Below, one piece after another: positions 1-64,000 of a stretch of DNA of 64,000 bases. How positions within the stretch are numbered: the stretch's first letter is position 1; the number at the start of each line of letters is the position of its first letter. A program made the translations under genes and the position numbers. The notes under the pieces were generated by a model. The model was not told the DNA's origin and did no database searches. It saw nothing but the letters and a program-made list of their open reading frames with translations. The DNA comes from Paractinoplanes ovalisporus (GTDB lineage: Bacteria; Actinomycetota; Actinomycetes; Mycobacteriales; Micromonosporaceae): contig NZ_JAENHP010000003.1 in assembly GCF_016834655.1 (NCBI RefSeq), positions 124,001 through 188,000 of the forward strand, in the 5' to 3' direction.

Positions 1-814
1 TGTGCCCGAAGCTCTCGACGACGCCGATGATCACGTCTTTGCCCTTGAGACCCGACACGAGGTCGGCGGCGGGCGTGGCGGCGTACGGGTCGTGGCTGAC
101 CGCCGAGGCGAACTGCCGCTCGTCGCGGATGGTGGCCGGCACCTGCCTGGCCGTGGACTTGAGCAGCGCGATCGCCGAGTCGGAGGCGACCGGCGCGTTG
201 GGGAAGATGGTGACCCCGGAAAGGGCGAGTGCCACCCAGACAGCACTGAGTCCCACCAGGGTGCGGCGCGCGGAAACAGAACGAGCGAGCCGCGCCAGCC
301 GCAAAGACGCCAAGACCAGAGCGGCCAGCAGCACGACACCACCGACGACGGCTCCGGCCACGACCAGATTGGCGTATGTCTTGCCGTCGGTCTCGGTCAG
401 CGCGTTGTACCCGTCGCGCAGCAGGGGAGTGTCGATCACCGGGTCGAACTTGCGGCCCAGCACACTGCGGAAACCGGCGTTCGCGATCTTGAGGATGACG
501 AGGGCGCCGACGCCGAGCCCGAACAGCACCGCGAACGGCCTCCGCCACCGTACGGGAAGCGCGAACACAACCGCCCCGCCGAGAATGACCTCGATCGGCA
601 ACCGCAGGAATGCGCCTGGCAGGAAGGCGCCCTCCTTGGGCCGGGCGATCGCGTCGGGCACGACCAGCGCGGCGACGATCAGAGCGGCGGCGGCGACGGT
701 GAGCGAGACACGCAGAACGCGGCGAACAGGTACGGGCACGCCCCGGGATACGGGCGGGAGCCGCGCAAGGTTCAGAACGGATAACTTCGGCCTTTGTCGC
801 GCATCGTTATCCAT
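1..814 (-). CDS. Sulfatase/LTA-synthase-like membrane protein, N-terminal part (gene leaves the window)
   Basis: About 271 residues are readable before the gene runs off base 1. Five hydrophobic helices are visible at about residues 37-53, 72-88, 93-113, 148-172 and 186-205. They are followed by an extracytoplasmic stretch ending KDVIIGVVESFGH. An acidic residue in such a VxxESxG block starts the metal site of alkaline-phosphatase-superfamily sulfatases and lipoteichoic-acid synthases (family knowledge), so a phosphoglycerol transferase or sulfatase acting outside the membrane is likely; the catalytic half is not in view. The ATG at 814 lies 43 bases inside the end of the upstream aldehyde dehydrogenase gene. 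A GTG at 739 would avoid the overlap and is the alternative start. The overlap suggests co-transcription with the transporter/dehydrogenase operon, although the functional link is unclear. Confidence 0.6.
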   Translation of the reverse strand, partial: MDNDARQRPKLSVLNLARLPPVSRGVPVPVRRVLRVSLTVAAAALIVAALVVPDAIARPKEGAFLPGAFLRLPIEVILGGAVVFALPVRWRRPFAVLFGLGVGALVILKIANAGFRSVLGRKFDPVIDTPLLRDGYNALTETDGKTYANLVVAGAVVGGVVLLAALVLASLRLARLARSVSARRTLVGLSAVWVALALSGVTIFPNAPVASDSAIALLKSTARQVPATIRDERQFASAVSHDPYAATPAADLVSGLKGKDVIIGVVESFGH

Positions 815-2229
815 TGAAGTTCGGTGAAGTCCTCGGCCGCGAACTGCAGGCCGAACCGTCCCCACCCGCTGTCCTTGAGCCCGCCGAACGGCATCTGCGG
901 CTCGTCGTTGACGGTCTGGTCGTTGAGGTGCACGATGCCGACCTCGAGGCGGCGGGCCAGGTCCAGGCTGCCGTACGTGTCGCGCGAGATGATGCCGGCG
1001 GTCAGGCCGAAGCGGGAGGCGTTGGCACGGTCGACCGCCTCGTCGGCCGACGCGACCGTCTCGAGCAGGGCGACCGGGCCGAACGTCTCCTCGAACGCGA
1101 TCTCGGCCTCGGGCGGCACGTCGGTCAGCACGGTCGGCGGGTAGCACGGGGGCGCCGCCTCGCCGCCGGTCAGCAGCCGGGCCCCGAGGGCGACGGCCTC
1201 GTCGACCCGCCGCGCGACCAGGCTCAACGCCCATTCATTGATCAACGGCCCGACCACCGTACGGGGATCGCGGGGGTCACCGACCGCAAGCGTGGACACC
1301 TTGGCGACGAAGCGGCGGGTGAACTCGGCGGCGACCGGCTCCTCGACCAGGATCCGGCGCACACACATGCAGATCTCGCCCTGGTGCACGAACGCGCCGT
1401 AGGCCGCGGCGTCGACGGCCAGATCGAGGTCGGCGTCGGCGAGCACGATCAGCGCGTTGTGACCGCTGAGCTGCAGGACCGGGCGTTTGAGGTGCCGCGC
1501 TGCCAGTTCGGCCAGGCGGCGGCCGGTCACCGTGGAGCCGGTGAAGCTGATCCGGCGTACGAGGGAATGGGTCACCAGCTCCTCGGCGATCACGCCGGCG
1601 TCGCCCGGGGCGTGGGTCACCACGTTGAGCACGCCGGCGGGCAGCCCGGCCTCGGTCAGCAGCGACGCCCACAGCGTGCCCCCGGTGACGGGTGACTCCT
1701 CGGAGGGCTTGAGCACCACCGTGTTGCCCAGCGCGAGCGGCCCGACCACGGCCCGGCCGGCCAGGCTGAGCGCCGCGTTCCAGGGGGCGATGGCCGCGAC
1801 CACCCCCACCGGCCGCCGAACGGCCAGGGCGCGCGAACCGGGCAGATCGGTCGGCAGGATCTGGCCGATCGGGGCGTGCGCCAGCCCGGCCGCCTGGCGC
1901 AGCAGGGCCAGGCAGAAGTCGAGCTGCATGTGCCCGAAGACCGGGCCGCAGCCGGTCTCGGCCGCGAGCAGGCCGAGCACCTCGTCGGCCCGGCGGGCCA
2001 GGGCGTCGGCCGCGCGCAGGAAGATGACCTGGCGTTCGGTGGGTGGCATGGCGGCCCAGGCCGGGAACGCGGCGTGCGCGGCCTCGATCGCGGCCCGGGC
2101 GTCGTCGGCGTCACCCGAGGCGACCTCGGCCAGCACCGCGCGGGTGTAGGCGTCGTAGTCGGGGTGCCAGCCGCCGCCGGCCGGGCCCACCTCGGCGCCG
2201 CCGATGTGGTGCGACACCTTAAGGGTCAC
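772..2229 (-). CDS. Aldehyde dehydrogenase family protein lacking the usual general-base Glu
   Basis: This 485-residue protein has the full length of an NAD(P)-dependent aldehyde dehydrogenase. The Rossmann loop FTGSTVTG is at 229-236 and the catalytic Cys is 287 in HQGEICMC. The near-C-terminal HLNDQTVNDE block is typical of the benzaldehyde/vanillin dehydrogenase subgroup, so an aromatic aldehyde is a plausible substrate (inference). The striking point is the motif that normally reads LELGG: here it is LQLSG, so residue 253, the general base that activates the hydrolytic water, is Gln (codon CAG). The paralogue at 7829-9292 keeps Glu253 and Cys287 at the same positions. Slow deacylation, acyl transfer or a binding role are possible. 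The gene starts 27 bases after livM stops and belongs to the same operon. Confidence 0.88.
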   Translation of the reverse strand: MTLKVSHHIGGAEVGPAGGGWHPDYDAYTRAVLAEVASGDADDARAAIEAAHAAFPAWAAMPPTERQVIFLRAADALARRADEVLGLLAAETGCGPVFGHMQLDFCLALLRQAAGLAHAPIGQILPTDLPGSRALAVRRPVGVVAAIAPWNAALSLAGRAVVGPLALGNTVVLKPSEESPVTGGTLWASLLTEAGLPAGVLNVVTHAPGDAGVIAEELVTHSLVRRISFTGSTVTGRRLAELAARHLKRPVLQLSGHNALIVLADADLDLAVDAAAYGAFVHQGEICMCVRRILVEEPVAAEFTRRFVAKVSTLAVGDPRDPRTVVGPLINEWALSLVARRVDEAVALGARLLTGGEAAPPCYPPTVLTDVPPEAEIAFEETFGPVALLETVASADEAVDRANASRFGLTAGIISRDTYGSLDLARRLEVGIVHLNDQTVNDEPQMPFGGLKDSGWGRFGLQFAAEDFTELQWITMRDKGRSYPF

Positions 2230-2256
2230 GTCGCTGCTCCTGGCCTTGTCACTGAC

Positions 2257-3294
2257 TCACTGACGGCTCGCGCTTCGACGGCTCCCGCCGAGTCGCCCTG
2301 TGGCCGGCGGCTCGCGCAGAGCGTAACCGACCGGGAGCAGCCGGAACGGCAGGCGATCGCCGGCCAGGCTCCACAGCCCGCGCGGCCGGAACAGGGCGAA
2401 GCCGATCGCGACCAGCCCGAGCCCGATCAGGTACCAGGCGCCGAACTGGGCGAACCAGTCCTGCAGCAGGAAGAAGACGACCGCGCCCAGGATCGGGCCC
2501 TCGAAGCTGCCGATCCCGCCGACCAGCACCATGAACAGCAGGTAGGCCGACCACTGCACCCCGAAGATGGACTGCGGTTGGATGAACAGCGTGTTGGCCA
2601 GGGTGAGCGCGCCGGCCGCGCCGCAGCCGACGCCGGCCAGCACGAACAGGGCGAACTTGAGCGGGCCGGCGCGGACCCCGAGCGCGGCCGCCGCGTCCTC
2701 GTCGTCCCGCACGGCCTGGATCGCCACCCCCGTACGGCGTCGCAGCAGCACGAACACCGCGACCAGCAGCGCCAGCGTGAAGGCCAGGGTCAGCCAGTAC
2801 GTGTAGGCGCGGCGCCAGTCCGGGGCGTACGCGTTGAGCCCGCGCAGCGACACGCCGGTGCCACCGCCGAGGTCCTCGTCGAGCGCGACCAGCAGGGCCA
2901 GGGCTTCGGCGACGACCCACGTGCCGACCGCGAACTGGCCGCCGCGCAGCCGCAACAGCAGCGGGGCGAGCGCGACCGCGAGCACGGCGGAGAGCCCGGC
3001 GGCGAGGACGACGGCCACGTACGGGTGCACGTCGCGCTGGGCGAGGAACACCGTGGCGTACGCGCCGAACCCGAGGAACGCCTGCTGGCCGACCGACACC
3101 AGACCGCCGTACCCGGCCAGGACGTTCCACATCGACGCCAGGATGACCAGTGTGCACAGGGTGGTGAGCTGCTGGACGACGTCGGTGCGGAACAGGAACG
3201 GGACGGCGAACAGCAGGAGCCCGAATGCGCTCAGCCCCGACGTGGCGAGCCGGGTCGCCCGCCCCGAGCGGACGACCTGCCATGGCCCGGTCAC
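2257..3294 (-). CDS. livM: Branched-chain-type ABC transporter permease, LivM family
   Basis: A 345-residue integral membrane protein with about ten hydrophobic segments. It carries the LivM signature SVGQQAFLGFGAYATVF near residues 67-83 and the conserved GGIGSFEGPILGA loop late in the protein, which contacts the ATPases. It forms the heterodimeric channel with LivH for uptake of branched-chain amino acids or, in many actinobacterial paralogues, aromatic or amide compounds. Its ATG overlaps the livH stop by four bases (ATGA), so translation is coupled. The dehydrogenases in the same unit suggest that the imported solute is an aldehyde precursor rather than leucine; that is inference. Confidence 0.92.
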   Translation of the reverse strand: MTGPWQVVRSGRATRLATSGLSAFGLLLFAVPFLFRTDVVQQLTTLCTLVILASMWNVLAGYGGLVSVGQQAFLGFGAYATVFLAQRDVHPYVAVVLAAGLSAVLAVALAPLLLRLRGGQFAVGTWVVAEALALLVALDEDLGGGTGVSLRGLNAYAPDWRRAYTYWLTLAFTLALLVAVFVLLRRRTGVAIQAVRDDEDAAAALGVRAGPLKFALFVLAGVGCGAAGALTLANTLFIQPQSIFGVQWSAYLLFMVLVGGIGSFEGPILGAVVFFLLQDWFAQFGAWYLIGLGLVAIGFALFRPRGLWSLAGDRLPFRLLPVGYALREPPATGRLGGSRRSASRQ

Positions 3295-4154
3295 CTGATC
3301 ACCGCCCGCCCGCGCGGGCTCGCGAGGACGGCCAGGAACACCAGGTGGCCGGCGAGGATCGAATACTGCGGGTCGACGGTGGCGCCGAGGGTCTGGGCGA
3401 CGCCGAGCACGATGCCACCCGTGAGCGTGCCCCAGATCGAGCCGAGCCCGCCGATCACCACCGCCTCGAACGCGAAGATCAGCTGGGTCGGGCCGCTGGA
3501 CGCGTCGAACGTGGACCGCACCGCCAGAAACACCCCGGCCAGGGTCGCGGTGGCCACGGCGATCGCGGTGGCCTTGGCGTACACGGACTGCGCGGGGATC
3601 CCGACCAGGGCCGCCGTGTCCGGGTCCTGGGCGGTGGCCCGCATCTCGCGGCCGAAGCGGGTGCGCCGCAACAGCAGGTGCAGGCCGCCCAGCACGAGCA
3701 CCGCGACGACCAGGACCAGCAGGCCCAGGTACGACACCGACAGCTGGTCGGTGAGCCGCCAGCTGCCGGTGGCCAGCCCGCCGGCCGCGCCACCGAGCGA
3801 GCGGACGTCGGGCGAGTAGGCCTGCAGCAGTCCGTTCTGGATGACGATGGCCAGCCCGAACGTGGTGAGCAGCGGGGTCAGCGGGCCGCCGCGCAGGCTG
3901 CGGGCGAGCACGGTGCGGTGCAGCAGATAGCCCAGGACCAGCATGACCGGCAGCACCGGCAGCAGGGCGACGAACGGGTCGGCGCCGGCCGTGACGGTGA
4001 CCGACCAGACCAGGAACGCGCCCAGCACGGCCAGGTCGCCGTGGGCCAGGTTGATGATCCGCATGACCCCGAAGATGAGCGACAGGCCGCAGGCGAACAG
4101 CGCGTACAGCCCGCCCAGGAAGATCCCCTGGAGGATGGCGTTGACCCAGGTCAT
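3291..4154 (-). CDS. livH: Branched-chain-type ABC transporter permease, LivH family
   Basis: The 287-residue protein begins MTWVNAILQGIFLGGLYAL, the usual LivH N-terminus, and contains GVMRIINLAHGDLAVLGAF at about 29-47, the family's most conserved stretch. The late loop GGLGSIWGTLTGG is the ATPase-coupling region. The ATG at 4154 was chosen because it overlaps the livF stop by four bases; a longer reading frame continues upstream but only as out-of-context sequence inside livF. It pairs with LivM to form the membrane channel. Confidence 0.92.
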   Translation of the reverse strand: MTWVNAILQGIFLGGLYALFACGLSLIFGVMRIINLAHGDLAVLGAFLVWSVTVTAGADPFVALLPVLPVMLVLGYLLHRTVLARSLRGGPLTPLLTTFGLAIVIQNGLLQAYSPDVRSLGGAAGGLATGSWRLTDQLSVSYLGLLVLVVAVLVLGGLHLLLRRTRFGREMRATAQDPDTAALVGIPAQSVYAKATAIAVATATLAGVFLAVRSTFDASSGPTQLIFAFEAVVIGGLGSIWGTLTGGIVLGVAQTLGATVDPQYSILAGHLVFLAVLASPRGRAVIR

Positions 4155-4852
4155 GGCGTCCTCGCGAAGCCGAAGTAGGCCTGGACGACCCGGTCGCGGG
4201 TCAGCCCGGCGGCCGGCGCCTCGAGCGTGATCCGGCCCTCCAGCAGGCAGATCACGCGACCGGCGACGGCCAGGGCCCGGCCGAGATCCTGCTCGACCAG
4301 CACGAGCGTGGTGCCCAGCCCGCGCAGCGTCGCGATCATGTCGTACACCTCGTCGACCGCCTGCGGGGAGAGGCCGAGCGAGACCTCGTCGACCAGCAGC
4401 AGCCGCGGGTTGGTCATCAGGGACCGGGCGATCGCGGTGGCCTGCTGCTGACCGCCGGAGAGTTTCGCCGCCGGACGGTCGAGCAGCGGCCGCAGCCGGG
4501 GGAACGCGTCGAGCACCGTCTCCAGCTGCCACCGGCCCGGGCGGCCGGCCACGGTCAGGTTCTCGCGCACGGTGAGCTCGGGAAACAGGCGCCGGCCCTC
4601 GGGCACCAGCGCGATGCCGAGCGCGACGCGGCGGTGCGCGGGCAGACCTTCAAGATCCTTCCCCGCGTACGCGATGACGCCGCCCGCCGCGGGATGCGCC
4701 CCCGCGATCGTGCGCAGCAGGGTTGTCTTGCCGGCGCCGTTGGCCCCGATCAGCGCCACGACCTCACCCTCGTCGACGTCGAACGAGACGCCCCGGACGG
4801 CGGCCAGCAATCCGTGCCGCGCATGCAGCCCGGTCACCCGCAGCAGCGTCAT
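4151..4852 (-). CDS. livF: ABC transporter ATP-binding protein, LivF family
   Basis: A 233-residue ATPase with all motifs intact: Walker A GANGAGKT near 36-43, signature LSGGQQQ near 133-139, Walker B LLLVDE near 155-160, and the switch His replaced by Gln in LVEQDL, as is normal for LivF. It energises uptake through LivH/LivM together with LivG. The start at 4852 forms an ATGA overlap with the livG stop, which favours it over the longer open frame. Confidence 0.93.
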   Translation of the reverse strand: MTLLRVTGLHARHGLLAAVRGVSFDVDEGEVVALIGANGAGKTTLLRTIAGAHPAAGGVIAYAGKDLEGLPAHRRVALGIALVPEGRRLFPELTVRENLTVAGRPGRWQLETVLDAFPRLRPLLDRPAAKLSGGQQQATAIARSLMTNPRLLLVDEVSLGLSPQAVDEVYDMIATLRGLGTTLVLVEQDLGRALAVAGRVICLLEGRITLEAPAAGLTRDRVVQAYFGFARTP

Positions 4853-5571
4853 GACGTCCTCCCCAGATAGGCGTCGATGACCACGGCGTCGCCGAGCACC
4901 CGGGCCGGTTCCCCGTCGGCGATGACCCGGCCCGTGTCCATGCAGATCAGCCGGTCCACGACCTGCACCAGCACGTGCACGATGTGCTCGATCCAGACGA
5001 TCGCGGTGCCGGCCGACCGCACCTGCCGCACGGCGGCGACCAGCTCCGCGGCCTCGGCGTCGGTGAGCCCGCCGCCGATCTCGTCCAGCAGCACCACCCG
5101 CGGCCCGGTGGCCAGGCAGCGGGCGAGTTCGAGCCGCTTGCGGTGCAGCAGCCCCAGGCTTTCGGCGCGCCGGTTGGCCAGCGTGGTCAGCCCGCACTCG
5201 TCGAGGACGTCGGCGCAGCGGCGGTGGGCGGCGTGGCCGCGCAGTCCCGCGCCGTGGGTGGCGGCGACGACCACGTTCTCGAGCACGGTCATGCCGCCGA
5301 ACGGGCGCGGGATCTGAAACGCCCGCCCGATGCCCATCCGGGCCCGCTGGTCGGGCCGGGCCCGGGTGATGTCCCGCCCGTCGAAGCGCACCGTGCCGCC
5401 GGTCGGCCGGACCGCCCCGGCCAGCACGTTGAGCAGGGTCGTCTTGCCGGCGCCGTTGGGCCCGACGATGCCGACCGCCTCGCCCGGCGCGACCGTGAAG
5501 CCGACGTCGCGCAGCACCGGCAGGTCGCCGTAGCGCACGCTCAGGTCGCGTCCCTCCAGAACGGCGGTCAC
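4849..5571 (-). CDS. livG: ABC transporter ATP-binding protein, LivG family
   Basis: The 240-residue partner of LivF has Walker A GPNGAGKT near 36-43, the long LivG-type insert after it (GIGRAFQIPRPFGGMTVLEN) and Walker B VVLLDE. The signature helix reads LGLLHRKRLELARCL, where family members usually have a Gly-Gln or similar pair before RKRLELARAL; the Gln is His here, a small departure that could weaken nucleotide sandwiching. The start is GTG at 5571, overlapping the stop of the binding-protein gene as GTGA. Residues and context leave little doubt about the family; substrate is not shown. Confidence 0.9.
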   Translation of the reverse strand: MTAVLEGRDLSVRYGDLPVLRDVGFTVAPGEAVGIVGPNGAGKTTLLNVLAGAVRPTGGTVRFDGRDITRARPDQRARMGIGRAFQIPRPFGGMTVLENVVVAATHGAGLRGHAAHRRCADVLDECGLTTLANRRAESLGLLHRKRLELARCLATGPRVVLLDEIGGGLTDAEAAELVAAVRQVRSAGTAIVWIEHIVHVLVQVVDRLICMDTGRVIADGEPARVLGDAVVIDAYLGRTS

Positions 5572-6869
5572 CGGCGGCCGTACTGCTGGAGCTTGGCCGC
5601 GGTCGGCACGTTCGGGTCGGACGAGTTCTCGACCAGCACGAACTCGACCTTGTCGCGGCTGTCCGTCGACTTGATCCACTGTCCGCCGAGGATCGGGGTC
5701 GCGACCACGTTGGCGTTCGGGCCCTGACCCCAGCGCAGCCGGCCGACCGGGGTCTCGACGTCGAGCGTGCCGATCGTCCTGGCCACGGCGGCCCGGTCCT
5801 TCGGGTTGCCGGTGGCGGTGAGCGCGGCCGCGGCCACGTCGAACAGGGCCAGGCTGGGCCCGAGCTGCTGGTTCCACTGCTTGCCGGTGGCGGTGCGGTA
5901 GCCGTCGGCCAGGGACTTTCCGCCCGCCTTGGTCAGCGACGACGCGTACGGATAGGTCGGGGTCCAGTAGGCGCCGCCGGCCACCCCGATGCCCAGGTCG
6001 CCGAGCGCCTCGATCTGCGACGGGAACAGGCCGGTCTTGGCGACCTGGCAGATCTTGGGCCGGAAGCCCTGCTGCGCGGCCTGCCGCCAGAACGTGGCGA
6101 AGTCGGGCGGGATCGGGAACGAGTTGAAGATCTCGCAGCCCTCGGCCTTGAACCGGGCGATCTGGGCCGAGAAGTCGTTGGTGCCGTTGGTGTAGGCGCC
6201 GGGGTCGACGATCGTGAAGCCCTCCTGCTCGAGCAGCGGCCCGAGGGCGGCCCGGATGGCGTTGCCGTCGGAGTCGTTGGGCCACATCACGCCGACCTTG
6301 CGGTTGGTCGGCACCTGGGGCCACTCGTGGGCGTACATGGAATGGAACTGCTCGACGCCGAAGCAGAAGTGGTAGGTGAACTTGTAGGCGTTCTTCTCGT
6401 CGGGCTTCGCGCCGCGCCCGAAATACCAGGCCTCCCACGGCACTACCGTGGACACGCAGGGCACGCCGGCCGCCTCGCTCGCGTCGGAGACCGGGTTGAC
6501 CGTCTCGGGGGTCGAGGTGGTGAGCATCAGGTCGACCGCGTCGGAGTTGATCAGGTCGTTGGCGACCTGGGCGGCGCGCTGCGGGTTGGACTGGCTGTCC
6601 CGGTCCAGGATCTGTACGGAGTATTTCGTGCCGCCCGCCGTGAGGCCGCCCGCGAGCGCCTTGCGGGCCAGGTCGAGCACGTACGCGTCGGGTTCGCCGA
6701 AGCCGGCCGCGGCGCCCGTCCGGGGGCTGACAAAGCCGATCTTCAGGGTGCCGGTGTTCTCGTCGCTGCTGTTGTCGCTGCCCAGGCCGCCGCAGGCCGA
6801 CAGCATGGTTCCGGTAAGGCCGAGGCCGGTCGCGCGGAGCAGATCGCGCCGGGTGGCATGGATCTCCAT
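5568..6869 (-). CDS. ABC transporter substrate-binding lipoprotein, amino-acid/amide (LivJ-like) type
   Basis: This 433-residue protein starts MEIHATRRDLLRATG, a twin-arginine-like leader, and has a lipobox LSAC with Cys26 as the probable lipidation site, followed by a Ser/Asn/Asp-rich linker. The mature part opens with TLKIGFVSPRTGAAAGFG, the first strand of Leu/Ile/Val-binding-type periplasmic proteins. It captures the solute outside the membrane for LivHM. A strong ribosome site (AAGGGAGG) precedes the ATG by about five bases. It is the first gene of the operon and is transcribed from a promoter with -35 TTGACG and -10 TACCGT lying against the IclR-type site at 6929-6945. Confidence 0.9.
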   Translation of the reverse strand: MEIHATRRDLLRATGLGLTGTMLSACGGLGSDNSSDENTGTLKIGFVSPRTGAAAGFGEPDAYVLDLARKALAGGLTAGGTKYSVQILDRDSQSNPQRAAQVANDLINSDAVDLMLTTSTPETVNPVSDASEAAGVPCVSTVVPWEAWYFGRGAKPDEKNAYKFTYHFCFGVEQFHSMYAHEWPQVPTNRKVGVMWPNDSDGNAIRAALGPLLEQEGFTIVDPGAYTNGTNDFSAQIARFKAEGCEIFNSFPIPPDFATFWRQAAQQGFRPKICQVAKTGLFPSQIEALGDLGIGVAGGAYWTPTYPYASSLTKAGGKSLADGYRTATGKQWNQQLGPSLALFDVAAAALTATGNPKDRAAVARTIGTLDVETPVGRLRWGQGPNANVVATPILGGQWIKSTDSRDKVEFVLVENSSDPNVPTAAKLQQYGRR

Positions 6870-6966
6870 ATGTGCCTCCCTTGTGGACCGCGACGGTAGG
6901 AGTGGTTTGCGTCACACGTCAATCGAGTGTTCGAATAACTGGAACGACCGCTGAAAGAGTGCACGC
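6870..6966. promoter_or_regulatory. Divergent livJ/iclR promoter region with 17-bp operator at 6929-6945
   Basis: Towards the transporter operon the order is operator GTTCCAGTTATTCGAAC (6945-6929), 6 bp, -35 TTGACG (6922-6917), 18 bp, -10 TACCGT (6898-6893), then the binding-protein ribosome site. The operator has GTTC/GAAC ends and lies 22 bases before the iclR ATG, where it could also repress iclR. A second copy with 14 of 17 matching bases is at 7770-7786 in the same geometry. Confidence 0.7.
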
Positions 6967-7779
6967 ATGACGACGCCCCCGGCCGCTTCCACGTCGCAGT
7001 CGCTCGAGCGTGGGCTGCGCATCCTCACCGAGTTCGCCGAGAACGGCCCCGTGCTGGGCATCGCCGACCTGGCCCGCGCGGTCGACCTCAACCGCAGCAC
7101 CACCCACCGGTACGTGGCGACGCTGGCCGGGCTCGGCTTCCTGCAGCAGGACCCGGACACCCGCAAGTACTCGCTCGGCCCGCGCGTGGTCGACCTCGGG
7201 TTCGCCGCGATCAGCTCGATGGAGATCACCGGCGTGGCCGCCGCCCACCTGCAGACCCTCTCGGACGAGACCGGCTGCGCGGCCAGCATGGCCGTGCTCG
7301 ACGGGGCCGACATCGTCTATGTCGAGCGGCGCCGCAGCCGGCGGCAGGCGGGCGTGGCGGTCGACCTCAACCTGCACGTCGGGTCGCGGCTGCCGGCCTA
7401 CTGCACGTCGATGGGCAAGGTGCTGCTGGCCTACCGCGATCCGGCGGCGCTGCGGCCGCTGCTCGACCGCATGGACCTGGCCCGGCGCGGGCCGCGGACC
7501 ATCACCGTACGGGAACAGCTGGTGTCCGCCCTGTCCCAGGTGCGGCAGGCCGGCATGGCGGTCAACGACGAGGAGCTCGCGCCCGGGTTGAGGTCGCTGG
7601 CCGCGCCGATCCGCGACCGCTCCGGCCATGTGGTCGCGGCGATCAACATCGCGGTGCACCTGACCACCTGGACCGCCTCGGTCGACTCGGTGGTCGCCAA
7701 GCTCTCGGGCCCGCTGCTGCGCACGGCGGCCGACATCTCGCACCAGCTGGGCTACCGTTCTGGGTCCCCGTTCGAATAG
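6967..7779 (+). CDS. IclR-family transcriptional regulator
   Basis: A 270-residue protein with the standard IclR layout. A winged helix-turn-helix covers about residues 12-75 (SQSLERGLRILTEF, then LARAVDLNRSTTHRYVATL). The ligand-binding domain contains LPAYCTSMGKVLLAY near 143-157 and the C-terminal AAINIAVH core. IclR proteins bind a small effector and act as repressor or activator. The gene is divergent from the uptake operon and is followed by the second aldehyde dehydrogenase. The shared sites at 6929 and 7770 lie just upstream of both -35 boxes, which suggests activation of the two metabolic promoters. The effector may be the transported compound or its aldehyde. Confidence 0.92.
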   Translation: MTTPPAASTSQSLERGLRILTEFAENGPVLGIADLARAVDLNRSTTHRYVATLAGLGFLQQDPDTRKYSLGPRVVDLGFAAISSMEITGVAAAHLQTLSDETGCAASMAVLDGADIVYVERRRSRRQAGVAVDLNLHVGSRLPAYCTSMGKVLLAYRDPAALRPLLDRMDLARRGPRTITVREQLVSALSQVRQAGMAVNDEELAPGLRSLAAPIRDRSGHVVAAINIAVHLTTWTASVDSVVAKLSGPLLRTAADISHQLGYRSGSPFE

Positions 7780-7821
7780 TTGAAACACCGCGTTGATAAG
7801 TGGGAAACGCGTGCCTAGGGT
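7770..7821 (+). promoter_or_regulatory. Second IclR-type site and leaderless promoter of the aldehyde dehydrogenase
   Basis: The site GTTCGAATAGTTGAAAC (7770-7786) includes the iclR stop codon. After 6 bp comes -35 TTGATA (7793-7798), a 17-bp spacer and -10 TAGGGT (7816-7821), with the ATG seven bases further at 7829. The message is therefore probably leaderless. The operator to -35 distance equals that at the livJ-side promoter. Confidence 0.68.
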
Positions 7822-7828
7822 CGGCGGC

Positions 7829-9292
7829 ATGGTGCTGCTGGACGAGAACCGCTGGAACGACCTGCTCTTCACCGACGGCGCCTGGCGTGCCGGCAGCGGC
7901 GAGACCGTCGACGTGACCGAGCCCGCCACCGGCGGTGTGCTGGGCCGGATCACCCTGGCCACGCCCGCCGACGTCGAGGCCGCTGCCCGGTCCGCCGCCT
8001 CCGCCCAGAAGGAGTGGGCTGCTCAGCCGCACTTCGCGCGGGCCGCCGTGCTGCGCAAGGCCGCCGCGCTGTGGGCCGAGCACGCCGAGGAGATCTCGTG
8101 GTGGAACGTCCGCGAGGTCGGCGCGATCCCCGGGATGGCCGGGTTCGCCGTGCATACCGCCGAACAGGAATGCTGGGAGGCGGCGTCACTGCCCGGCCGC
8201 CCGTACGGAGAACTGATCCCCTCGGGCGAGCCGCGCCTGTCGATGATCCGCCGCTATCCGGTCGGTGTCGTCGGTGTCATCGCGCCGTTCAACGTGCCCA
8301 TCATCCTGGCCATCCGGTCGGTGGCGCCCGCTTTGGCCCTCGGCAACGCGGTGTTGTTGAAGCCCGATCCCCGTACGGCGGTGACGGGCGGCCTCGTGCT
8401 GGCCCGGATCTTCCAGGAGGCCGGCCTGCCCGACGGGCTGTTCCAGGTGTTGCCCGGCGGCGCTGATGTGGGCGAGGCCCTGGTCACCGACCCGCGGGTG
8501 CCGGTCATCTCGTTCACCGGCTCGACCGGGGCCGGACGCCGCGTGGGGGAGCTCGCCGGGAAGCACCTCAAGCGGGCCCACCTGGAGCTGGGTGGCAACT
8601 CGGCGTTGGTGGTGCTGTCGGATGCCGACGTGGATTCCGCGGTGAACCTGGCCGCGTGGGGGAGCTGGTTCCACCAGGGGCAGATCTGCATGACCACCGG
8701 GCGGCACCTGGTGCACGAGAGCCTGTACGACGACTTCGTGGAGCGGCTGGCCGACAAGGCGGGGAAGTTGCCGGTCGGTGACCCGGCCCGTGATCAGGTC
8801 GCGTTGGGGCCGGTCATCGACGCGGGGCAGCGCGACAAGATCCACGACCTGGTTACGTCCAGCGTCGGTGGTGACGTGCGGCTGGCTGCGGGTGGGTCGT
8901 ACGAAGGGTTGTTCTATCGGCCGACTGTGCTGGCGGGGGCTTCCGCGTCTACGCCGGCGTTCGCGCAGGAGATCTTCGGGCCGGTGGCGCCGGTGGCCCG
9001 TTTCGGGAGTCTGGAGGAGGCGGTGGCCCTGGCTGGGGAGTCGGAGTATGGGCTGTCGCTGGGGATTGTGACCCGGGATGCGATGCGTGGGGTCGAGTTG
9101 GCTGATCTGATTCCGACCGGGATCGTGCACATCAATGACCAGACTGTGAACGACGAGGCGAATGCGCCGTTCGGTGGGGTGGCCGCCTCGGGTACGGGGT
9201 CTCGTTTTGGCGGAGCTGCGGCCAATATTGAGGCGTTTACCGAGACGCGGTGGATCACTGTGCGCAGCCAGCCGGCCGCCTACCCGTTCTAA
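7829..9292 (+). CDS. Aldehyde dehydrogenase, benzaldehyde/vanillin dehydrogenase subgroup
   Basis: The 487-residue enzyme has every catalytic residue expected of NAD(P)-dependent aldehyde dehydrogenases: general base Glu253 in HLELGGNS, nucleophile Cys287 in HQGQICMT, and GSTGAGRRVG of the nucleotide-binding loop near 231-240. The C-terminal HINDQTVNDEANAPFGG block and the ending YPF are shared with the paralogue at 772-2229 and with benzaldehyde-type dehydrogenases. It would oxidise an aldehyde, probably aromatic, to the acid in the cytoplasm. A TTG at 7793 is open in frame but coincides with the -35 box, so the ATG at 7829 is preferred. It is the likely working partner of the Gln253 enzyme. 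Confidence 0.9.
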   Translation: MVLLDENRWNDLLFTDGAWRAGSGETVDVTEPATGGVLGRITLATPADVEAAARSAASAQKEWAAQPHFARAAVLRKAAALWAEHAEEISWWNVREVGAIPGMAGFAVHTAEQECWEAASLPGRPYGELIPSGEPRLSMIRRYPVGVVGVIAPFNVPIILAIRSVAPALALGNAVLLKPDPRTAVTGGLVLARIFQEAGLPDGLFQVLPGGADVGEALVTDPRVPVISFTGSTGAGRRVGELAGKHLKRAHLELGGNSALVVLSDADVDSAVNLAAWGSWFHQGQICMTTGRHLVHESLYDDFVERLADKAGKLPVGDPARDQVALGPVIDAGQRDKIHDLVTSSVGGDVRLAAGGSYEGLFYRPTVLAGASASTPAFAQEIFGPVAPVARFGSLEEAVALAGESEYGLSLGIVTRDAMRGVELADLIPTGIVHINDQTVNDEANAPFGGVAASGTGSRFGGAAANIEAFTETRWITVRSQPAAYPF

Positions 9293-9347
9293 AGGTCAGT
9301 CCGGTTGGCGGGGTCGCTCTGTCGGACCCCGCTGCCAGACTCTTCGC

Positions 9348-12300
9348 ATGTCCGAGTCCACATCGGCCCCAGGCCCTCGCAGCTACCGGTTGGTGCCTTG
9401 GCGAGAGCCGCTGAGCTGGTCCGGGCCGCCGATCGTGTGGGGGACATGGGGGCCGGTCGACGGCCAGCCGGTCCTGGCGATGGGCGACACCGACGGGGGC
9501 CTGCGGTTCTCGGAGTTCTCCGCGCAGGAGGCCCACTTTCCGCTGCTGGACTATGCGATGAGCGAGCTCGACCGGTCCGAGACGCTCTGGGGCATCTGGA
9601 GTTCGGAGCCCGAGCGGACCGGCTTGATCACAGGTGGGCGCGACGGCTGGGTCCGGGAATGGCGGCTGGGCTCGCGGGTGCAGATGGAGGCTTTGGAGAC
9701 GAAGAGTGGCCTGGTGACCTGGGGTGGCTGGGTTGTCGGGGGCGGCGGCCGATTCCTCGCGACCGCCCGGGACGACGGAAGCGTGACGCTCCACCCGTTC
9801 GGTGGCGGGACCCAGACGAACACCTTCACCGAGGTGCACCGGGCTCCCGTCCTCTGGGGCGTGTCGGCCACGGTCGACGATCAGCCCTACCTGGCCACCG
9901 GCGGATTCGACACCGGGGTGCGGCTCTTCGACGTGAAATACCCGGGGAAAGGGTCGCGTGTCCTGCCGGCTCCCCATGCCGGCGCGCTTGGTTGGGGAAG
10001 CTGGGGAACGCTCGACGGGCAGGCTGTCCTCGCAGCCGGCGCGGACGATGGGCAAATCCTGCTGTGGTACCCGTTCGCCGACCGCGAGCCCGAGCGGCTT
10101 CAGGTCGACTCCGGAGCCGTGACCTGGGGTGCCTGGGGATCGGCGGACGGCCGGGTGATCCTCGCCTCCGCAGGCGAGGACGGTGTCGTGAGGTTCTGGG
10201 ACCTGGCCGACCGGTCCGACCTGTGGAAAATGCCCCTACTTCGCACCGTCACACCCGAGCCGTCCAGCCTGGATACCCGGACGCTGCTGGAGACGCGACT
10301 GGTGCGCGCCGCGGGAACGGTCGTCTGGGGCCGGTGGATCGAGATCGGAGGCCGTGGGCTGGTCGTCACCGGAGACAACGCCGGCCGGGTCCGCATCTGG
10401 GATCCCCGGTCCTCGAGCGTGCTCAGCGAGATCGACACCGGCGTGCGGACCAGACGGGCGTGGGGCGCTTTCGCCGTGCACGACGGCGTTGCCGTGCTGG
10501 CCACCGGCGGCACCGACATCGTCCAGTTCTGGGAGCTCGTCGGGGAAGAACCGGTCGGGGCGACGTTGCCTCATTACCGGTCGGACACGCCGACGACGGT
10601 GGACGAGCTGGACCGGACCGGGGAGGCGCGGGCGATCGCGGAGCTGATCACCGCTCGCAGCGCGCGGCCACCGCTCGCCATCGGGCTGTTCGCTGACTGG
10701 GGTGAGGGTAAGAGCCACTTCCTCGGGTTGTTGCAGCAGCAGGTGGAGGCGGTCGCCAAGCCGGGGCAGACGCTCACGCACGGCTATGTGCGGCAGGTGC
10801 GGTTCAACGCGTGGCACTACGCCGAGACCGATCTGTGGGCGAGCCTGGTCACCGAGCTGTTCGCGCAGCTGGCGGCGCCTACGGGAAGCGAGACCGAGCA
10901 GCGGCAGCAGTCGCGTCTGGCGGCCGATCTGATCGCGCAGCGCGGGCTTCCCGAACGGCTGGCCGCGGCCGAGGCGCGCCGGGACGAGCTGCGGGCCGCG
11001 TTGGCCGAACCAGCCGGGTTGTGGGATTCGCTTCCTGAGCATCAGCGCGCCGAGCTGCGGACGTTGACTGGTGACTCGCCTGAGAAGGTCTACGCGCAGG
11101 CGGCTCGCGCTGCCGCGGCGATGGCGGGGACGGGTCGGGTCACGTGGCGGCTCGTCCGGGGAATGCGTCTGGGTACGCTGCTCCGGCTGGTCGCCCTGAT
11201 CGCGCTGTTGATGCTCGCGGTTGTCGGGGTGGTGTGGTGGCTCCCGCCGATCGGCTCGTTGGTCGCGGCCCTCGGCGGCGTTGCCGCCGCCATCGGTGTG
11301 ATCAGGGAGGTCCGGGGCTTCGCGGCTGAGACCCGTCGGCGGGGGAGCGCTGCTTGGAAGTCGGCGCTGCGGTACGGCGAGCAGCAACGTCAGCGGTTGA
11401 CCGCGGCCGCCGAAGCCGCCGACGCCGAGGTGCAGACGCTGCGGGAGCAGATGCGCGACTTCACGGCCGCCGGTCAGCTCGCGGGGCTGGTGGCCCGGCG
11501 GGACGCGAGCGACGACTACCGGTCCCGGCTCGACATCATGAGCCGCATCCGGCAGGACTTCGCCCACATGGCCGAGCTGTTGGCGAGCGCCGGCAGCGAC
11601 GTCGACGCGGCCGGTGACTCCTTGCCCCGCATCGACCGGATCGCCGTCTACATCGACGACCTCGACCGCTGCCCACCGGCACGGGTGGTCGAGATGCTGG
11701 AGGCCGTGCATCTGCTGCTCGCGGCCGATGTGTTCGTCGTGGTGGTCGCGGTCGATCCGCGCTGGCTGCTCAGCGCGATCTCGGCGCACTACAGCGACGT
11801 CCTCGGCGACCGGCCCGCCCTCGGCGACGACTCCGCCGAGGACGGGCCGCCGCACGCGCTGGATCTCGACGACGAGTCGCTGTGGCGGTCTACGCCGGCG
11901 CAATACCTCGAGAAGATCTTCCAGGTGGTGCTGACGTTGCCGCCGCTTGACGAGAGTGGGTACCGCCGGATGTTGCGCGGACTGGTCGGGACGCGCGCCG
12001 ATCAGCCAACCGAGATACCGGCGCCGACCGAGGCGACGGCTGCGGCTGCTGTTCTGGATCCCCTTATGGTGCCGCTCGTCGGCACTACTGGCGCGAGCCC
12101 GGACGATGTTGCGAATCGGGCCGACGACGTCCTCCGGCTGCCGGAACCCCGCACGGTGGAAAGGGTTGATCCGTTTGCCCTGGACCAGGACGAGATCCGG
12201 CTGCTCGACCTGGTCGGGCCGCCGCACATGATCAGCACGCCACGGCAGGTCAAGCGACTGGCGAACAGCTATGGGCTGCTCACCACGCTGCGCCGGGACG

Positions 12301-12863
12301 AGCGGGCGCGCGACCTGGCGGACCAGTCGAGCAGTGGGCCGGCGGGCCAAGCGAACGGACGGCCGCCGGGGCGCTCGACGGAACGGACGGCTGGTGGGCC
12401 GCCCGCTCACCCGGTACGCCAGGCGGCTAGCGCGGCGCCTGCTCACCCGGTGGACCGGGCTGACGGCGGGCCGCCTGTGTATCCGTACCGGTGCGGTCTG
12501 GTTCTGCTCTCGGCTCTGGTGGCCTATCCCGCGCTCGGTCCGGGGCTCTTCGCGCACCTGCACCGCGCGGCCGAGCGCGCCCCGCGCGGCTCGTGGGCCG
12601 ACTTTCTGCCCGGGCTGGTGCCGCAGCGGGACGCCGCGGGCTGGCACAACCGGGACGGCTTGCGGCTCCTGCCGGTCGAGGCGGCGCAGTGGAATTCGCT
12701 CGCCGCCGCGCTCGGCCAGGTCACTCGCGCCGCCAAGGACAGCGGACTCGATCTGCCGGAGCCGTTGGCGGCCTGGGCCGAGTGGATCGTGCCGGTCGGG
12801 CGGCTGTCGTTCCCGACCGGGCGCGTTGTCTCCGGGCTGGGGCGGCAGCGCCTACCGGAGTAG
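9348..12863 (+). CDS. WD40-like beta-propeller fused to a KAP-type P-loop NTPase
   Basis: An 1171-residue protein in two parts. Residues about 28-430 carry eight WD-like repeats with the recurrent pattern W-G-x-W ... D-G ... L-A-x-G-x-x-D-G-x-V-R-x-W, probably a propeller. The second part is a KAP-family NTPase: Walker A ADWGEGKS with Lys455, Walker B IAVYIDDLDRC with Asp770/Asp771, and the distal block STPRQVKRLANSY. Two hydrophobic segments at about 611-650 sit between the Walker motifs, as in other KAP proteins, so it is probably membrane-attached. A Pro/Gly/Ser-rich insert covers about 990-1040. KAP NTPases include plasmid phage-exclusion proteins such as PifA, and propellers serve as sensors or scaffolds, so a defence or signalling role is possible but not shown. 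It lies 55 bases after the dehydrogenase with no obvious link to it. Confidence 0.85.
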   Translation: MSESTSAPGPRSYRLVPWREPLSWSGPPIVWGTWGPVDGQPVLAMGDTDGGLRFSEFSAQEAHFPLLDYAMSELDRSETLWGIWSSEPERTGLITGGRDGWVREWRLGSRVQMEALETKSGLVTWGGWVVGGGGRFLATARDDGSVTLHPFGGGTQTNTFTEVHRAPVLWGVSATVDDQPYLATGGFDTGVRLFDVKYPGKGSRVLPAPHAGALGWGSWGTLDGQAVLAAGADDGQILLWYPFADREPERLQVDSGAVTWGAWGSADGRVILASAGEDGVVRFWDLADRSDLWKMPLLRTVTPEPSSLDTRTLLETRLVRAAGTVVWGRWIEIGGRGLVVTGDNAGRVRIWDPRSSSVLSEIDTGVRTRRAWGAFAVHDGVAVLATGGTDIVQFWELVGEEPVGATLPHYRSDTPTTVDELDRTGEARAIAELITARSARPPLAIGLFADWGEGKSHFLGLLQQQVEAVAKPGQTLTHGYVRQVRFNAWHYAETDLWASLVTELFAQLAAPTGSETEQRQQSRLAADLIAQRGLPERLAAAEARRDELRAALAEPAGLWDSLPEHQRAELRTLTGDSPEKVYAQAARAAAAMAGTGRVTWRLVRGMRLGTLLRLVALIALLMLAVVGVVWWLPPIGSLVAALGGVAAAIGVIREVRGFAAETRRRGSAAWKSALRYGEQQRQRLTAAAEAADAEVQTLREQMRDFTAAGQLAGLVARRDASDDYRSRLDIMSRIRQDFAHMAELLASAGSDVDAAGDSLPRIDRIAVYIDDLDRCPPARVVEMLEAVHLLLAADVFVVVVAVDPRWLLSAISAHYSDVLGDRPALGDDSAEDGPPHALDLDDESLWRSTPAQYLEKIFQVVLTLPPLDESGYRRMLRGLVGTRADQPTEIPAPTEATAAAAVLDPLMVPLVGTTGASPDDVANRADDVLRLPEPRTVERVDPFALDQDEIRLLDLVGPPHMISTPRQVKRLANSYGLLTTLRRDERARDLADQSSSGPAGQANGRPPGRSTERTAGGPPAHPVRQAASAAPAHPVDRADGGPPVYPYRCGLVLLSALVAYPALGPGLFAHLHRAAERAPRGSWADFLPGLVPQRDAAGWHNRDGLRLLPVEAAQWNSLAAALGQVTRAAKDSGLDLPEPLAAWAEWIVPVGRLSFPTGRVVSGLGRQRLPE

Positions 12864-12920
12864 CGCCGACGAGAGAAGCGGCTACCGGAGTAGTGCCGCC
12901 CGGAGAAAGCGTGTATCAGA

Positions 12921-12980
12921 GCAGCGCCACCTGGAGCAGTGCCGCCTGGAGCAGTGCCGCCTGGAGCAGCGCCGACCGGA
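12921..12980. repeat. Four tandem copies of a 15-bp repeat between convergent genes
   Basis: The unit is GCAGTGCCGCCTGGA. Copies two and three are identical and the outer ones have two or three changes. A more degenerate copy lies at about 12888-12902. The array fills most of the 124-bp space between the NTPase stop and the sulfotransferase stop. Confidence 0.85.
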
Positions 12981-12987
12981 GGGGCGG

Positions 12988-14103
12988 CTACCAGAGTTGT
13001 AGGCCCTGTGGGGGCTTCACCTTCTTGAGGCCGCGCTTGACCTTGCGGGCGGCTCGGCGGCGTAGGCGCTCCAGTGGGCTCTGGCGGGGCTGGGGGAGCA
13101 GGAGGTTGAGCTGTTCGGCGTGGCCGATCATGCCGATGATGGTCTCGATGGCGGCGTCCAGCACCTGGTCGCGGTGGAGCTGGTCGGGGGTGGGGACCGG
13201 CTTGACGTCGACCGGGCGCAGTTCGGCCAGGTCGCCGACGATGTCGCACGGGTACTCGTCCAGCTCCTTGATCTGCTGTTCGGCCAGGTCGAGGACCCAT
13301 TCGGCGCGTTCGGGACCGACGCCGAAGCGGACCTCGTTGGTGCGCTGTTTCAGCACCGCGTCGACCAGGTGGCGCTGGACCACGCGCTGGTAGGGGGCGC
13401 GATGCGGGTAGCGGTCGCCCAGGGCCCGGTTCACCCGGCGCAGCACCTCGACCTCGGCCGCGCCCAGGGAAGTGTTGGCGCCGGCGGAGACGGCCAGGTC
13501 GCACAGGCCGGGCGGGATGCCGATGACACCGGCGAAACGGCGCCACAGCGTGTCCTGCGGGGAGCCGGGGCCGGGGACCGTGATCAGGTGGCGTTGCTCG
13601 GCGGGGACCAGGTCGCCCCAGCGGCGCAACATGCGGTTCGCCGTGTGGTGCTCCCAGAAGTCGTCGAACTTGCCCCGCTCGACGGCGCCGATGAAGTCTT
13701 CGAAGCTCCACACGCCCCGCGCCCGGATGCTCTGCTGCCACATCGACGGGAACGTCCGCCACAGGTCACGCGCGGCCACGATGATGTGCACCTCGGCCGG
13801 CTGCAGGCTGCGGACCGCACGCGCGGCCTGGGCCGGTGTCGCGGCGCCCAGGCCCTCGTTCGTGATCACCACGTCGCCCGGCCAGGCGGCTGTCTTCGCG
13901 GCCAGCCGGTCCCACGACCAGGTCGGGGTCGCGTGCCAGGTCAGCCCGCGCAGGTCGGCCATCGCCTCGTCGTGCGCCGAGAACTTTCCCGGCAGCAGAA
14001 TGCCCGCGTTGCTCAGGGCCTCCACGTTGTTCCAGAGCACGTTCTGTACGTACGTGCTGCCCGTCTTCGGCGCGCCGATATGAAGAAAGACGCGTCTCGC
14101 CAT
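12988..14103 (-). CDS. Sulfotransferase-like protein (PAPS-binding fold)
   Basis: This 371-residue protein begins VFLHIGAPKTGSTYVQNVL, matching the 5-prime-phosphosulfate loop of PAPS-dependent sulfotransferases. Around residue 110 it has VAARDLWRTFPSMWQQSI, which resembles the 3-prime-phosphate site with its Arg and Ser. It would transfer sulfate to a hydroxyl or amine of a small molecule or glycan; nothing in the context names the acceptor. The C-terminus is rich in Arg and Lys (about 335-365). No transmembrane segment or signal is seen. A ribosome site GGGAGGC stands just before the ATG at 14103. It converges with the WD40-KAP gene and appears to be a single-gene unit. Confidence 0.75.
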   Translation of the reverse strand: MARRVFLHIGAPKTGSTYVQNVLWNNVEALSNAGILLPGKFSAHDEAMADLRGLTWHATPTWSWDRLAAKTAAWPGDVVITNEGLGAATPAQAARAVRSLQPAEVHIIVAARDLWRTFPSMWQQSIRARGVWSFEDFIGAVERGKFDDFWEHHTANRMLRRWGDLVPAEQRHLITVPGPGSPQDTLWRRFAGVIGIPPGLCDLAVSAGANTSLGAAEVEVLRRVNRALGDRYPHRAPYQRVVQRHLVDAVLKQRTNEVRFGVGPERAEWVLDLAEQQIKELDEYPCDIVGDLAELRPVDVKPVPTPDQLHRDQVLDAAIETIIGMIGHAEQLNLLLPQPRQSPLERLRRRAARKVKRGLKKVKPPQGLQLW

Positions 14104-14370
14104 GCCGCCTCCCGGTGCATCCGCCGCGCACGGGCCGGCGCGGTCGGTTTCGAGGGCTCAACGTGCCAAAACACCTTAGGTATCGCCTGTGAATGCATTG
14201 TGCACGAGGTGTGATCTTGCCCGTGGCGAAACCGTCCATATTGCCGTTACCGCAGTTCAAGACGGCATTACGCGGGATTCCGGCCTTCGTGGGAAAACTG
14301 TCGGCGTTCACTCTTCCGAGACCGTGTAAGCGTCGTGTAATGCGAGAGTAATTCCTAGATAAATGGTCGG
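14104..14370. promoter_or_regulatory. Intergenic region between sulfotransferase and endonuclease V genes
   Basis: About 270 bases with visibly lower GC than the flanking genes (for example around 14155-14230 and 14330-14370). I see no gene in it. It must hold the sulfotransferase promoter, because both flanking genes read leftwards. No clear palindrome was found. Confidence 0.4.
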
Positions 14371-15036
14371 CTATTGAGCGTCGGAACGCCATTCACGAAG
14401 GGCTCGCCGCGACTCGATGTCGGCCTGGCGGGTCGGTTCCGGAATGCGATAGCGGCCACTGAGCCGGACGGTGAGGGCGGCGCAGTCGGCGAGCCCGATG
14501 CGATGCCCGGCCGAGACGAAGACCGGCTTCACTCCCGACTGCGTGCGCACCACCCGGCCGATCACCTCGCCGTCGTCGATCAGGTCCGAGGACTCGCCGC
14601 GCCCGGGGCCGGGTTCGGCGAAGGAGCCGATGAACGCGGTCTTGGCCACGCCGAACGACGGGATGCCGAGCTGCACCCCGAGATGGCTGGCCAGACCGAA
14701 GCGCCGCGGGTGGGCCAGGCCGTAGCCGTCACACATCACCAGCGCCGGGGGCGACGAGAGCCGTCCGATGACGGCCTCCAGCAGCGGCACCTCACGAAAG
14801 GCGAGCAGACCCGGTACGTACGGGAAATCGGCCTTTCCCCGATGGATCGCGACCTCCCGGACGACGAGAGAGGCGACGTCGACAACCACGGCCGCCGCGA
14901 CGGCCCGTTCCGAGCCCTCCTCGTACGTGACGTCGAGCCCCACGACCTCGGGTGGAGTCGGAACCGGGCCGGACGGGATCTCCAGCCGCTCGCGGAGTTC
15001 GTCCTGCCGGCGGAGGGCGTCGTCGGGTGAGAGCAC
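14371..15036 (-). CDS. nfi: Endonuclease V (deoxyinosine 3-prime endonuclease)
   Basis: The 221-residue protein matches endonuclease V through three acidic metal ligands: Asp35 in VGLDVTYEEG, Glu82 in LLAFREVP and Asp103 in MCDGYGLAHPRRFG. It also has the inosine-pocket block FPYVPGLLAF and the late GVKPVFVSAGHRI motif. It nicks DNA one base 3-prime of hypoxanthine arising from adenine deamination. The GTG start is preceded at six bases by TACCGT (15048-15043), so the transcript is probably leaderless. It stands divergent from the haloperoxidase gene. Confidence 0.95.
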   Translation of the reverse strand: MLSPDDALRRQDELRERLEIPSGPVPTPPEVVGLDVTYEEGSERAVAAAVVVDVASLVVREVAIHRGKADFPYVPGLLAFREVPLLEAVIGRLSSPPALVMCDGYGLAHPRRFGLASHLGVQLGIPSFGVAKTAFIGSFAEPGPGRGESSDLIDDGEVIGRVVRTQSGVKPVFVSAGHRIGLADCAALTVRLSGRYRIPEPTRQADIESRRALREWRSDAQ

Positions 15037-15138
15037 GCGCCAACGGTAGTGGATCGATCCGACCTTTCAGCGCGCTCTTGTGTCCATGGTGGAGGCTCGG
15101 CCAGGCTCGGAGGCGAAATCGTCCACGGGGGGATCGAC

Positions 15139-16386
15139 ATGGCTCGACTCTTTTCTGCCCTTGTCCTTGTGGTTTCACTTCTCGCGGCTCCCACCCCGGC
15201 CCAGGCCCACGCGGCGACCGGCGCACCCAACCCGGTCGTGCTCTGGAACAGCAACGCCCAGCAGGCCATCTACGAGGTGGCCCGGCAGGCGCCGTACGTG
15301 GCGCCGCGCAGTTTCGCCATGGTCCACGGCGCGATCTACGACGCCGTCAACGCCATCTCCGGCACGCCGTACGAGCCTTATCTGACCGCGCCGCCCGCGC
15401 GTCGCGGCGACTCGCTCGATGCGGCAGTGGCCGCCGCGGCGTACCGGGTGCTGATCTCGCTCTTCCCGGCCCAGGCCGCCTCCCTCGACGAGATGTACGC
15501 CGACGCGCTCGCGAAGGTGCCCGCCGGCGGCGCCAAGAACCGGGGCATCACGGTCGGTGAGCGTGCGGCCGCCGCGATGATCGCCGCCCGCGTGGGCGAC
15601 GGCGCTTTCGGCGACGCCACCTGGAACGCCTCGACCGCCCCCGGCCAGTGGCGGCCCACCCCGCCGACGCTCGGCTCGGACGGCGCCTGGGTCGGTGACC
15701 TGCGCCCGTTCGTCATCCCGCGCGGCGACATGTTCCGTACGGCCGGACCGCCCGCCCTCACCGGCGCCGCCTGGGCCCGGGACTTCAACGAGGTCAAGGC
15801 GATCGGCGCGGTCAACAGCACGGTCCGCACGCCCGATCAGACCGAGGCCGCCATCTGGTGGCACGACCGGCGGCTCACTGAGTGGGAGATCAAGCGCCAG
15901 GTCGCGGAGCGGCAGCACCTCGGCACGCTGCCGGCCGCGCGGTTCTTCGCCATCGCCGAGATCGCCAACGCCGACTCGCTGATCGCGTGCTTCAACGAGA
16001 AGAAGTTCTGGAACTTCTGGCGCCCCGTGACCGCGGTGCAGTCGGCCGCCGACGACGGCAACCCGCGCACCGCACCCGACCCGGCCTGGATGCCGCTGCT
16101 CGTCACGCCGCCGTTCCCCGACTACACATCCGGCCACACCTGCTCGACGTCAACCATCATGTACGCGATGAGGTCGTTCTTCGGCCGCGACTCCATCCCG
16201 TTCAGCGCGTACAGCGCCGACTCCGGCACCACGCGCCACTTCCCAAGCTTCTCGGCCGCCCTCGACGAGGTCGTGGAGGCCCGCATCTGGGGCGGCGTCC
16301 ACTACCGCGAGGCCGACGTGCAGGGCGTCCGGATCGGCAACGGCGTCGCCAAATACGTCCTGTCCCACGAGTTCCGCCGCCGCTGA
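15139..16386 (+). CDS. Secreted vanadium-dependent haloperoxidase-like (PAP2 superfamily) protein
   Basis: A 415-residue protein with a Sec signal peptide (about 1-24, cleavage near AQAHA). The vanadate site is complete: Lys288 and Arg295 in KKFWNFWRP with the classic seven-residue spacing, Ser331-Gly332-His333 in DYTSGHT, and Arg382 and His388 in EARIWGGVHYR with the classic six-residue spacing. These are the residues that hold vanadate, or phosphate in acid phosphatases. His333 matches the acid-base His of chloroperoxidases. Secreted actinobacterial members are mostly uncharacterised; halide oxidation or phosphatase activity is possible. A GGGGGG-rich ribosome site precedes the ATG at 15139; an upstream in-frame start at 15049 lacks one. 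Confidence 0.88.
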   Translation: MARLFSALVLVVSLLAAPTPAQAHAATGAPNPVVLWNSNAQQAIYEVARQAPYVAPRSFAMVHGAIYDAVNAISGTPYEPYLTAPPARRGDSLDAAVAAAAYRVLISLFPAQAASLDEMYADALAKVPAGGAKNRGITVGERAAAAMIAARVGDGAFGDATWNASTAPGQWRPTPPTLGSDGAWVGDLRPFVIPRGDMFRTAGPPALTGAAWARDFNEVKAIGAVNSTVRTPDQTEAAIWWHDRRLTEWEIKRQVAERQHLGTLPAARFFAIAEIANADSLIACFNEKKFWNFWRPVTAVQSAADDGNPRTAPDPAWMPLLVTPPFPDYTSGHTCSTSTIMYAMRSFFGRDSIPFSAYSADSGTTRHFPSFSAALDEVVEARIWGGVHYREADVQGVRIGNGVAKYVLSHEFRRR

Positions 16387-16446
16387 CGCCTCCGAGGTGG
16401 TCGGCCCGGGCGCGATGCGTGCTCGGGCCGGCCCGCGGATCTACGG

Positions 16447-17277
16447 TCAGGCGGTTTCGTGGAGGACCGTTGCCAGCACCCGGGCCAGGTCGGCGTGGGC
16501 GAGGGACGGGTCTCGGGCGTGGGCCCAGGCCATGGCGGCGGGCTTGGAGCTGTGCCTGCCGTCGATGGCGAAGTGCCAGATGCGGTAGGCGGTCTCGCGC
16601 ATGAACGTCAGGTGTTCGACGTCGTCCGTCAGGGACTGCCAGGTACGTAGCCAGTGGCGGCCTCGCGAAATCACCCACTCCGGCGGGACGGGCGCGAGGA
16701 TGTCGGTTGGAGCGGCACCTGTGAGGGCGCGGCCGTCGGCTCGGGCCATCGAAAGCTCGGCCACCACGTCGGGGTCATGCGGCACCCGGGGCGAGATCTC
16801 CCAGTCGTGCGTGTGGCGGCCGAGATACAACTCGACCGGCGGGTCGGGGGTGGGAAATCGGGCCACCTCCGTGGTCACCACGTGCAGGTCGAGCCCGGCC
16901 GCGGAATCCAGGGCGAACCCGGCCACGGAACTCAGGTCGAGTCCGGCCGCGGAATCCAGGGCGAACCCGGCCACGGAACTCAGGTCGAGTCCGGCTGCGG
17001 AATCCGAGTCCGGCCGCGCGTCAGGGGCCAAGTCGAGCCTGGCTGCGGAGGCCTGGCCCGGCCGCGCGTAAGGGCCCAGGTCGAGCTTGGCCCAGAAGTC
17101 CGGCTCGGAATCCCGTACGAGGGAAGTGAGGTCTTTGATCTGGGTGTCGGTCAGCGGGTTGTCGACCACGGCCAGCAGGTCTATGTCGCTCCGGCCGGGG
17201 CGGAAACCGCCGGCCGTCAGGGAACCGTGCAGGATGATTGAGCGGGTGGTGGGGCCGAGGATCTGGGCCAGGGTCAT
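16447..17277 (-). CDS. Nucleotidyltransferase (AadA/ANT-like) with internal tandem-repeat expansion
   Basis: The 276-residue protein starts with an NTase core: HGSLTAGGFRPGRSDIDLL, with Gly18-Ser19 and the metal pair Asp31/Asp33. A helical C-terminal half resembles aminoglycoside 3-double-prime adenylyltransferases. Between the second strand and the third (LHVVTTEVARF) is an Ala/Asp/Leu-rich insert of about 60 residues made of repeats ending AAGLDL or similar, including two exact 16-residue units. In AadA-type enzymes this loop is short, so the insert looks like a microsatellite-type expansion that kept the frame. The substrate may be an aminoglycoside, but nothing proves resistance. The start forms an ATGA overlap with the TetR stop, so the two are co-regulated. 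Confidence 0.75.
   Translation of the reverse strand: MTLAQILGPTTRSIILHGSLTAGGFRPGRSDIDLLAVVDNPLTDTQIKDLTSLVRDSEPDFWAKLDLGPYARPGQASAARLDLAPDARPDSDSAAGLDLSSVAGFALDSAAGLDLSSVAGFALDSAAGLDLHVVTTEVARFPTPDPPVELYLGRHTHDWEISPRVPHDPDVVAELSMARADGRALTGAAPTDILAPVPPEWVISRGRHWLRTWQSLTDDVEHLTFMRETAYRIWHFAIDGRHSSKPAAMAWAHARDPSLAHADLARVLATVLHETA
16888..17005. repeat. 48-bp tandem repeat inside the nucleotidyltransferase gene
   Basis: Copies cover 16888-16935 and 16936-16983, with a third partial copy to about 17005. The first two differ at one base. The period of 48 keeps the reading frame and adds 16 residues per unit. Weaker related units continue to about 17085. Confidence 0.93.
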
Positions 17278-17882
17278 CGGGACAGGGCGCCGTGCAGGAA
17301 CAGGTCGACCAGGTCGTCGTTGGTGACCTCGGCGTCGACGGGGGTGGGCATGCGGCCACGGCCGTAGAAGAGGCCCAGGAAGGTGTTCGTGACGGTGTCG
17401 GTGGGCAGGCGCAAATTGTCCTGGTCGGGTTCGAAGAGTTCGCGTACGGCCTCACGGGTCGCCTGCTGGGAAGACTCGCGACCGGTCGACATCTGGCGGG
17501 CGGCGGGACTGGTGGGGGCCGGGCGGGCGCCGGTCGAACGTAGCGCGCCGATCACCGCGCCCATGCGGCCCAGGTGGGCGTCGAGCGCGTCCACGGCGTC
17601 GACCAGGCGCTGCTTCAAGGGCTGGTCGAGCGGGATGGAGCGCAGCTCCTCGAGCACCCGTGTCGGGTCCATGGCGGCTACCGTGCAGGCGGCCAGCACG
17701 GCCTCCTTGTCTTCGAAGACGCGGAAGATGGTCGCCTCGCCGATGCCGGCCGCGCGGGCGATCTTTGCGGTGGTCACGCCCGCGCCCAGCTCCGCCACGA
17801 GGGGGAGGGCGGCCTGGACGATGGTCTCTCGTCGTTGGTCTGGTGTCATGCCGGGCGCTCGGCGCCGTTCTGGTGAAGTCAT
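17274..17882 (-). CDS. TetR-family transcriptional regulator
   Basis: A 202-residue regulator with an N-terminal TetR helix-turn-helix (about 17-63: RETIVQAALPLVAELGAGVTT, then IARAAGIGEATIFRVFEDKEAVL) and a divergent ligand-binding C-terminus. It is upstream of and overlaps the nucleotidyltransferase gene by four bases, so it probably controls that gene and itself. The start at 17882 is supported by a -10 box TACCGT seven bases upstream, giving a leaderless message. A perfect 22-bp palindrome fills the space between -35 and -10, which predicts tight autorepression. Confidence 0.92.
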   Translation of the reverse strand: MTSPERRRAPGMTPDQRRETIVQAALPLVAELGAGVTTAKIARAAGIGEATIFRVFEDKEAVLAACTVAAMDPTRVLEELRSIPLDQPLKQRLVDAVDALDAHLGRMGAVIGALRSTGARPAPTSPAARQMSTGRESSQQATREAVRELFEPDQDNLRLPTDTVTNTFLGLFYGRGRMPTPVDAEVTNDDLVDLFLHGALSR

Positions 17883-17889
17883 ACCGACG

Positions 17890-17919
17890 ACGGTACGGAG
17901 TGAGTACTCACTCCGTCAA
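17890..17919 (-). promoter_or_regulatory. TetR promoter with perfect 22-bp palindromic operator (17895-17916)
   Basis: The palindrome is ACGGAGTGAGT followed by its exact complement. On the minus strand -35 TTGACG (17919-17914) and -10 TACCGT (17895-17890) flank an 18-bp spacer that is entirely within the operator. A bound TetR dimer would block polymerase. Confidence 0.85.
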
Positions 17920-18033
17920 CGGGATATGCAAGAGATGAGCAACGAGGAAAGTCGACGCGGCACGTCAACGAGGGTCAGCGGACGCGGCAGATCAACGGGT
18001 CGGGAACGCGACGTGACGACCAGAGACAAAGAA

Positions 18034-18065
18034 GTGGCCGCCCAGGACGGATCCTGGACGGCCAC
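18034..18065 (-). terminator. Hairpin terminator after the glycosidase gene
   Basis: GTGGCCGCCCAGGA pairs with TCCTGGACGGCCAC across a four-base loop, with 13 of 14 pairs matched. It starts six bases beyond the glycosidase stop. There is no clear T run, as is common in actinobacteria. Confidence 0.7.
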
Positions 18066-18070
18066 GGCAA

Positions 18071-19141
18071 TCACTTCAGCTTGATCTGGACGTTGAACTT
18101 CGGGCTGGCGGCCAGCTTGCGGAACGCCGCGAGGCTGGACGGCGCGCTGTCGATGCTGATGTCACGGTCGCCGAACAGGTCCTTCTTCGTGTCGAAGTAC
18201 ACGATCGCCTTGACCTTCGGGCGCTTGGCCAGCTCGGGCAGCACGCTGTTGAACTGCTTGGCCTTGTCGACGACCTTGCCGATGCGGTGGTAGGCGCCCC
18301 ACTCGGCGACCATGATCGGCTTCGAGGCGTGGTTCTTGGTGGCCCAGTCGTAGAAACCGACGCCGCCCTTGGCCTTGCGGTCGAGCAGGTCGGCGAACAC
18401 GCCGGCGTGGTAGTAGTTCTGCTCCGAGCTCACGTACGAGTCCAGGCCGATCCAGTCGACGACGTCGTCACCGGGGTAGAGGTCCTTCCACCACGACTGC
18501 GCCATCCACTTCTCGTTGCCCATGTAGGCGACCACGTTGATCATGTTGGTGAGGCCCTTGGACTTCAGACGCGCGATCACGTGCCGGTACGAGGACCGGA
18601 AGTCCTTGGCCGTCATGCCGGAGGCGGCGTCGGTGCGCACGTCGTCCTCGGGCTCGTGGTTGAGCACCAGGAAGAACTTCTCGGGCATGGTCGCCTTCAC
18701 TCGCGCGGCGAACGCGTCGATGCGCGCGTCCAGCTTGCCGGCGGCGACGTTGGCCCAGGTCGAACCGTACTCGACGCGCCAGTTGAGCAGCAGCACCCGC
18801 GGCTTGGCGGGGTCGCGCACCATGGCGATCTCGGCGGCGGTCGGGAACTTCTCGTCACCCTTGTGGTAGGTGTGGAAGATGGTGGCGGTGCGACCGCTGA
18901 GCTTCTCCCACGCCTTGTGCTCCTCGTCGCGCGGCTTCCCGGTGAAGCCACCCGCCGCCGCGCCCCACAGCACGCCGCAGTTCGGAACCAGCTTCGCATC
19001 CGTCACGCACTTCTGAGCGGCCGGCTTGGCGGCCGGAGTCGTCGGCGTGGTGGCGGCGTGGGCCGTGGCCGGGCCGGCAGCGAACGCGGCGCCGAACCCG
19101 GCGACGAGTGCGGCCAGCGAGTACACGGACTTACGAAGCAT
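18071..19141 (-). CDS. Secreted glycosyl hydrolase (TIM-barrel, GH26-like)
   Basis: A 356-residue protein with a Sec signal (about 1-30, ending ATAHA) and a short Thr/Pro/Ala linker. The body reads as a clan GH-A barrel: FFLVLNHEPEDD near the middle offers the acid/base Glu, WIGLDSYV follows, and PIMVAEWGAYH provides the nucleophile Glu. This arrangement is seen in mannanase-type GH26 and related families, so beta-mannan or a similar glycan is a plausible target; the family assignment is by motif only. The ATG at 19141 has a GGGGGAGAT ribosome site. An upstream in-frame extension lacks a signal peptide and was not used. No carbohydrate-binding module is seen. Confidence 0.75.
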   Translation of the reverse strand: MLRKSVYSLAALVAGFGAAFAAGPATAHAATTPTTPAAKPAAQKCVTDAKLVPNCGVLWGAAAGGFTGKPRDEEHKAWEKLSGRTATIFHTYHKGDEKFPTAAEIAMVRDPAKPRVLLLNWRVEYGSTWANVAAGKLDARIDAFAARVKATMPEKFFLVLNHEPEDDVRTDAASGMTAKDFRSSYRHVIARLKSKGLTNMINVVAYMGNEKWMAQSWWKDLYPGDDVVDWIGLDSYVSSEQNYYHAGVFADLLDRKAKGGVGFYDWATKNHASKPIMVAEWGAYHRIGKVVDKAKQFNSVLPELAKRPKVKAIVYFDTKKDLFGDRDISIDSAPSSLAAFRKLAASPKFNVQIKLK

Positions 19142-19360
19142 CTGATCTCCCCCTGTTGTCCGGCCGTTGTCAGCCGGGCATGGGAAAGAGATTCCAGGGC
19201 GTCGGGTGCGTGCCAAGTGCCCGTCACGGTGCGCGTCGGTTGCGCGCGAAAGACCCCAGAACCGTCGGCTCTGCCATCGGTCACGGCAGGCGGGGGTTGA
19301 GCTTTCTTCCCCCGTACGGCGAAAGGGAAGCGGGACGCCGTCCCGAGGGGTCCCGAGACG

Positions 19361-19414
19361 AGGTCAGAGACGGCCCGCAGAGGTGAGAGACGGCCCCGGG
19401 TGAGGTCAGAGACC
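19361..19414. repeat. 20-bp direct repeats at the 3-prime end of the STAS gene
   Basis: Two copies of about 20 bp (consensus AGGTSAGAGACGGCCCSSRG) at 19361-19380 and 19381-19400 are followed by a partial copy reaching 19414. The last copy contains the STAS stop codon. Confidence 0.75.
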
Positions 19415-19726
19415 GAAGACGTGCCCGAGGCCGGTGACCTCGATCGCCTTGCGGACCGGCGGCGACGGCTCGGCCAGCGTCAGGGTCGTGCCCTGGGCGG
19501 CGGCGCTGTTGCGGGCGCTGACCAGCGCACCCAGCCCGTACGAGTCGATGAAGTCGAGCCCGGCGACGTCGACCCGCAGATAGCGGCACTTCGGATCGGT
19601 GGCGACCTCGGCCAGGCGATCCCGCACGGCGTCGGCGCGGTCGAGGTCGAGCTCCCCGCTGAGGGAGGCGACGACCAGGCCGTCCGCGTCGGCCGGTTCG
19701 TGCTGGATGGTGGCGTCCGGTTGCAT
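19406..19726 (-). CDS. STAS-domain protein (anti-sigma-factor antagonist type)
   Basis: The 106-residue single-domain protein has the STAS pattern: VVASLSGELDLDRADAVRDR, then LRVDVAGLDFIDSYGLGALV with Ser62 at the position phosphorylated in SpoIIAA-type antagonists. Such proteins bind or release anti-sigma kinases. The ATG at 19726 is seven bases after TAGCAT (19739-19734), so the transcript is probably leaderless from a promoter that includes the stop codon of the upstream oxidoreductase. No anti-sigma kinase or sigma factor is adjacent, so the partner is unknown. Confidence 0.88.
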   Translation of the reverse strand: MQPDATIQHEPADADGLVVASLSGELDLDRADAVRDRLAEVATDPKCRYLRVDVAGLDFIDSYGLGALVSARNSAAAQGTTLTLAEPSPPVRKAIEVTGLGHVFGL

Positions 19727-19736
19727 TGGTCGAATG

Positions 19737-21410
19737 CTACCCGGCACCGGCCACCGCGGCAGCGGACAGGGCGATCGCCTGGTGCACCGAACGCACCGCG
19801 CTCGCGCCCTCACCGACCGCCGCCGCGACCCGCTTCATCGAGGCCAGCCGCACGTCACCGGCCGCGAACACGCCCGGCACGCTGGTCTCGAACGGCAGCG
19901 GCGGACGGCCGGCGCCGGTCCAGCGGTCGCCCAGTTGGGTGTCGGTCGGCACGAACCCGTCGGTGTCGAGAGCGACACCGCTGAGCCAGCCGGTAGCCGG
20001 GCTGGCCCCGATGAAACAGAACAGCCCGTGACATCCGCACGGCTCGTCGCCGTCACCGCCGGTGAGCGTGACCTCCTCCAGGCGTGGCCCGCCGGACAGC
20101 GCCGTCACCTGCGTCGACGTGCGCACGGTGATCCGCGGGTCGGCCACGATCCGTTCGACCAGGTAGCTCGACATTTCGGCGGCCAGGTCGGGCCCGCGGA
20201 CGGCCAGGGTCACGTGGCCGGCGTGCCGGGCCAGATAGATCGCCGCCTGCCCGGCCGAGTTCGCGCCGCCCACCACCGTCACCGGCAGCCCCGCCACGGC
20301 CTTGGCCTCCAGGTCGGTCGCGGCGTAGTAGATGCCCGACCCGACGAACTCGGGCCAGCGGGGCAGGGGCAGGTTCCGGTACGCGGCCCCGGTCGCGATC
20401 AGCACCGTCCGGCTCGGGATCTCGGTGCCGTCGACCAGCGTGACCACGTGACCGTCCCCGGTGGACCGCATGCCCACCACCGCGCACGGGCTGGCCAGGT
20501 GCGCCCCGAACTTGAGCGCCTGCACGACGGCCCGCGCGGCCAGGGCCTCGCCGCTGAGTCCGAACGGGAAGCCCAGGTAGTTCTCGATCCGCGAGCTGGC
20601 CGCCGCCTGCCCGCCGGTCGCGACCGCGTCGAGCAGCACGGTCTCCAGCCCCTCGGACGCGCCGTAGACCGCCGCGGCCAGACCCGCCGGGCCCGCGCCC
20701 ACGATCGTGAGGTCGGCGACCCCTTTCGGCGTACGGCGGTAGGTCAGCCCCAGCCGGTGGCTGAGCGTGCGCGGCTCGACCTGCCGGATCGTCTCGCGCG
20801 GGGTGAGCGCCGCGGGCAGGTCGTCGCTGGTGAGCCCGGCCCGGGTGGCCGCGTCGCGCCCCTCGGCGGTGTCGGGTTGCAGCCAGCGGTGCGGCAGGTC
20901 CTGCCGGATGAGGAAGGTGCGCAGGGCCAGCCCGACGCTGGTCTGCTCGTCCGCGATGATCTCCAGGTTGCGGCCGGCGTGCTGCACCAGCAGTTGCCGC
21001 CGGGCCAGGAACGAGCGCAGCAGCACGTCGCTGAGCTCGGCGTCCTGGGCCATCAGCCGGCGGAACTCCTCCTGCTGCACCCGGTGCACCACGCCGCCGG
21101 CCAGAACCCGGCCGGTGAGGATGCGGGTCTGGCCGGTCAGCAGGTTGAGCTCGCCGACGAACTGGCGCGGGCCCGCCCGCAGGAACACCTCGTCGTGGTC
21201 GGCGGCCCGGGACACCTCGATCTCGCCCGACCCGACCAGGAACAGGTCGCCGTCGGTGTCACCCGCGTCGAACAGCAGGTCACCGGCCGCAACCGGTTCG
21301 GCGCGGCCGTAGGTGACGGCCCGAGCGAACTGCGCCTCGTCAAGGGTGTGGAACGCCGCCTGCGCGAGTTCCTCGAACTGGTCCCCGATCTCCGGGAAGG
21401 AGGTCACCAC
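19737..21410 (-). CDS. Cyclic-nucleotide-binding domain fused to thioredoxin-reductase-like FAD oxidoreductase
   Basis: About 557 residues. The N-terminal 140 form a cNMP-binding beta-roll (GDLFLVGSGEIEV, then FVGELNLLTGQTRI). The rest is a two-dinucleotide flavoprotein: FAD loop VGAGPAGLAAAVYGASEG, then GGQAAASSRIENYLGF, NADPH loop VVGGANSAGQAAIYLARHA, and the late GVFAAGDVR. The thioredoxin reductase active site CxxC is absent: the equivalent stretch reads YYAATDLEAK. A late CGC pair (PCGCHG) is elsewhere. It is therefore an NAD(P)H oxidoreductase possibly gated by cAMP, not a standard TrxR. The start is uncertain: adjacent GTGs at 21410 and 21407 fit domain length, and a longer frame begins at 21485. 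The cyclase/Crp genes downstream could supply and sense the ligand. Confidence 0.82.
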   Translation of the reverse strand: MVTSFPEIGDQFEELAQAAFHTLDEAQFARAVTYGRAEPVAAGDLLFDAGDTDGDLFLVGSGEIEVSRAADHDEVFLRAGPRQFVGELNLLTGQTRILTGRVLAGGVVHRVQQEEFRRLMAQDAELSDVLLRSFLARRQLLVQHAGRNLEIIADEQTSVGLALRTFLIRQDLPHRWLQPDTAEGRDAATRAGLTSDDLPAALTPRETIRQVEPRTLSHRLGLTYRRTPKGVADLTIVGAGPAGLAAAVYGASEGLETVLLDAVATGGQAAASSRIENYLGFPFGLSGEALAARAVVQALKFGAHLASPCAVVGMRSTGDGHVVTLVDGTEIPSRTVLIATGAAYRNLPLPRWPEFVGSGIYYAATDLEAKAVAGLPVTVVGGANSAGQAAIYLARHAGHVTLAVRGPDLAAEMSSYLVERIVADPRITVRTSTQVTALSGGPRLEEVTLTGGDGDEPCGCHGLFCFIGASPATGWLSGVALDTDGFVPTDTQLGDRWTGAGRPPLPFETSVPGVFAAGDVRLASMKRVAAAVGEGASAVRSVHQAIALSAAAVAGAG

Positions 21411-21515
21411 GCCGACGATGCTCTCAGAGCCCGGCACCGGATAACAATGAGCCAGGTGACTGTCCGGGGGCGCCTGCACACCCACCGAACCCCATCCGGT
21501 ATGGTTCTACCCAAC

Positions 21516-21588
21516 GCGGACGTAGCGCAGCTGGTAGCGCATCACCTTGCCAAGGTGAGGGTCGCGGGTTCGAATCCCGTCGTCCGCT
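21516..21588 (+). tRNA. tRNA-Gly (anticodon GCC)
   Basis: The 73-base sequence folds as a cloverleaf: acceptor GCGGACG pairs with CGTCCGC, the D arm is GCGCAGCTGGTAGCGC, the anticodon loop is TTGCCAA in a five-pair stem, and the T arm contains GGGTTCGAATCCC. The discriminator base is T and CCA is not encoded. Confidence 0.96.
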
Positions 21589-21595
21589 CGCAGGT

Positions 21596-21635
21596 AGAAG
21601 GCCCGTGTCCACGGAAAGCGTGGACCGGGCCTTCT
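21596..21635 (+). terminator. Hairpin terminator of the tRNA-Gly gene
   Basis: AGAAGGCCCG pairs with CGGGCCTTCT, and the stem continues inward with GTCCACG/CGTGGAC closed by a GAAA-type loop. It begins eight bases after the tRNA. Confidence 0.85.
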
Positions 21636-21700
21636 CGCATTCCGCCCTGGGGCCCGAGCCCCAGACCCCACGCCGTGGGGGCAAGCCCCCCCGGACCCCC

Positions 21701-21900
21701 CATCGTGGTGGTGCGGATGGTCGGCTTGCTAGCGCGGCGTGGGTGGGCGGGCTTCTGGACCCGCGTGGTGGTGCGGGTGGTCGGCTTGCTGGCGCGGCGT
21801 GGGTGGGGTGGCTTCTGGACCCGCGTGGTGGTGCGGGTGGTCGGCTTGCTGGCGCGGCGTGGGTGGGGTGGCTTCTGGACCCGCGTGGTGGTGCGGGTGG
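21701..21900. repeat. 60-bp tandem repeat, three full copies plus a partial copy
   Basis: Copies are 21721-21780, 21781-21840 and 21841-21900. The last two are identical and the first differs at three bases. The final 20 bp of a further copy precede at 21701-21720. The array lies between the tRNA-Gly terminator and the cyclase gene. The period of 60 is divisible by three, but I see no convincing coding sequence. Confidence 0.95.
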
Positions 21901-22002
21901 TCGCTTCAGTTCTCGGACCGGCCGGTGGGCTGCTCTTTTCTGACACTCCGGTTTGGGTGGGCGCGACTAGGGTTGTCCACGGGATCGTCGGGAGGCGAGC
22001 CG

Positions 22003-24096
22003 ATGGAGCCGGTTGGTGGGCGCGGCGGGGCGGCACGCGTGACCGTGTGGGCGGCCCATCTCGCCGCGCCGATGGCCGGGCTCTGGCTGCTTGTGGCGCG
22101 GCCCGACACCGACGTCCACTGGCAGCACGAGCCGGCCCACTTCTGGCTCGTCCTGATCGTCGCGCTGGTCAGCCTCGGCCTTGCGATCGTCATCAACCAG
22201 GCCGCCCGCCGCCGCTCCGACACCCGGCTCCTGCTGGTGGCGCTCTCGTTCCTGGTCGCGGCGGCGTTCCTCGGGCTGCACGCGGCCGCCACCCCGCAGG
22301 TCGTGCTCGACGCGCGGAACGCCGGTTTCGCGTACGCCTCCCCGGTCGGTCTCACCCTGGCCGCCGTCTTCGCCGCCCTCAGCGCGGCCGACCTGTCCGA
22401 ACGCACCCGCGCCGGCCTGCTCCGCTGGTCGGGCTGGTTGCGCGCGGCGCTGCTGGCGCTCGTCGCGGCGTGGGCGATCGTGTCGCTGACCGGCCACCCG
22501 CCGCTCAACCGGATCCCCGGCGGCGACCGTTCCACCCCGGCCGTCCTGCTCGGGGCGGCCGGCATCATCCTCTTCTCGTACGCCGCCGTGCGGTACTACC
22601 TTCTCTACCGGCGCCGCCGGGCGGTCATGCTGCTGTCCGTCGTCACCGCGTACGTGCTGCTCGCCGAGTCCGCCGTGGCGATGGCCGCCGGCTCGAGCTG
22701 GCACGCCTCCTGGTGGCTGTGGCACGCGCTGATGGCGGCCGGGTTCGGCTACGTCGCGTACAGCGCCTGGGTGCAGTTCCGCAACGAGGGCGCGGCGGCC
22801 GGACTGTTCGCCTCGGTGGGGACCGACGACACCGTACGGGAGCTGCGGGCCTCGTACGGGAAAGCGCTTGAAGGTCTGGTCGGCGCCCTGCAGGGAAGCG
22901 AGCGGGGCGCGCTCACCGAGGACCAGATGGCGGCCACCACCGAACGTGTCGCGCGGCGCTTCGAGCTCACCGACGGTCAGGCCGCCGTGCTCGGGCGCGC
23001 GGCCGGCGCCCTGGCCGCCGAGCGCGATCAGATCCGCAAACTGGGCGCGCTGGTCGCCGTCGGGCAGGACGCGCGGGTCGTCGTGGCCGACTTCGAGTTG
23101 CTGCGCTCGGCGGTGCAGCGGGTCGCGTGCGTGTTCGACCGTTACACCGTACGGATCGGGCTGATCGAGGAGAACCGGCTCGTCTTCCCGCCTGTGCTCG
23201 CGGCGGGACCGGGAAGTGGGGAACCGCTGCCGGCCCACATGTTCCGCGGCGCCCAGGCCGCCCTGGCGCAGCGGGCACCGCACACGGATCAGGCCCTCCA
23301 CCTGCCGTTCCTCGTGAAGGGACACCCGGCCGGGGTGCTGGTGGCCGACCGCGGCGGTCCGGTGCCCGAGCGTGATGCCGCCCTGCTCGCCTCGCTGGCC
23401 GCCCAGATCGCGATCGCGCTCGAGAACGCCCGGCTCTACCGCACGCTCGACGTGCTGTTCCGGCAGTACATGTCGCCCGACGTGGCGACCGCGCTGGTCG
23501 CCGACCCGAGCCAGGCCGCGCTGGGCGGCGCCGTCCTCGAGGTGACCTCGCTCTTCGCCGACCTGCGCGGCTTCTCCACGTTCTCCGAGTTCTCGTCGCC
23601 GGGCGAGATCGTCGAGATGCTCAACCGCTACTTCGACGTGGCCACGCACGCCGTGCTGGGTGAGAACGGCACCGTCGTGCAGTTCGTCGGCGACGCGCTG
23701 ATGGCCCTGTTCAACGCCCCGGCCCGGCAACCCGACCACGCCCTGCGCGCGGCCCGGGCCGCCCTGACCATGCAGCAGGGGGTGGACCGGATCGCCGCCC
23801 GCCGGCCCGAGTGGCCGCGGTTCCGGGTCGGCATCAACACGGGGGAGGCGCTGGTCGGCAACATCGGGGGAGAGGCGCTGCGCAACTTCAACGCGATGGG
23901 GGACGCGGTCAACGTGGCCGCCCGCCTCGAGTCGCGAGCCGAGCCGGGCCAGGTGGTGATCGGCGCGTCCACACGCGACCGGATCGGTGACTGCGCGCTG
24001 GTCACCCCGCTCGGCGAGCTGATCGTGAAGGGGCGGGTGCAACCGGTCTCGGCGTACGTCCTGCACGGCTTCTCCGGAGGGGACCATGTCAACTGA
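22003..24096 (+). CDS. Membrane class III adenylate/guanylate cyclase with GAF-like domain
   Basis: The 697-residue protein has about seven N-terminal membrane helices (to about 265), a GAF-like region (about 350-480) and a class III cyclase domain. Metal ligands are Asp520 (SLFADLRGF) and Asp564 (FVGDALMALF), 44 residues apart as expected. Asn637 and Arg641 in NVAARLE stabilise the transition state. The purine-selecting Lys normally before GD is Gln here (VVQFVGDA), as in some other bacterial cyclases, so ATP versus GTP use should be left open. A ribosome site GGAGG precedes the ATG. The last 11 bases overlap the Crp-family gene, which makes a cyclase plus cNMP-receptor pair. Confidence 0.9.
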   Translation: MEPVGGRGGAARVTVWAAHLAAPMAGLWLLVARPDTDVHWQHEPAHFWLVLIVALVSLGLAIVINQAARRRSDTRLLLVALSFLVAAAFLGLHAAATPQVVLDARNAGFAYASPVGLTLAAVFAALSAADLSERTRAGLLRWSGWLRAALLALVAAWAIVSLTGHPPLNRIPGGDRSTPAVLLGAAGIILFSYAAVRYYLLYRRRRAVMLLSVVTAYVLLAESAVAMAAGSSWHASWWLWHALMAAGFGYVAYSAWVQFRNEGAAAGLFASVGTDDTVRELRASYGKALEGLVGALQGSERGALTEDQMAATTERVARRFELTDGQAAVLGRAAGALAAERDQIRKLGALVAVGQDARVVVADFELLRSAVQRVACVFDRYTVRIGLIEENRLVFPPVLAAGPGSGEPLPAHMFRGAQAALAQRAPHTDQALHLPFLVKGHPAGVLVADRGGPVPERDAALLASLAAQIAIALENARLYRTLDVLFRQYMSPDVATALVADPSQAALGGAVLEVTSLFADLRGFSTFSEFSSPGEIVEMLNRYFDVATHAVLGENGTVVQFVGDALMALFNAPARQPDHALRAARAALTMQQGVDRIAARRPEWPRFRVGINTGEALVGNIGGEALRNFNAMGDAVNVAARLESRAEPGQVVIGASTRDRIGDCALVTPLGELIVKGRVQPVSAYVLHGFSGGDHVN

Positions 24097-24778
24097 GACG
24101 GGCCCGCTGATCCGCAGCGATCCCGGCGAGTTCGCCGGCCTGCTGTCCGCGGGCGACCGGGACGACCTGCTGCGACTGGGCCGGCGTCGGCGCTGGCCGG
24201 CCGGGGCGACCCTGTTCAGCGAGGGCGACCGGTCGACGACCGTGGTCCTCGTGCTCAGCGGCCGGGCCAAGGTGTTCTCGCTGACCGAGCAGGGCGGCGA
24301 GGTGCTGCTGGCCATCCGCGGGCCGGGCGCGCTGCTGGGGGAGATGTCGGCGCTGGACGGCGCACCCCGCTCGGCCTCGGTGTCGGCGCTGGAACCTCTG
24401 GATACGTACGTCGTGACCGTCACCAGTTTCCTGCAGTTCCTCAACAGCCACCCCGACGCCGCGGTGCGGATCGTCCGGATGATCGTGTCCCGGTTGCGCG
24501 ACGCCGACCGCAAACGGGTCGAGTTCGGCACCTACGACACCCTGGGCCGGGTCGCGCTGCGCCTGGCCGAGCTGGCCGAGCGGTTCGGGGCCTCGCAGGA
24601 CGACGCCGTACGCATCACGCTGCCGCTCACCCAGGACGAGCTGGCCGCGTGGACCGGTTCGTCGCGCGAGTCGGTGACCAAGGCGCTGCGGGTGCTGCGC
24701 CGGCAGAACATCATCGAGACCAGCCGCCGTTCGGTGACGGTCATCGACCTGGACCGTCTGCGCGCCCGCGCCAAATAG
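24086..24778 (+). CDS. Crp/Fnr-family transcriptional regulator
   Basis: A 230-residue regulator with an N-terminal cNMP-binding domain (ATLFSEGDRSTTVVLVLSGR, then GPGALLGEMSALDGAPRSAS, the phosphate-binding cassette) and a C-terminal Crp helix-turn-helix (LTQDELAAWTGSSRESVTKA near 178-197). The cassette keeps Glu in GEMSALDG and Arg-Ser-Ala in the family position, so cAMP or cGMP binding is plausible. Translation is coupled to the cyclase gene by an 11-base overlap. Autoregulated cAMP signalling is the natural reading; targets are not visible here. Confidence 0.93.
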   Translation: MSTETGPLIRSDPGEFAGLLSAGDRDDLLRLGRRRRWPAGATLFSEGDRSTTVVLVLSGRAKVFSLTEQGGEVLLAIRGPGALLGEMSALDGAPRSASVSALEPLDTYVVTVTSFLQFLNSHPDAAVRIVRMIVSRLRDADRKRVEFGTYDTLGRVALRLAELAERFGASQDDAVRITLPLTQDELAAWTGSSRESVTKALRVLRRQNIIETSRRSVTVIDLDRLRARAK

Positions 24779-24781
24779 TGA

Positions 24782-24811
24782 GGGGTGGAGCGCCGACCGG
24801 CACCCCACCCC
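24782..24811. terminator. Bidirectional hairpin between the Crp and RTX-like genes
   Basis: GGGGTGG (24782-24788) pairs with CCACCCC (24805-24811). The loop contains a smaller GCC/GGC stem. It lies between two convergent genes. Confidence 0.55.
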
Positions 24812-24826
24812 GTGTCACCAGGAAAG

Positions 24827-25912
24827 CTACAGCTCGCAGCTGTTCTTGAAGTCGACCGGGTCGGCGACGCAGCGGTCGGTGCCCAGCCCGCCGAAGTTGC
24901 GGTCGTTCCCCCGCACGCCGTCGACGCTGTTCAGGTTGTCGTTGCCCGCGTCGCCGAACAGCAGGTCGGCCCCGGCCCCGCCGACGATCGCGTCGTTGCC
25001 GACGCCGCCACGCAGCACGTCGTTGCCGGCCTCGCCGAGGAGCCGGTCGTTCCCGGCGTCACCGGTGACCGTGTCGTTGCCGGCGCCGCCACGGCCGAAG
25101 TCGACCCCGGTCAGCCCGGCCACCCGGTCGTTACCGAGTCCACCGTCCTGCCGGTCGTTCCCGCCGCCACCGTTGACGATGTCGTTCCCGGCGCCACCGT
25201 TCTGCGTGTCGTTGCCGTTGCCGCCGAGGAGGGTGTCGTTGCCGGCGTCCCCGTTCTGCGTGTCGTTGCCGTTGTCGCCGCTCAGACTGTCGTTGCCCAG
25301 CCCGCCGGACTGGACGTCGTTGCCGTCCTGCCCGATCAGCCGGTCGTTGCCGGCCTCGCCGAGCTGCCGGTCGTTGCCCGGACCACCGATGATGATGTCG
25401 TTGCCGGGCCCGCCGGTCTGGGTGTCGGCTCCCAGGGCGCCGTCGAGGCGGTCGTTCCCGGCGCCACCGGACATCCGGTCGCTGCCGCTGTTGCCGTTGA
25501 TCCGGTCGGCCCCGCTCCCCCCGAGCAGGGTGTCCACACCGTCTCCACCGTTGAGCTCCGAGTTGGTGCCGGTGTTGTTGAAGACCCGGTCGTTGCGGTC
25601 CCGGGCGTTGACCCGGATCAGGGTGACGTTGTTGGCGTTGCAGGCCACGACCGCCGCGTTCACCTGGACACAGCCCGCACCCGCGACCGGCGGGTCACCG
25701 GCGTCCCGGACGAAGAAGAAATTGCCCGTACGGGTGACCGTGATGTTGTTGGCCCGGTTGACCTGAGCGTTGACGGTGATGGTGTTCCCGACCTTGTTGA
25801 CGCCGGTGGCGGCGTAGGCCGGGGCGGCCAGGATCAGCGCGGGTGCCGTGCCCGCCGCGGCGAGCGTGGCGAATCGGAGCAGCCGGCGCCGACGGGCCTC
25901 GTTGTTGCTCAT
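24827..25912 (-). CDS. Secreted RTX-like calcium-binding repeat protein
   Basis: This 361-residue protein has an N-terminal basic stretch ([10 protein letters not shown]) and a Sec signal ending near APAYAA. A beta-rich region of about 100 residues is followed by about 20 tandem nonapeptides of the GGxGNDxxx type (about 135-340), the parallel beta-roll that binds calcium. The short tail ends in CEL, with one of a probable Cys pair. RTX repeats normally mark type I-secreted Gram-negative proteins; here export is by Sec, and no toxin or enzyme domain is visible. It may be a structural or adhesive surface protein. A strong AAGGGGGG ribosome site fixes the start at 25912. Confidence 0.82.
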
Positions 25913-26144
25913 CTGCGTTTTCCCCCCTTGAAGGTTCGCATCCGGTGTGCCGGACACCGGGAAACCTTCGCAGCCGGACAGGCTCCGGCCGCAGGAAGAA
26001 TTACGGGTCTGAACTGGTAAAGATGCCCGCCGGAACTGTCGGGAAATCACTTGTTCTTTGTCCGGCGGTTGGCATTCCGCGGTATTCGCTTGACGCCTTT
26101 TGTTATTGTCCCGCGCGAATTCGCGGGCGGCAAGGGCCGGCCGT
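25913..26144. promoter_or_regulatory. Intergenic region upstream of the RTX-like gene
   Basis: About 230 bases with comparatively AT-rich patches (26025-26130, for example TTTTGTTATT). It should hold the promoter of the RTX-like gene and the 3-prime end of the chemoreceptor transcript. I found no gene and no clear operator. Confidence 0.4.
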
Positions 26145-27779
26145 TCAGACCCGGAACGCCGAGACGACGCTGCGCAGCTCGGACGACATACGGGCCAGTT
26201 CGGCCGTGGCCTCCTGGGTCTCGCTGACGCCCTGGCTCGTCAGCTGGGCCGCCTCGGCCACGCCGGTGATGTTGTTGGCGATCTCGCCCGTGCCGTGCGC
26301 GGCCTCGGTGACGCTGCGGTTCATCTCGGCGGTCGTGGCCGTCTGTTCCTCGACGGCCGAGGCGATCGTGGTCTGGAAGTCGCTGATCCGCTCGATGACC
26401 AGCGAGATCTCCTCGATCGCGAGGACCGCGCCGCTGGTGTCGGCCTGGATGGCCTCGACCCGGGCCGAGATGTCCTCGGTGGCGCGGGCCGTCTCCTGGG
26501 CCAGGTCCTTCACCTCGGAGGCGACCACGGCGAAGCCCTTGCCGGCGTCGCCCGCGCGGGCCGCCTCGATGGTGGCGTTCAGGGCCAGCAGGTTGGTCTG
26601 CTCGGCGATCGAGGTGATGGTCTTGATGACGTTGCCGATCTCGGCCGACGACTCGCCCAGCTTGCCCATGGTGGCCGACGTGGTGGCGGTGACGGTGACC
26701 GCCTCGGCGGCGACCCGGGCCGCCTCGGTCGCGTTCTGCGAGATCTCGCGGATCGAGGCGCCCATCTGCTCACCGCCGGCCGACACGCTGTCGACGCTGC
26801 GCGAGACCTGCTCGGCCGCGGCCGAGACGGCCTGGGCCTGCACCGAGGTCTCCTCGGCGGAGGAGGCGATGTGGGTGGCGGTGTCGGTCATCCGGTCGGA
26901 CGCGCCGGCCAGCGACGCCGCGGACGCCTCGATCGTGCTGACCGTGGCCCGCAGCCGGGCCATCGCGGTGTCGAGCGAGCGGCCCATCCGGCCCGGCTCG
27001 TCGGCGCTGGTCAGGCCGGAAGTGAGGGTCAGGTCGCCGTCGGCCAGGCCGTCGCAGACGACGGTGACCCGGGTGAGCGACCCGACGATCCGCCGCGCGA
27101 CCCAGACGCCGAGGCCGAGAGCCAGGGTCAGGCCGACCGCCAGGACGGCGATCGACCAGGCCCGGTTCCTGGTGAAGCTGGAGTGGGCGGCGGCCGCGCT
27201 GGCGGCGGCGTCCGCGTTCTCGGCCTGTTCCATGGCGCTGACGCTCGCGAACACCTTGTCGAGGATCGGGATCACCTCGCTGTCGCGCAGCTTGGCCCAG
27301 TCGGAGAGGGCGTTGCGTTCGCCGAGCGGCAGCATGCGGGTCCGGGCGAGCTCGACGAAGGCGCTCCAGTCCGTCTGGAGCTGGTTGAGCACCGCGGCGT
27401 CGGCGGCCGGGACGGTGCTGCGGTAGGAGGTCAAGGCGGTGTCGAAGGCGGTGATGTCGTCCTGGAAGGCCTCGGTGAACTTCTGCGTCCCGGCCGCGTC
27501 GATCGACAGCGCCTGCTGGGCCAGGTCGTTGCGGGTGGAGCTGATCGAGGTCCGGATCTCGCCGATGGCCTTGACGCCCGCGACGTTGCTGACATAGATC
27601 TGCTGGGCCGCGGCGCTCGCCTTGTTCAGCGACGACAGCCCCATGATCCCGACGACGAGTGCGACCAGGGCGGCCGCGCCCACCGCGGCGAGCACCTTGA
27701 CCTTGACGCTCAGGTCGTCGAAGGTGCGCCGGCCGCCCGCGGTCTGGGAGATCGGCTCGGTCAGGGCCAGCGTGCTCAT
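26145..27779 (-). CDS. Methyl-accepting chemotaxis protein
   Basis: A 544-residue transducer with one helix at about 28-50, an extracytoplasmic four-helix-type sensor (about 52-205) without a recognisable ligand motif, a second helix near 210-232, HAMP, and a long coiled-coil signalling domain. The hairpin tip reads [18 protein letters not shown], the part that contacts CheW and CheA. It would report an environmental cue to the flagellar switch, which fits an organism with motile spores. No che genes are nearby; a solitary fliQ lies 6 kb away. It appears monocistronic. Confidence 0.95.
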
Positions 27780-27860
27780 TTCGCCACTCCGTCTCGTGCG
27801 GTACCCGTCCCCCCACTATTGCGAACAGTCCTCGCGAAAGGGACGTTATCGCCAAGTTGC

Positions 27861-28643
27861 TCAGAGGTAGAGCGACCCCAGCCGGGCCACCATCGCCACC
27901 ACCACGACCACCAGCACCACCCGTACGAATCCGGCGCCGCGCTTGAGAGCGGTATGCGCCCCGAACCGGGCGCCGACGATGTTGCACACGGCCATGGCCA
28001 GGCCCAGCTTCCACAGCACGTGGCCGCCCGAGGCGAAGACGAGCAGGGCGCCCAGGTTCGTACCGGCGTTCAGAATCTTGGCGGTGGCCGAGCTGGAGAC
28101 GAAGTCGAGGCCGAGCAGGGCGGTGAACGCGATGATCAGGAAGGTGCCGGTGCCGGGCCCGAGGATGCCGTCGTAGAACGCGATCGCGGTGCCGGCCAGC
28201 AGCACGGCGGCCAGGCGGCGGCGCCACGTGCGGTTCGGTTCGGTCACCACCACGCCGAACGAGGGGCGGGCCACCACGAACGCGAGCACCAGCAACAACA
28301 GCACCATGATGATCGGCCGGAAGTACTCGGCCGGGATGTGCGAGGCGGCCAGCGCGCCCGTGCCGGAGAAGAGCACGGCCAGCAACGCCGCCGGCAGGGC
28401 CAGTCGCCAGTCGATCGTCGTCCGGCGGGCGTACGTGATGGCCGCCGACGTCGTGCCGCAGATGCTGGCCACCTTGTTGGTGCCGAGTGCGGTCACCGGC
28501 GACATGCCCGGCAGCCCCAGCATCAGCGCCGGGACGAGGACCAGCCCGCCCCCGCCGACCACCGCGTCGACCCAGCCCGCCGCGGCCGCGACCAGCAGGA
28601 GCAGCGCGACGTGCTGCCATTCCAACCCATAGAGCCATTCCAA
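27861..28643 (-). CDS. TauE/SafE-family membrane permease (sulfite/organosulfonate exporter type)
   Basis: The 260-residue protein has about eight hydrophobic helices. The two diagnostic TauE/SafE blocks are GWVDAVVGGGGLVLVPALML near the N-terminus and the repeat-like GILGPGTGTFLIIAFTALLG in the second half. Family members move sulfite, sulfoacetate or related anions; the substrate is not indicated here. Its start is only 47 bases from the divergent CGNR regulator gene, which may control it. Confidence 0.9.
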   Translation of the reverse strand: MEWLYGLEWQHVALLLLVAAAAGWVDAVVGGGGLVLVPALMLGLPGMSPVTALGTNKVASICGTTSAAITYARRTTIDWRLALPAALLAVLFSGTGALAASHIPAEYFRPIIMVLLLLVLAFVVARPSFGVVVTEPNRTWRRRLAAVLLAGTAIAFYDGILGPGTGTFLIIAFTALLGLDFVSSSATAKILNAGTNLGALLVFASGGHVLWKLGLAMAVCNIVGARFGAHTALKRGAGFVRVVLVVVVVAMVARLGSLYL

Positions 28644-28690
28644 GGCGACAACCCCTTCACGATTGCCGCCGATCTTGCTGTAATGCCTTT

Positions 28691-29224
28691 ATGCATCTAA
28701 ACCCTTACGGCGAGGATGCCGTGCGGCTCGCTCTCTCGCTGGTGACCGAGCCACCGGCCACCGACGAGGCGATGGTCGCCCGCTGCCTGGAATATGACCT
28801 GGTCATCGAGTTGCCGGTGACGAAGTATGACCGGGCGGCGACGGCCGAGTTCCTGGCGGAGTGGCTGACCGTGATCGACGCCACCGATCCCGAGGAACGG
28901 GCGCGGCGCCTCAACGACCTGCTCCGGTTCGCCTCGGCCTACCCCCGGCTCACGAACCACGCCGACGACGGCTGGCACATCCACTACCGCGACCCCGGGC
29001 AGCCGCTCGCCTCGGTGCTGCGCACCCTGATCAGCGTCGGCACCGCCCTGCACCTGGCCGGCCGCGGCATGCACCGGCTCGGACGCTGCGCCGCCGAGGG
29101 CTGCGACCGCCCGTACGGGGATTTCAGCCGCACCGGCAAACAGGCGTACTGCTCCCCGGCCTGCGGCAACCGTGATGCCGTCCGTCGCCATCGCGTCCGC
29201 CGGGCTCTTGACATCACGCCGTGA
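28691..29224 (+). CDS. CGNR zinc-finger / ABATE-domain protein
   Basis: A 177-residue protein. The first 120 residues form an ABATE-like domain and the C-terminus carries the CGNR zinc finger: GRCAAEGCDRPYGDFSRTGK followed by AYCSPACGNRDAVRRHR, with four Cys for zinc and a basic tail. Such proteins are thought to be stress-related transcription regulators in actinobacteria. The ATG at 28691 has no ribosome site; a TGTAAT box six bases upstream suggests a leaderless start. It is divergent from the TauE/SafE permease and followed by the CBS gene. Confidence 0.85.
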   Translation: MHLNPYGEDAVRLALSLVTEPPATDEAMVARCLEYDLVIELPVTKYDRAATAEFLAEWLTVIDATDPEERARRLNDLLRFASAYPRLTNHADDGWHIHYRDPGQPLASVLRTLISVGTALHLAGRGMHRLGRCAAEGCDRPYGDFSRTGKQAYCSPACGNRDAVRRHRVRRALDITP

Positions 29225-29311
29225 ATGACGCCAAGTAGGCATATGCCCCGCGGCGCTGCGAGGTCCCGTGGGGGTTTGCTACGGCGGATCTCGGACGGGA
29301 GAGGCGGCGTC

Positions 29312-29749
29312 ATGCGAATCAGTGACATTCTGCGGGTCAAGGGCGGGCGGGTGGTGACGGTGTCACCCGAGGCGGACGTGACGGAGCTTCTGGCCGTCCT
29401 GGCCGAGAACAAGATCGGGGCGGTGATCGTCTCGAGGGACGGCACCCGGGTCGAGGGCATCGTCAGTGAGCGCGACGTCGTGCGCGCGCTGGCCGCCCGG
29501 GGTGCCGCCGTGCTCATGGAACCGGTGGCGGCGATCGCGACCACCCAGGTGCGGTCGGTGGAACGCGACGCGGCCGTCGAGGACGTCGAACGGCTGATGA
29601 CCGAGCGGCGCTTCCGCCACGTGCCGGTGATCGAGGCCGGCGAGCTGCACGGCGTGGTCAGCATCGGCGACGTGGTGAAGTTCCGCATCGACGAGCTCCA
29701 GGCTGAACGCACCAGCCTGGAGGAGTACATCACCGGCGAGCGGGCCTGA
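29312..29749 (+). CDS. CBS-domain pair protein
   Basis: The 145-residue protein consists of two CBS motifs in tandem. The first is GRVVTVSPEADVTELLAVL followed by GAVIVSRDGTRVEGIVSERD; the second is TTQVRSVERDAAVEDVERLM followed by RHVPVIEAGELHGVVSIGD. Stand-alone pairs bind adenosine nucleotides or S-adenosylmethionine and act as sensors. The start at 29312 has a GGGAGAGG ribosome site. Its 3-prime end overlaps the convergent ligase gene by 20 bases. Confidence 0.92.
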   Translation: MRISDILRVKGGRVVTVSPEADVTELLAVLAENKIGAVIVSRDGTRVEGIVSERDVVRALAARGAAVLMEPVAAIATTQVRSVERDAAVEDVERLMTERRFRHVPVIEAGELHGVVSIGDVVKFRIDELQAERTSLEEYITGERA

Positions 29750-30695
29750 CCGTCCGTTCCAGCACGTCGTCGGCCGGGCAGCGGCCGCGCATCACGTATT
29801 GCTCGGTGAACTCCGCGACCTGATCCCTCAGGTCGCGGCCCGTGCCGTGCCGGGCCAGGGTTCCGTACGCCTGCAGGAAGCACTCCCGGGCGGCAACGGC
29901 CAGCGCCGGGTCGCTGAGCCCGTCGCGGGCCGCCCGCTCCCACAGTCCCGCCTCGGCGGCCAGCGGCGCCGTGATCTCCTCGGTCGCCGCGGCCGCCCGC
30001 GGATCGTCCAGCAGCACCGCCGTCACCGCCACGACCACCTTCCAGCCGTCGCGGGGCGGCCGGTCGGCCACGTCGATCTCCAGATGCCCACGGGCCGCGA
30101 CGGGCGGGGTGAGCGCCTCGACATGCCGGGCCAGGTCGTCGAGCCCGGGGCGCTCGTGATCGTGGCGGGCGCCGCGGAACGGGCCCGGCTGCTCCAGCAC
30201 GTACGCCGCCCACGACCGCCGCGGATCGGCCACCGCCCGCAGCACCGGCAGGTGGCGGTGGCGGGCCTGGCGGCCGCTGCGCCAGCCGTCCAGCGTGGGC
30301 GAGTTGGCGAAGGCGGCGGCCAGAACGGGCGCGAGCGTATGGGCCAGCGCCCACCGGCGGGTGAGTCCCAGCGGGCCGCCGCCCTCCAGCCCGGCCTCCA
30401 GTGCGACGCGCACGCCGTAGTCCCCGACACCGTCCAGCACCGGCCCGGCGGCCGCGAGGTCGTCGGCCATGCGGTCGATGCACACCTCGAGCCCCGGCGA
30501 GGGTGGCCCGCTGACGGTCCCCAGCCCCGGCCCTGGTGACCGCGGGGCCAGGAAGCCGTGCCGCAGACGCGTACCCTCTTCGAGGGGCCGGGCCATCGGC
30601 ACATCGACTGCGGCGCCGACAAAGCCGGGCGTGGCCGGCGCGAAGGCGTGTTCGGCCAGCATCAGGGCCGCAGCCCGCTCGTTCGGGGGTGTCAC
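29730..30695 (-). CDS. Shortened EgtA/GshA-like glutamate-cysteine ligase homologue
   Basis: The 321-residue protein is recognisable from LGLTRRWALAHTLAPVLAAA, FANSPTLDGWRSGRQA and the helical C-terminus WERAARDGLSDPALAVAA, all typical of EgtA, the ligase that makes gamma-glutamylcysteine for ergothioneine. Usual EgtA proteins have about 400-430 residues. Here the N-terminal half is compressed: the acidic GVExE-type strand reads VGAAVDVP, the EPGG-ELSGPP block reads APRSPGPGLGTVSGPP, and the stretch with MM..TASVQV is reduced to VRVALEAG. From remembered family motifs, ATP and metal ligands seem lost, so it may be inactive or repurposed. The GTG at 30695 has a GAGG ribosome site. No other egt gene is in view. 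Confidence 0.6.
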   Translation of the reverse strand: MTPPNERAAALMLAEHAFAPATPGFVGAAVDVPMARPLEEGTRLRHGFLAPRSPGPGLGTVSGPPSPGLEVCIDRMADDLAAAGPVLDGVGDYGVRVALEAGLEGGGPLGLTRRWALAHTLAPVLAAAFANSPTLDGWRSGRQARHRHLPVLRAVADPRRSWAAYVLEQPGPFRGARHDHERPGLDDLARHVEALTPPVAARGHLEIDVADRPPRDGWKVVVAVTAVLLDDPRAAAATEEITAPLAAEAGLWERAARDGLSDPALAVAARECFLQAYGTLARHGTGRDLRDQVAEFTEQYVMRGRCPADDVLERTVRPARR

Positions 30696-31041
30696 AGGTC
30701 GCCTCGCTCCAGTGCGGTCCGGCCGGGAACCGCAGGAGCATAGCATTCCTATCTGCCCGATAGGCATTGGCCGTTCGGCCGCCGGTGCGGCGCCGACCAG
30801 GCGGCCGATCGGGTCGAGGACGCGATCGTCGTGTCGCATCCGCTGGTGCTCAGGGATCTCGGCGCTCGCGGCCGACATGCTGGCGGAGCTGCCGGCCCCG
30901 CCCCCGCCCCCGCCCGCCGGGGCGCGGTCACGCGGGCAGGCGCGTTCAAAGTCTCGCCGGCCGGGCGTTGGGTCAGGGCCGCGATCAGAGTGGCATGGTG
31001 AATGGACAGCTGGTCGGGCGGGCGCGAGAAGATGGCCGCGG
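30696..31041. promoter_or_regulatory. Intergenic region with dyad CCTATC-N5-GATAGG at 30748-30764
   Basis: About 346 bases between two leftward genes. The near-perfect dyad ATTCCTATC / GATAGGCAT lies 53 bases upstream of the ligase GTG and could be an operator. A C-rich run (30892-30925) and an open but unconvincing reading frame fill the rest. I see no gene. Confidence 0.45.
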
Positions 31042-32310
31042 TCAGGACGCCAGGCCCAGGCCACGGCGGCCGGTCTCGTTCAGATCGGCCTCGGTGAAGC
31101 GGTTCGTCCAGTCGCGCTCGTAGTGTTCGGCCGGGAAGTCGGACGGGCTCGAACCCGACCGGAACGCCTCGCGCACCGACGCCGCGTACGTCTCGTTGCG
31201 TGGGCACCACGGTGCGGCCGGGATGTACATGACGTTGCCCCAGCCTTGCTGGTCCTGCACCGGCGCCACGCTGTGGATCATGTCGCAGTGCCACCACACC
31301 GAGTCGCCCGCCCGCACGTCGGGGATGCCGGCCAGGGCCTCCATCAGCATGTCGTGCCACTTGTGGGTGGCCGGGAAGACCTGGTTGACCGTCACGCCGC
31401 ACATGTCGTCGTCGGGCACGTCGTTGAGCAACGGCCGCAGCATCAGATAGGCCATCGCTCCGGGGATCGGCACCGTGTGCAGCACACCCTGGTCGTGGTT
31501 CATGTCGGACAACGCCGTCCACCCCTGGAACGTGCGGAACGCCGAGCACATCGTCGACCCCGGATATTGCGGGCCCGACGTGCGGTACGCCGCGTCCCAC
31601 GGGTCGTACTGCTCCACCGAGCCGTCGAACAGGTGCCGGAACGCCTGTTGATAAGCCTGTGTCATCCACAGGTCGAGCGTGCCGGGGTCGAGGTGTGTGC
31701 CCAGCCCGGCCGAGTCGGCGCCCTCGGGCCGGCGGCGGATGCGGTCGGGGTAGAGCGAGTCGCGCTCCGGGTCGAACCACTGGGTGCCGTCGTCCGACGT
31801 GTGCTTCCACTGGCTGTTGAGGAACGCCTGCACCCGGGCCATCCGATCGCTCTGCCGGGCCTCCATCTGCGCGTGCGACCAATAGATCGGGTAGATCTCG
31901 GGCTTGGAGCCGACACTGCCGAAGAAGTCGTCGCCCGGACCCCGGTAGTTCTCGAAGAACTTGTTCTCCTCGACGTAGCGCACGATCCCGGCGTCCCACC
32001 CGAGGGCCTGTTCGCGAGGGAAATGTCCGCGCACGACGAGGCAGCCCCGCTTGCGGAGCCGGGCGACGTCGGCCGCGCTGACCCGCCCCGACTCGATGTC
32101 GTCGTAGGCGATGACCGGCCACACCTCTTCGCCCCGGGCCTTGGCGGCCGCGATCTCGGCCACCTCGGCGGCGACGTCACGCTCGACAACGGCGAAAACC
32201 TCTTCCACCGTACGGCCGGAGGCCGCGATCTGCGCACGCAGAGCGGCCTTGATCTCGCGGACGGCGCCGGGCAGGTCGGTCGGCGTCTCCTCCCAGTGGG
32301 GGAGCGGCAT
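31042..32310 (-). CDS. DUF1479 (YbiU-like) putative Fe(II)/2-oxoglutarate dioxygenase
   Basis: The 422-residue protein equals the length of E. coli YbiU (421). It has the DUF1479 hallmarks: an N-terminal helical region, YIEDIESG-like IAYDDIESGRV, a probable metal motif GTHLDPGTLDLWM with His and Asp, and a distal His in CDMIHSVAPVQD followed by an Arg-containing stretch. Members are predicted non-haem iron oxygenases without a settled substrate. The start at 32310 has an AGGAGG ribosome site. The gene is divergent from a ROK regulator and the promoter gap carries three copies of TTCTAGKCA, so it is the likely ROK target. Confidence 0.85.
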   Translation of the reverse strand: MPLPHWEETPTDLPGAVREIKAALRAQIAASGRTVEEVFAVVERDVAAEVAEIAAAKARGEEVWPVIAYDDIESGRVSAADVARLRKRGCLVVRGHFPREQALGWDAGIVRYVEENKFFENYRGPGDDFFGSVGSKPEIYPIYWSHAQMEARQSDRMARVQAFLNSQWKHTSDDGTQWFDPERDSLYPDRIRRRPEGADSAGLGTHLDPGTLDLWMTQAYQQAFRHLFDGSVEQYDPWDAAYRTSGPQYPGSTMCSAFRTFQGWTALSDMNHDQGVLHTVPIPGAMAYLMLRPLLNDVPDDDMCGVTVNQVFPATHKWHDMLMEALAGIPDVRAGDSVWWHCDMIHSVAPVQDQQGWGNVMYIPAAPWCPRNETYAASVREAFRSGSSPSDFPAEHYERDWTNRFTEADLNETGRRGLGLAS

Positions 32311-32401
32311 GGCGGGCCTCCTTCTAGTCATGTCCCTTTACTGGAAACGACCGTAAGCCCCCGGCCCCCTTCTAGGCAAGGGCCCTGACTAGAATGGCAC
32401 C
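32311..32401. promoter_or_regulatory. DUF1479/ROK divergent promoter with three TTCTAGKCA half-sites
   Basis: Half-sites lie at 32322-32330 (TTCTAGTCA), 32370-32378 (TTCTAGGCA) and inverted at 32386-32394 (TGACTAGAA). The last overlaps the -10 TAGAAT (32390-32395) that stands six bases before the leaderless GTG of the ROK gene. The first lies 12 bases upstream of the DUF1479 ATG, over its ribosome-site region. Confidence 0.75.
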
Positions 32402-33514
32402 GTGGATCCGGCCAAGCCCTCCCAGGTGCTGCTGCGCTCGCTGACCGACGAACACGTGTTGCGGGCGTTGATGCGGCACCGCCGGCTGACCCGCGCCGAG
32501 TTGTCCACCGAGACCGGCGTTTCGAAACCCACAGCCGGCGAGAGCGTGCGCCGCCTGACCGAGGCCGGCCTGGTTGTGGACACGGGGGAGCGCACCCCCG
32601 GCGGCCGCGGCAAGGGGCGTGTCGGCTCTTACTACTCGCTCGCCCCCCAGGTCGGCACCGCCCTCGCGGTCAGCATCGCCCCCGAGGGGGTGGTCGCCGA
32701 GTGCGTCGACGCGTACGGCGACCTGGTAGCGCGCGCCCAGGCCGACGTGGGCCGCCCGGCCCGCCCCGACGACGTGGCCGCGGCCCTGGTCGAGGCTGTG
32801 GAAAACATCGAGGCGCTGGTCAAGGCCGGCGGCATGATCGAGGGGCGGCCGCGGCTGGCTGTGGTGAGCGCGGCCGATCCGGTGGACCGCCACACCGGGC
32901 GCCTGCTCCAACTGCCGGACGCCCCGTTCCTGCTGGGCGAGATCGACCCGGTCGCGGTTCTGGGTGGACATGTTGACGGGCCCGTCCATGTGGACAACGA
33001 CGTCAACTGGGCGGCCGAGGCCGAGCGGGCGGCGAACCCGCTCGACGACTTCGCCTACGTGTTCCTCGACGAGGGCCTGGGCTGCGCGATCGTCAGCGAC
33101 GGCGAGGTGCGGCGCGGCCACCACGGCCTGTCGGGCGAGGTCGCCCACCTGATCACCGTGGGACCGCAGGGGCAGGCGATGCCGCTCATCGAGGTCTTCG
33201 GGGTGTTGGGTCTGCGCCGCGCCGGTTCCACCGCGATCGACGTCGACCGCCTGCGTGACCAGCGCCCACCGGCGGTCGTCACGGCGGTCGGTGGCCTGAT
33301 CGCGGCCGTCACCACGCTGATCGACCCCGAGCTGATCGTCATCGGCGGCCGCTGGGGTACGGAACTGGTCGACGAGATCGCCGCCGAGAGCGCACAACAC
33401 CCCCGGCCCGTACGAGTGCGGCAAGCCGCTGTGGAAAACGAGCCGTCCCTGACCGGTGCTCGCGCCGACGCCCTCCAGCGCCTGCGCGAGCTCATCATCA
33501 GAACCGAGGCCTGA
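32402..33514 (+). CDS. ROK-family transcriptional regulator
   Basis: A 370-residue protein with an N-terminal winged helix-turn-helix (HRRLTRAELSTETGVSKPTA, then VRRLTEAGLVV) and a ROK sugar-kinase-like body. The body includes VDNDVNWAAEAE (the strand normally followed by the Cys-rich zinc site), LDEGLGCAIVSDGEVRRG and HHGLSGEVAHL. The usual CxCGxxGCxE zinc motif is absent; the equivalent stretch is VGPQGQAMPLIEVFG. The ATP-site acidic residues are also not obvious, so it is a sensor rather than a kinase. The half-sites at its promoter suggest autorepression and control of the DUF1479 gene. Confidence 0.85.
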   Translation: MDPAKPSQVLLRSLTDEHVLRALMRHRRLTRAELSTETGVSKPTAGESVRRLTEAGLVVDTGERTPGGRGKGRVGSYYSLAPQVGTALAVSIAPEGVVAECVDAYGDLVARAQADVGRPARPDDVAAALVEAVENIEALVKAGGMIEGRPRLAVVSAADPVDRHTGRLLQLPDAPFLLGEIDPVAVLGGHVDGPVHVDNDVNWAAEAERAANPLDDFAYVFLDEGLGCAIVSDGEVRRGHHGLSGEVAHLITVGPQGQAMPLIEVFGVLGLRRAGSTAIDVDRLRDQRPPAVVTAVGGLIAAVTTLIDPELIVIGGRWGTELVDEIAAESAQHPRPVRVRQAAVENEPSLTGARADALQRLRELIIRTEA

Positions 33515-33571
33515 GGAACGAGAAGAACCGACGCCTGAGGGACGAGAAGAACCGAGGCCTGAGGAAACGAG
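33500..33571. repeat. 24-bp tandem repeat at the 3-prime end of the ROK gene
   Basis: Units of 24 bp at 33509-33532 and 33533-33556 (GCCTGAGGAACGAGAAGAAC and so on) and a partial third to 33571. The first unit contains the ROK stop TGA, and AGAACCGAG inside the gene is part of the same periodicity. Confidence 0.85.
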
Positions 33572-33627
33572 ACGGGACGCCGCGCAAGGCAGGGCGCCGC
33601 ACGTTGAGAGGGTGCGACGCGGCGGGC

Positions 33628-33900
33628 CTAAGCCGCGATCAGCTCAGGGATGCGCCCGAACAACTGCGTCGTGTAATTCACCATCTCGTGCAGCATCCAG
33701 TTGCCCGAGAACAGCAGCGCCGCGCACACCGCCGCCGCCTTGGGGACGAACGACAACGTCGCTTCCTGGATCTGGGTCACCGACTGGAACAGCGAGATGG
33801 CGAAACCAACCGCGAGCGACGTCAGCAGCACCGGGGCACACATCTTGGCCGCGATGGTCATGGCACCGAGGCCCAGCTCGACAATCATCGTGTCGGTCAT
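33628..33900 (-). CDS. fliQ: FliQ-type flagellar export-apparatus protein, orphan
   Basis: At 90 residues it has exactly FliQ size. Two membrane helices (about 14-38 and 54-76) flank the conserved loop SLFQSVTQIQEATLSFVPK, the most conserved part of FliQ/SctS. FliQ helps form the core of the flagellar type III export gate with FliP and FliR. No other flagellar gene is within the window, which is unusual because fliPQR are normally adjacent. A strong AGAGGGGG ribosome site precedes the ATG. Confidence 0.93.
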   Translation of the reverse strand: MTDTMIVELGLGAMTIAAKMCAPVLLTSLAVGFAISLFQSVTQIQEATLSFVPKAAAVCAALLFSGNWMLHEMVNYTTQLFGRIPELIAA

Positions 33901-33975
33901 ATCCCCCTCTTCGGGCGGGACGTGACGAGAAGAAGTGCAGTCCGGTTGCAGTTCGGTGAGACCGCCCGGAAATCC

Positions 33976-34590
33976 TCAGGTCTGAACCACCGAAAACTTC
34001 TTGGGAAGGGACGTACGCCCCGTCAGCGCCCGCAGCAGCACCGGACCCTCGCCGATCGCCACCGCGATGCGGGCCGCCAGCAACGTCGCCTCCGCCACCA
34101 CCGCCGGCTCGAACTCCACCGGCACACCGGCCGCGGCGGCCACATCGGTCCCGTGCACCACCAGCTCGAACGTGCGGGTCGGCAGCCAGTCGCGGACCCG
34201 CATGCCCCCGACCGGCGTCGCGACCACGTCGTCGTCCTCGACCGCGGCCAGGGCCTGGGTGGCGCGGGCGGCCAGCGAACCGGCCTCGTCCAGGGAGGAT
34301 GCGGACTCCTGCGCGTCGGCGTCCGACACCGCGAGCGCGGCCGCGTAGACATCGGCCGGAACATCCCGTACGAAAGCGAAATAGCCCTCCGCGGCGGCCA
34401 CGTTGACCGACCCGGCGCGGTTGGCGAGCACCGACGGCACCTGCACGAGCGCGGAGCTGATCGTGTGACCGATGAGGGAACGCAGGCTCCAGTCGCCGAT
34501 CCCGGCCCCGTCGAGGCGGTCGGCCGGCACCCGGCTCAGCAGGTCGACGAGGGTGACGGCGGCGGATCGGTACGTACGGCGGTAGTCCAC
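33976..34590 (-). CDS. Mycothiol-dependent isomerase-like / DinB-fold protein (TIGR03083 type)
   Basis: The 204-residue protein begins with a DinB-like four-helix bundle and has the family features: a hydrophobic LSRVPADRLDGAGIGDWSLRSL, then IGHTISSA where the metal-binding His lies, and the late RTFELVVHGTDVAAAAGVP with the second His. Such proteins use mycothiol, and some isomerise maleylpyruvate. The substrate here is unknown. The GTG at 34590 stands six bases from TAGATT (34602-34597), indicating a leaderless transcript whose promoter touches the stop of the upstream gene. Confidence 0.82.
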   Translation of the reverse strand: MDYRRTYRSAAVTLVDLLSRVPADRLDGAGIGDWSLRSLIGHTISSALVQVPSVLANRAGSVNVAAAEGYFAFVRDVPADVYAAALAVSDADAQESASSLDEAGSLAARATQALAAVEDDDVVATPVGGMRVRDWLPTRTFELVVHGTDVAAAAGVPVEFEPAVVAEATLLAARIAVAIGEGPVLLRALTGRTSLPKKFSVVQT

Positions 34591-34603
34591 CCGGCCAATC
34601 TAG

Positions 34604-35263
34604 TCAGGACTCCCCGTCGGCGCGGTGCCGCCCGCCCGAGTAGTCATGGTGCGCGGTCTCGTCGTTCTGCACCCCGTGCCGCGCCCGGTACCCCGGGTCG
34701 GCATGCGGTGAGGGCGAGGGCGACGGCCGGGGCTCCGCGTGCGGCTGCGGCAACCCGGAGGGGCGAGCGGGTCGCGGTGACGCTTCGAGCGGATGCGCAC
34801 CCAGCCCGGACGGGGGAGGACTGGACGGCAGCCCCGACGGCAGCCCCTCCGCCTTGCCGGCCGGCTTGGCCTGCTTCTGCGGCGCGGGCGACGACGGGTC
34901 GAGCGGCGGGGGAGGCGACGGATACGGCAGCCTCTCCGCGTTCACGGCCGCCTCCTGGCCCGCGTACGGCTTGGCGCTGTGCTCCTCCTCGAGGCGCTTG
35001 ATCTTGCGGCGGGCCCGCCGCCGGGCGGTCAGAGCGACGGCCAGCCCGGCCGCGGGCGTGATGAAGACCAGCCACGACATGAACGGCGACTCGGGCGCGA
35101 CCACCATCAGATAGCCGGCGTACCCGAGGAACGCGAGCCCCAGCAGCACGTCGGTGACGCGCAGGATGATGCCCTGGCCGAGCCCGAACACGGCCAGGAT
35201 CAGGAACAGCAGGCCACCGGCCGCTAGCGACCCGGCGTACCCGAGAAACTCGGCGTCCGACAC
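34604..35263 (-). CDS. Small membrane protein with a long proline-rich cytoplasmic tail, unknown function
   Basis: The 219-residue protein has three hydrophobic helices in the first 80 residues, a basic stretch RRRARRKIKRLEEEH that places the tail in the cytoplasm, and then about 110 residues rich in Pro, Ser, Ala and Lys (for example PSPPPPLDPSSPAP) ending in a His/Asp-rich segment. I do not recognise a family. The tail is low-complexity and probably disordered. Spacing of 27 bases to the lectin gene stop upstream and 13 to the next gene suggests partial co-transcription. Confidence 0.7.
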   Translation of the reverse strand: MSDAEFLGYAGSLAAGGLLFLILAVFGLGQGIILRVTDVLLGLAFLGYAGYLMVVAPESPFMSWLVFITPAAGLAVALTARRRARRKIKRLEEEHSAKPYAGQEAAVNAERLPYPSPPPPLDPSSPAPQKQAKPAGKAEGLPSGLPSSPPPSGLGAHPLEASPRPARPSGLPQPHAEPRPSPSPSPHADPGYRARHGVQNDETAHHDYSGGRHRADGES

Positions 35264-35290
35264 CAGGTCATTCTCAACCGTTTCGGCCGG

Positions 35291-35776
35291 TTATCGGTGC
35301 CATTTCTGGTTCAGCCACCCGTTGCAGTCCCAAACCTGCACCTTCGTCCCGTTCCGGGTGCCGCCCGCGATGTCCTCGTCGAGGCAGCGGCCGTCGTGCC
35401 GGTTGGTGATGGTGCCGTCCGCGTTGACGTTCCACTTCTGGTTGAGCCAGCCGTTGCACGCCCAGAGCTGCACCTTCGTGCCGTTGCGGACGCCACCGGC
35501 GATGTCCTCGTCGAGGCAGCGACCGTCCCACGAACTGCGGATCGTGCCGTCGCTGTAGTGCGTCCACTGCTGGTTGCGGTTGCCGCCGATGCACTGCCAG
35601 GCCTGGACCTTGGTGCCGTCGTGGGTCGGCGTGGAGATGTCGGCGTCCAGGCAGCGGCCGTCGTGGCTGCTGATGAACAGGCCGGTCGGGGCGGCCTGGG
35701 CGGGCCCGGCCGGAACGGTGAGAGCGGCGATCGCGATCAGCGACGCCGTGGCGAGTTTGGTGGTGACCCCGCGCAT
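35291..35776 (-). CDS. Secreted ricin-type beta-trefoil lectin
   Basis: A 161-residue protein: Sec signal (about 1-28, ending PAQAA) plus one beta-trefoil. Three repeats share DGRCLDxDI, NGTKVQxWxC and NQQW/NQKW, the QxW sugar-binding signature, so it is a free-standing carbohydrate-binding module of family 13 type. Usually such modules are attached to hydrolases; here nothing else is fused. The DNA of repeats two and three is very similar (about 35320-35400 and 35440-35525). The start at 35776 follows a GAAAGAAGG ribosome site. Confidence 0.9.
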   Translation of the reverse strand: MRGVTTKLATASLIAIAALTVPAGPAQAAPTGLFISSHDGRCLDADISTPTHDGTKVQAWQCIGGNRNQQWTHYSDGTIRSSWDGRCLDEDIAGGVRNGTKVQLWACNGWLNQKWNVNADGTITNRHDGRCLDEDIAGGTRNGTKVQVWDCNGWLNQKWHR

Positions 35777-35862
35777 GAGAGCCTTCTTTCCACAGGATTC
35801 GGCGGGGGGTCGACTCACAGTAGGCGCGTTTGCGACAGGCCGGACCGGGAACGCGCAACGTC

Positions 35863-36270
35863 ATGAGTCTCGACCGGTTCGTCCAGGCCCAGGACGGCAT
35901 CCACGACGATGTGAAGGCCGAGCTGACCGCCGGCCGGAAGCGCACCCACTGGATGTGGTTCGTCTTCCCGCAGCTCGCCGGCCTCGGTTCCAGCCCCACC
36001 GCCCAGCACTACGCCCTGCGCGACCTGGCCGAGGCCCAGGAATATCTCGCGCATCCCGTTCTCGGCCCGCGCCTGGTCGAACTGACCCGGATCCTGGTGA
36101 AGACCGACCGGCCGGCCGCGGACGTGTTCGGCTACCCGGACGATCTCAAGCTGCGCTCCTCGATGACCCTGTTCGCCGCCGCGGCCGACGACCCGGCGCC
36201 GTTCCAGCAGGTCATCGACCACTTCTACGACGGTCCCGACCAGCGCACGCTCGATCTCCTGAAAGCCTGA
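35863..36270 (+). CDS. DUF1810-family protein
   Basis: The 135-residue protein matches DUF1810 in length and sequence: LDRFVQAQDG, then KRTHWMWFVFPQLAGLG with the invariant Trp-Met-Trp-Phe pattern, YALRDLAEAQEYLAHPVLGP and DDLKLRSSMTLFA. The family is small, soluble and of unknown function. It stands divergent from the lectin gene with 86 bases between. The ATG at 35863 has no clear ribosome site. Confidence 0.9.
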   Translation: MSLDRFVQAQDGIHDDVKAELTAGRKRTHWMWFVFPQLAGLGSSPTAQHYALRDLAEAQEYLAHPVLGPRLVELTRILVKTDRPAADVFGYPDDLKLRSSMTLFAAAADDPAPFQQVIDHFYDGPDQRTLDLLKA

Positions 36271-36375
36271 CCCCATTTCGTACGGAGACAGAAATCCCCC
36301 GGAAGCACCAGCGGGTCCCGCCGCGCCTCGCGACCCAGTCGGTGGTCCGGGCCGAACGGGCGGCTGTTCGCGCGA

Positions 36376-36406
36376 TTGCAACTCACCCTGGACGTGTCAC
36401 TAGGCT
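36376..36406 (+). promoter_or_regulatory. Promoter of the SfnB-like gene
   Basis: TTGCAA (36376-36381), a 19-bp spacer and TAGGCT (36401-36406) stand seven bases before the GTG at 36414. The start is therefore probably leaderless. Confidence 0.55.
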
Positions 36407-36413
36407 CGGCCAG

Positions 36414-37589
36414 GTGCCCCTCCTCACGACACATGACGCCGCCGTCGCCGCCGCCACCGAACTCGCCGCCGCCCTGGCTCCCGGAGCGTCCGAACGCGAC
36501 CGCAACGGCGCCACCGTGATCCCGGCCGACGCCCTCGCCCTGCTCGACGCCTCCGGCCTGCTCGCCGTCACGATCCCGTCCGCCGACGGCGGTCCCGGCC
36601 TCGGCCCGTCCACCCTGGCCGAGGTGACCCGCCTGATCGCCGCCGCCGACCCCGCGATCGCCCAGGTCCCGCAGGCCCACTACCTGCTGATCGACATCCT
36701 GGCCGTGCACGGCGACGACGGCCTGCGCAAACGCCTCTACGCCGACGTGCTGGCCGGCCGCCGTATCGGCAACGCCCTGGCCGAGCGGGGCGGGCAACAC
36801 GCCCAGGACCTCCGGACCCGGGTCGCCGGCGGCGTGCTCACCGGCACGAAGTACTACACGACCGGCGCCCTGACCAGCGCCTGGATCGCCGTGAGCGCCC
36901 TCGGTGAGGACGGCCGCCTGGTCCTGGCGTTCGTGCCGCGTGACGCGCCCGGAGTGGCCGTCGACACCGACTGGGACGTCATCGGCCAGCGGGCCACGAT
37001 CAGCGGTACCGCCACGTTCACCGGCGTGCCGGTCGAGTTCGCGCTCGACTACGCCGGCGCGTACGAGGTCCCGCAGCAGCTCGGCGCCCGGGCCCAGCTC
37101 GTGCACGCGGCCATCGAGGTCGGCATCGCCGGCGGCGCCCTGGCCGACACCCGCGCCTACCTGCGCGAGAAGGCCCGCCCGTCGACCGAGGCGGTCCGGG
37201 CCGGAGCCACCCGCGCCACCGAGGACCCGCACGTCATGTACCGCTACGGCCGCCTGGCCACCCGCGTCCGTGCCGCCGAGGCCCTGCTCGCCGACGCCGC
37301 CCGCACACTGGACACCATCGGCCGCGTGCCCGCCGACGCCGCCACCGCCGCCGAGGGCTCGCTGGCCGTGGCCGCCGCGAAGGCGTTCGGCAGCGAAGTC
37401 GCCGTGGAAGCCGGGTCGGAGTTGTTCGCCCTGTGCGGTACCAGTTCCGCCGCGTCCAAGTACAACCTGGACCGCCACTGGCGCAACGCCCGCACCCACA
37501 GCGTCCACGACCCGGTCGACTGGAAGTACCACCACCTCGCGGCCTGGGAGCTCAACGACACCCGGCCCCCGAACCACGGCCAGCTCTAA
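36414..37589 (+). CDS. SfnB/DszC-like acyl-CoA-dehydrogenase-fold flavoprotein
   Basis: The 391-residue protein has the acyl-CoA dehydrogenase fold. The C-terminal block KYNLDRHWRNARTHSVHDP with the paired His of the flavin monooxygenase branch (SfnB, DszC) places it away from true acyl-CoA dehydrogenases, which have a catalytic Glu instead. Such proteins use reduced FMN and oxygen on sulfur compounds such as sulfones. A flavin reductase is not adjacent. A promoter with TAGGCT leads directly to the GTG. Its stop shares four bases (CTAA) with the stop of the next, convergent gene. Confidence 0.82.
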   Translation: MPLLTTHDAAVAAATELAAALAPGASERDRNGATVIPADALALLDASGLLAVTIPSADGGPGLGPSTLAEVTRLIAAADPAIAQVPQAHYLLIDILAVHGDDGLRKRLYADVLAGRRIGNALAERGGQHAQDLRTRVAGGVLTGTKYYTTGALTSAWIAVSALGEDGRLVLAFVPRDAPGVAVDTDWDVIGQRATISGTATFTGVPVEFALDYAGAYEVPQQLGARAQLVHAAIEVGIAGGALADTRAYLREKARPSTEAVRAGATRATEDPHVMYRYGRLATRVRAAEALLADAARTLDTIGRVPADAATAAEGSLAVAAAKAFGSEVAVEAGSELFALCGTSSAASKYNLDRHWRNARTHSVHDPVDWKYHHLAAWELNDTRPPNHGQL

Positions 37590-38371
37590 GGCCGGTCGGC
37601 GATGGCCTCGATCTCGCCACCCGTCAGTGACCGCGCCCGGAACGTCGTGGTGCCGCTCTCCAGCAGTTCGCGGGCGGCGTCACGCAGACCGCCGTACGCG
37701 GCCCAGGCCAGCGCCCCGCCGGTCGACACCCGCCGCACCCCCAGTTTCGCCAGGGCGTCGATGGCCGGCGCCCCCTCGACGGCCAGGACGTTGACCGGCG
37801 CCGCCACCTCCGCCACGACCCGCGCGATGTCCTGCGGCGCCCGCAGCCCCGGGGCGTACACGACGTCGGCCCCGGCCTCCCGATAGGCCCGCAGCCGCCC
37901 GACCGTGTCGTCGAGGTCGTCGTGCCCGTAGAGCAGGTTCTCGGCCCGCGCCGTCAACACGATCCCGTGCCGCGCGCAGGCCTCCTTCGCCACCGCCACC
38001 CGGGCCGCCGCGTCCTCCAGCGCCTCGACGCTCTCCCGGCCCGGGTCGTAGTCCTCGATCGAGATTCCCGAAGCCCCCGCCGCGGCGAGCAGCGAGACGG
38101 TCTCGGCCACGTCGTCGTAGCACCGTTCGGCGTCCACGTTGAGCGGCACCCCGATCACCGCCGTCAGCGCCGCCACGTGCGCCACCAGCTCGTCCCGGGT
38201 GACCTGCTGGTCCTTCTTGCCGAGGGTGGCCGCCAGCCCGGACGAGGTCGTGGCCAGCGCCGGGAAGCCGAGCCCTTCGAGCACCCGGGCCGAGCCCGCG
38301 TCCCACGGGTTGGGCATCACGAACAGCCCCGCCTCGTGCATGGTCCGGAACCGTGCGCGCATCTCGAGCAT
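37586..38371 (-). CDS. PEP mutase / isocitrate lyase superfamily protein
   Basis: A 261-residue TIM-barrel protein. It has FVMPNPWDAGSARVLEGLGF, ATTSSGLAATLGKKDQ, PLNVDAERCYDD (the Asp-Glu metal pair region), GISIEDYDPG and LTARAENLLYG. The catalytic KKCGH motif of isocitrate lyase is absent, so phosphonate or small oxo-acid chemistry is possible; many actinobacterial members are unassigned. It is divergent from the ArsR gene, with a hairpin and the ArsR operator in between. Confidence 0.85.
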   Translation of the reverse strand: MLEMRARFRTMHEAGLFVMPNPWDAGSARVLEGLGFPALATTSSGLAATLGKKDQQVTRDELVAHVAALTAVIGVPLNVDAERCYDDVAETVSLLAAAGASGISIEDYDPGRESVEALEDAAARVAVAKEACARHGIVLTARAENLLYGHDDLDDTVGRLRAYREAGADVVYAPGLRAPQDIARVVAEVAAPVNVLAVEGAPAIDALAKLGVRRVSTGGALAWAAYGGLRDAARELLESGTTTFRARSLTGGEIEAIADRP

Positions 38372-38407
38372 CAGCCGAGCCTAGGCCCCGCGCGTGCTCC
38401 CGGGGAC

Positions 38408-38429
38408 GGCCACCTTCGACGAGGTGGCC
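38408..38429. other. Perfect 8-bp hairpin in the divergent PEP-mutase/ArsR gap
   Basis: GGCCACCT pairs with AGGTGGCC across six bases. As both flanking genes point away, it is not an ordinary terminator and may be an operator or a 5-prime-leader structure of the leftward gene. Confidence 0.5.
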
Positions 38430-38435
38430 TGGCTA

Positions 38436-38459
38436 AAGCGTAACCACTGAGTTACGCTT
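38436..38459 (+). promoter_or_regulatory. ArsR operator, 9-bp inverted repeat over the promoter
   Basis: AAGCGTAAC, six bases, GTTACGCTT. The right arm contains the -10 TACGCT (38453-38458), seven bases before the GTG at 38466, so occupancy would block transcription of a leaderless message. Confidence 0.82.
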
Positions 38460-38465
38460 CCCGGC

Positions 38466-38852
38466 GTGGACGACGTTGCGGCAGCGATCGCCGACCCCGT
38501 ACGGCGGGAGATCCTGGAGCTGCTCCGGGACGGGCCGATGCCGGCGCGCCGCATCGCCGGGCGTTTCCCGATCAGCCGCCCCGCCGTGAGCCGGCACCTG
38601 CGTGTCCTGCGCGAGTGCGGCCTGGTCCACGACACCCTCACCGGCCGTGAACGTCTTTACCGCCTCGACGTCACGCCGCTGACCGCGCTGACCACCTGGC
38701 TCGCCGGCTTCCCGGCCGAGCCACCCGCGGCCGCCCGGTGGAACCGCCACCTCGACGCCCTCGAGACCGAGGTGCACCGGACCCGCCGGGACCGCCGCCA
38801 GGAAAGCGACCGCGGCCACGAAGCCGCCACCCGACAGGAGGACATCGCATGA
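38466..38852 (+). CDS. ArsR-family transcriptional regulator
   Basis: A 128-residue winged-helix protein: DPVRREILELLRDGPMPARR, then FPISRPAVSRHLRVLRECGLV and the wing GRERLYRLD. There are no Cys pairs for metal binding, so it belongs to the non-metal branch that partners AHSA1-type proteins. It overlaps the next gene by four bases (ATGA) and carries its own operator, so the pair is autoregulated. Confidence 0.92.
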   Translation: MDDVAAAIADPVRREILELLRDGPMPARRIAGRFPISRPAVSRHLRVLRECGLVHDTLTGRERLYRLDVTPLTALTTWLAGFPAEPPAAARWNRHLDALETEVHRTRRDRRQESDRGHEAATRQEDIA

Positions 38853-39349
38853 CCAACCCACCCACCGGACGGCTCGTCCCCACGCCCACCGGACCCGACC
38901 TGATCCTGACCCGCGAGTTCAAGGCCGGCCTGGACGACGTGTGGGCCAGTGTCACCGAACCCGAGCGCAGCGCCCGCTGGTACGGCCGCTGGACCGGCGA
39001 GGCGGGCCCCGGCAACATCATCAAGGTCCAATTGGCGTACGAGGAAGGCGCCCCGTGGACGGAGATGCGGATCGACGCCTGCGAGCCGCCGCACCGCCTG
39101 GCCGTCACCGGCATCGACGACACCGGCGCCGCCGGGTGGCGCCTGGAGGTACTGCTGACCGCCGCCGGTGACCGCACCGAGCTGCGGCTGATCCATCACC
39201 TCGACACCACCGAGGGCGTCGGCGAGGTCGGCCCCGGCTGGGAGTACTACCTCGACATGCTGGTCGCCGCCCGCGACGGCTCGGTCCAGCCGGTGTTCGA
39301 CGACTACTACCCATCGATGAAGAACTACTTCGAGGCCCTGCGCCCCTGA
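38849..39349 (+). CDS. SRPBCC/AHSA1-family protein
   Basis: The 166-residue protein has the START-like fold pattern of AHSA1 proteins: LTREFKAGLDDVWASVTEPE and ARWYGRWTGEAG at the start, TELRLIHHLDTTEGV in the middle, and WEYYLDMLVAARDG with the C-terminal helix. The fold binds hydrophobic ligands. Pairing with an ArsR repressor is common, and the function of such pairs is generally unknown. The ATG overlaps the ArsR stop. Confidence 0.9.
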   Translation: MTNPPTGRLVPTPTGPDLILTREFKAGLDDVWASVTEPERSARWYGRWTGEAGPGNIIKVQLAYEEGAPWTEMRIDACEPPHRLAVTGIDDTGAAGWRLEVLLTAAGDRTELRLIHHLDTTEGVGEVGPGWEYYLDMLVAARDGSVQPVFDDYYPSMKNYFEALRP

Positions 39350-39412
39350 GCCCGGCCATGCGTTACCGTGCAGCGGCGCCGTGATCGCGGCGGACCTGGG
39401 GAGGGCACGGCG

Positions 39413-40150
39413 ATGGTCGATCTGGAAATGGGTGAGCAGGCGCGGGGTCACCGCCTCGACACGATCGCGGCGGCCGCCATCGTGCTCACCGTCGATGCCG
39501 TCGTGCTGCTCGTCGTCGCGGTCATCGGAGTGCCGTTCCTGATGTTCGTCTTCGGTGACGAGGACGGCACCTGGCAGCGCCTCTGGCCGTACGCGGTCGC
39601 CTGGCTGGTCGCCGTCGTGCTGGCCGTGGTCTGCGCGGCCGCCGTGCTGCGGCTCTGCGGTTTCGGCCGCTGGTCGATCCGGCGCGTCGGCACCGCCGCG
39701 GCCGTGGGCATCGCGGTCGTCGCCGCGGTGCTGGTCGTCGTCTCGCTGCGCAACTCGCCCAGCCTCGTGCTGATCAGCCTGCCGTTCCTCGTCGCCAACG
39801 TGGCCGCTGCGCTCGTGCTGGCCAGCCCCGAGCGGGCGGTGGCGATGGCCGAGCGGTTCACCGTCTTCCGTCCCGCCGAACCGCCGGTCGTGGACGACGA
39901 GGAGGAAGTGGAGCCGGAGCTGGTCTACGCGGAGGACGAGTCGGTCTACGCCCGCCCGGCCGGGCTCGGCGACGAACCCGACCCCGCCCGGACCCGGGAC
40001 ACGATCGACCTGCACGCCTTCCGCCGCCGCCCGGCCGCGGGCCCCGCGCCGAGGCGTTCCCGGGGCCCGGCTGCGATGCGCACGCTGGCCGGCGTCCAGC
40101 TGCCGCGCCGGGCCCGCCGCCCGCGCCCGTCGAACCGGCCCGCCAAATAA
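39413..40150 (+). CDS. Four-helix membrane protein with charged C-terminal tail, unknown function
   Basis: The 245-residue protein has about four hydrophobic helices within residues 18-150. The cytoplasmic tail starts acidic (DDEEEVEPELVYAEDES) and ends strongly basic (RRARRPRPSNRPAK). No family motif is recognised. A GGGAGGG ribosome site precedes the ATG. It converges with the DinB gene, nine bases apart. Confidence 0.72.
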   Translation: MVDLEMGEQARGHRLDTIAAAAIVLTVDAVVLLVVAVIGVPFLMFVFGDEDGTWQRLWPYAVAWLVAVVLAVVCAAAVLRLCGFGRWSIRRVGTAAAVGIAVVAAVLVVVSLRNSPSLVLISLPFLVANVAAALVLASPERAVAMAERFTVFRPAEPPVVDDEEEVEPELVYAEDESVYARPAGLGDEPDPARTRDTIDLHAFRRRPAAGPAPRRSRGPAAMRTLAGVQLPRRARRPRPSNRPAK

Positions 40151-40158
40151 GACGTGGC

Positions 40159-40764
40159 TCAGGCCTTGCGGAAGCCCTGAGCCACCCGTTCGACCCGTTC
40201 GCGGTAGGCCACCCACCACTGCTGATCACCCTCCGGCATGTTGCTGGCCGTGGGGCTCAGCCCGGCCTCCCCGTCGATCAGCTCGCGGACGAGATCGGCG
40301 TGCCCCGCGTGCCGCTGCGTCTCGGCCGTCATGTGCACGAGGATCCGGTGCAGCGAAGCCTCGGCCCGCCCGTCCGGCCACCACGGGACGCGGCCCAGCT
40401 CGTCGAGCGGCACGGCCTCGATGGTCGCGTCGGCGTGCGTGATCGCCCGCCGGTAGAGCGCGACGATCTCGTCGCGGGACTCGGCCTCGGTGGCGTACAT
40501 GTCGGAGTTCGGCTCGGCGTCCTCCTCGATCCACGGCAGCGGCTCGGGGAACGGCCGCCCGAACGTGGCCCCGAAGTAGCCCGCCTCGAGCGCCGCGCAG
40601 TGTTTGACGAGCCCCAGCAGGTTGGTGCCGGTGGGAACCAGCGGCCGCCGGATGTCGTAGTCGGACAGTTCGTCCAGCTTCCACACCAGGGCGTCGCGGG
40701 CGTATTGCAGGTAGCGGAGCAGATCGGCTTTGAACTCGGCGGCGTCAACCATGGGCCGTAGCAT
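40159..40764 (-). CDS. DinB-family (DUF664) protein
   Basis: The 201-residue protein contains the DinB-like metal triad pattern: LLGLVKHCAALEAGYF with the first His, and VHMTAETQRHAGHADLVREL with two more His in the H-x3-H arrangement. Such four-helix-bundle proteins act in thiol-dependent chemistry; the substrate is unknown. The ATG at 40764 follows an AGGGGG ribosome site. A later ATG at 40752 has none. Confidence 0.88.
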   Translation of the reverse strand: MLRPMVDAAEFKADLLRYLQYARDALVWKLDELSDYDIRRPLVPTGTNLLGLVKHCAALEAGYFGATFGRPFPEPLPWIEEDAEPNSDMYATEAESRDEIVALYRRAITHADATIEAVPLDELGRVPWWPDGRAEASLHRILVHMTAETQRHAGHADLVRELIDGEAGLSPTASNMPEGDQQWWVAYRERVERVAQGFRKA

Positions 40765-40807
40765 GCCATCCCCCTGCGACCGATCGCGTTCGGTCAGAAT
40801 GGTCCGC

Positions 40808-41710
40808 ATGCCCGCACGCCGAGATGTCACCGTCTTCCTCGTGCTCGTGTTCCTCCTGCCGTGGCCGGTATGGGTCGTCGAGCAGCTGACCGGCAGCCAG
40901 GTGCTCTTCTTCGTCGCGATGATCTGCGTGGCGATCTCGACCTGGGTGGCCGTGCGCTACGTGTGGCGGCCGGGCAACATCCGCCAAGCGACGGCGATCG
41001 GTCCCGTCCGGTGGAAACTCTGCCTGCTCGCCGCGGGCCTCTTCATCCTCATGGAGGTCGTGGCGATCGCGCTGAACGCGGCCACCGGTGTCTTCCCGGT
41101 CGACCTCACCGACTTCTCGGCCCTTCGCGAGGCCTACGGCCCGGACGGAAGTGTCGGCGCCCTCGCGCTGCGGGCCCTCGGCTTCAGCCTGGTCCAGCTC
41201 GTCCTCATCCTGCCGTTGGCGTTCTGCGAGGAGTGGGGCTGGCGGGGCTATCTGCTCACCCGCTTGAGCTCCCGGCTCGGCCCGTGGCCCGCCATGGTCC
41301 TCATCGGGGCGGTGGCCGGCGTCTGGCACCTGCCGTTCTACCTCGGACCGTGGTTCTCGATGGGCGCCGACGAGCGGCAGTCGTTCGTGCCGTTCGTCAT
41401 CTACTGCGTCTTCTTCGGGGTGCTGCTCGGCCTGCTCCGCTTCGCCGGCGGCTCGATCTGGCCCGCGGTCGCCGCCCACGCCGTCAACAACACGATCGTC
41501 TTCGGCTTCCTCGACCTGGTGGCAGCCGACGCCGACGCCCAGCGCAACGCCTGGACGACGGGCCTGAGCGGCTGGCAGGGCCTGCTGGTCATGCTGGTGG
41601 CCATCGTCGCGCTGGCGAGCACCCCGGCCGTACGGCGGGGGATGCGCGTTCCGGATCGCACCGCGGTCGGCGCGTCGGCCCCCGGCGCCGCGACGGCACC
41701 GGGGGACTAG
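40808..41710 (+). CDS. CPBP-family intramembrane metalloprotease (Abi domain)
   Basis: A 300-residue membrane protein with about eight helices. All CPBP motifs are present: CEEWGWRGYL (the EExxxR motif), GVWHLPFY (FxxxH type) and AHAVNNT (HxxxN/D type). Members cleave membrane-embedded substrates such as prenylated proteins or bacteriocin-related peptides; the target is unknown. A CAGAAT box seven bases before the ATG suggests a leaderless message. It converges with the acetyltransferase gene, two bases apart. Confidence 0.92.
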   Translation: MPARRDVTVFLVLVFLLPWPVWVVEQLTGSQVLFFVAMICVAISTWVAVRYVWRPGNIRQATAIGPVRWKLCLLAAGLFILMEVVAIALNAATGVFPVDLTDFSALREAYGPDGSVGALALRALGFSLVQLVLILPLAFCEEWGWRGYLLTRLSSRLGPWPAMVLIGAVAGVWHLPFYLGPWFSMGADERQSFVPFVIYCVFFGVLLGLLRFAGGSIWPAVAAHAVNNTIVFGFLDLVAADADAQRNAWTTGLSGWQGLLVMLVAIVALASTPAVRRGMRVPDRTAVGASAPGAATAPGD

Positions 41711-41712
41711 GG

Positions 41713-42372
41713 TCAGGCGGTGCGGCGGTAGGCGCCGAACACCACTTCGTGGTCGATCTGGAAACCGAGCCGCTCGTAGAGCCGGATGGCCGCCGCATTT
41801 TCGGCCGCGACGTGCAGGAACGGCAGATCGCCGCGTTCCAGGATGCCGGCTGCGACCGCCATGGTCAGACGGGCCGCATAACCCTGGCCGCGGAAGTCGG
41901 GGTCGGTGCAGACCGCGCTGACCTCCGTCCACCCCGGCATGCGGAAGCGCTCGCCGGCCATCGCGACCAGCCGCCCCTCGTGGCGGATGCCCAGGTAGTT
42001 CCCGAGCTCGACCGTGCGCTTGCCGAACGGGCCGGGCTGGGACCGCTCGACCAGGTCGAGCATCTCGGGCACGTCGGTCTCGGTGAGCCGGACCGTCTCG
42101 GGGTCGCGCACGCCGGTCATGGTGTGCCCGGCCATCTGCACCCCGGGCGTCACCACCACCGTCTCCCAGCCCGCCGGCGGATGGATCGCCGGGGCCGTGA
42201 GCACCGCGTGATCGGTCAGCTCGGCCAGGTCGGCCCAGGCCTGCCGGTCGCCGAAGTCGGCGACGGCGCACCAGGGACCGAGGTCGGAGTGGAAACGGGC
42301 GGCGTCACCGGACGCCTCGGCGAAGCAGGCCTGTGGCCCGGAGAGGGCGGCCCACACGGGATTCTCCAGCAC
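41713..42372 (-). CDS. GNAT-family N-acetyltransferase (FR47-like)
   Basis: The 219-residue protein has the acetyl-CoA loop DPDFRGQGYAARLTMAVA (Q/R-x-x-G-x-G/A) near 160-177 and the closing strand AAIRLYERLGFQ. The N-terminal half is a divergent second GNAT-like lobe. The substrate is unknown. The GTG at 42372 overlaps a TAGGGT box; a GTG at 42357 with GGAG six bases upstream is an equally good start. The gap of 52 bases to the GGDEF-EAL stop shows nothing notable. Confidence 0.85.
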   Translation of the reverse strand: MLENPVWAALSGPQACFAEASGDAARFHSDLGPWCAVADFGDRQAWADLAELTDHAVLTAPAIHPPAGWETVVVTPGVQMAGHTMTGVRDPETVRLTETDVPEMLDLVERSQPGPFGKRTVELGNYLGIRHEGRLVAMAGERFRMPGWTEVSAVCTDPDFRGQGYAARLTMAVAAGILERGDLPFLHVAAENAAAIRLYERLGFQIDHEVVFGAYRRTA

Positions 42373-42424
42373 CCCTAAGACCCTGCCGTGTGGCGCCCAT
42401 GACCGCTAGTGATTAAGCCGAAAT

Positions 42425-45484
<3,060 letters not shown>

Positions 45485-45693
45485 CGGCCCTCCTCCGCCG
45501 GTTGGTCCACCTGTCTCCCGAACTTGATCGGGCGGCCGGGCCCCGGCCTGAGTGAATGGTCGGTTCTCTCCGCCGGTGAGCGCGCGAAATCTCACCGTAC
45601 GGACGGGTATCAGTCGTTTCGTCACCCGGCACGGAACGACGTCATGCGGCACACACTAGAACTCCGGTTGCCGCCCTATCGACCGGGGAATCG

Positions 45694-45705
45694 GTCACTC
45701 GTGAC
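45694..45705. promoter_or_regulatory. Palindrome GTCACTCGTGAC at the MFS start region
   Basis: Five-base arms around TC, ending at a GTG (45701) that is an alternative start of the pump gene. It may be an operator in the otherwise featureless 234-bp gap between the GGDEF-EAL and MFS genes. Confidence 0.4.
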
Positions 45706-45718
45706 AACCGAGTCGTCC

Positions 45719-47149
45719 ATGCGCTGGAAAGCGCTCACCGTTGCCCTGGTAGCGGGCTTCATGACCTTGCTCGATGTGAGCATCGTCAACGTCGCCCTGC
45801 CCTCGATCCGCGACCAGCTCGATCTGAGCCCGGCCGAGCTGCAGTGGGTGCTCTCCGGCTACGCCCTGACGTTCGGCCTGTTGCTGGTTCCCGCCGGCCG
45901 GTTCGGCGACGCGCGGGGCCGGCGCAACGCCTTCGTCGTCGGCCTGATCCTGTTCACCCTGGCCAGCGCGGCGGCCGGCCTGGCCCAGTCGGCGCTGTGG
46001 CTGATCGTGGCCCGCCTCGTGCAGGGCGCGGCCGCCGGCATCGTCAACCCGCAGGTCTCCGGCCTGATCCAGCAGATGTTCGAACCGAAGGAGCGCGGAC
46101 GTCCGTTCGGGCTGCTCGGCACCACCATCGGCGTCTCCACCGCCGTCGGGCCGCTGCTGGGCGGCGTGCTGATCGCGGCGATCGGCCCGGAGGAGGGCTG
46201 GCGCTGGATCTTCTATCTGAACGTGCCGATCGGCATCGCCGCGGTCTGGCTCGGTCACCGCTGGATCCCGGCCGCCACCGAGGCGAAGCGGCGCGAGAGC
46301 CTGGACCCGGCCGGGGTGGGCCTGCTCGGCCTGGGCGTGGTCCTGGTGCTGCTCCCGTTGGTGCAGGAGCGCTCCTGGCCCGGTTCGGGCAAGTGGCTGC
46401 TGGTGGTCGCGGGCGTCGCGGTGCTGGCCGCGTTCTGGGCCTGGGAGCGGCACTACGGCCGTACCCGGACGGCCCTGGTCGAGCTGGGGCTGTTCCGGGT
46501 GCGCTCGTACGCCCTGGGGTCGCTGATCGGCCTGCTCTACTTCGCCGGCTTCACCACGATCTTCTTCATCTACACGCTGTACCTGCAGTCCGGCCTGGGC
46601 TACAGCGCGCTGGCGGCGGGGCTGGCGGTGACCCCGTTCGCGGTCGGCTCGGCGGTCGGGTCGGCCGTCGGCGGGCGCTTCGTGCAGCGGTTCGGCCGCC
46701 ACATGGTCGCCGGCGGCCTGGCCGCGGTGATCGTCGGTCTGGCCGCGACCGACCTCGTGCTGCGGGCGGTCCCCGGCTCCGGCGGTGGCTGGGCGGCGGC
46801 GTTCCCGCTGCTGGTGGCCGGTCTGGGGAGCGGCTTCGTGATCAGTCCGAACCAGACCCTGACCCTGTCCGAGGTGCCGGTGGCCCGGGCCGGCAGCGCG
46901 GGCGCGGTGCTGCAGACCGGTCAGCGCATCGGCACCGCCATGGGCATCGCCGCGGTCGGCGCGCTGTTCTTCAACCGCCTGGCCGCGCAGCAGGGCGACT
47001 GGGGAGCCGCGTTCCGGGGCGCCCTCTGGCTGACCATCGGCTTCGTGGTCGTCGCGCTCGTGGCGGCCCTGGCCGACGTGCTGTCAGGCTCCCGGCGCGA
47101 GCGCGCGGCGGACGGCGGCCGTGACCCGGTCGACGTCGCCGGTCGCTAG
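45719..47149 (+). CDS. MFS drug-efflux transporter, DHA2 (14-helix) type
   Basis: The 476-residue protein shows DHA2 features: motif near the start LLDVSIVNVALPSIRDQLDL, motif A GRFGDARGRR after helix 2, and motif C-like GVSTAVGPLLGGVL in helix 5. About 14 hydrophobic segments are present. It would export a drug-like compound with proton uptake. The TetR gene downstream on the other strand overlaps its last 66 bases and may regulate it. A GTG at 45701 is the alternative start. Confidence 0.92.
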   Translation: MRWKALTVALVAGFMTLLDVSIVNVALPSIRDQLDLSPAELQWVLSGYALTFGLLLVPAGRFGDARGRRNAFVVGLILFTLASAAAGLAQSALWLIVARLVQGAAAGIVNPQVSGLIQQMFEPKERGRPFGLLGTTIGVSTAVGPLLGGVLIAAIGPEEGWRWIFYLNVPIGIAAVWLGHRWIPAATEAKRRESLDPAGVGLLGLGVVLVLLPLVQERSWPGSGKWLLVVAGVAVLAAFWAWERHYGRTRTALVELGLFRVRSYALGSLIGLLYFAGFTTIFFIYTLYLQSGLGYSALAAGLAVTPFAVGSAVGSAVGGRFVQRFGRHMVAGGLAAVIVGLAATDLVLRAVPGSGGGWAAAFPLLVAGLGSGFVISPNQTLTLSEVPVARAGSAGAVLQTGQRIGTAMGIAAVGALFFNRLAAQQGDWGAAFRGALWLTIGFVVVALVAALADVLSGSRRERAADGGRDPVDVAGR

Positions 47150-47632
47150 CACGTCGAGCAGGGCGCCGCGCAGCACGGCCAGCACGGCCGTGCGGTGGGC
47201 CAGGCCGTCGGGGGAGTCGCGTTCCTCCGGCGGCTGGGCCCGGGCCAGCACCTCGAGCCAGTCGGCCACGGTCCCGGCGGCGAAACCGGCCCACGGGCCT
47301 TCGGCGACACCGATCGAGCGCGCGTACGCCTCCACCCAGAGCCGCAGCAGCGAGGCGTTGGCCGGTGCGGCCAGCCACTCCCAGACCGCCAGCCCGGCCG
47401 CGTCGGCCCCCGGGGGCAGCGTCCGGGTCAGGACGTCCAGTTCGTCGGCCCGGGCCCGCGCGAGGAGGGCCCGGATCAGGCCGTCCTTGCTCTCGAAGAG
47501 GAACAGCAGCACCCGCGGGCTGGAACCGATCGCGGTCGCGAGCGGCCGCAGCGACATCTCGGAGATGCCGGTCTCGCGGACATACGCGTACGCCTTCTCC
47601 AGCAACTCGTCCCGCCGACCGCTCGTCACGGG
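47084..47632 (-). CDS. TetR-family transcriptional regulator
   Basis: The 182-residue regulator has a TetR DNA-binding domain (LLEKAYAYVRETGISEMSLR, LATAIGSSPRVLLFLFESKD) and a ligand domain with WEWLAAP and WVEAYAR. The GTG at 47632 places the start 13 bases from a perfect 20-bp palindrome; a GTG at 47650 would lie inside it. Its last 66 bases are antisense to the end of the pump gene. Likely targets are itself, the divergent acetyltransferase and possibly the pump. Confidence 0.88.
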   Translation of the reverse strand, partial: PVTSGRRDELLEKAYAYVRETGISEMSLRPLATAIGSSPRVLLFLFESKDGLIRALLARARADELDVLTRTLPPGADAAGLAVWEWLAAPANASLLRLWVEAYARSIGVAEGPWAGFAAGTVADWLEVLARAQPPEERDSPDGLAHRTAVLAVLRGALLDVLATGDVDRVTAAVRRALAPGA

Positions 47633-47645
47633 CGCTAGTATGCCC

Positions 47646-47665
47646 ACTGAAACGCTCGTTTCAGT
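47646..47665. promoter_or_regulatory. Perfect 20-bp palindromic operator between TetR and GNAT genes
   Basis: ACTGAAACG-CT-CGTTTCAGT. It lies midway between the divergent starts at 47632 and 47697, the usual position for a TetR site that controls both. Confidence 0.82.
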
Positions 47666-47696
47666 CGAAGGAAACGAGGAAACGCGGGAGGCGACC

Positions 47697-48173
47697 GTGA
47701 TTCGTGAACTGGGACAGCCCGGCGACCTCGGCTGGGTGATCAAGGCGCACGGCGAGCTGTACGCGCGGGAGAGCGGCTGGGACACCTCGTTCGAAGCCCT
47801 CGTGGCCCGGATCGTGGCCGACTTCGCCGCGGCCCACGACCCCGACCGCGAGGCTGCCTGGATCGCCGAGCTCGACGGCCACCGGGTCGGCTGCGTGTTC
47901 TGCGTCGACGGCGGCGATGACACAGCCGTGCTGCGGGTTCTGCTGCTGCACCCCGACGCGCGCGGCCACGGGGTCGGCGGCGAGCTGGTCGACACCTGCC
48001 TCGGCTTCGCGCGCAAGGCGGGCTATGCCGGCATGCGGCTGTGGACGACCGACCAGCAGGCCACGGCCGGCCGTCTCTACCAGTCCCGTGGCTTCGAACT
48101 GACGAGCGAGAAGCCGCACGACGGGTTCGGCACCGGCCCGGTCAACGGCCAGACGTACGCGCTGACGTTCTAG
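47697..48173 (+). CDS. GNAT-family N-acetyltransferase
   Basis: The 158-residue single-lobe acetyltransferase has the acetyl-CoA loop HPDARGHGVGGELVDTCL (R-G-x-G-x-G) near 80-97 and the closing element GRLYQSRGFELTSEK. The GTG at 47697 has a GGGAGGCGA ribosome site. It faces the TetR gene, so it may be induced by the same ligand as the pump, perhaps to modify it. Its stop shares CTAG with the convergent exonuclease gene. Confidence 0.9.
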   Translation: MIRELGQPGDLGWVIKAHGELYARESGWDTSFEALVARIVADFAAAHDPDREAAWIAELDGHRVGCVFCVDGGDDTAVLRVLLLHPDARGHGVGGELVDTCLGFARKAGYAGMRLWTTDQQATAGRLYQSRGFELTSEKPHDGFGTGPVNGQTYALTF

Positions 48174-49081
48174 CCGGCCAGGGCGTCGACCAGGCGCTTG
48201 GCCGAGGAGGCCAGGTTCCACCGCTCGGCCAGCGCGAGCAGCGCGTCCGGGTTCTTCGGCGCGCGGGGCAGGGCCGGGTCGAAGGCGGGCAGCTTCACGT
48301 CGAGGGCCACCTTGCACACCGGCAGCGCCCGGGCCAGGTAGTCACGCGAGGCGTCCAGCTTGGTGCGGACGCCCGGCGCGAACCCGGCCTCCGGGTCGTC
48401 GAGTGCGGCCAGGATCTGCTCCACGCCGCCGTACCGCATGATCAGCCGGGCCGCCGTCTTCTCTCCCACACCCGCCACCCCGGGCAGGCCGTCGGAGGCG
48501 TCGCCGCGCATCGCCGCGAAGTCGGCGTACCACCGCGCGGGAACCCCGTACTTCTTCTCCACCAGCGCGTTGTCCGCGTCTTCGAGCTTGGCCACGCCGC
48601 GCCCGCAGTAGAGCAGCCGGGTTCCGCGCTCGTCGTCGACCAGCTGGAACAGGTCACGGTCGCCGGAGACGACCTCGACCGGAGCCGGCTGGGTCACGGC
48701 GAGCGTGCCGAGCACGTCGTCGGCCTCGTAGCCGTCCACCCCGAAGGCCGGGATGCCGACCGCCGCCAGGACCTCGAGCAGCACCGGGATCTGCTTCTCG
48801 AGCGCCGGCGGCACCACCTCGACGTCACCGTGGGCGACCCGGTGCTTCTTGTACGACGGCACCAGCTCGACCCGCCACGCCGGGCGCCAGCTCGCGTCGA
48901 GCGCACAGACCAGCCGGTCCGGCTGCCGCGTGCGGACCAGTTGCGCGATCATGTCCATGAATCCACGGATCGCGTTCACCGGCTCGCCGGCGCTGGTCCG
49001 GGCGGCCTTCTCGGGGACGCCGTGGAAGGCGCGGAAATAGAGGCTGGCGGCATCGACGGCGAGCAGCGGCTGTGCTTTCAC
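48170..49081 (-). CDS. 5-prime-3-prime exonuclease / flap endonuclease (PolA N-domain-like)
   Basis: A 303-residue protein with the FEN metal-site Asp residues: LLAVDAASLYFRAF, YEADDVLGTLA, VVSGDRDLFQL, then GDASDGLPGVAGVGEKTAA with the helix-hairpin-helix that binds DNA. It lacks polymerase sequence, so it is a free-standing repair or replication nuclease. The GTG at 49081 is six bases from TAAGGT (49093-49088), pointing to a leaderless message. It is divergent from the acyl-CoA dehydrogenase gene. Confidence 0.93.
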   Translation of the reverse strand: MKAQPLLAVDAASLYFRAFHGVPEKAARTSAGEPVNAIRGFMDMIAQLVRTRQPDRLVCALDASWRPAWRVELVPSYKKHRVAHGDVEVVPPALEKQIPVLLEVLAAVGIPAFGVDGYEADDVLGTLAVTQPAPVEVVSGDRDLFQLVDDERGTRLLYCGRGVAKLEDADNALVEKKYGVPARWYADFAAMRGDASDGLPGVAGVGEKTAARLIMRYGGVEQILAALDDPEAGFAPGVRTKLDASRDYLARALPVCKVALDVKLPAFDPALPRAPKNPDALLALAERWNLASSAKRLVDALAG

Positions 49082-49087
49082 CGTGCC

Positions 49088-49134
49088 ACCTTAACGGCAT
49101 GCCGTCGCCTCTCCGCCCTAACGACCGTTAAGCT
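49088..49134. promoter_or_regulatory. Back-to-back leaderless promoters with palindrome TAACGACCGTTA (49119-49130)
   Basis: -10 boxes are TAAGGT on the minus strand (49093-49088) and TAAGCT on the plus strand (49129-49134), each six bases from a GTG. The palindrome overlaps the right -10 and looks like a TetR-type operator for the acyl-CoA dehydrogenase. Confidence 0.65.
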
Positions 49135-49140
49135 AACTCC

Positions 49141-50286
49141 GTGACAGTTGATCGGATGCTGCCCACCGCCGAAGCCCACGACCTCCTCGACCTGACGCGC
49201 GAGCTCTGCGAGCGCGAACTAGCCGGAAAGGCCGCCGACTACGAGGCGCGCGGTGAGTTCCCGCGCGAGGTGATCCGCACGATCGGCCGGTCCGGCCTGC
49301 TCGGCCTGCCCTATCCCGAAGAGGTGGGCGGGGCCGCCCAGCCTTACGAGGTCTACCTGCAGGTGCTCGAGACGCTGGCCGGCAGCTGGCTGGCGATCGC
49401 CGAGGCGGTCAGCGTGCACACCCTGGCCTGCTATCCCGTCTATGCCCACGGCAGCGAGCGGCTGCGCAAGCTGCTGCCCGACATGCTCGGCGGCGAGTTG
49501 CTCGGTGCCTACTGCCTCTCCGAGCCCCAGGGTGGCAGCGACGCGGCGGCCCTGCAGACCCGGGCCACGCGCGACGACGAGGACGGCTGGGTCGTCAACG
49601 GCGCCAAAGCCTGGATCACGCACGGGCGCGACGCCGATTTCTACAACATCTTCGCCCGTACGGGGGAAGCCGGCGCCCGTGGCATCTCCTGTCTGCTGGC
49701 CGACGCGGGAACCCCCGGGCTCGAACCCCAGAAGGCGGAACGGCTGATGGGACTGCGGTCGTCGGCCCCGTCGCAGATCGTGTTCGACAACTGCCGCGTC
49801 GACGCCGACCGCCTGGTGGGCGCCGAGGGCACCGGTTTCACGATCGCCATGGAGGCGCTGGACGCGGGCCGCCTCGGCATCGCCGCCTGCGCGGTCGGGC
49901 TGGCCCAGGCCGCCCTCGACTACTCGGTCTCCTACGCCCGCGAGCGCCACCAGTTCGGTCGGCCGATCGCCGACTTCCAGGGCGTCGGGTTCATGCTGGC
50001 CGACATGGCCACCCAGATCTCGGCGGCCCGGGCCCTGCTGCTGTCGGCGGCCCGGCTCAAGGACGCGGGACGCCCGTTCTCCACCGAGGCGGCCAAGGCC
50101 AAGCTGTTCGCGACCGACATGGCGATGCGCGTGACCACCGACGCCGTGCAGGTGCTGGGCGGTTCCGGATACGTCAGCGACCACCCGGCCGAGCGCTGGT
50201 TCCGCGAGGCCAAGGTGCTGCAGATCGTCGAGGGCACCAACCAGATCCAGCGCCTCGTGATCAGCCGCGCCCTCGTGAAGGGGTGA
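49141..50286 (+). CDS. Acyl-CoA dehydrogenase
   Basis: The 381-residue flavoenzyme has the family signatures AYCLSEPQGGSDAAALQT and QVLGGSGYVSDHPAERWFRE, plus REAKVLQIVEGTNQIQRLVI at the C-terminus. The catalytic Glu is in the expected IVEGTNQIQ position. It would introduce an alpha,beta double bond in a short- or branched-chain acyl-CoA. The palindrome at its promoter suggests repression by an unlinked TetR protein. A crotonyl-CoA-producing lysine cluster lies 2 kb away, but linkage is not shown. Confidence 0.93.
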   Translation: MTVDRMLPTAEAHDLLDLTRELCERELAGKAADYEARGEFPREVIRTIGRSGLLGLPYPEEVGGAAQPYEVYLQVLETLAGSWLAIAEAVSVHTLACYPVYAHGSERLRKLLPDMLGGELLGAYCLSEPQGGSDAAALQTRATRDDEDGWVVNGAKAWITHGRDADFYNIFARTGEAGARGISCLLADAGTPGLEPQKAERLMGLRSSAPSQIVFDNCRVDADRLVGAEGTGFTIAMEALDAGRLGIAACAVGLAQAALDYSVSYARERHQFGRPIADFQGVGFMLADMATQISAARALLLSAARLKDAGRPFSTEAAKAKLFATDMAMRVTTDAVQVLGGSGYVSDHPAERWFREAKVLQIVEGTNQIQRLVISRALVKG

Positions 50287-50328
50287 ACGAGGTTTCGCCG
50301 GGCTGATCCGGAGGTAAAGCTGGCGGCC

Positions 50329-50559
50329 ATGGACAACATCGAGGGTGTCACCGTGGCCATGCCCGGCTCGCAGATCGAGGCCGACCTGATCGTCGGACTG
50401 CTCACCAGCAACGGCCTGCGGGCGATCTCCCTGGCCGACGACGCGGGCGGTCTCGACCCGGCCCTGGCCGTCACCGACGGGGTGCAGGTGCAGGTGCATC
50501 CCGACGACGAGGCCCAGGCGCGGGCGCTGCTGGCCGAGGCCGAGAAGAACGCCTCGTAG
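50329..50559 (+). CDS. DUF2007-like small protein
   Basis: The 76-residue protein reads as a DUF2007 ferredoxin-like fold: VTVAMPGSQIEADLIVGLLT followed by GLRAISLADDAG and VQVHPDDEAQARALLAEAE. These are small putative signal-transducing proteins that bind partners through the beta-sheet. A GGAGG ribosome site lies upstream. It sits between the acyl-CoA dehydrogenase and Lrp genes. Confidence 0.82.
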   Translation: MDNIEGVTVAMPGSQIEADLIVGLLTSNGLRAISLADDAGGLDPALAVTDGVQVQVHPDDEAQARALLAEAEKNAS

Positions 50560-50576
50560 CCTGTAGGGTGGCGCCC

Positions 50577-51032
50577 GTGGAAGAGATCGACCGGGCGATC
50601 GTGGGCGCCCTCACCGCGGACGGCCGCCTGTCGTACACCGACCTGGCCGAGCGGGTCGGCCTGAGCGTGTCGGCCGTCCATCAGCGCGTCCGCCGCCTCG
50701 AACAGCGGGGCGTGATCTCCGGTTACACGGCCAAGGTCTCGTACGAGGCCCTGGAACTGCCGTTGACGGCGTTCGTGGCGATCCGCCCGTTCGACCCGTC
50801 ACAGCCCGACGACGCGCCCGAGCGGCTGGCCCACCTCCCCGAGATCGACTCGTGCTACTCGGTCGCCGGGGAGGACTTCTACATGCTGCTGGTCCGGGTC
50901 GGCAGCCCGGCCGACCTGGAACGCCTCCTGCAGGAGATCCGGACGGCGGCCAACGTCACCACCCGGACGACGGTCGTGCTGTCCACCCCGTACGAGAACC
51001 GTCCCCCGCGCATCACCGCCGAGCTGGCCTAG
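50577..51032 (+). CDS. Lrp/AsnC-family transcriptional regulator
   Basis: The 151-residue protein has an N-terminal helix-turn-helix (RLSYTDLAERVGLSVSAVHQ, then VRRLEQRGVISGY) and the RAM ligand-binding domain (CYSVAGEDFYMLLVRVGSPA). Lrp proteins sense amino acids; the lysine-degradation cluster nearby is a candidate target. The GTG at 50577 is seven bases after TAGGGT (50564-50569), so a leaderless start is favoured over the GTG at 50568, which lies within that box. The stop shares CTAG with the methyltransferase gene. Confidence 0.92.
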   Translation: MEEIDRAIVGALTADGRLSYTDLAERVGLSVSAVHQRVRRLEQRGVISGYTAKVSYEALELPLTAFVAIRPFDPSQPDDAPERLAHLPEIDSCYSVAGEDFYMLLVRVGSPADLERLLQEIRTAANVTTRTTVVLSTPYENRPPRITAELA

Positions 51033-51781
51033 CTGGCCTGGCTCGGCAGCGTGGCCCGGGCGCACTCGGTGATGTAGGGCAGCTTGAACTCGGTGCGCCC
51101 GACCAGGTCGGGATGGGTGGCCATCAGCTTGCGGACCTCGCTCAGCAGCGCCGCGCGCTCGTCGGGCTCGAGCAGGATCACATAGCTGCGCGACGCGACC
51201 ATGTCGATCAGTCGCTCGGGCCCCAGCGTCTCGGTCCACTCGAAGTGCCTGATCTCGACCGGCCCGAACGGCGGACCCACGGCCGTGTCGCGTTCGGACT
51301 CCGCGCTGCCGATGATCTCGCCGAGGCGCCGCACCCAGTCGGCCCGCTCGTCGCGCAGGTTCCACAGCAGACCGAGGCGGCCGCCGGGGGAGAGGACCCG
51401 GGCCACCTCGGGCACCGCCCGCGCCGGGTCGACCCAGTGCCAGGCCTGGGCCACCAGCACCACGTCGGCCGAGGCGTCCGGCAGCGGCAGCGATTCGGCG
51501 CTGCCCAGCAGGGCGGGCACGCCGGGCACCGAGCGCCGCAGTTGCGCCAGCATCCCCTCCGACGGTTCGACCGCGGTCACGGGTAGCCCCCGGTCGTGGA
51601 TCTGGCGGGTCAGCTTGCCGGTGCCGGCGCCCAGATCGACCACCCGGGGCGAGCCGGACGGGAGCAGCCAGTCCAGAGCCTCCTGCGGGTACGAGGGGCG
51701 GCCGCGCTCGTAGATCTCGGCGGCGGGACCGAACGAATGGGCATGTGCGGAGCGGTCGTTCACGATCACGATCTTATCCAT
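51029..51781 (-). CDS. Class I SAM-dependent methyltransferase
   Basis: The 250-residue protein has motif I VVDLGAGTGKLTRQI, the acidic strand end AVEPSEG, motif II-like ASADVVLVAQAWHWVD and motif III LSPGGRLGLLW. The early FGPAAEIYERGRPSYP is typical of the UbiE/YafE-like subgroup. The substrate is unknown. It converges with the Lrp gene and its start has no close neighbour; 111 bases separate it from the CsbD gene. Confidence 0.9.
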   Translation of the reverse strand: MDKIVIVNDRSAHAHSFGPAAEIYERGRPSYPQEALDWLLPSGSPRVVDLGAGTGKLTRQIHDRGLPVTAVEPSEGMLAQLRRSVPGVPALLGSAESLPLPDASADVVLVAQAWHWVDPARAVPEVARVLSPGGRLGLLWNLRDERADWVRRLGEIIGSAESERDTAVGPPFGPVEIRHFEWTETLGPERLIDMVASRSYVILLEPDERAALLSEVRKLMATHPDLVGRTEFKLPYITECARATLPSQAS

Positions 51782-51892
51782 CCCGATCCATTCCGACCGG
51801 CAACATCCTAGGACGCTATACGCAGTGTGGTTTGGGCCAAGCGCGCCAAGGGAACATCAGATGCCGAGCCGACAACCACGGAGGTTTGTGCG

Positions 51893-52084
51893 ATGAGCTT
51901 CACCGACAAGGTCAAGAACGAGGCCGAGGAACTGACCGGCAAGGCCAAGCAGGCCGTGGGACGTGCCACCGACAACGAGCGCCTGGTTGCCGAGGGCGAG
52001 GCTCAGGAGACGGCCGCCCACGCGAAGAAGGCGGGTGAGCACGTCAAGGACGCCGGCAAGGACGTCCGCGACGCGTTCAGCTGA
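51893..52084 (+). CDS. CsbD-like stress protein
   Basis: The 63-residue protein is a CsbD-type helix bundle: FTDKVKNEAEELTGKAKQAV, then GRATDNERLVAEGEAQET and a charged AHAKKAGEHVKDAGKDV tail. CsbD proteins are induced by general stress and are very abundant; the role is unknown. A GGAGG ribosome site stands eight bases upstream. It ends before a strong hairpin. Confidence 0.93.
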   Translation: MSFTDKVKNEAEELTGKAKQAVGRATDNERLVAEGEAQETAAHAKKAGEHVKDAGKDVRDAFS

Positions 52085-52129
52085 CCGGCCCCGAGATTTC
52101 CGAGCGCCAGTCGCGAGGAATCCAAGGAG

Positions 52130-52160
52130 ACGGCCCCCGGGATGATGTCCCGGGGGCCGT
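52130..52160. terminator. Strong bidirectional hairpin between csbD-like and kamA genes
   Basis: ACGGCCCCCGGGA pairs perfectly with TCCCGGGGGCCGT over a five-base loop. It serves both convergent genes. Confidence 0.85.
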
Positions 52161-52169
52161 TCCATGTGC

Positions 52170-53531
52170 TCACGACTGGGCGGACGCCTCCTGCTTGCGC
52201 CACCAGTCCTGACCGGACTGGGGGAGCGTGTCGATCGGGTCGTAGTAGGCGTAGAGCTTGGACAACGCCTCGTCGTCGTTCTGCTCGATCGAGGTGCGGT
52301 AGTTCTTCGTCCAGTACGAGATGCCGTGCTCGCGGTCGTACTCGCTGACCATGTGCACCCAGCGCTTGCCCACGAACGGCACGTCGCAGACGATCCGCGG
52401 GGTGGCGTAGCCCGGCAGGTAGCCCATCATGTCGTGCTGCAGCTGCTGGGCGTGCCACACCGGGACGCGCCAGTGCTCGGCGTTGGGGATCATGTCGCAC
52501 ATGTAGAAGTAGTACGGCAGGATGCCGGCCTCGCCCTGCAGTCCGAAGCACAGGTCGAGCAGGTCGGCCGTGGTCGCGTTGACGCCCCGCATGAGCACGC
52601 CCTGGTTGCGCACGTCGCGCACGCCGACCTCGAGCAGGGTCTGTGCGGCCTGGGCGACCAGCGGGGTCAGCGAGTTCACGTGGTTGACGTGGGTGTGCAC
52701 GGCCAGGTTGACGCCGCGGCGTTGAGCGGTGATGGCGACCCGGTGCAGGCCCTCGACCACGTCAGGCTGCAGCCAGTGCTGGGGCAGGCCCATCAGCGCC
52801 TTGGTGGCCAGGCGGATGTCGCGCACGGTGGGCACCGAGAGCAGACCCATCAGGTACGCCTCGAGCTGCTTCCACGGCACGTTGGCGACGTCGCCGCCGC
52901 TGACCACCACGTCGCGTACGCCGGGGTGGGCCTTGAGATAGGTCAGGTGGGCGTCGTAGCGGTCCACCGGCTTGAGGGTGAGTTTCAGCTTGTCGACCGT
53001 GGGGGTGCTGTTGCCGACCAGGTCCATGCGGGTGCAGTGGCCGCAGTACTGCGGGCAGGTCGACAGCAGCTCGGCCAGCACCTTGGTCGGGTAGCGGTGG
53101 GTCAGGCCCTCGGCGACCCACATGTCGTGCTCGTGCAGCGAGTCGCGGGTGGCGTGCGGGTGTGACGGCCAGTCGAGGTGGCGGTCGGTGGCCACCGGCA
53201 GCATGTAGCGCCGGATCGGGTCGGCGTAGAACGCCTCCGTGTCGGGGGTGCGATCCGGGACCATGGTGTTGAGCATCTGCGGCGGGATCAGCATCGACAT
53301 CGTGGCCAGGCGTTTCTGGTCGGTCTCGAGGTCGGTGTAGAAGCTCTCGTCGAGCAGGTCGCCCATGACGGCGCGCAGCTGCTTGAGGTTCTTGACGCAG
53401 TTGACCCGCTGCCACTGGGCCGACTGCCACTGCTCGGCGGTCACGTCGCGCCACCCGGGGAACCGGGTCCAGTCGGGCTCGACCAGGGTGCGGCGGCGGT
53501 ACTCGTACGGCTGACCGGCGGGCTGGGTCAC
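52170..53531 (-). CDS. kamA: Lysine 2,3-aminomutase (radical SAM, PLP)
   Basis: The 453-residue protein has the radical-SAM cluster Cys159, Cys163 and Cys166 in CPQYCGHC and the lysine-aminomutase body: VVVSGGDVANVPWKQLEAYL, NLAVHTHVNHVNSLTP and QGVLMRGVNA. It converts L-lysine to L-beta-lysine using SAM, a 4Fe-4S cluster and PLP. It is divergent from the kdd-kamDE-kal operon, which supplies the next steps, so lysine degradation is the natural role; beta-lysine for osmoprotection or antibiotic synthesis is an alternative. The GTG start has a GGGAG ribosome site. Confidence 0.93.
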   Translation of the reverse strand: MTQPAGQPYEYRRRTLVEPDWTRFPGWRDVTAEQWQSAQWQRVNCVKNLKQLRAVMGDLLDESFYTDLETDQKRLATMSMLIPPQMLNTMVPDRTPDTEAFYADPIRRYMLPVATDRHLDWPSHPHATRDSLHEHDMWVAEGLTHRYPTKVLAELLSTCPQYCGHCTRMDLVGNSTPTVDKLKLTLKPVDRYDAHLTYLKAHPGVRDVVVSGGDVANVPWKQLEAYLMGLLSVPTVRDIRLATKALMGLPQHWLQPDVVEGLHRVAITAQRRGVNLAVHTHVNHVNSLTPLVAQAAQTLLEVGVRDVRNQGVLMRGVNATTADLLDLCFGLQGEAGILPYYFYMCDMIPNAEHWRVPVWHAQQLQHDMMGYLPGYATPRIVCDVPFVGKRWVHMVSEYDREHGISYWTKNYRTSIEQNDDEALSKLYAYYDPIDTLPQSGQDWWRKQEASAQS

Positions 53532-53573
53532 GGCGGCTCCCTGATCGATCGTTCGGACCAGTCAGACGCTACT

Positions 53574-53622
53574 GGAGAATTTCCGGTCTGGTAAACAGTG
53601 GGCCGGAGGATTTACGGTTTGG
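53574..53622. promoter_or_regulatory. Paired 18-bp direct repeats in the kamA/kdd divergent promoter
   Basis: GGAGAATTTCCGGTCTGG (53574-53591) and GGAGGATTTACGGTTTGG (53605-53622) match at 15 of 18 bases with starts 31 bp apart, about three helical turns. The first lies mostly between kamA -35 TTTACC and -10 TAGCGT. They look like binding sites for one regulator. Confidence 0.62.
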
Positions 53623-53664
53623 ATCCGCGGCGAGCTTCTTGATTTCTTGGTGAGGGTGGGGTTG

Positions 53665-54681
53665 ATGGTGTCTTCTGTCGGTCTTGACCGGGTTCTCGAG
53701 CCGGCCGGGGTGCTGCCGCAGGCGGCCTGGCGACTGGATGCGGCCCCCGAGATCAAAGACGACGAGGTTCGCGTACGGGTGGAGCGCCTGAACCTGGATG
53801 CCGCGAGTTACCGCCAGCTGGCCGAGAAGCACTCCGGCGACGGTGCGGCGATCCGCTCGGAGGTTCTGGCGATCGTCGAGACGCGCGGGAAGATGCACAA
53901 CCCGGTCACCGGTTCCGGCGGCATGCTGATCGGCGTGGTCGACGAGGTGGGCCCGCGCTCGCCGCTGGGTGTCAAGAAGGGCGACCGGGTCGCCACGCTC
54001 GTCTCGCTGACCCTGACCCCGCTGCGGATCACGGACGGCCTGGCGAACTGGGACGGTCGTTCCGAGCAGGTCCCGGCCTCGGGCACCGCCATTCTGTTCG
54101 GCCGCTCCATCGTCGGCGTGCTGCCCGACGATCTGTCCCCGGCGCTGGCCTTGGCCGTCTACGACGTTTGCGGCGCGCCCGCGCTCACTGACCGGATTGT
54201 CCGCGGCTACTCTTCTCCGCGCGTTGCCGTGCTCGGTGGTGCCGGCAAGAGCGGTTCCTTGGCTCTCGCCGCAGCCCGGTTGGCCGGTGCTCGAACAATC
54301 GGACTTGTCCGAAATGAACAGGAGCGAGCGGCGCTGGCCGCGGCCGGCGTGGCCGACGAGGTGGCCATCGCCGACGCCCGTAACCCGGTCGACGTGGCCG
54401 CCGCGGTGGGGGAGCCGGCCACGATCACGGTCGTCTGCGTCGACGTCCCCGGCTGCGAGCACGGCGCGATCCTGGCCACCGCCCCCGGCGGCACCGTGAT
54501 CTTCTTCTCGATGGCGACCAGCTTCCCGGCCGCCGCGCTGGGCGCCGAAGGCCTCGCCGCCGACGTCACGATGCTGATCGGCAACGGGTACGTGCCCGGC
54601 CACGCCGAGTTCGCGGTCGACCTCGTCCGCCGTGTCCCGGCGGTCCGGTCTCTCTTCGAGGCGCGGCTCGCGAGAGACTGA
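53665..54681 (+). CDS. kdd: L-erythro-3,5-diaminohexanoate dehydrogenase
   Basis: The 338-residue protein matches the size of clostridial Kdd (about 343). It has a GroES-like N-terminal half (LDAASYRQL) and a Rossmann domain VAVLGGAGKSGSLALAAARL. It would oxidise 3,5-diaminohexanoate, the KamDE product, to 5-amino-3-oxohexanoate with NAD(P). The ATG at 53665 has a GAGGGTGGGG ribosome site. The family call rests on similarity plus the neighbouring kam genes. The next gene starts five bases after its stop. Confidence 0.9.
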   Translation: MVSSVGLDRVLEPAGVLPQAAWRLDAAPEIKDDEVRVRVERLNLDAASYRQLAEKHSGDGAAIRSEVLAIVETRGKMHNPVTGSGGMLIGVVDEVGPRSPLGVKKGDRVATLVSLTLTPLRITDGLANWDGRSEQVPASGTAILFGRSIVGVLPDDLSPALALAVYDVCGAPALTDRIVRGYSSPRVAVLGGAGKSGSLALAAARLAGARTIGLVRNEQERAALAAAGVADEVAIADARNPVDVAAAVGEPATITVVCVDVPGCEHGAILATAPGGTVIFFSMATSFPAAALGAEGLAADVTMLIGNGYVPGHAEFAVDLVRRVPAVRSLFEARLARD

Positions 54682-54686
54682 CGCCC

Positions 54687-56201
54687 ATGACTGAGGTGCT
54701 TTACACCCACGGCCGCTTCTACTCCGCCGCCGACCCGCGGGCCACCGCCATGCTGGTCCGCGACGGAAGGATCGCCTGGCTCGGCGACAGCGGCGACGCC
54801 CCGCGGGCCGACCGGACCGTCGAGCTGGACAACGGCCTGGTCACCCCGGCCTTTGTCGACGCCCACCAGCACGCCACCGATACCGGCCTGGCCATCGACG
54901 GGCTCGACCTGTCCGCCGTCCGTGACCGGAGCGAGCTGCTGGACGCGGTCGCCGCCTTCGCCTCGACCCGGGCGCCCGAGGCCGTCGTGCACGGTCACGG
55001 CTGGGACGAGTCGACCTGGGCCGACCAGACGCTGCCGACCGCGGGCGAGCTCGACCGTGCCGCCGGGGGCCGCCGGGTCTACCTGTCGCAGGCGTCGGTG
55101 CATTCCGCCCTCACCTCACCGGCACTGCTCGCCGCGGCCGGACTCCCGACGGGCGAGAGCCTGGTCAAGGAGGAACAGCACCACGCCGTACGGGCCATCG
55201 CCCTCAACGACCTCACGCCGGCGCAACGCACCACCGCGCAGCGGGCCGCCCTGGCCAAGGCCGCGTCGCTGGGCATCGCCGCCGTGCACGAGTGCGGCGG
55301 CCCCGGCACGTCCAGCGAGGCCGACCTCACCTCGGTGCTCGCGCTCAGCGGTCAGGGCCTGCCGCAGGTGTTCGGCTACTGGGGTGAGCTGGGCGGGGCG
55401 CTGAAGGCCAAGGAACTGGGCGCGGTCGGCGCGGCCGGTGACCTGTACGCGGACGGCGCTCTCGGGTCCAGCACCGCCCACGTCCGCTCGGAGTATTCCA
55501 CCGGCGGGTGCGGCGAGGCCTTCGTGAGCGCGTCCCAGGCCGCCGACCACCTGATCGACTGCATCACCGTCGGCGTGCAGGGCGGTTTCCACGCGATCGG
55601 CGACGCCGCGATCGAGACCGTCCTGGAGGGGTTCGCGCTGGCCGCCAAGTCGGTCGGCGTCGACGCCGTGCGCGAGGGCCGGCACCGCATCGAGCACGTC
55701 GAGCTGATCGACAAGGCGATGATCGCCCGGATGGTCGAGTTCGGGGTGATCGCCTCGGTGCAGCCGGTCTTCGACGAGCTGTGGGGCGGCCCCGACCGCA
55801 TGTACGCGCAGCGCCTCGGCGTCGAGCGGGCGATGGCGTCCAACCCGATCGGCGCCATGCACGCCACCGGGGTGCAGCTGGCCTTCGGTTCCGACTCGCC
55901 GGTGACGCCGCTCGACCCGTGGGCGGTCGTGGTGGCGGCCGCGGCCCCGCGCAACCCGGTCTACCGGATGAACGTGCGGGCGGCGTTCGCGGCCTCGACC
56001 AGCGGCGGTTGGCGGGCGGCTCTGGTCGACGACGCGGGGGTGCTGGCACCGGGCAAGTCGGCCACCTTCGCCGTCTGGGACACCCCGGGCGGCGTCCGGG
56101 CCGGTCTGCCCGACCTGCTGCCCGACGTGGAGGGCGTGGCCCCGGCGCGGCCGGTGTGCCGGCGGACGGTCCTGCACGGGCAAACGATCTACGAAGTCTG
56201 A
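54687..56201 (+). CDS. Amidohydrolase family 3 (YtcJ-like)
   Basis: The 504-residue protein has an urease-type barrel: VDAHQHATDTGL supplies the first metal His pair, HGHGWDESTW is the YtcJ-type block, then FHAIGDAAIETVLEGF, RIEHVELIDKAMI and AFGSDSPVTPLDPW with the late Asp. It hydrolyses an amide or cyclic amide in the cytoplasm. Between kdd and kamD it occupies the place where a clostridial cluster would have kce. Hydrolysis of an N-acyl lysine or a lactam of an aminohexanoate is conceivable, but that is speculation. Spacing of 5 and 16 bases shows it is in the operon. Confidence 0.88.
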   Translation: MTEVLYTHGRFYSAADPRATAMLVRDGRIAWLGDSGDAPRADRTVELDNGLVTPAFVDAHQHATDTGLAIDGLDLSAVRDRSELLDAVAAFASTRAPEAVVHGHGWDESTWADQTLPTAGELDRAAGGRRVYLSQASVHSALTSPALLAAAGLPTGESLVKEEQHHAVRAIALNDLTPAQRTTAQRAALAKAASLGIAAVHECGGPGTSSEADLTSVLALSGQGLPQVFGYWGELGGALKAKELGAVGAAGDLYADGALGSSTAHVRSEYSTGGCGEAFVSASQAADHLIDCITVGVQGGFHAIGDAAIETVLEGFALAAKSVGVDAVREGRHRIEHVELIDKAMIARMVEFGVIASVQPVFDELWGGPDRMYAQRLGVERAMASNPIGAMHATGVQLAFGSDSPVTPLDPWAVVVAAAAPRNPVYRMNVRAAFAASTSGGWRAALVDDAGVLAPGKSATFAVWDTPGGVRAGLPDLLPDVEGVAPARPVCRRTVLHGQTIYEV

Positions 56202-56217
56202 CGACGAGGAGCTGAGG

Positions 56218-57774
56218 GTGGCGGGGAAGCTGGATCTGGACCCGCGGACGGTGCGCACAGCGCGCCGGCTCGCGGCCAGGGCGGGGCAGCCGGTGGTCGA
56301 CCTGGCCCGCTCGCACACCACCGTGTCGGTGGAGCGGGCGGTGCTGCGGCTGGCCGGGGTGCACGGGGCCGACCAGGACGGCATCCCCTGGGTGAACCGC
56401 CTGGTGGACGCCGTGCGGGCCGACGTCGGGCTCGGGCACGGCGTCGCGGTCCCGGTGTTCCACGCGATGCGGAGCACCGGCGTTGACGACATCACCGTGC
56501 TCGCGCAGAAGGCCGCCGCGGGTGCGGTCCGGTTCGACCTGCCCTCCACCCGGGCCGAGTCCACTGCGGCCCGCCGTGCCGCCCGGTCCCAGGCCGGCGC
56601 CGGTCTCAAGGTCGTGGACCGGCGGCGGCGGGAACGCGACCGGCTGATCAAACGGTTCGGAGATCCCCGGCAGCGGCCCTGGATCTATCTGATCGTCGCC
56701 ACCGGGGACATCTACGAGGACATCCCGCAGGCCCAGGCGGCCGCCCGGGCCGGGGCCGACGTGATCGCGGTGATCCGCTCGACCGGGCAGTCGCTGCTCG
56801 ACTACGTGCCCGAGGGCGCCACCCGCGAGGGCTTCGCCGGCACGTACGCCACCCAGGAGAACTTCCGGCTCATGCGGGCCGCCCTGGACGAGACGTCGAA
56901 GGAGCTCGGCCGGTACGTGCGGCTGACCAACTACGCGTCGGGGCTGTGCATGCCCGAGATCGCCGCCCTGGCCGGGATGGAACGCCTCGACATGATGCTC
57001 AACGACAGCATGTACGGCATCCTGTTCCGCGACATCAACCCGATCCGTACCTTCGTCGACCAGCGGTTCTCGCGGCAGGTCCACGCCCGCGCCGGCATCA
57101 TCATCAACACCGGCGAGGACAACTACCTGACCACCGCCGACGCCGTCGAGGCGGCCCACACGGTGACGGTGTCGCAGCTGCTCAACGAGTTCTTCGCCCA
57201 CGAGGCCGGGCTCGAGGACTGGCAGCTCGGCCTCGGCCACGCCTTCGAGATCAACCCGGATCTGCCCGAGTCGTTCCGCCTCGAACTCGCCCACGCGCTG
57301 CTGGCCCGTGAACTGTTCCCGGACGCGCCGCTGAAATGGATGCCGCCGACCAAGCACATGACCGGCGACGTGTTCCGCGGCAACCTGCTCGACGGGTTCT
57401 TCAACCTGGTCGGGGCGCTCACCGGGCAGGGCATCCTGCTCGTCGGCATGATGACCGAGGCCGTCGTCACGCCGTGGCTGTCCGACCGTGACGTGGCCCT
57501 GCAGAACGTGCGCTACGTGCTCAACGGCGCCGGCAGCCTGCACGAGGACTTCGTCCCGGCCCCCGGCGGATTCATCCAGAGCCGCGCCCACCATGTGCTG
57601 TCCGAGGCGATCGAGCTGCTCGAGAAGATCGTCGACGACTCGCTGCTCGACGCCATCGCCGACGGCACCTTCGGGATCATGAAACGGCCGGCCGACCGGG
57701 GCAAGGGCCTCGACGGCGTCGCGAAACACGACGAGGACTACTACAACCCCGTCACGGAGGCGCTGGAACAGTGA
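56218..57774 (+). CDS. kamD: Lysine 5,6-aminomutase alpha subunit
   Basis: The 518-residue protein is the KamD type throughout: DITVLAQKAAAGAVRFDLPS, YLIVATGDIYEDIPQAQAAA, STGQSLLDYVPEGATREGF, YASGLCMPEIAALAGMERLD and WMPPTKHMTGDVFRGNLLDG. With KamE it forms the PLP- and adenosylcobalamin-dependent mutase that moves the terminal amino group of beta-lysine (or D-lysine) from C6 to C5. A GAGGAGCTGAGG ribosome region precedes the GTG. The stop overlaps kamE by four bases. Confidence 0.95.
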   Translation: MAGKLDLDPRTVRTARRLAARAGQPVVDLARSHTTVSVERAVLRLAGVHGADQDGIPWVNRLVDAVRADVGLGHGVAVPVFHAMRSTGVDDITVLAQKAAAGAVRFDLPSTRAESTAARRAARSQAGAGLKVVDRRRRERDRLIKRFGDPRQRPWIYLIVATGDIYEDIPQAQAAARAGADVIAVIRSTGQSLLDYVPEGATREGFAGTYATQENFRLMRAALDETSKELGRYVRLTNYASGLCMPEIAALAGMERLDMMLNDSMYGILFRDINPIRTFVDQRFSRQVHARAGIIINTGEDNYLTTADAVEAAHTVTVSQLLNEFFAHEAGLEDWQLGLGHAFEINPDLPESFRLELAHALLARELFPDAPLKWMPPTKHMTGDVFRGNLLDGFFNLVGALTGQGILLVGMMTEAVVTPWLSDRDVALQNVRYVLNGAGSLHEDFVPAPGGFIQSRAHHVLSEAIELLEKIVDDSLLDAIADGTFGIMKRPADRGKGLDGVAKHDEDYYNPVTEALEQ

Positions 57775-58511
57775 GCATCATTCGCCCGTACGGGGATACG
57801 ACCGGCGACGGCATGGTCCAGCTGTCGTTCACGCTGCCCGTCCCGCACGACAAGCGGGCCGAGGGCGCCGCGGTGCAGCTCGCCAACAAGATGGGCATGG
57901 ACCCGGCCCTGCTCGTGCACGCCAAGCAGATGGGCGACGGGTTCACGTTCTTCGTCGTCTACGGCAAGGTCAACCACCTCGTGGACACCGACCAGGTGCA
58001 GGTCGTCGAGCGTGACTTCCCGCTGCTGAGCGCCACGGAGGTCAACGCGGCCATCAAGCGGCGGCTGCGGCGGCGGCTCAACGTGGTCGGGGCCTGCATC
58101 GGCACCGACGCCCACACCGTCGGCATCGACGCCATCCTCAACCTCAAGGGGATCGCGGGGGAGAAGGGGCTGGAGTACTACAGCGAGCTGTCGGTGACGA
58201 ACATGGGCGCCCAGGTCTCGGTGCCGGAGCTGGTCGAGACCGCCCGGGAGCGCAAGGCCGACGCGGTGCTCGTCTCCCAGGTCGTCACCCAGCGTGACGC
58301 CCACCTGCAGAACACCCGCGCCATGTCGGCCGCCTTCCGGGAGGCCCTGCCGGTCGGCAAACGACCGCTTCTGATCGTCGGCGGGCCGCGCTTCGACGAG
58401 CTGATGGCCGACGACCTCGGCGTCGACCGGATCTTCACCCGCGGCACGACACCCCGCGAAGTCGCCTCCTACCTCGTCCATGCCCTAGCCGCCGGGAGCC
58501 CCACTAAATGA
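57771..58511 (+). CDS. kamE: Lysine 5,6-aminomutase beta subunit (B12-binding)
   Basis: The 246-residue subunit has a dimerisation/PLP-proximal N-domain and a B12-binding domain with DAHTVG (Asp113, His115, Gly118) as the base-off cobalamin site. Lys126 stands 11 residues after His115, the same spacing as His133 and the PLP-linking Lys144 of the clostridial enzyme, so the PLP Schiff base is expected there. Later [18 protein letters not shown] closes the Rossmann domain. The start is GTG in a GTGA overlap with kamD. Confidence 0.95.
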
Positions 58512-58873
58512 TCACCGTGACCCACCGCCGGTACGTCCCCTACTCGCACGCCCACTACGCGGGCAACCTGGTCGACGGCGCCTACTCGCTCGGCCTGTTC
58601 GGCGACGTCGCGACCGAGGTCTGCATCCAGCTCGACGGCGACGAGGGCCTGTTCGCCTCCTACGACGACGTGCAGTTCAAGGCCCCGATCCAGGCCGGTG
58701 ACATCCTCGAGATCGTCGCCACCGTCGTGCACATGGGCACCCGCTCCCGCAAGATCGAGTTCGCGTCGCGGGTTGTGGCCCGGGGCACGGGTGGGTCGGC
58801 CGCTTCCGTTCTGGACGAGCCGATCGTCGCGGTGACCGCCACGGGCACGGTCGTCGTACCCCCCAAACCGTGA
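58508..58873 (+). CDS. kal: 3-aminobutyryl-CoA ammonia-lyase (hotdog fold)
   Basis: The 121-residue hotdog protein has [20 protein letters not shown] near the start, [20 protein letters not shown] in the middle and [14 protein letters not shown] on the late strand, as in Kal of lysine-fermenting bacteria. It removes ammonia from 3-aminobutyryl-CoA to give crotonyl-CoA. The overlap ATGA with kamE and GTGA with the next gene shows tight coupling. Related hotdog dehydratases exist, so the context carries much of the call. Confidence 0.88.
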
Positions 58874-60120
58874 CGACCGCCGTGTGCGTGGACGTCGGAT
58901 CCACGTACACCAAAGCGGCTCTGATCGACCTCGACGCGGGCGTGCTGGTGCGCCGGGCCGAGGTGCCGACCACCTCCGGCAGCGACGTGCTGACCGGACT
59001 CGATCAGGCCGTGGCCGAGGTCGGCGGCGGCGACCGGCTCTATGTGTGCTCGTCGGCCGGGGGAGGGCTGCGGCTGGCCGTGGTCGGCTACGAGTCGCTG
59101 GTCACCGCCGAGGCCGGCCACCGGGTCGGGCTGTCCGCCGGCGCCCGCGTGGTGCACGTGGCGGCCGGGCCCCTCGACGGTGGCGGCATCACGGCGCTGC
59201 GCGAGAGCCGACCGGACGTGATCCTGCTGGTCGGCGGCACCGACGGCGGCGACGGTGAGGTGCTGCTGCACAACGCGCACCGGCTGGCGACCTCCCGGCT
59301 GCGCGTGCCGGTGGTGGTGGCGGGCAACGCGGACGTACGGGATGAGGCCGCGGCCCGCCTGACCGGGCGCCGCGTTCCGGTGACCGTCACGGGCAACGTG
59401 CTGCCCCGCATCGGCGAGCTCGACCCCGGCCCGGCGCGCGCGGCCATCCGGTCGGTGTTCCTGCGCCACGTGATCGGCGGCAAGAAACTGTCCAGGGGGC
59501 CGCGGTTCGCGTCGCTGGTGCGGGCGGCCACCCCCGACGCCGTTCTGGCCGGAGTGGAGCTCCTGGCCGACCTGACGGGGTACGGCGTGCTGGTCGTGGA
59601 CGTCGGCGGCGCGACCACCGACGTGTACTCGGCGCTGGTGCCCGACGCGGAGGCCGAGACCGGACCGCGGCGCGACGTGGCGGGGACGCTGTGGCGCTCC
59701 AGAACTGTGGAGGGTGATCTCGGCGTCGCTGTCGGTGCCGACGGGACCCGGGCCGCCGCGGCCGCCGAGAAGTTGGCACTTTCGGAAACCGGACACCGCT
59801 CAAGTGACGTTGCGTTAGCCGCCGCGGCGGCCACGGTCGCGCTGCGCAGGCACGCGCGCGGTCACTCGTCCGCTCCTGGTCAGCCCCGCACGGGTGGGCG
59901 CGACCTGCGCGACGTCCGGCTCGTGGTCGGATCGGGCGGGGTTCTGCGGCACGGCGGCGGCGCGTATGTGCTGGACGCGGTGCTGTCGGATCATGCCGGC
60001 GGCTGGGCCGCCCCCACCTCGGCCCGCGCGGTGATCGACTCGCGCTACGTGCTGGCCGCCGCCGGCCTGTTGTCTATCGATCATCGTCACGCCGCGGCGG
60101 CGCTGGTGAACAGCCTGTAG
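58870..60120 (+). CDS. MutL/GlmL-type reactivating ATPase for the B12 aminomutase
   Basis: The 416-residue protein is an actin-fold (ASKHA) ATPase: [18 protein letters not shown] at the start, [50 protein letters not shown] and [12 protein letters not shown]. It matches GlmL/MutL proteins next to glutamate and ornithine mutases, thought to replace damaged cobalamin. Here it closes the kamDE-kal operon with a GTGA overlap, so it should reactivate KamDE. Clostridial clusters use KamB and KamC instead. About 25 residues near 335-360 are low-complexity. Confidence 0.9.
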
Positions 60121-60847
60121 CCCGAACGGGTACCGGACATGACACGCCGAGGAACGCGACACGCCCGGCAGCGGGGACGCCGGTTGACAGGACCGCGGGG
60201 GACGGACGTACCGTCGTCGAATCCTGAGCACGGCGAGCGGCACTGTTCGCTTCGTTCCTCCACCCACTGGCCCGCAGTCCTCGCAGGGGTCGCGCGTTCA
60301 GCCAGGTCCAGGGGGTGGGGGTCGGCGGGGCGGCGCGGACCGGTCGCGCCCGAGTGGGCCCGAGGACAGAACGGCGCCAGTAGACAACGGCGTGACCCGC
60401 GCAGCCGGCGCGGAGCGCGTCGGTCCGAAGGCGACCGCGACCTCCGTACGGCCCACCGGCCGTGCCCCGGATGGCAGAAAGCACGCGAGGCGCGACCGTT
60501 CCCCGGTCGCGCTTCGCTTTGCCCGGGCGTCGCCCTTTGGCTTTTGCGCTTCCGCGTTGCGTCTCGGCTCGGGGGCTTCGGCTGTCGCCTTTGGCTTTGG
60601 CTTTCGGGCTTCGGCTCTTGGGCGCAACCGCTCACGCAGGTCGCCGTGGTGGGTTTCGCGTTCTGGACGCGCAGCGGCCAGCGAAGCCCGCCGCGGTCCC
60701 CGCGGGAGCGACGGCCCGTACGCACCACCCCGCTGGGACATCCGGCTCTTGATCTTTCTCTCTCGTCGTTCGATTGTTCTCTTATCGATGCACTCTCCGC
60801 CCGCACTGTCCGTTTGTGGCCAGAGGGCGCCAGGTAGCCTCTCGCGG
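60121..60847. other. 727-bp region without a recognisable gene; low-complexity right half
   Basis: No reading frame on either strand looks coding. A TTGACA sits at 60184. Around 60525-60625 the plus strand has recurring CTTTGGCTT, TTCGGCTT and GCTTCGG words of lower GC, an imperfect 6-9-bp repeat. A hairpin lies at 60490-60512. The -10 TAGCCT at 60835-60840 serves the lnt gene. A non-coding RNA or decayed gene is possible. Confidence 0.5.
60490..60512. terminator. Hairpin, possible terminator in the kam/lnt gap
   Basis: GCGCGACCG pairs with CGGTCGCGC over a five-base loop. It is far (370 bases) from the MutL-like stop, so it may end a separate small transcript instead. Confidence 0.5.
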
Positions 60848-62476
60848 GTGGAGATGACGTTGCAGCCCCCGGCTTCACCGCAGGTCACGGGGCCGGGCGA
60901 GGCGCCGCGACCGGTGCCCCGCCGATGGGCGGTCGCGCTCAGTGTTCTCGCCGGTGTCGCGCTGCTGCTCGCGCTCCCGCCCTACGGGCTGTGGTGGCTC
61001 TCGCCGGTCGGGGTGGCGCTGCTGGCCGCGGCCACCCACCGCCGCCGGCTGTTCCGCGCGTTCGGGCTGGGCTCGATCGCCGGGCTGGTGCTCTTCCTGC
61101 CGCTGCTGTGGTGGACCACGTTCGCCGCCGGCTGGCTGCCGTGGGCCCTCCTGTCGGTCGCCCAGGCCGCGATCCTCGGCCTGATGGGGGCGGCCGGGGC
61201 CTGGCTGTCGCCGCTGATCGACCGCTGGCGCGGGCTGTGGCCGCTGATCCTGGGGCTGGTCTGGGTGGCGCAGGAGGCGCTGCGTGACCGGGCGCCGTTC
61301 GGCGGCTTCCCGTGGGGCCGGCTGGCCTTCAGCCAGGACGAGGCCCCGGCCCTGCACATGGCCGCGTACGGGGGTGCCCCGCTCGTCACATTCTTCGTCG
61401 CCGCCGCCGGGGGTGCCCTGATCGCGCTGGCCTGGCGGCCCTGGCGCGCCGGTTCCGCTGTTCCGCGGGCCCGCCGCCCCCTCGGCCCGGTGATCGGGTT
61501 CGCGGTCGCCCTGGCCGCGCTGATCGCCGGCCCGCTGCTCGTGCCGGTCGCCTCGAGCGGCGGCGAGAAGGCGGTCGTCGCGATCGTGCAGGGCAACGTG
61601 CCCCGCCTCGGTCTCGACTTCAACGCCCAGCGCCGCGCCGTGCTCGACAACCACGTCACCGCCACCGAGAAGCTCGCGGCCGAGGTCGCGGCGGGCCGGC
61701 AGAAGCAGCCTGACCTGGTGGTCTGGCCCGAGAACTCCAGCGACATCGACCCGCTGCGCAACACCGACGCGGCGGCGGTCATCTCCCAGGCGGCCGACAC
61801 GATCAACGCGCCGATCCTGGTCGGCACCGTGCTGCGCACCGACGTGCCGGGCGACATCGAGAACGCCGGCATCCTGTGGAACCCGGGCACCGGCCCCGAC
61901 ATCGACCAGAAGTACGTGAAACGCCACCCCGTGCCGTTCGCCGAGTACATGCCGCTGCGCTCGATCGCCCGGCTCGTCACCGACAAGGTCGACCTGGTGC
62001 GCAACATGCTCTCCGGCGACCACCCCGGGGTCCTGCACAGCGGCGCGGTCACCGTCGGCGACGTGATCTGCTTCGAGGTGGCGTACGACGACATCGTCCG
62101 CGACACTGTGATCGGAGGGGCACAGGTTCTCGCCGTGCAGACCAACAACGCGACGTTCAACGAGGCCGAGGCCCGCCAGCAGCTCGCCATGGTGCGGCTG
62201 CGGGCGGTGGAGCACGGCCGCGAGTCGCTGATGGTCTCCACGGTCGGGGTGTCCGCGTTCGTCGGCACAGCCGGTCAGGTCTACGACTCGAGCGGCTTCA
62301 ACGTCGGCGCGGTGATGGTGCGTGACATGAGTCTGGGCGGAACGACTACGCTGGCGACTCGTTTGGGCCATTGGCCCGAGATGGTGATGGTCGCATTGAC
62401 GATCGTCGCCCTGGCCGGCGCGCTTGGATTGCGACGCCGCCGGCGCACCACGAACGACGATGCGGAGGCACGGTGA
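60848..62476 (+). CDS. lnt: Apolipoprotein N-acyltransferase
   Basis: The 542-residue protein has about seven membrane helices (to about 220 and one at the C-terminus) around a nitrilase-like periplasmic domain. The catalytic triad is visible: Glu in DLVVWPENSSDID, Lys in QKYVKRHPVPFAEYMP, and Cys in VGDVICFEVAYDD. It adds the third acyl chain to lipoproteins such as the transporter binding protein at 5568-6869. The GTG at 60848 follows TAGCCT by seven bases, so it is probably leaderless; an ATG at 60854 is the alternative. Coupling to the mannosyltransferase gene mirrors the fused Lnt-Ppm1 of mycobacteria. Confidence 0.95.
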   Translation: MEMTLQPPASPQVTGPGEAPRPVPRRWAVALSVLAGVALLLALPPYGLWWLSPVGVALLAAATHRRRLFRAFGLGSIAGLVLFLPLLWWTTFAAGWLPWALLSVAQAAILGLMGAAGAWLSPLIDRWRGLWPLILGLVWVAQEALRDRAPFGGFPWGRLAFSQDEAPALHMAAYGGAPLVTFFVAAAGGALIALAWRPWRAGSAVPRARRPLGPVIGFAVALAALIAGPLLVPVASSGGEKAVVAIVQGNVPRLGLDFNAQRRAVLDNHVTATEKLAAEVAAGRQKQPDLVVWPENSSDIDPLRNTDAAAVISQAADTINAPILVGTVLRTDVPGDIENAGILWNPGTGPDIDQKYVKRHPVPFAEYMPLRSIARLVTDKVDLVRNMLSGDHPGVLHSGAVTVGDVICFEVAYDDIVRDTVIGGAQVLAVQTNNATFNEAEARQQLAMVRLRAVEHGRESLMVSTVGVSAFVGTAGQVYDSSGFNVGAVMVRDMSLGGTTTLATRLGHWPEMVMVALTIVALAGALGLRRRRRTTNDDAEAR

Positions 62477-63261
62477 GCGAGGCGGAAGGCTACCCCGGGG
62501 TGGGGCGGGTCCTGGTGGTGATCCCGACCTACAACGAGGCGGACAACATCCGCCTGATCACCGAGCGGGTGCGCCGTGCGGTCCCCGAGGTCGACATCCT
62601 GGTCGCCGACGACAACTCGCCCGACGGCACCGGCGGCATCGCCGACGAGCTGTCCGAGGCCGACGACCACATCTTCGTGCTGCACCGGGCCGGCAAGGAG
62701 GGGCTCGGGGCGGCGTACAAGGCCGGTTTCGCCTGGGCCAAGAACAAGGGCTACGACGCGGTCGTCGAGATGGACGCCGACGGCTCCCACGCCCCCGAGG
62801 AGCTGCACAAGCTGCTCGACGCGCTGGGTGACACCGACGCCGTGCTCGGCACCCGCTACATCCCCGGCGGCAGCGTGCACAACTGGCCGGTGCACCGGCT
62901 GCTGCTCTCTCGCGGCGGCAACATCTACATCCGGATGGCGCTGCGCATGCCGTTCCGCGACGCGACCGGCGGCTACCGGGCCTACCGCATGCCCGTCCTC
63001 GACGAGATCAACTTCGAGACGGTGGCGTCGACCGGCTACTCGTTCCAGGTCGAGCTGGCCTGGCGGGCCTACCAGGCCGGGTTCCGCATCGCCGAGGTGC
63101 CCATCACGTTCACCGAGCGCGAACACGGCGTCAGCAAGATGAGCGGCAACATTTTCAAGGAACAGCTGCTCAGGGTCACTCTGTGGGGTGTGCAGGCCCG
63201 TCGCGAGGCGGTCCGCAAGCGGTTCCGCAAGCGGGCCGACGAGGGTTCCACCTGGCCGTGA
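62473..63261 (+). CDS. Polyprenol-monophosphomannose synthase (GT2, Ppm1/DPM type)
   Basis: The 262-residue glycosyltransferase has the GT2 pattern VVIPTYNEADNIRLI, VADDNSPDGTGGIAD, the DxD-type EMDADGSHAPEEL, LGTRYIPGGSVHNWP and RDATGGYRAYR. It transfers mannose from GDP-mannose to polyprenyl phosphate, the donor for glycoprotein and lipomannan mannosylation. No membrane helices are seen, as in bacterial DPM enzymes that rely on the partner Lnt. The GTG overlaps the lnt stop (GTGA). FxsA follows 53 bases later. Confidence 0.95.
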   Translation: MSEAEGYPGVGRVLVVIPTYNEADNIRLITERVRRAVPEVDILVADDNSPDGTGGIADELSEADDHIFVLHRAGKEGLGAAYKAGFAWAKNKGYDAVVEMDADGSHAPEELHKLLDALGDTDAVLGTRYIPGGSVHNWPVHRLLLSRGGNIYIRMALRMPFRDATGGYRAYRMPVLDEINFETVASTGYSFQVELAWRAYQAGFRIAEVPITFTEREHGVSKMSGNIFKEQLLRVTLWGVQARREAVRKRFRKRADEGSTWP

Positions 63262-63314
63262 CGTCGTCAACCCGTGTCATGCTTGGGAAGGTCAACCTGA
63301 CACGGAGGGACCAC

Positions 63315-63845
63315 ATGCGTCGTCGAGGGCTCGCCCTGCTTCCCATCGCACTTCCCCTGCTGGCGTTCGCCGAGATCGTCGCCTTCATCTCGGTGGCGCA
63401 CGCTATCGGGTTCGGGTGGGCCATCCTGCTGGGCGGCACGGCCAGCATCGCCGGCATGGTCCTGCTGCGCCGCGAGGGCATCAAGGGCTGGCGCCGTTTC
63501 CAGGCGGCCGCCGCCGAGGGCCGTCCCGCCGGCAAGCAGGTGTCGAACTCGCTGGTCGGTCTGCTGGGCGCCCTGTTGCTCGCGGTGCCCGGTTTTGTGA
63601 CGGCCGTGGCCGGTCTGCTGCTGGTGCTGCCTCCGGGCCGTCAGTTGGCCCGCCGGCAGGTCGAGCGTTACACCGAGCGCCAGGTGGGCGGCGCGATGGC
63701 CGGCGACCTGTTCGGTGCCCGCCACGTCCGCGTCGACACCGGCGAGCCGATCGTCGTGATCGATGAGGAGCCGACGCGCCCGGCCCAGCGCACGCCCGCG
63801 GCCGCGATCGAGGGCGAAGTCGTCGAGGGCGAGGTCATCCGCTAG
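63315..63845 (+). CDS. fxsA: FxsA-family membrane protein
   Basis: The 176-residue protein has three or four hydrophobic helices in the first 110 residues with the FxsA signature: LPLLAFAEIVAFISVAHAIG, GGTASIAGMVLLRREGIKG and SLVGLLGALLLAVPGFVTAV. The tail is acidic (EGEVVEGEVIR). In E. coli FxsA lowers phage exclusion by F PifA; in actinobacteria the role is unknown. A CGGAGGGA ribosome site precedes the ATG. A PifA-related KAP NTPase lies elsewhere in this window (9348-12863), which may be chance. Confidence 0.88.
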   Translation: MRRRGLALLPIALPLLAFAEIVAFISVAHAIGFGWAILLGGTASIAGMVLLRREGIKGWRRFQAAAAEGRPAGKQVSNSLVGLLGALLLAVPGFVTAVAGLLLVLPPGRQLARRQVERYTERQVGGAMAGDLFGARHVRVDTGEPIVVIDEEPTRPAQRTPAAAIEGEVVEGEVIR

Positions 63846-63867
63846 CCGGCTCGCTCCCGCGCTTCTC

Positions 63868-63899
63868 CGGGCCCCGGCCGTCCCACGGCCCGGGGCCCG
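63868..63899. terminator. Hairpin terminator after fxsA
   Basis: CGGGCCCCGGCCGT pairs with ACGGCCCGGGGCCCG with one bulged base and a three-base loop, 22 bases after the fxsA stop. Confidence 0.82.
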
Positions 63900-63914
63900 C
63901 GCTGTCTACGCTCC

Positions 63915-63959
63915 GCGCGTTTGTGCGCTGCGCGTTTGTGCGCTGCGCGTTCGTGCATT
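63915..63959. repeat. Three tandem copies of a 15-bp repeat at the window end
   Basis: GCGCGTTTGTGCGCT is present twice (63915-63929, 63930-63944), then GCGCGTTCGTGCATT (63945-63959). No gene is seen from 63846 to the window end. Confidence 0.85.
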
Positions 63960-64000
63960 GCCGTTCGCTCAGCGCAGCTGTCTCGATGTGCGCCGCCGCG

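Follow-up and report, generated by a model that had tools for sequence, protein, structure and literature searches.

Lysine fermentation and its variants

Fermentation of lysine to crotonyl-CoA in Fusobacterium and clostridia relies on the enzymes KamA, KamDE, Kdd, Kce and Kal. The same enzyme set is encoded by the soil actinobacterium studied here, in which Kdd, KamD, KamE and Kal pass their equivalog models; in contrast to the fermenters, however, Kce is unlinked and scores under its model cut-off, KamA is very divergent, and the host is an actinobacterium with a presumably aerobic life style. A departure of one step from the canonical cluster, in gene content or location, is shared with the Kat variant of Candidatus Cloacamonas, where a transaminase replaces kal, although here kal is present and kce is the relocated gene (PMC3149608). 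The pathway itself is already known, while its split arrangement over two loci is new; a literature search of titles and the beginnings of abstracts, weak in that subscription journals were mostly uncovered, gave no paper on the lysine to crotonyl-CoA pathway in actinobacteria among the matches listed.

Organisation of the cluster

Within the window, the whole 64,000-nucleotide stretch of DNA analysed, the gene order proposed in the first-pass annotation is borne out: a kamA-like gene (52170..53531, minus strand) for a radical SAM aminomutase, predicted to convert L-lysine to L-beta-lysine and below the cut-offs of TIGR00238 and TIGR03820, is divergent from a plus-strand series of six genes. 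These comprise kdd (53647..54681), encoding L-erythro-3,5-diaminohexanoate dehydrogenase (NF052381, 260.7 bits, cut-off 200); amh (54687..56201), encoding an Amidohydro_3 (YtcJ-like) amidohydrolase (PF07969, 225.9 bits) that does lie, as described, between kdd and kamD; kamD (56218..57774; NF052384, 706.5 bits, cut-off 600; PDB relatives 8t0v and 1xrs); kamE (57771..58511), for the lysine 5,6-aminomutase beta (B12) subunit (NF052385, 349.7 bits, cut-off 280; PDB relatives 9q1a and 1xrs); kal (58508..58873), for 3-aminobutyryl-CoA ammonia lyase (NF052388, 181 bits, cut-off 160), with beta-alanyl-CoA ammonia lyase 4mtu as its best solved relative; and a mutL-like gene (58870..60120), whose MutL/GlmL-like product (PF13941, 391.5 bits; TIGR01319 over cut-off, NF040745 under) we take to be a probable reactivation or accessory factor for the aminomutase. 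The overlaps at kamD/kamE, kamE/kal and kal/mutL are each four bases, as first described, with gaps of 5 bases between kdd and amh and 16 between amh and kamD. By curated profile models, kamD, kamE, kdd and kal of the lysine to crotonyl-CoA pathway are thus all found and linked; the mutL-like gene is present in 60 of the 111 loci carrying kdd and kamD.

A Kce-type protein at a separate locus

The first-pass annotation had reported kce missing around the cluster, advised a genome search for a DUF849/Kce protein, and offered two readings: that kce lies elsewhere, or that the pathway ends or branches differently, with the amidohydrolase in its place. No BKACE/Kce gene occurs within the 64-kb window, and a whole-genome search with PF05853 (E ≤ 0.001) yielded no more than two matches, C44:728531-729340 and C60:261849-262565, neither of them on the contig of the window. 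The C44 gene, Kce-like and unlinked to the cluster, sits in a fur-ygfZ-kce-asparaginase neighbourhood, a separate conserved locus. Its product exceeds the Pfam gathering score for BKACE (308.4 against 24.8 bits), has Kce as its best NCBIfam match (273.6 bits; next 210.1) and Kce 2y7d as its nearest PDB chain; since 273.6 bits falls short of the Kce equivalog cut-off (NF052387, 382 bits), it is filed as a BKACE working like Kce and not as a curated equivalog member. On these grounds of sequence and on co-occurrence, the C44 gene most likely encodes the Kce enzyme of the genome.

The NF052387 score was not relied on alone to recognise Kce, because the kdd-negative genome G120 has a BKACE from a different subfamily, 37% identical, that reaches 283.8 bits; Kce-type assignment was made by identity to the C44 protein together with Glu14. 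In a homologue search, the best 120 matches to the C44 protein were all at least 84% identical. Glu14, H46, H48, R226, E230 and D231 (2y7d numbering) are retained in 74/74 Kce-type rows, some genes having been fetched repeatedly, and all ten rows of other BKACE proteins are without Glu14. H46, H48 and E230 are presumably the Zn ligands of Kce, and Glu14 a substrate residue. The second BKACE of the genome, at C60, is distantly related and shows an alignment gap where Glu14 would stand; L257, retrieved as a Kce locus, turned out to carry G165's other BKACE (32% identity) and was excluded from the neighbourhood count. Like BKACE group G2, which includes Kce (2y7d), the C44 protein keeps the Zn ligands, Glu14, Glu143, Arg226 and Asp231; unlike that group (PMC4922564), it scores under the Kce model and belongs to an actinobacterial subfamily located near fur and ygfZ.

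Co-occurrence with kdd and decay after cluster loss

Presence of the Kce-type gene follows that of kdd almost perfectly. Among relatives it was found (at least 250 bits) in 27/27 kdd-positive and 0/13 kdd-negative genomes, across the class in 50/52 and 1/145, and across the family in 238/239 and 2/11, respectively; the three samples overlap, each counts the genome studied here, and the statistics ignore shared ancestry. The kdd-positive genomes lacking it are G061 (80% complete) and G188 (68%) in the class and G433 (560 contigs) in the family; those with it but no kdd are the family genomes G326 (830 contigs) and G345 (440 contigs), and in the class G204, which keeps kamDE-kal and a kdd stump. 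Nine kdd-negative family genomes were scored as having no intact Kce gene, with the gene itself read in G003 only and with G291 (82% complete) and G295 (77%) among them; weak matches in G440 (4.0e-61) and G266 (1.4e-42) may in part reflect contig ends. Nor is kce linked at the amidohydrolase position in relatives, an arrangement that would have undermined the first-pass proposal: no match of at least 60 bits to the C44 protein occurs in 118 kdd loci (the window, the best 80 of 581 candidates, and 37 others), spanning 5.8–21 kb each except for the 64-kb window and the 3.6-kb L080.

In G003, of the same genus, no kdd or kamD match was found in the genome and kamE, kal and mutL are absent at the locus. 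A relic of kce persists, with 214/277 codons left at 72.4% identity, a dN/dS of 0.56 compared with 0.074 for an intact pair, replacement of HVH by RVH, and Asp at the Glu14 position. The genome is a natural knock-out, in which the unlinked kce has degraded where kdd, kamDE, kal and mutL are missing, and as such offers a means of testing the pathway.

The suggestion that kce lies elsewhere is supported by its position on another contig, its co-occurrence with kdd and its degradation in the congener. Very probably, to judge from sequence comparisons, L-lysine is degraded to crotonyl-CoA by enzymes encoded at two loci, with cleavage by the Kce-type BKACE and with no replacement by the amidohydrolase. 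KamA, from the window locus, would convert L-lysine to beta-lysine, KamDE would form 3,5-diaminohexanoate, and Kdd would oxidise this to 3-keto-5-aminohexanoate; the C44 protein, encoded at the distant fur-ygfZ-kce-asparaginase locus, would then catalyse the acetyl-CoA-dependent cleavage, and Kal would release ammonia from 3-aminobutyryl-CoA to give crotonyl-CoA, the MutL/GlmL-like protein acting as a putative accessory. Occurrence of kdd in 239/250 family genomes suggests that a pathway of anaerobic fermenters, here presumably used aerobically and in the degradative direction, is standing equipment of a large actinobacterial family, with one enzyme encoded at a distance; annotation of the cluster alone would therefore report a false gap.

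It is unlikely that the C44 BKACE takes another beta-keto acid, with the pathway closed by a CoA-transferase and thiolase or some other enzyme. Such a role would be in keeping with its score under the Kce equivalog cut-off and with the differing substrates of BKACE groups (PMC4922564), but is opposed by the near-perfect co-occurrence with kdd, by decay after kdd loss in G003, and by retention of Glu14, as in Kce.

Divergence and persistence of KamA

KamA lies well under curated cut-offs (158 against 525.4 bits for lysine 2,3-aminomutase, TIGR03820; 163.5 against 199.2 for the KamA family). The one PDB entry matched by KamA at E ≤ 0.001 is 2a5h, a lysine 2,3-aminomutase, and KamA keeps CxxxCxxC and the equivalents of 2a5h R134, D293 and D330, which we take to be lysine-binding, with a candidate for the lysine presumed to hold PLP (VGKR) one residue off in the alignment. 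In 6/6 kdd-negative family members with the locus read, representing three genera, kamA and amh adjoin, and in such genomes kamA shows purifying selection wherever this was assessed; a second role for KamA besides the pathway is probable.

Distance of KamA from characterised lysine 2,3-aminomutases, and its retention where downstream genes are lost, might suggest that the cluster acts on a relative of lysine, or biosynthetically, instead of degrading lysine. This is somewhat less probable again than a different substrate for the C44 protein: the residues aligned to the three of 2a5h are retained, KamD, KamE, Kdd and Kal are all over equivalog cut-offs, and the frequency of kdd in the family is unlike that of a specialised metabolite gene.

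The amidohydrolase

Within the two-locus pathway favoured here, amh looks like a long-standing neighbour of lnt and ppm1 and not a pathway step. In the window, lnt (60914..62476, plus strand; apolipoprotein N-acyltransferase, PF20154/PF00795 on the longer ORF 60392-62476) is the conserved right-hand neighbour of the cluster, followed by a conserved polyprenol-phosphate glycosyltransferase gene (62473..63261, plus strand; sub-cut-off glycosyltransferase matches, longer ORF 62371-63261), which we presume to be ppm1-like and name so. Counts over loci were made by tblastn because gene calling overlooked amh in some of them, leaving it uncalled in L216, L229 and L231, where it is in fact present, and giving nothing on the G165 loci L207, L257, L121 and L148. 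An orthologue is present in 31/52 kdd-positive and 69/145 kdd-negative class genomes (Fisher p 0.15); the 21 kdd-positive genomes without one include G119, which has a 34%-identical sub-threshold match. In 20/20 kdd-negative loci read outside the family (out of 69), amh adjoins lnt/ppm1 with no kam gene detected, and in its tree kdd-negative rows are interspersed, with 7 changes, at least 3 of them forced, and no separate clade of kdd-positive proteins. Metal-site motifs are retained. Among loci with both genes, amh lies between kdd and kamD in 90/111, so that some linkage persists, and kdd leads directly into kamD in 18/111; in Actinomadura L089, L096 and L109 another gene, presumably DUF2252-like, occupies that position instead of amh, with one more gene in L089 and L109.

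The spread of amh is independent of kdd and, in the kdd-negative loci read, it adjoins lnt/ppm1; it is therefore no stand-in for Kce. Replacement of Kce by amh, with the pathway ending or branching anew at 3-keto-5-aminohexanoate as the first-pass annotation had envisaged, is barely credible, since the position between kdd and kamD and the short gaps in the window are outweighed by the presence of a Kce-type gene in 30/31 kdd-positive class genomes with an amh orthologue, the one studied here included, and by the distribution, neighbourhood and tree just described. More plausibly, amh is part of an actinobacterial neighbourhood, beside lnt/ppm1, with the kam genes interleaved in it.

In family members without kdd, the divergent KamA outlives the pathway, raising the question of what beta-lysine serves in these bacteria. 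A tentative and rather doubtful answer is that KamA and the amidohydrolase work together as a separate pair that makes and processes beta-lysine or a conjugate of it (for example, an N-acyl form) in a non-catabolic role, and that the catabolic enzymes, KamDE, Kdd and Kal together with the separately encoded Kce, constitute a detachable module, repeatedly lost as a unit while the pair stayed.

Two further features flank the cluster. A gene for an Lrp/AsnC-type regulator (50568..51032, plus strand; PF13404/PF01037) is a neighbour in part of the kdd-negative loci as well, and the seemingly conserved minus-strand ORF 60875-62371 is an antisense shadow of lnt.

The kam cluster and an unlinked Kce-type gene

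The gene layout proposed in the first-pass annotation is borne out, with kamA on the minus strand and kdd (53647-54681), an Amidohydro_3 amidohydrolase gene (amh; 54687-56201), kamD (56218-57774), kamE, kal and a MutL/GlmL-like gene (58870-60120) on the plus strand; the four-base overlaps from kamD onward are likewise present in the window, which lies on contig C33 of the 11.4 Mb genome. Kdd, KamD, KamE and Kal reach their NCBI equivalog cut-offs, and the nearest named kdd loci, among the matches listed, belong to Actinoplanes and Paractinoplanes. The MutL/GlmL-like gene is present in 60 of 111 loci holding kdd and kamD and was not detected in Kribbella clusters, and so may be dispensable in some clusters. 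The predicted reactions are those of the known lysine pathway (PMC3149608 and PMC4922564).

The suggestion that kce, missing from this cluster, lies elsewhere is supported by a genome-wide search for the Kce family (BKACE; PF05853), which recovered two proteins: a distant one on contig C60, and a Kce-type one encoded, unlinked, at C44:728522-729352. The C44 protein scores 273.6 bits against the Kce model, short of the curated 382, although this is still its highest-scoring NCBIfam model. Of the solved chains, Kce 2y7d is the nearest, and alignment to this chain shows H46, H48, E230, R226, D231, E143 and Glu14 to be retained. Glu14 is present in all 74 Kce-type rows of the alignment, in which some genes are represented repeatedly, and absent from the 10 other BKACE rows, comprising six rows of three genes (32 to 37% identity), the C60 protein (L002), L195, and PDB chains 3no5 and 3chv. 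The gene order in the own genome is fur, ygfZ, kce, asparaginase, the last two overlapping by four bases, and is repeated in all four other same-family loci fetched (L239, L240, L254, L255); at least one of fur, ygfZ and an hth gene was found in 14/14 Kce-type loci from other families (10 to 16 kb each), and none of the three within the 12 kb locus of genome G204 (L235). In single-contig genomes the kdd and kce loci are widely separated: those of G010, for example, lie at 5.24 and 1.28 Mb, and those of G016 at 3.57 and 11.48 Mb.

The lysine pathway itself is known; what is new is the split arrangement, the retention of KamA (discussed below) and a subfamily of Kce in actinobacteria that scores under the curated cut-off. 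Many relatives of the C44 protein, among the matches listed, are already named ‘3-keto-5-aminohexanoate cleavage protein’ or enzyme in public sources, so the gene is not without a name; the literature searched, with subscription journals mostly outside its reach, yielded no text tying a C44-type protein to the kam cluster and no paper on the lysine pathway in actinobacteria.

Co-occurrence of kce and kdd

Three overlapping samples were compared, with statistics that ignore shared ancestry. Among 40 relatives (own genome included), the 27 with kdd are the same 27 with a Kce-type match of at least 250 bits, the remaining 13 having neither. Across 197 genomes of the class, a Kce-type protein (58 to 100% identity; partial matches in G108, G081 and G157 counted in) occurs in 50/52 with kdd versus 1/145 without, the two exceptions with kdd being 80% and 68% complete. 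Within 250 genomes of the family, Kce-type matches with E <= 1e-100 were taken as intact; such a match was found in 238 of the 239 with kdd, G423 being counted there on a weak kdd match alone, versus 2/11 without; the exceptions are fragmented assemblies (G433, 560 contigs; G326, 830; G345, 440). Nine family genomes lack both kdd and an intact match: G003 carries a relic, established by reading the gene; G440 and G266 show weak search matches (4.0e-61 and 1.4e-42); and no Kce-type match at 1e-40 was found in G263, G291 (82% complete), G295 (77% complete), G325, G337 or G353.

Genomes that have lost or seem to be losing the pathway

Genome-wide, G003, of the same genus, has no kdd or kamD match, and kamE, kal and mutL are missing from its locus. 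Its kce is an in-frame relic at the ygfZ locus (L284, about 7102-7743), 63 codons shorter at 214/277 codons, with 72.4% identity over aligned codons, HVH changed to RVH, Asp at the Glu14 position, and a dN/dS of 0.56 versus 0.074 for the intact pair G000-G010. On either side, ygfZ and the asparaginase gene share about 90% identity with those of the own genome (dN/dS 0.15 and 0.18). The relic has no frameshift or stop, perhaps kept in frame because it is placed between ygfZ and the overlapping asparaginase gene. Decay of the unlinked kce where the cluster was lost constitutes strong evidence, from one genome, that kce serves the kam cluster. G204 (single contig, L283), the one class genome holding a Kce-type protein without kdd, retains kamDE-kal and kce, with kdd reduced to its last part and kamA absent at the kamDE-kal locus; this genome thus seems to be in the course of losing the pathway.

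The amidohydrolase

The 111 loci were drawn from 118 kdd loci (the window, the best 80 named of 581 candidates, and 37 others); in 90 of the 111 the amidohydrolase gene separates kdd from kamD, and 18 of the 21 lacking it there have a kdd-kamD gap within 129 bases. Three genes are situated between kdd and amh in G086 (L215, 3249-8972), presumably encoding acetate kinase, phosphate acetyltransferase and phosphoketolase. At a threshold of 240 bits, and with two split genes included, orthologues occur in 31/52 class genomes with kdd versus 69/145 without; G119, whose match is 34% identical, is scored as lacking one. Twenty of these 69 were read, and in every one amh stands beside lnt and/or ppm1, with no kam genes detected in the surrounding 12 to 16 kb. 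In a tree of 58 amidohydrolases, rows from genomes without kdd are interspersed (7 label changes, of which well-supported branches force 3 or more). The independent distribution, conserved synteny and interspersed tree together mark the amidohydrolase, on sequence grounds, as a resident of the lnt/ppm1 neighbourhood. The metal-site residues H60, H62, H302, H337 and D403 are near invariant; residue 252, a lysine in the solved relative 3icj and presumably the metal-bridging one, is aspartate in 57/58 rows and glutamate in one.

KamA outside the cluster

Window KamA falls under the lysine 2,3-aminomutase cut-off (158 versus 525.4 bits), yet at E <= 0.001 it has a single solved relative, lysine 2,3-aminomutase 2a5h. 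Alignment to 2a5h shows retention of the CxxxCxxC motif and of residues matching R134, D293 and D330; a plausible PLP lysine is offset by one position.

An adjacent kamA and amidohydrolase were found in all six loci read from the family's eleven genomes without kdd, spanning three genera: G003 (L282), G325, G337, G353 and G440 (L293-L296), and G263 (L297), where kamA extends past the contig end. No kdd, kamDE, kal or mutL was found at these loci. A tight KamA-amidohydrolase pair is disfavoured, as each is found without the other: amh without nearby kamA in the 20 loci read outside the family, and kamA without amh in some of the kdd loci. KamA dN/dS is 0.07 to 0.095 among G325, G337 and G353, 0.076 between the window and G003, and 0.18 between the window and G440. 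KamA is under purifying selection in the genomes without kdd where tested, and its retention there at low dN/dS argues that it probably has a second role, outside the crotonyl-CoA route.
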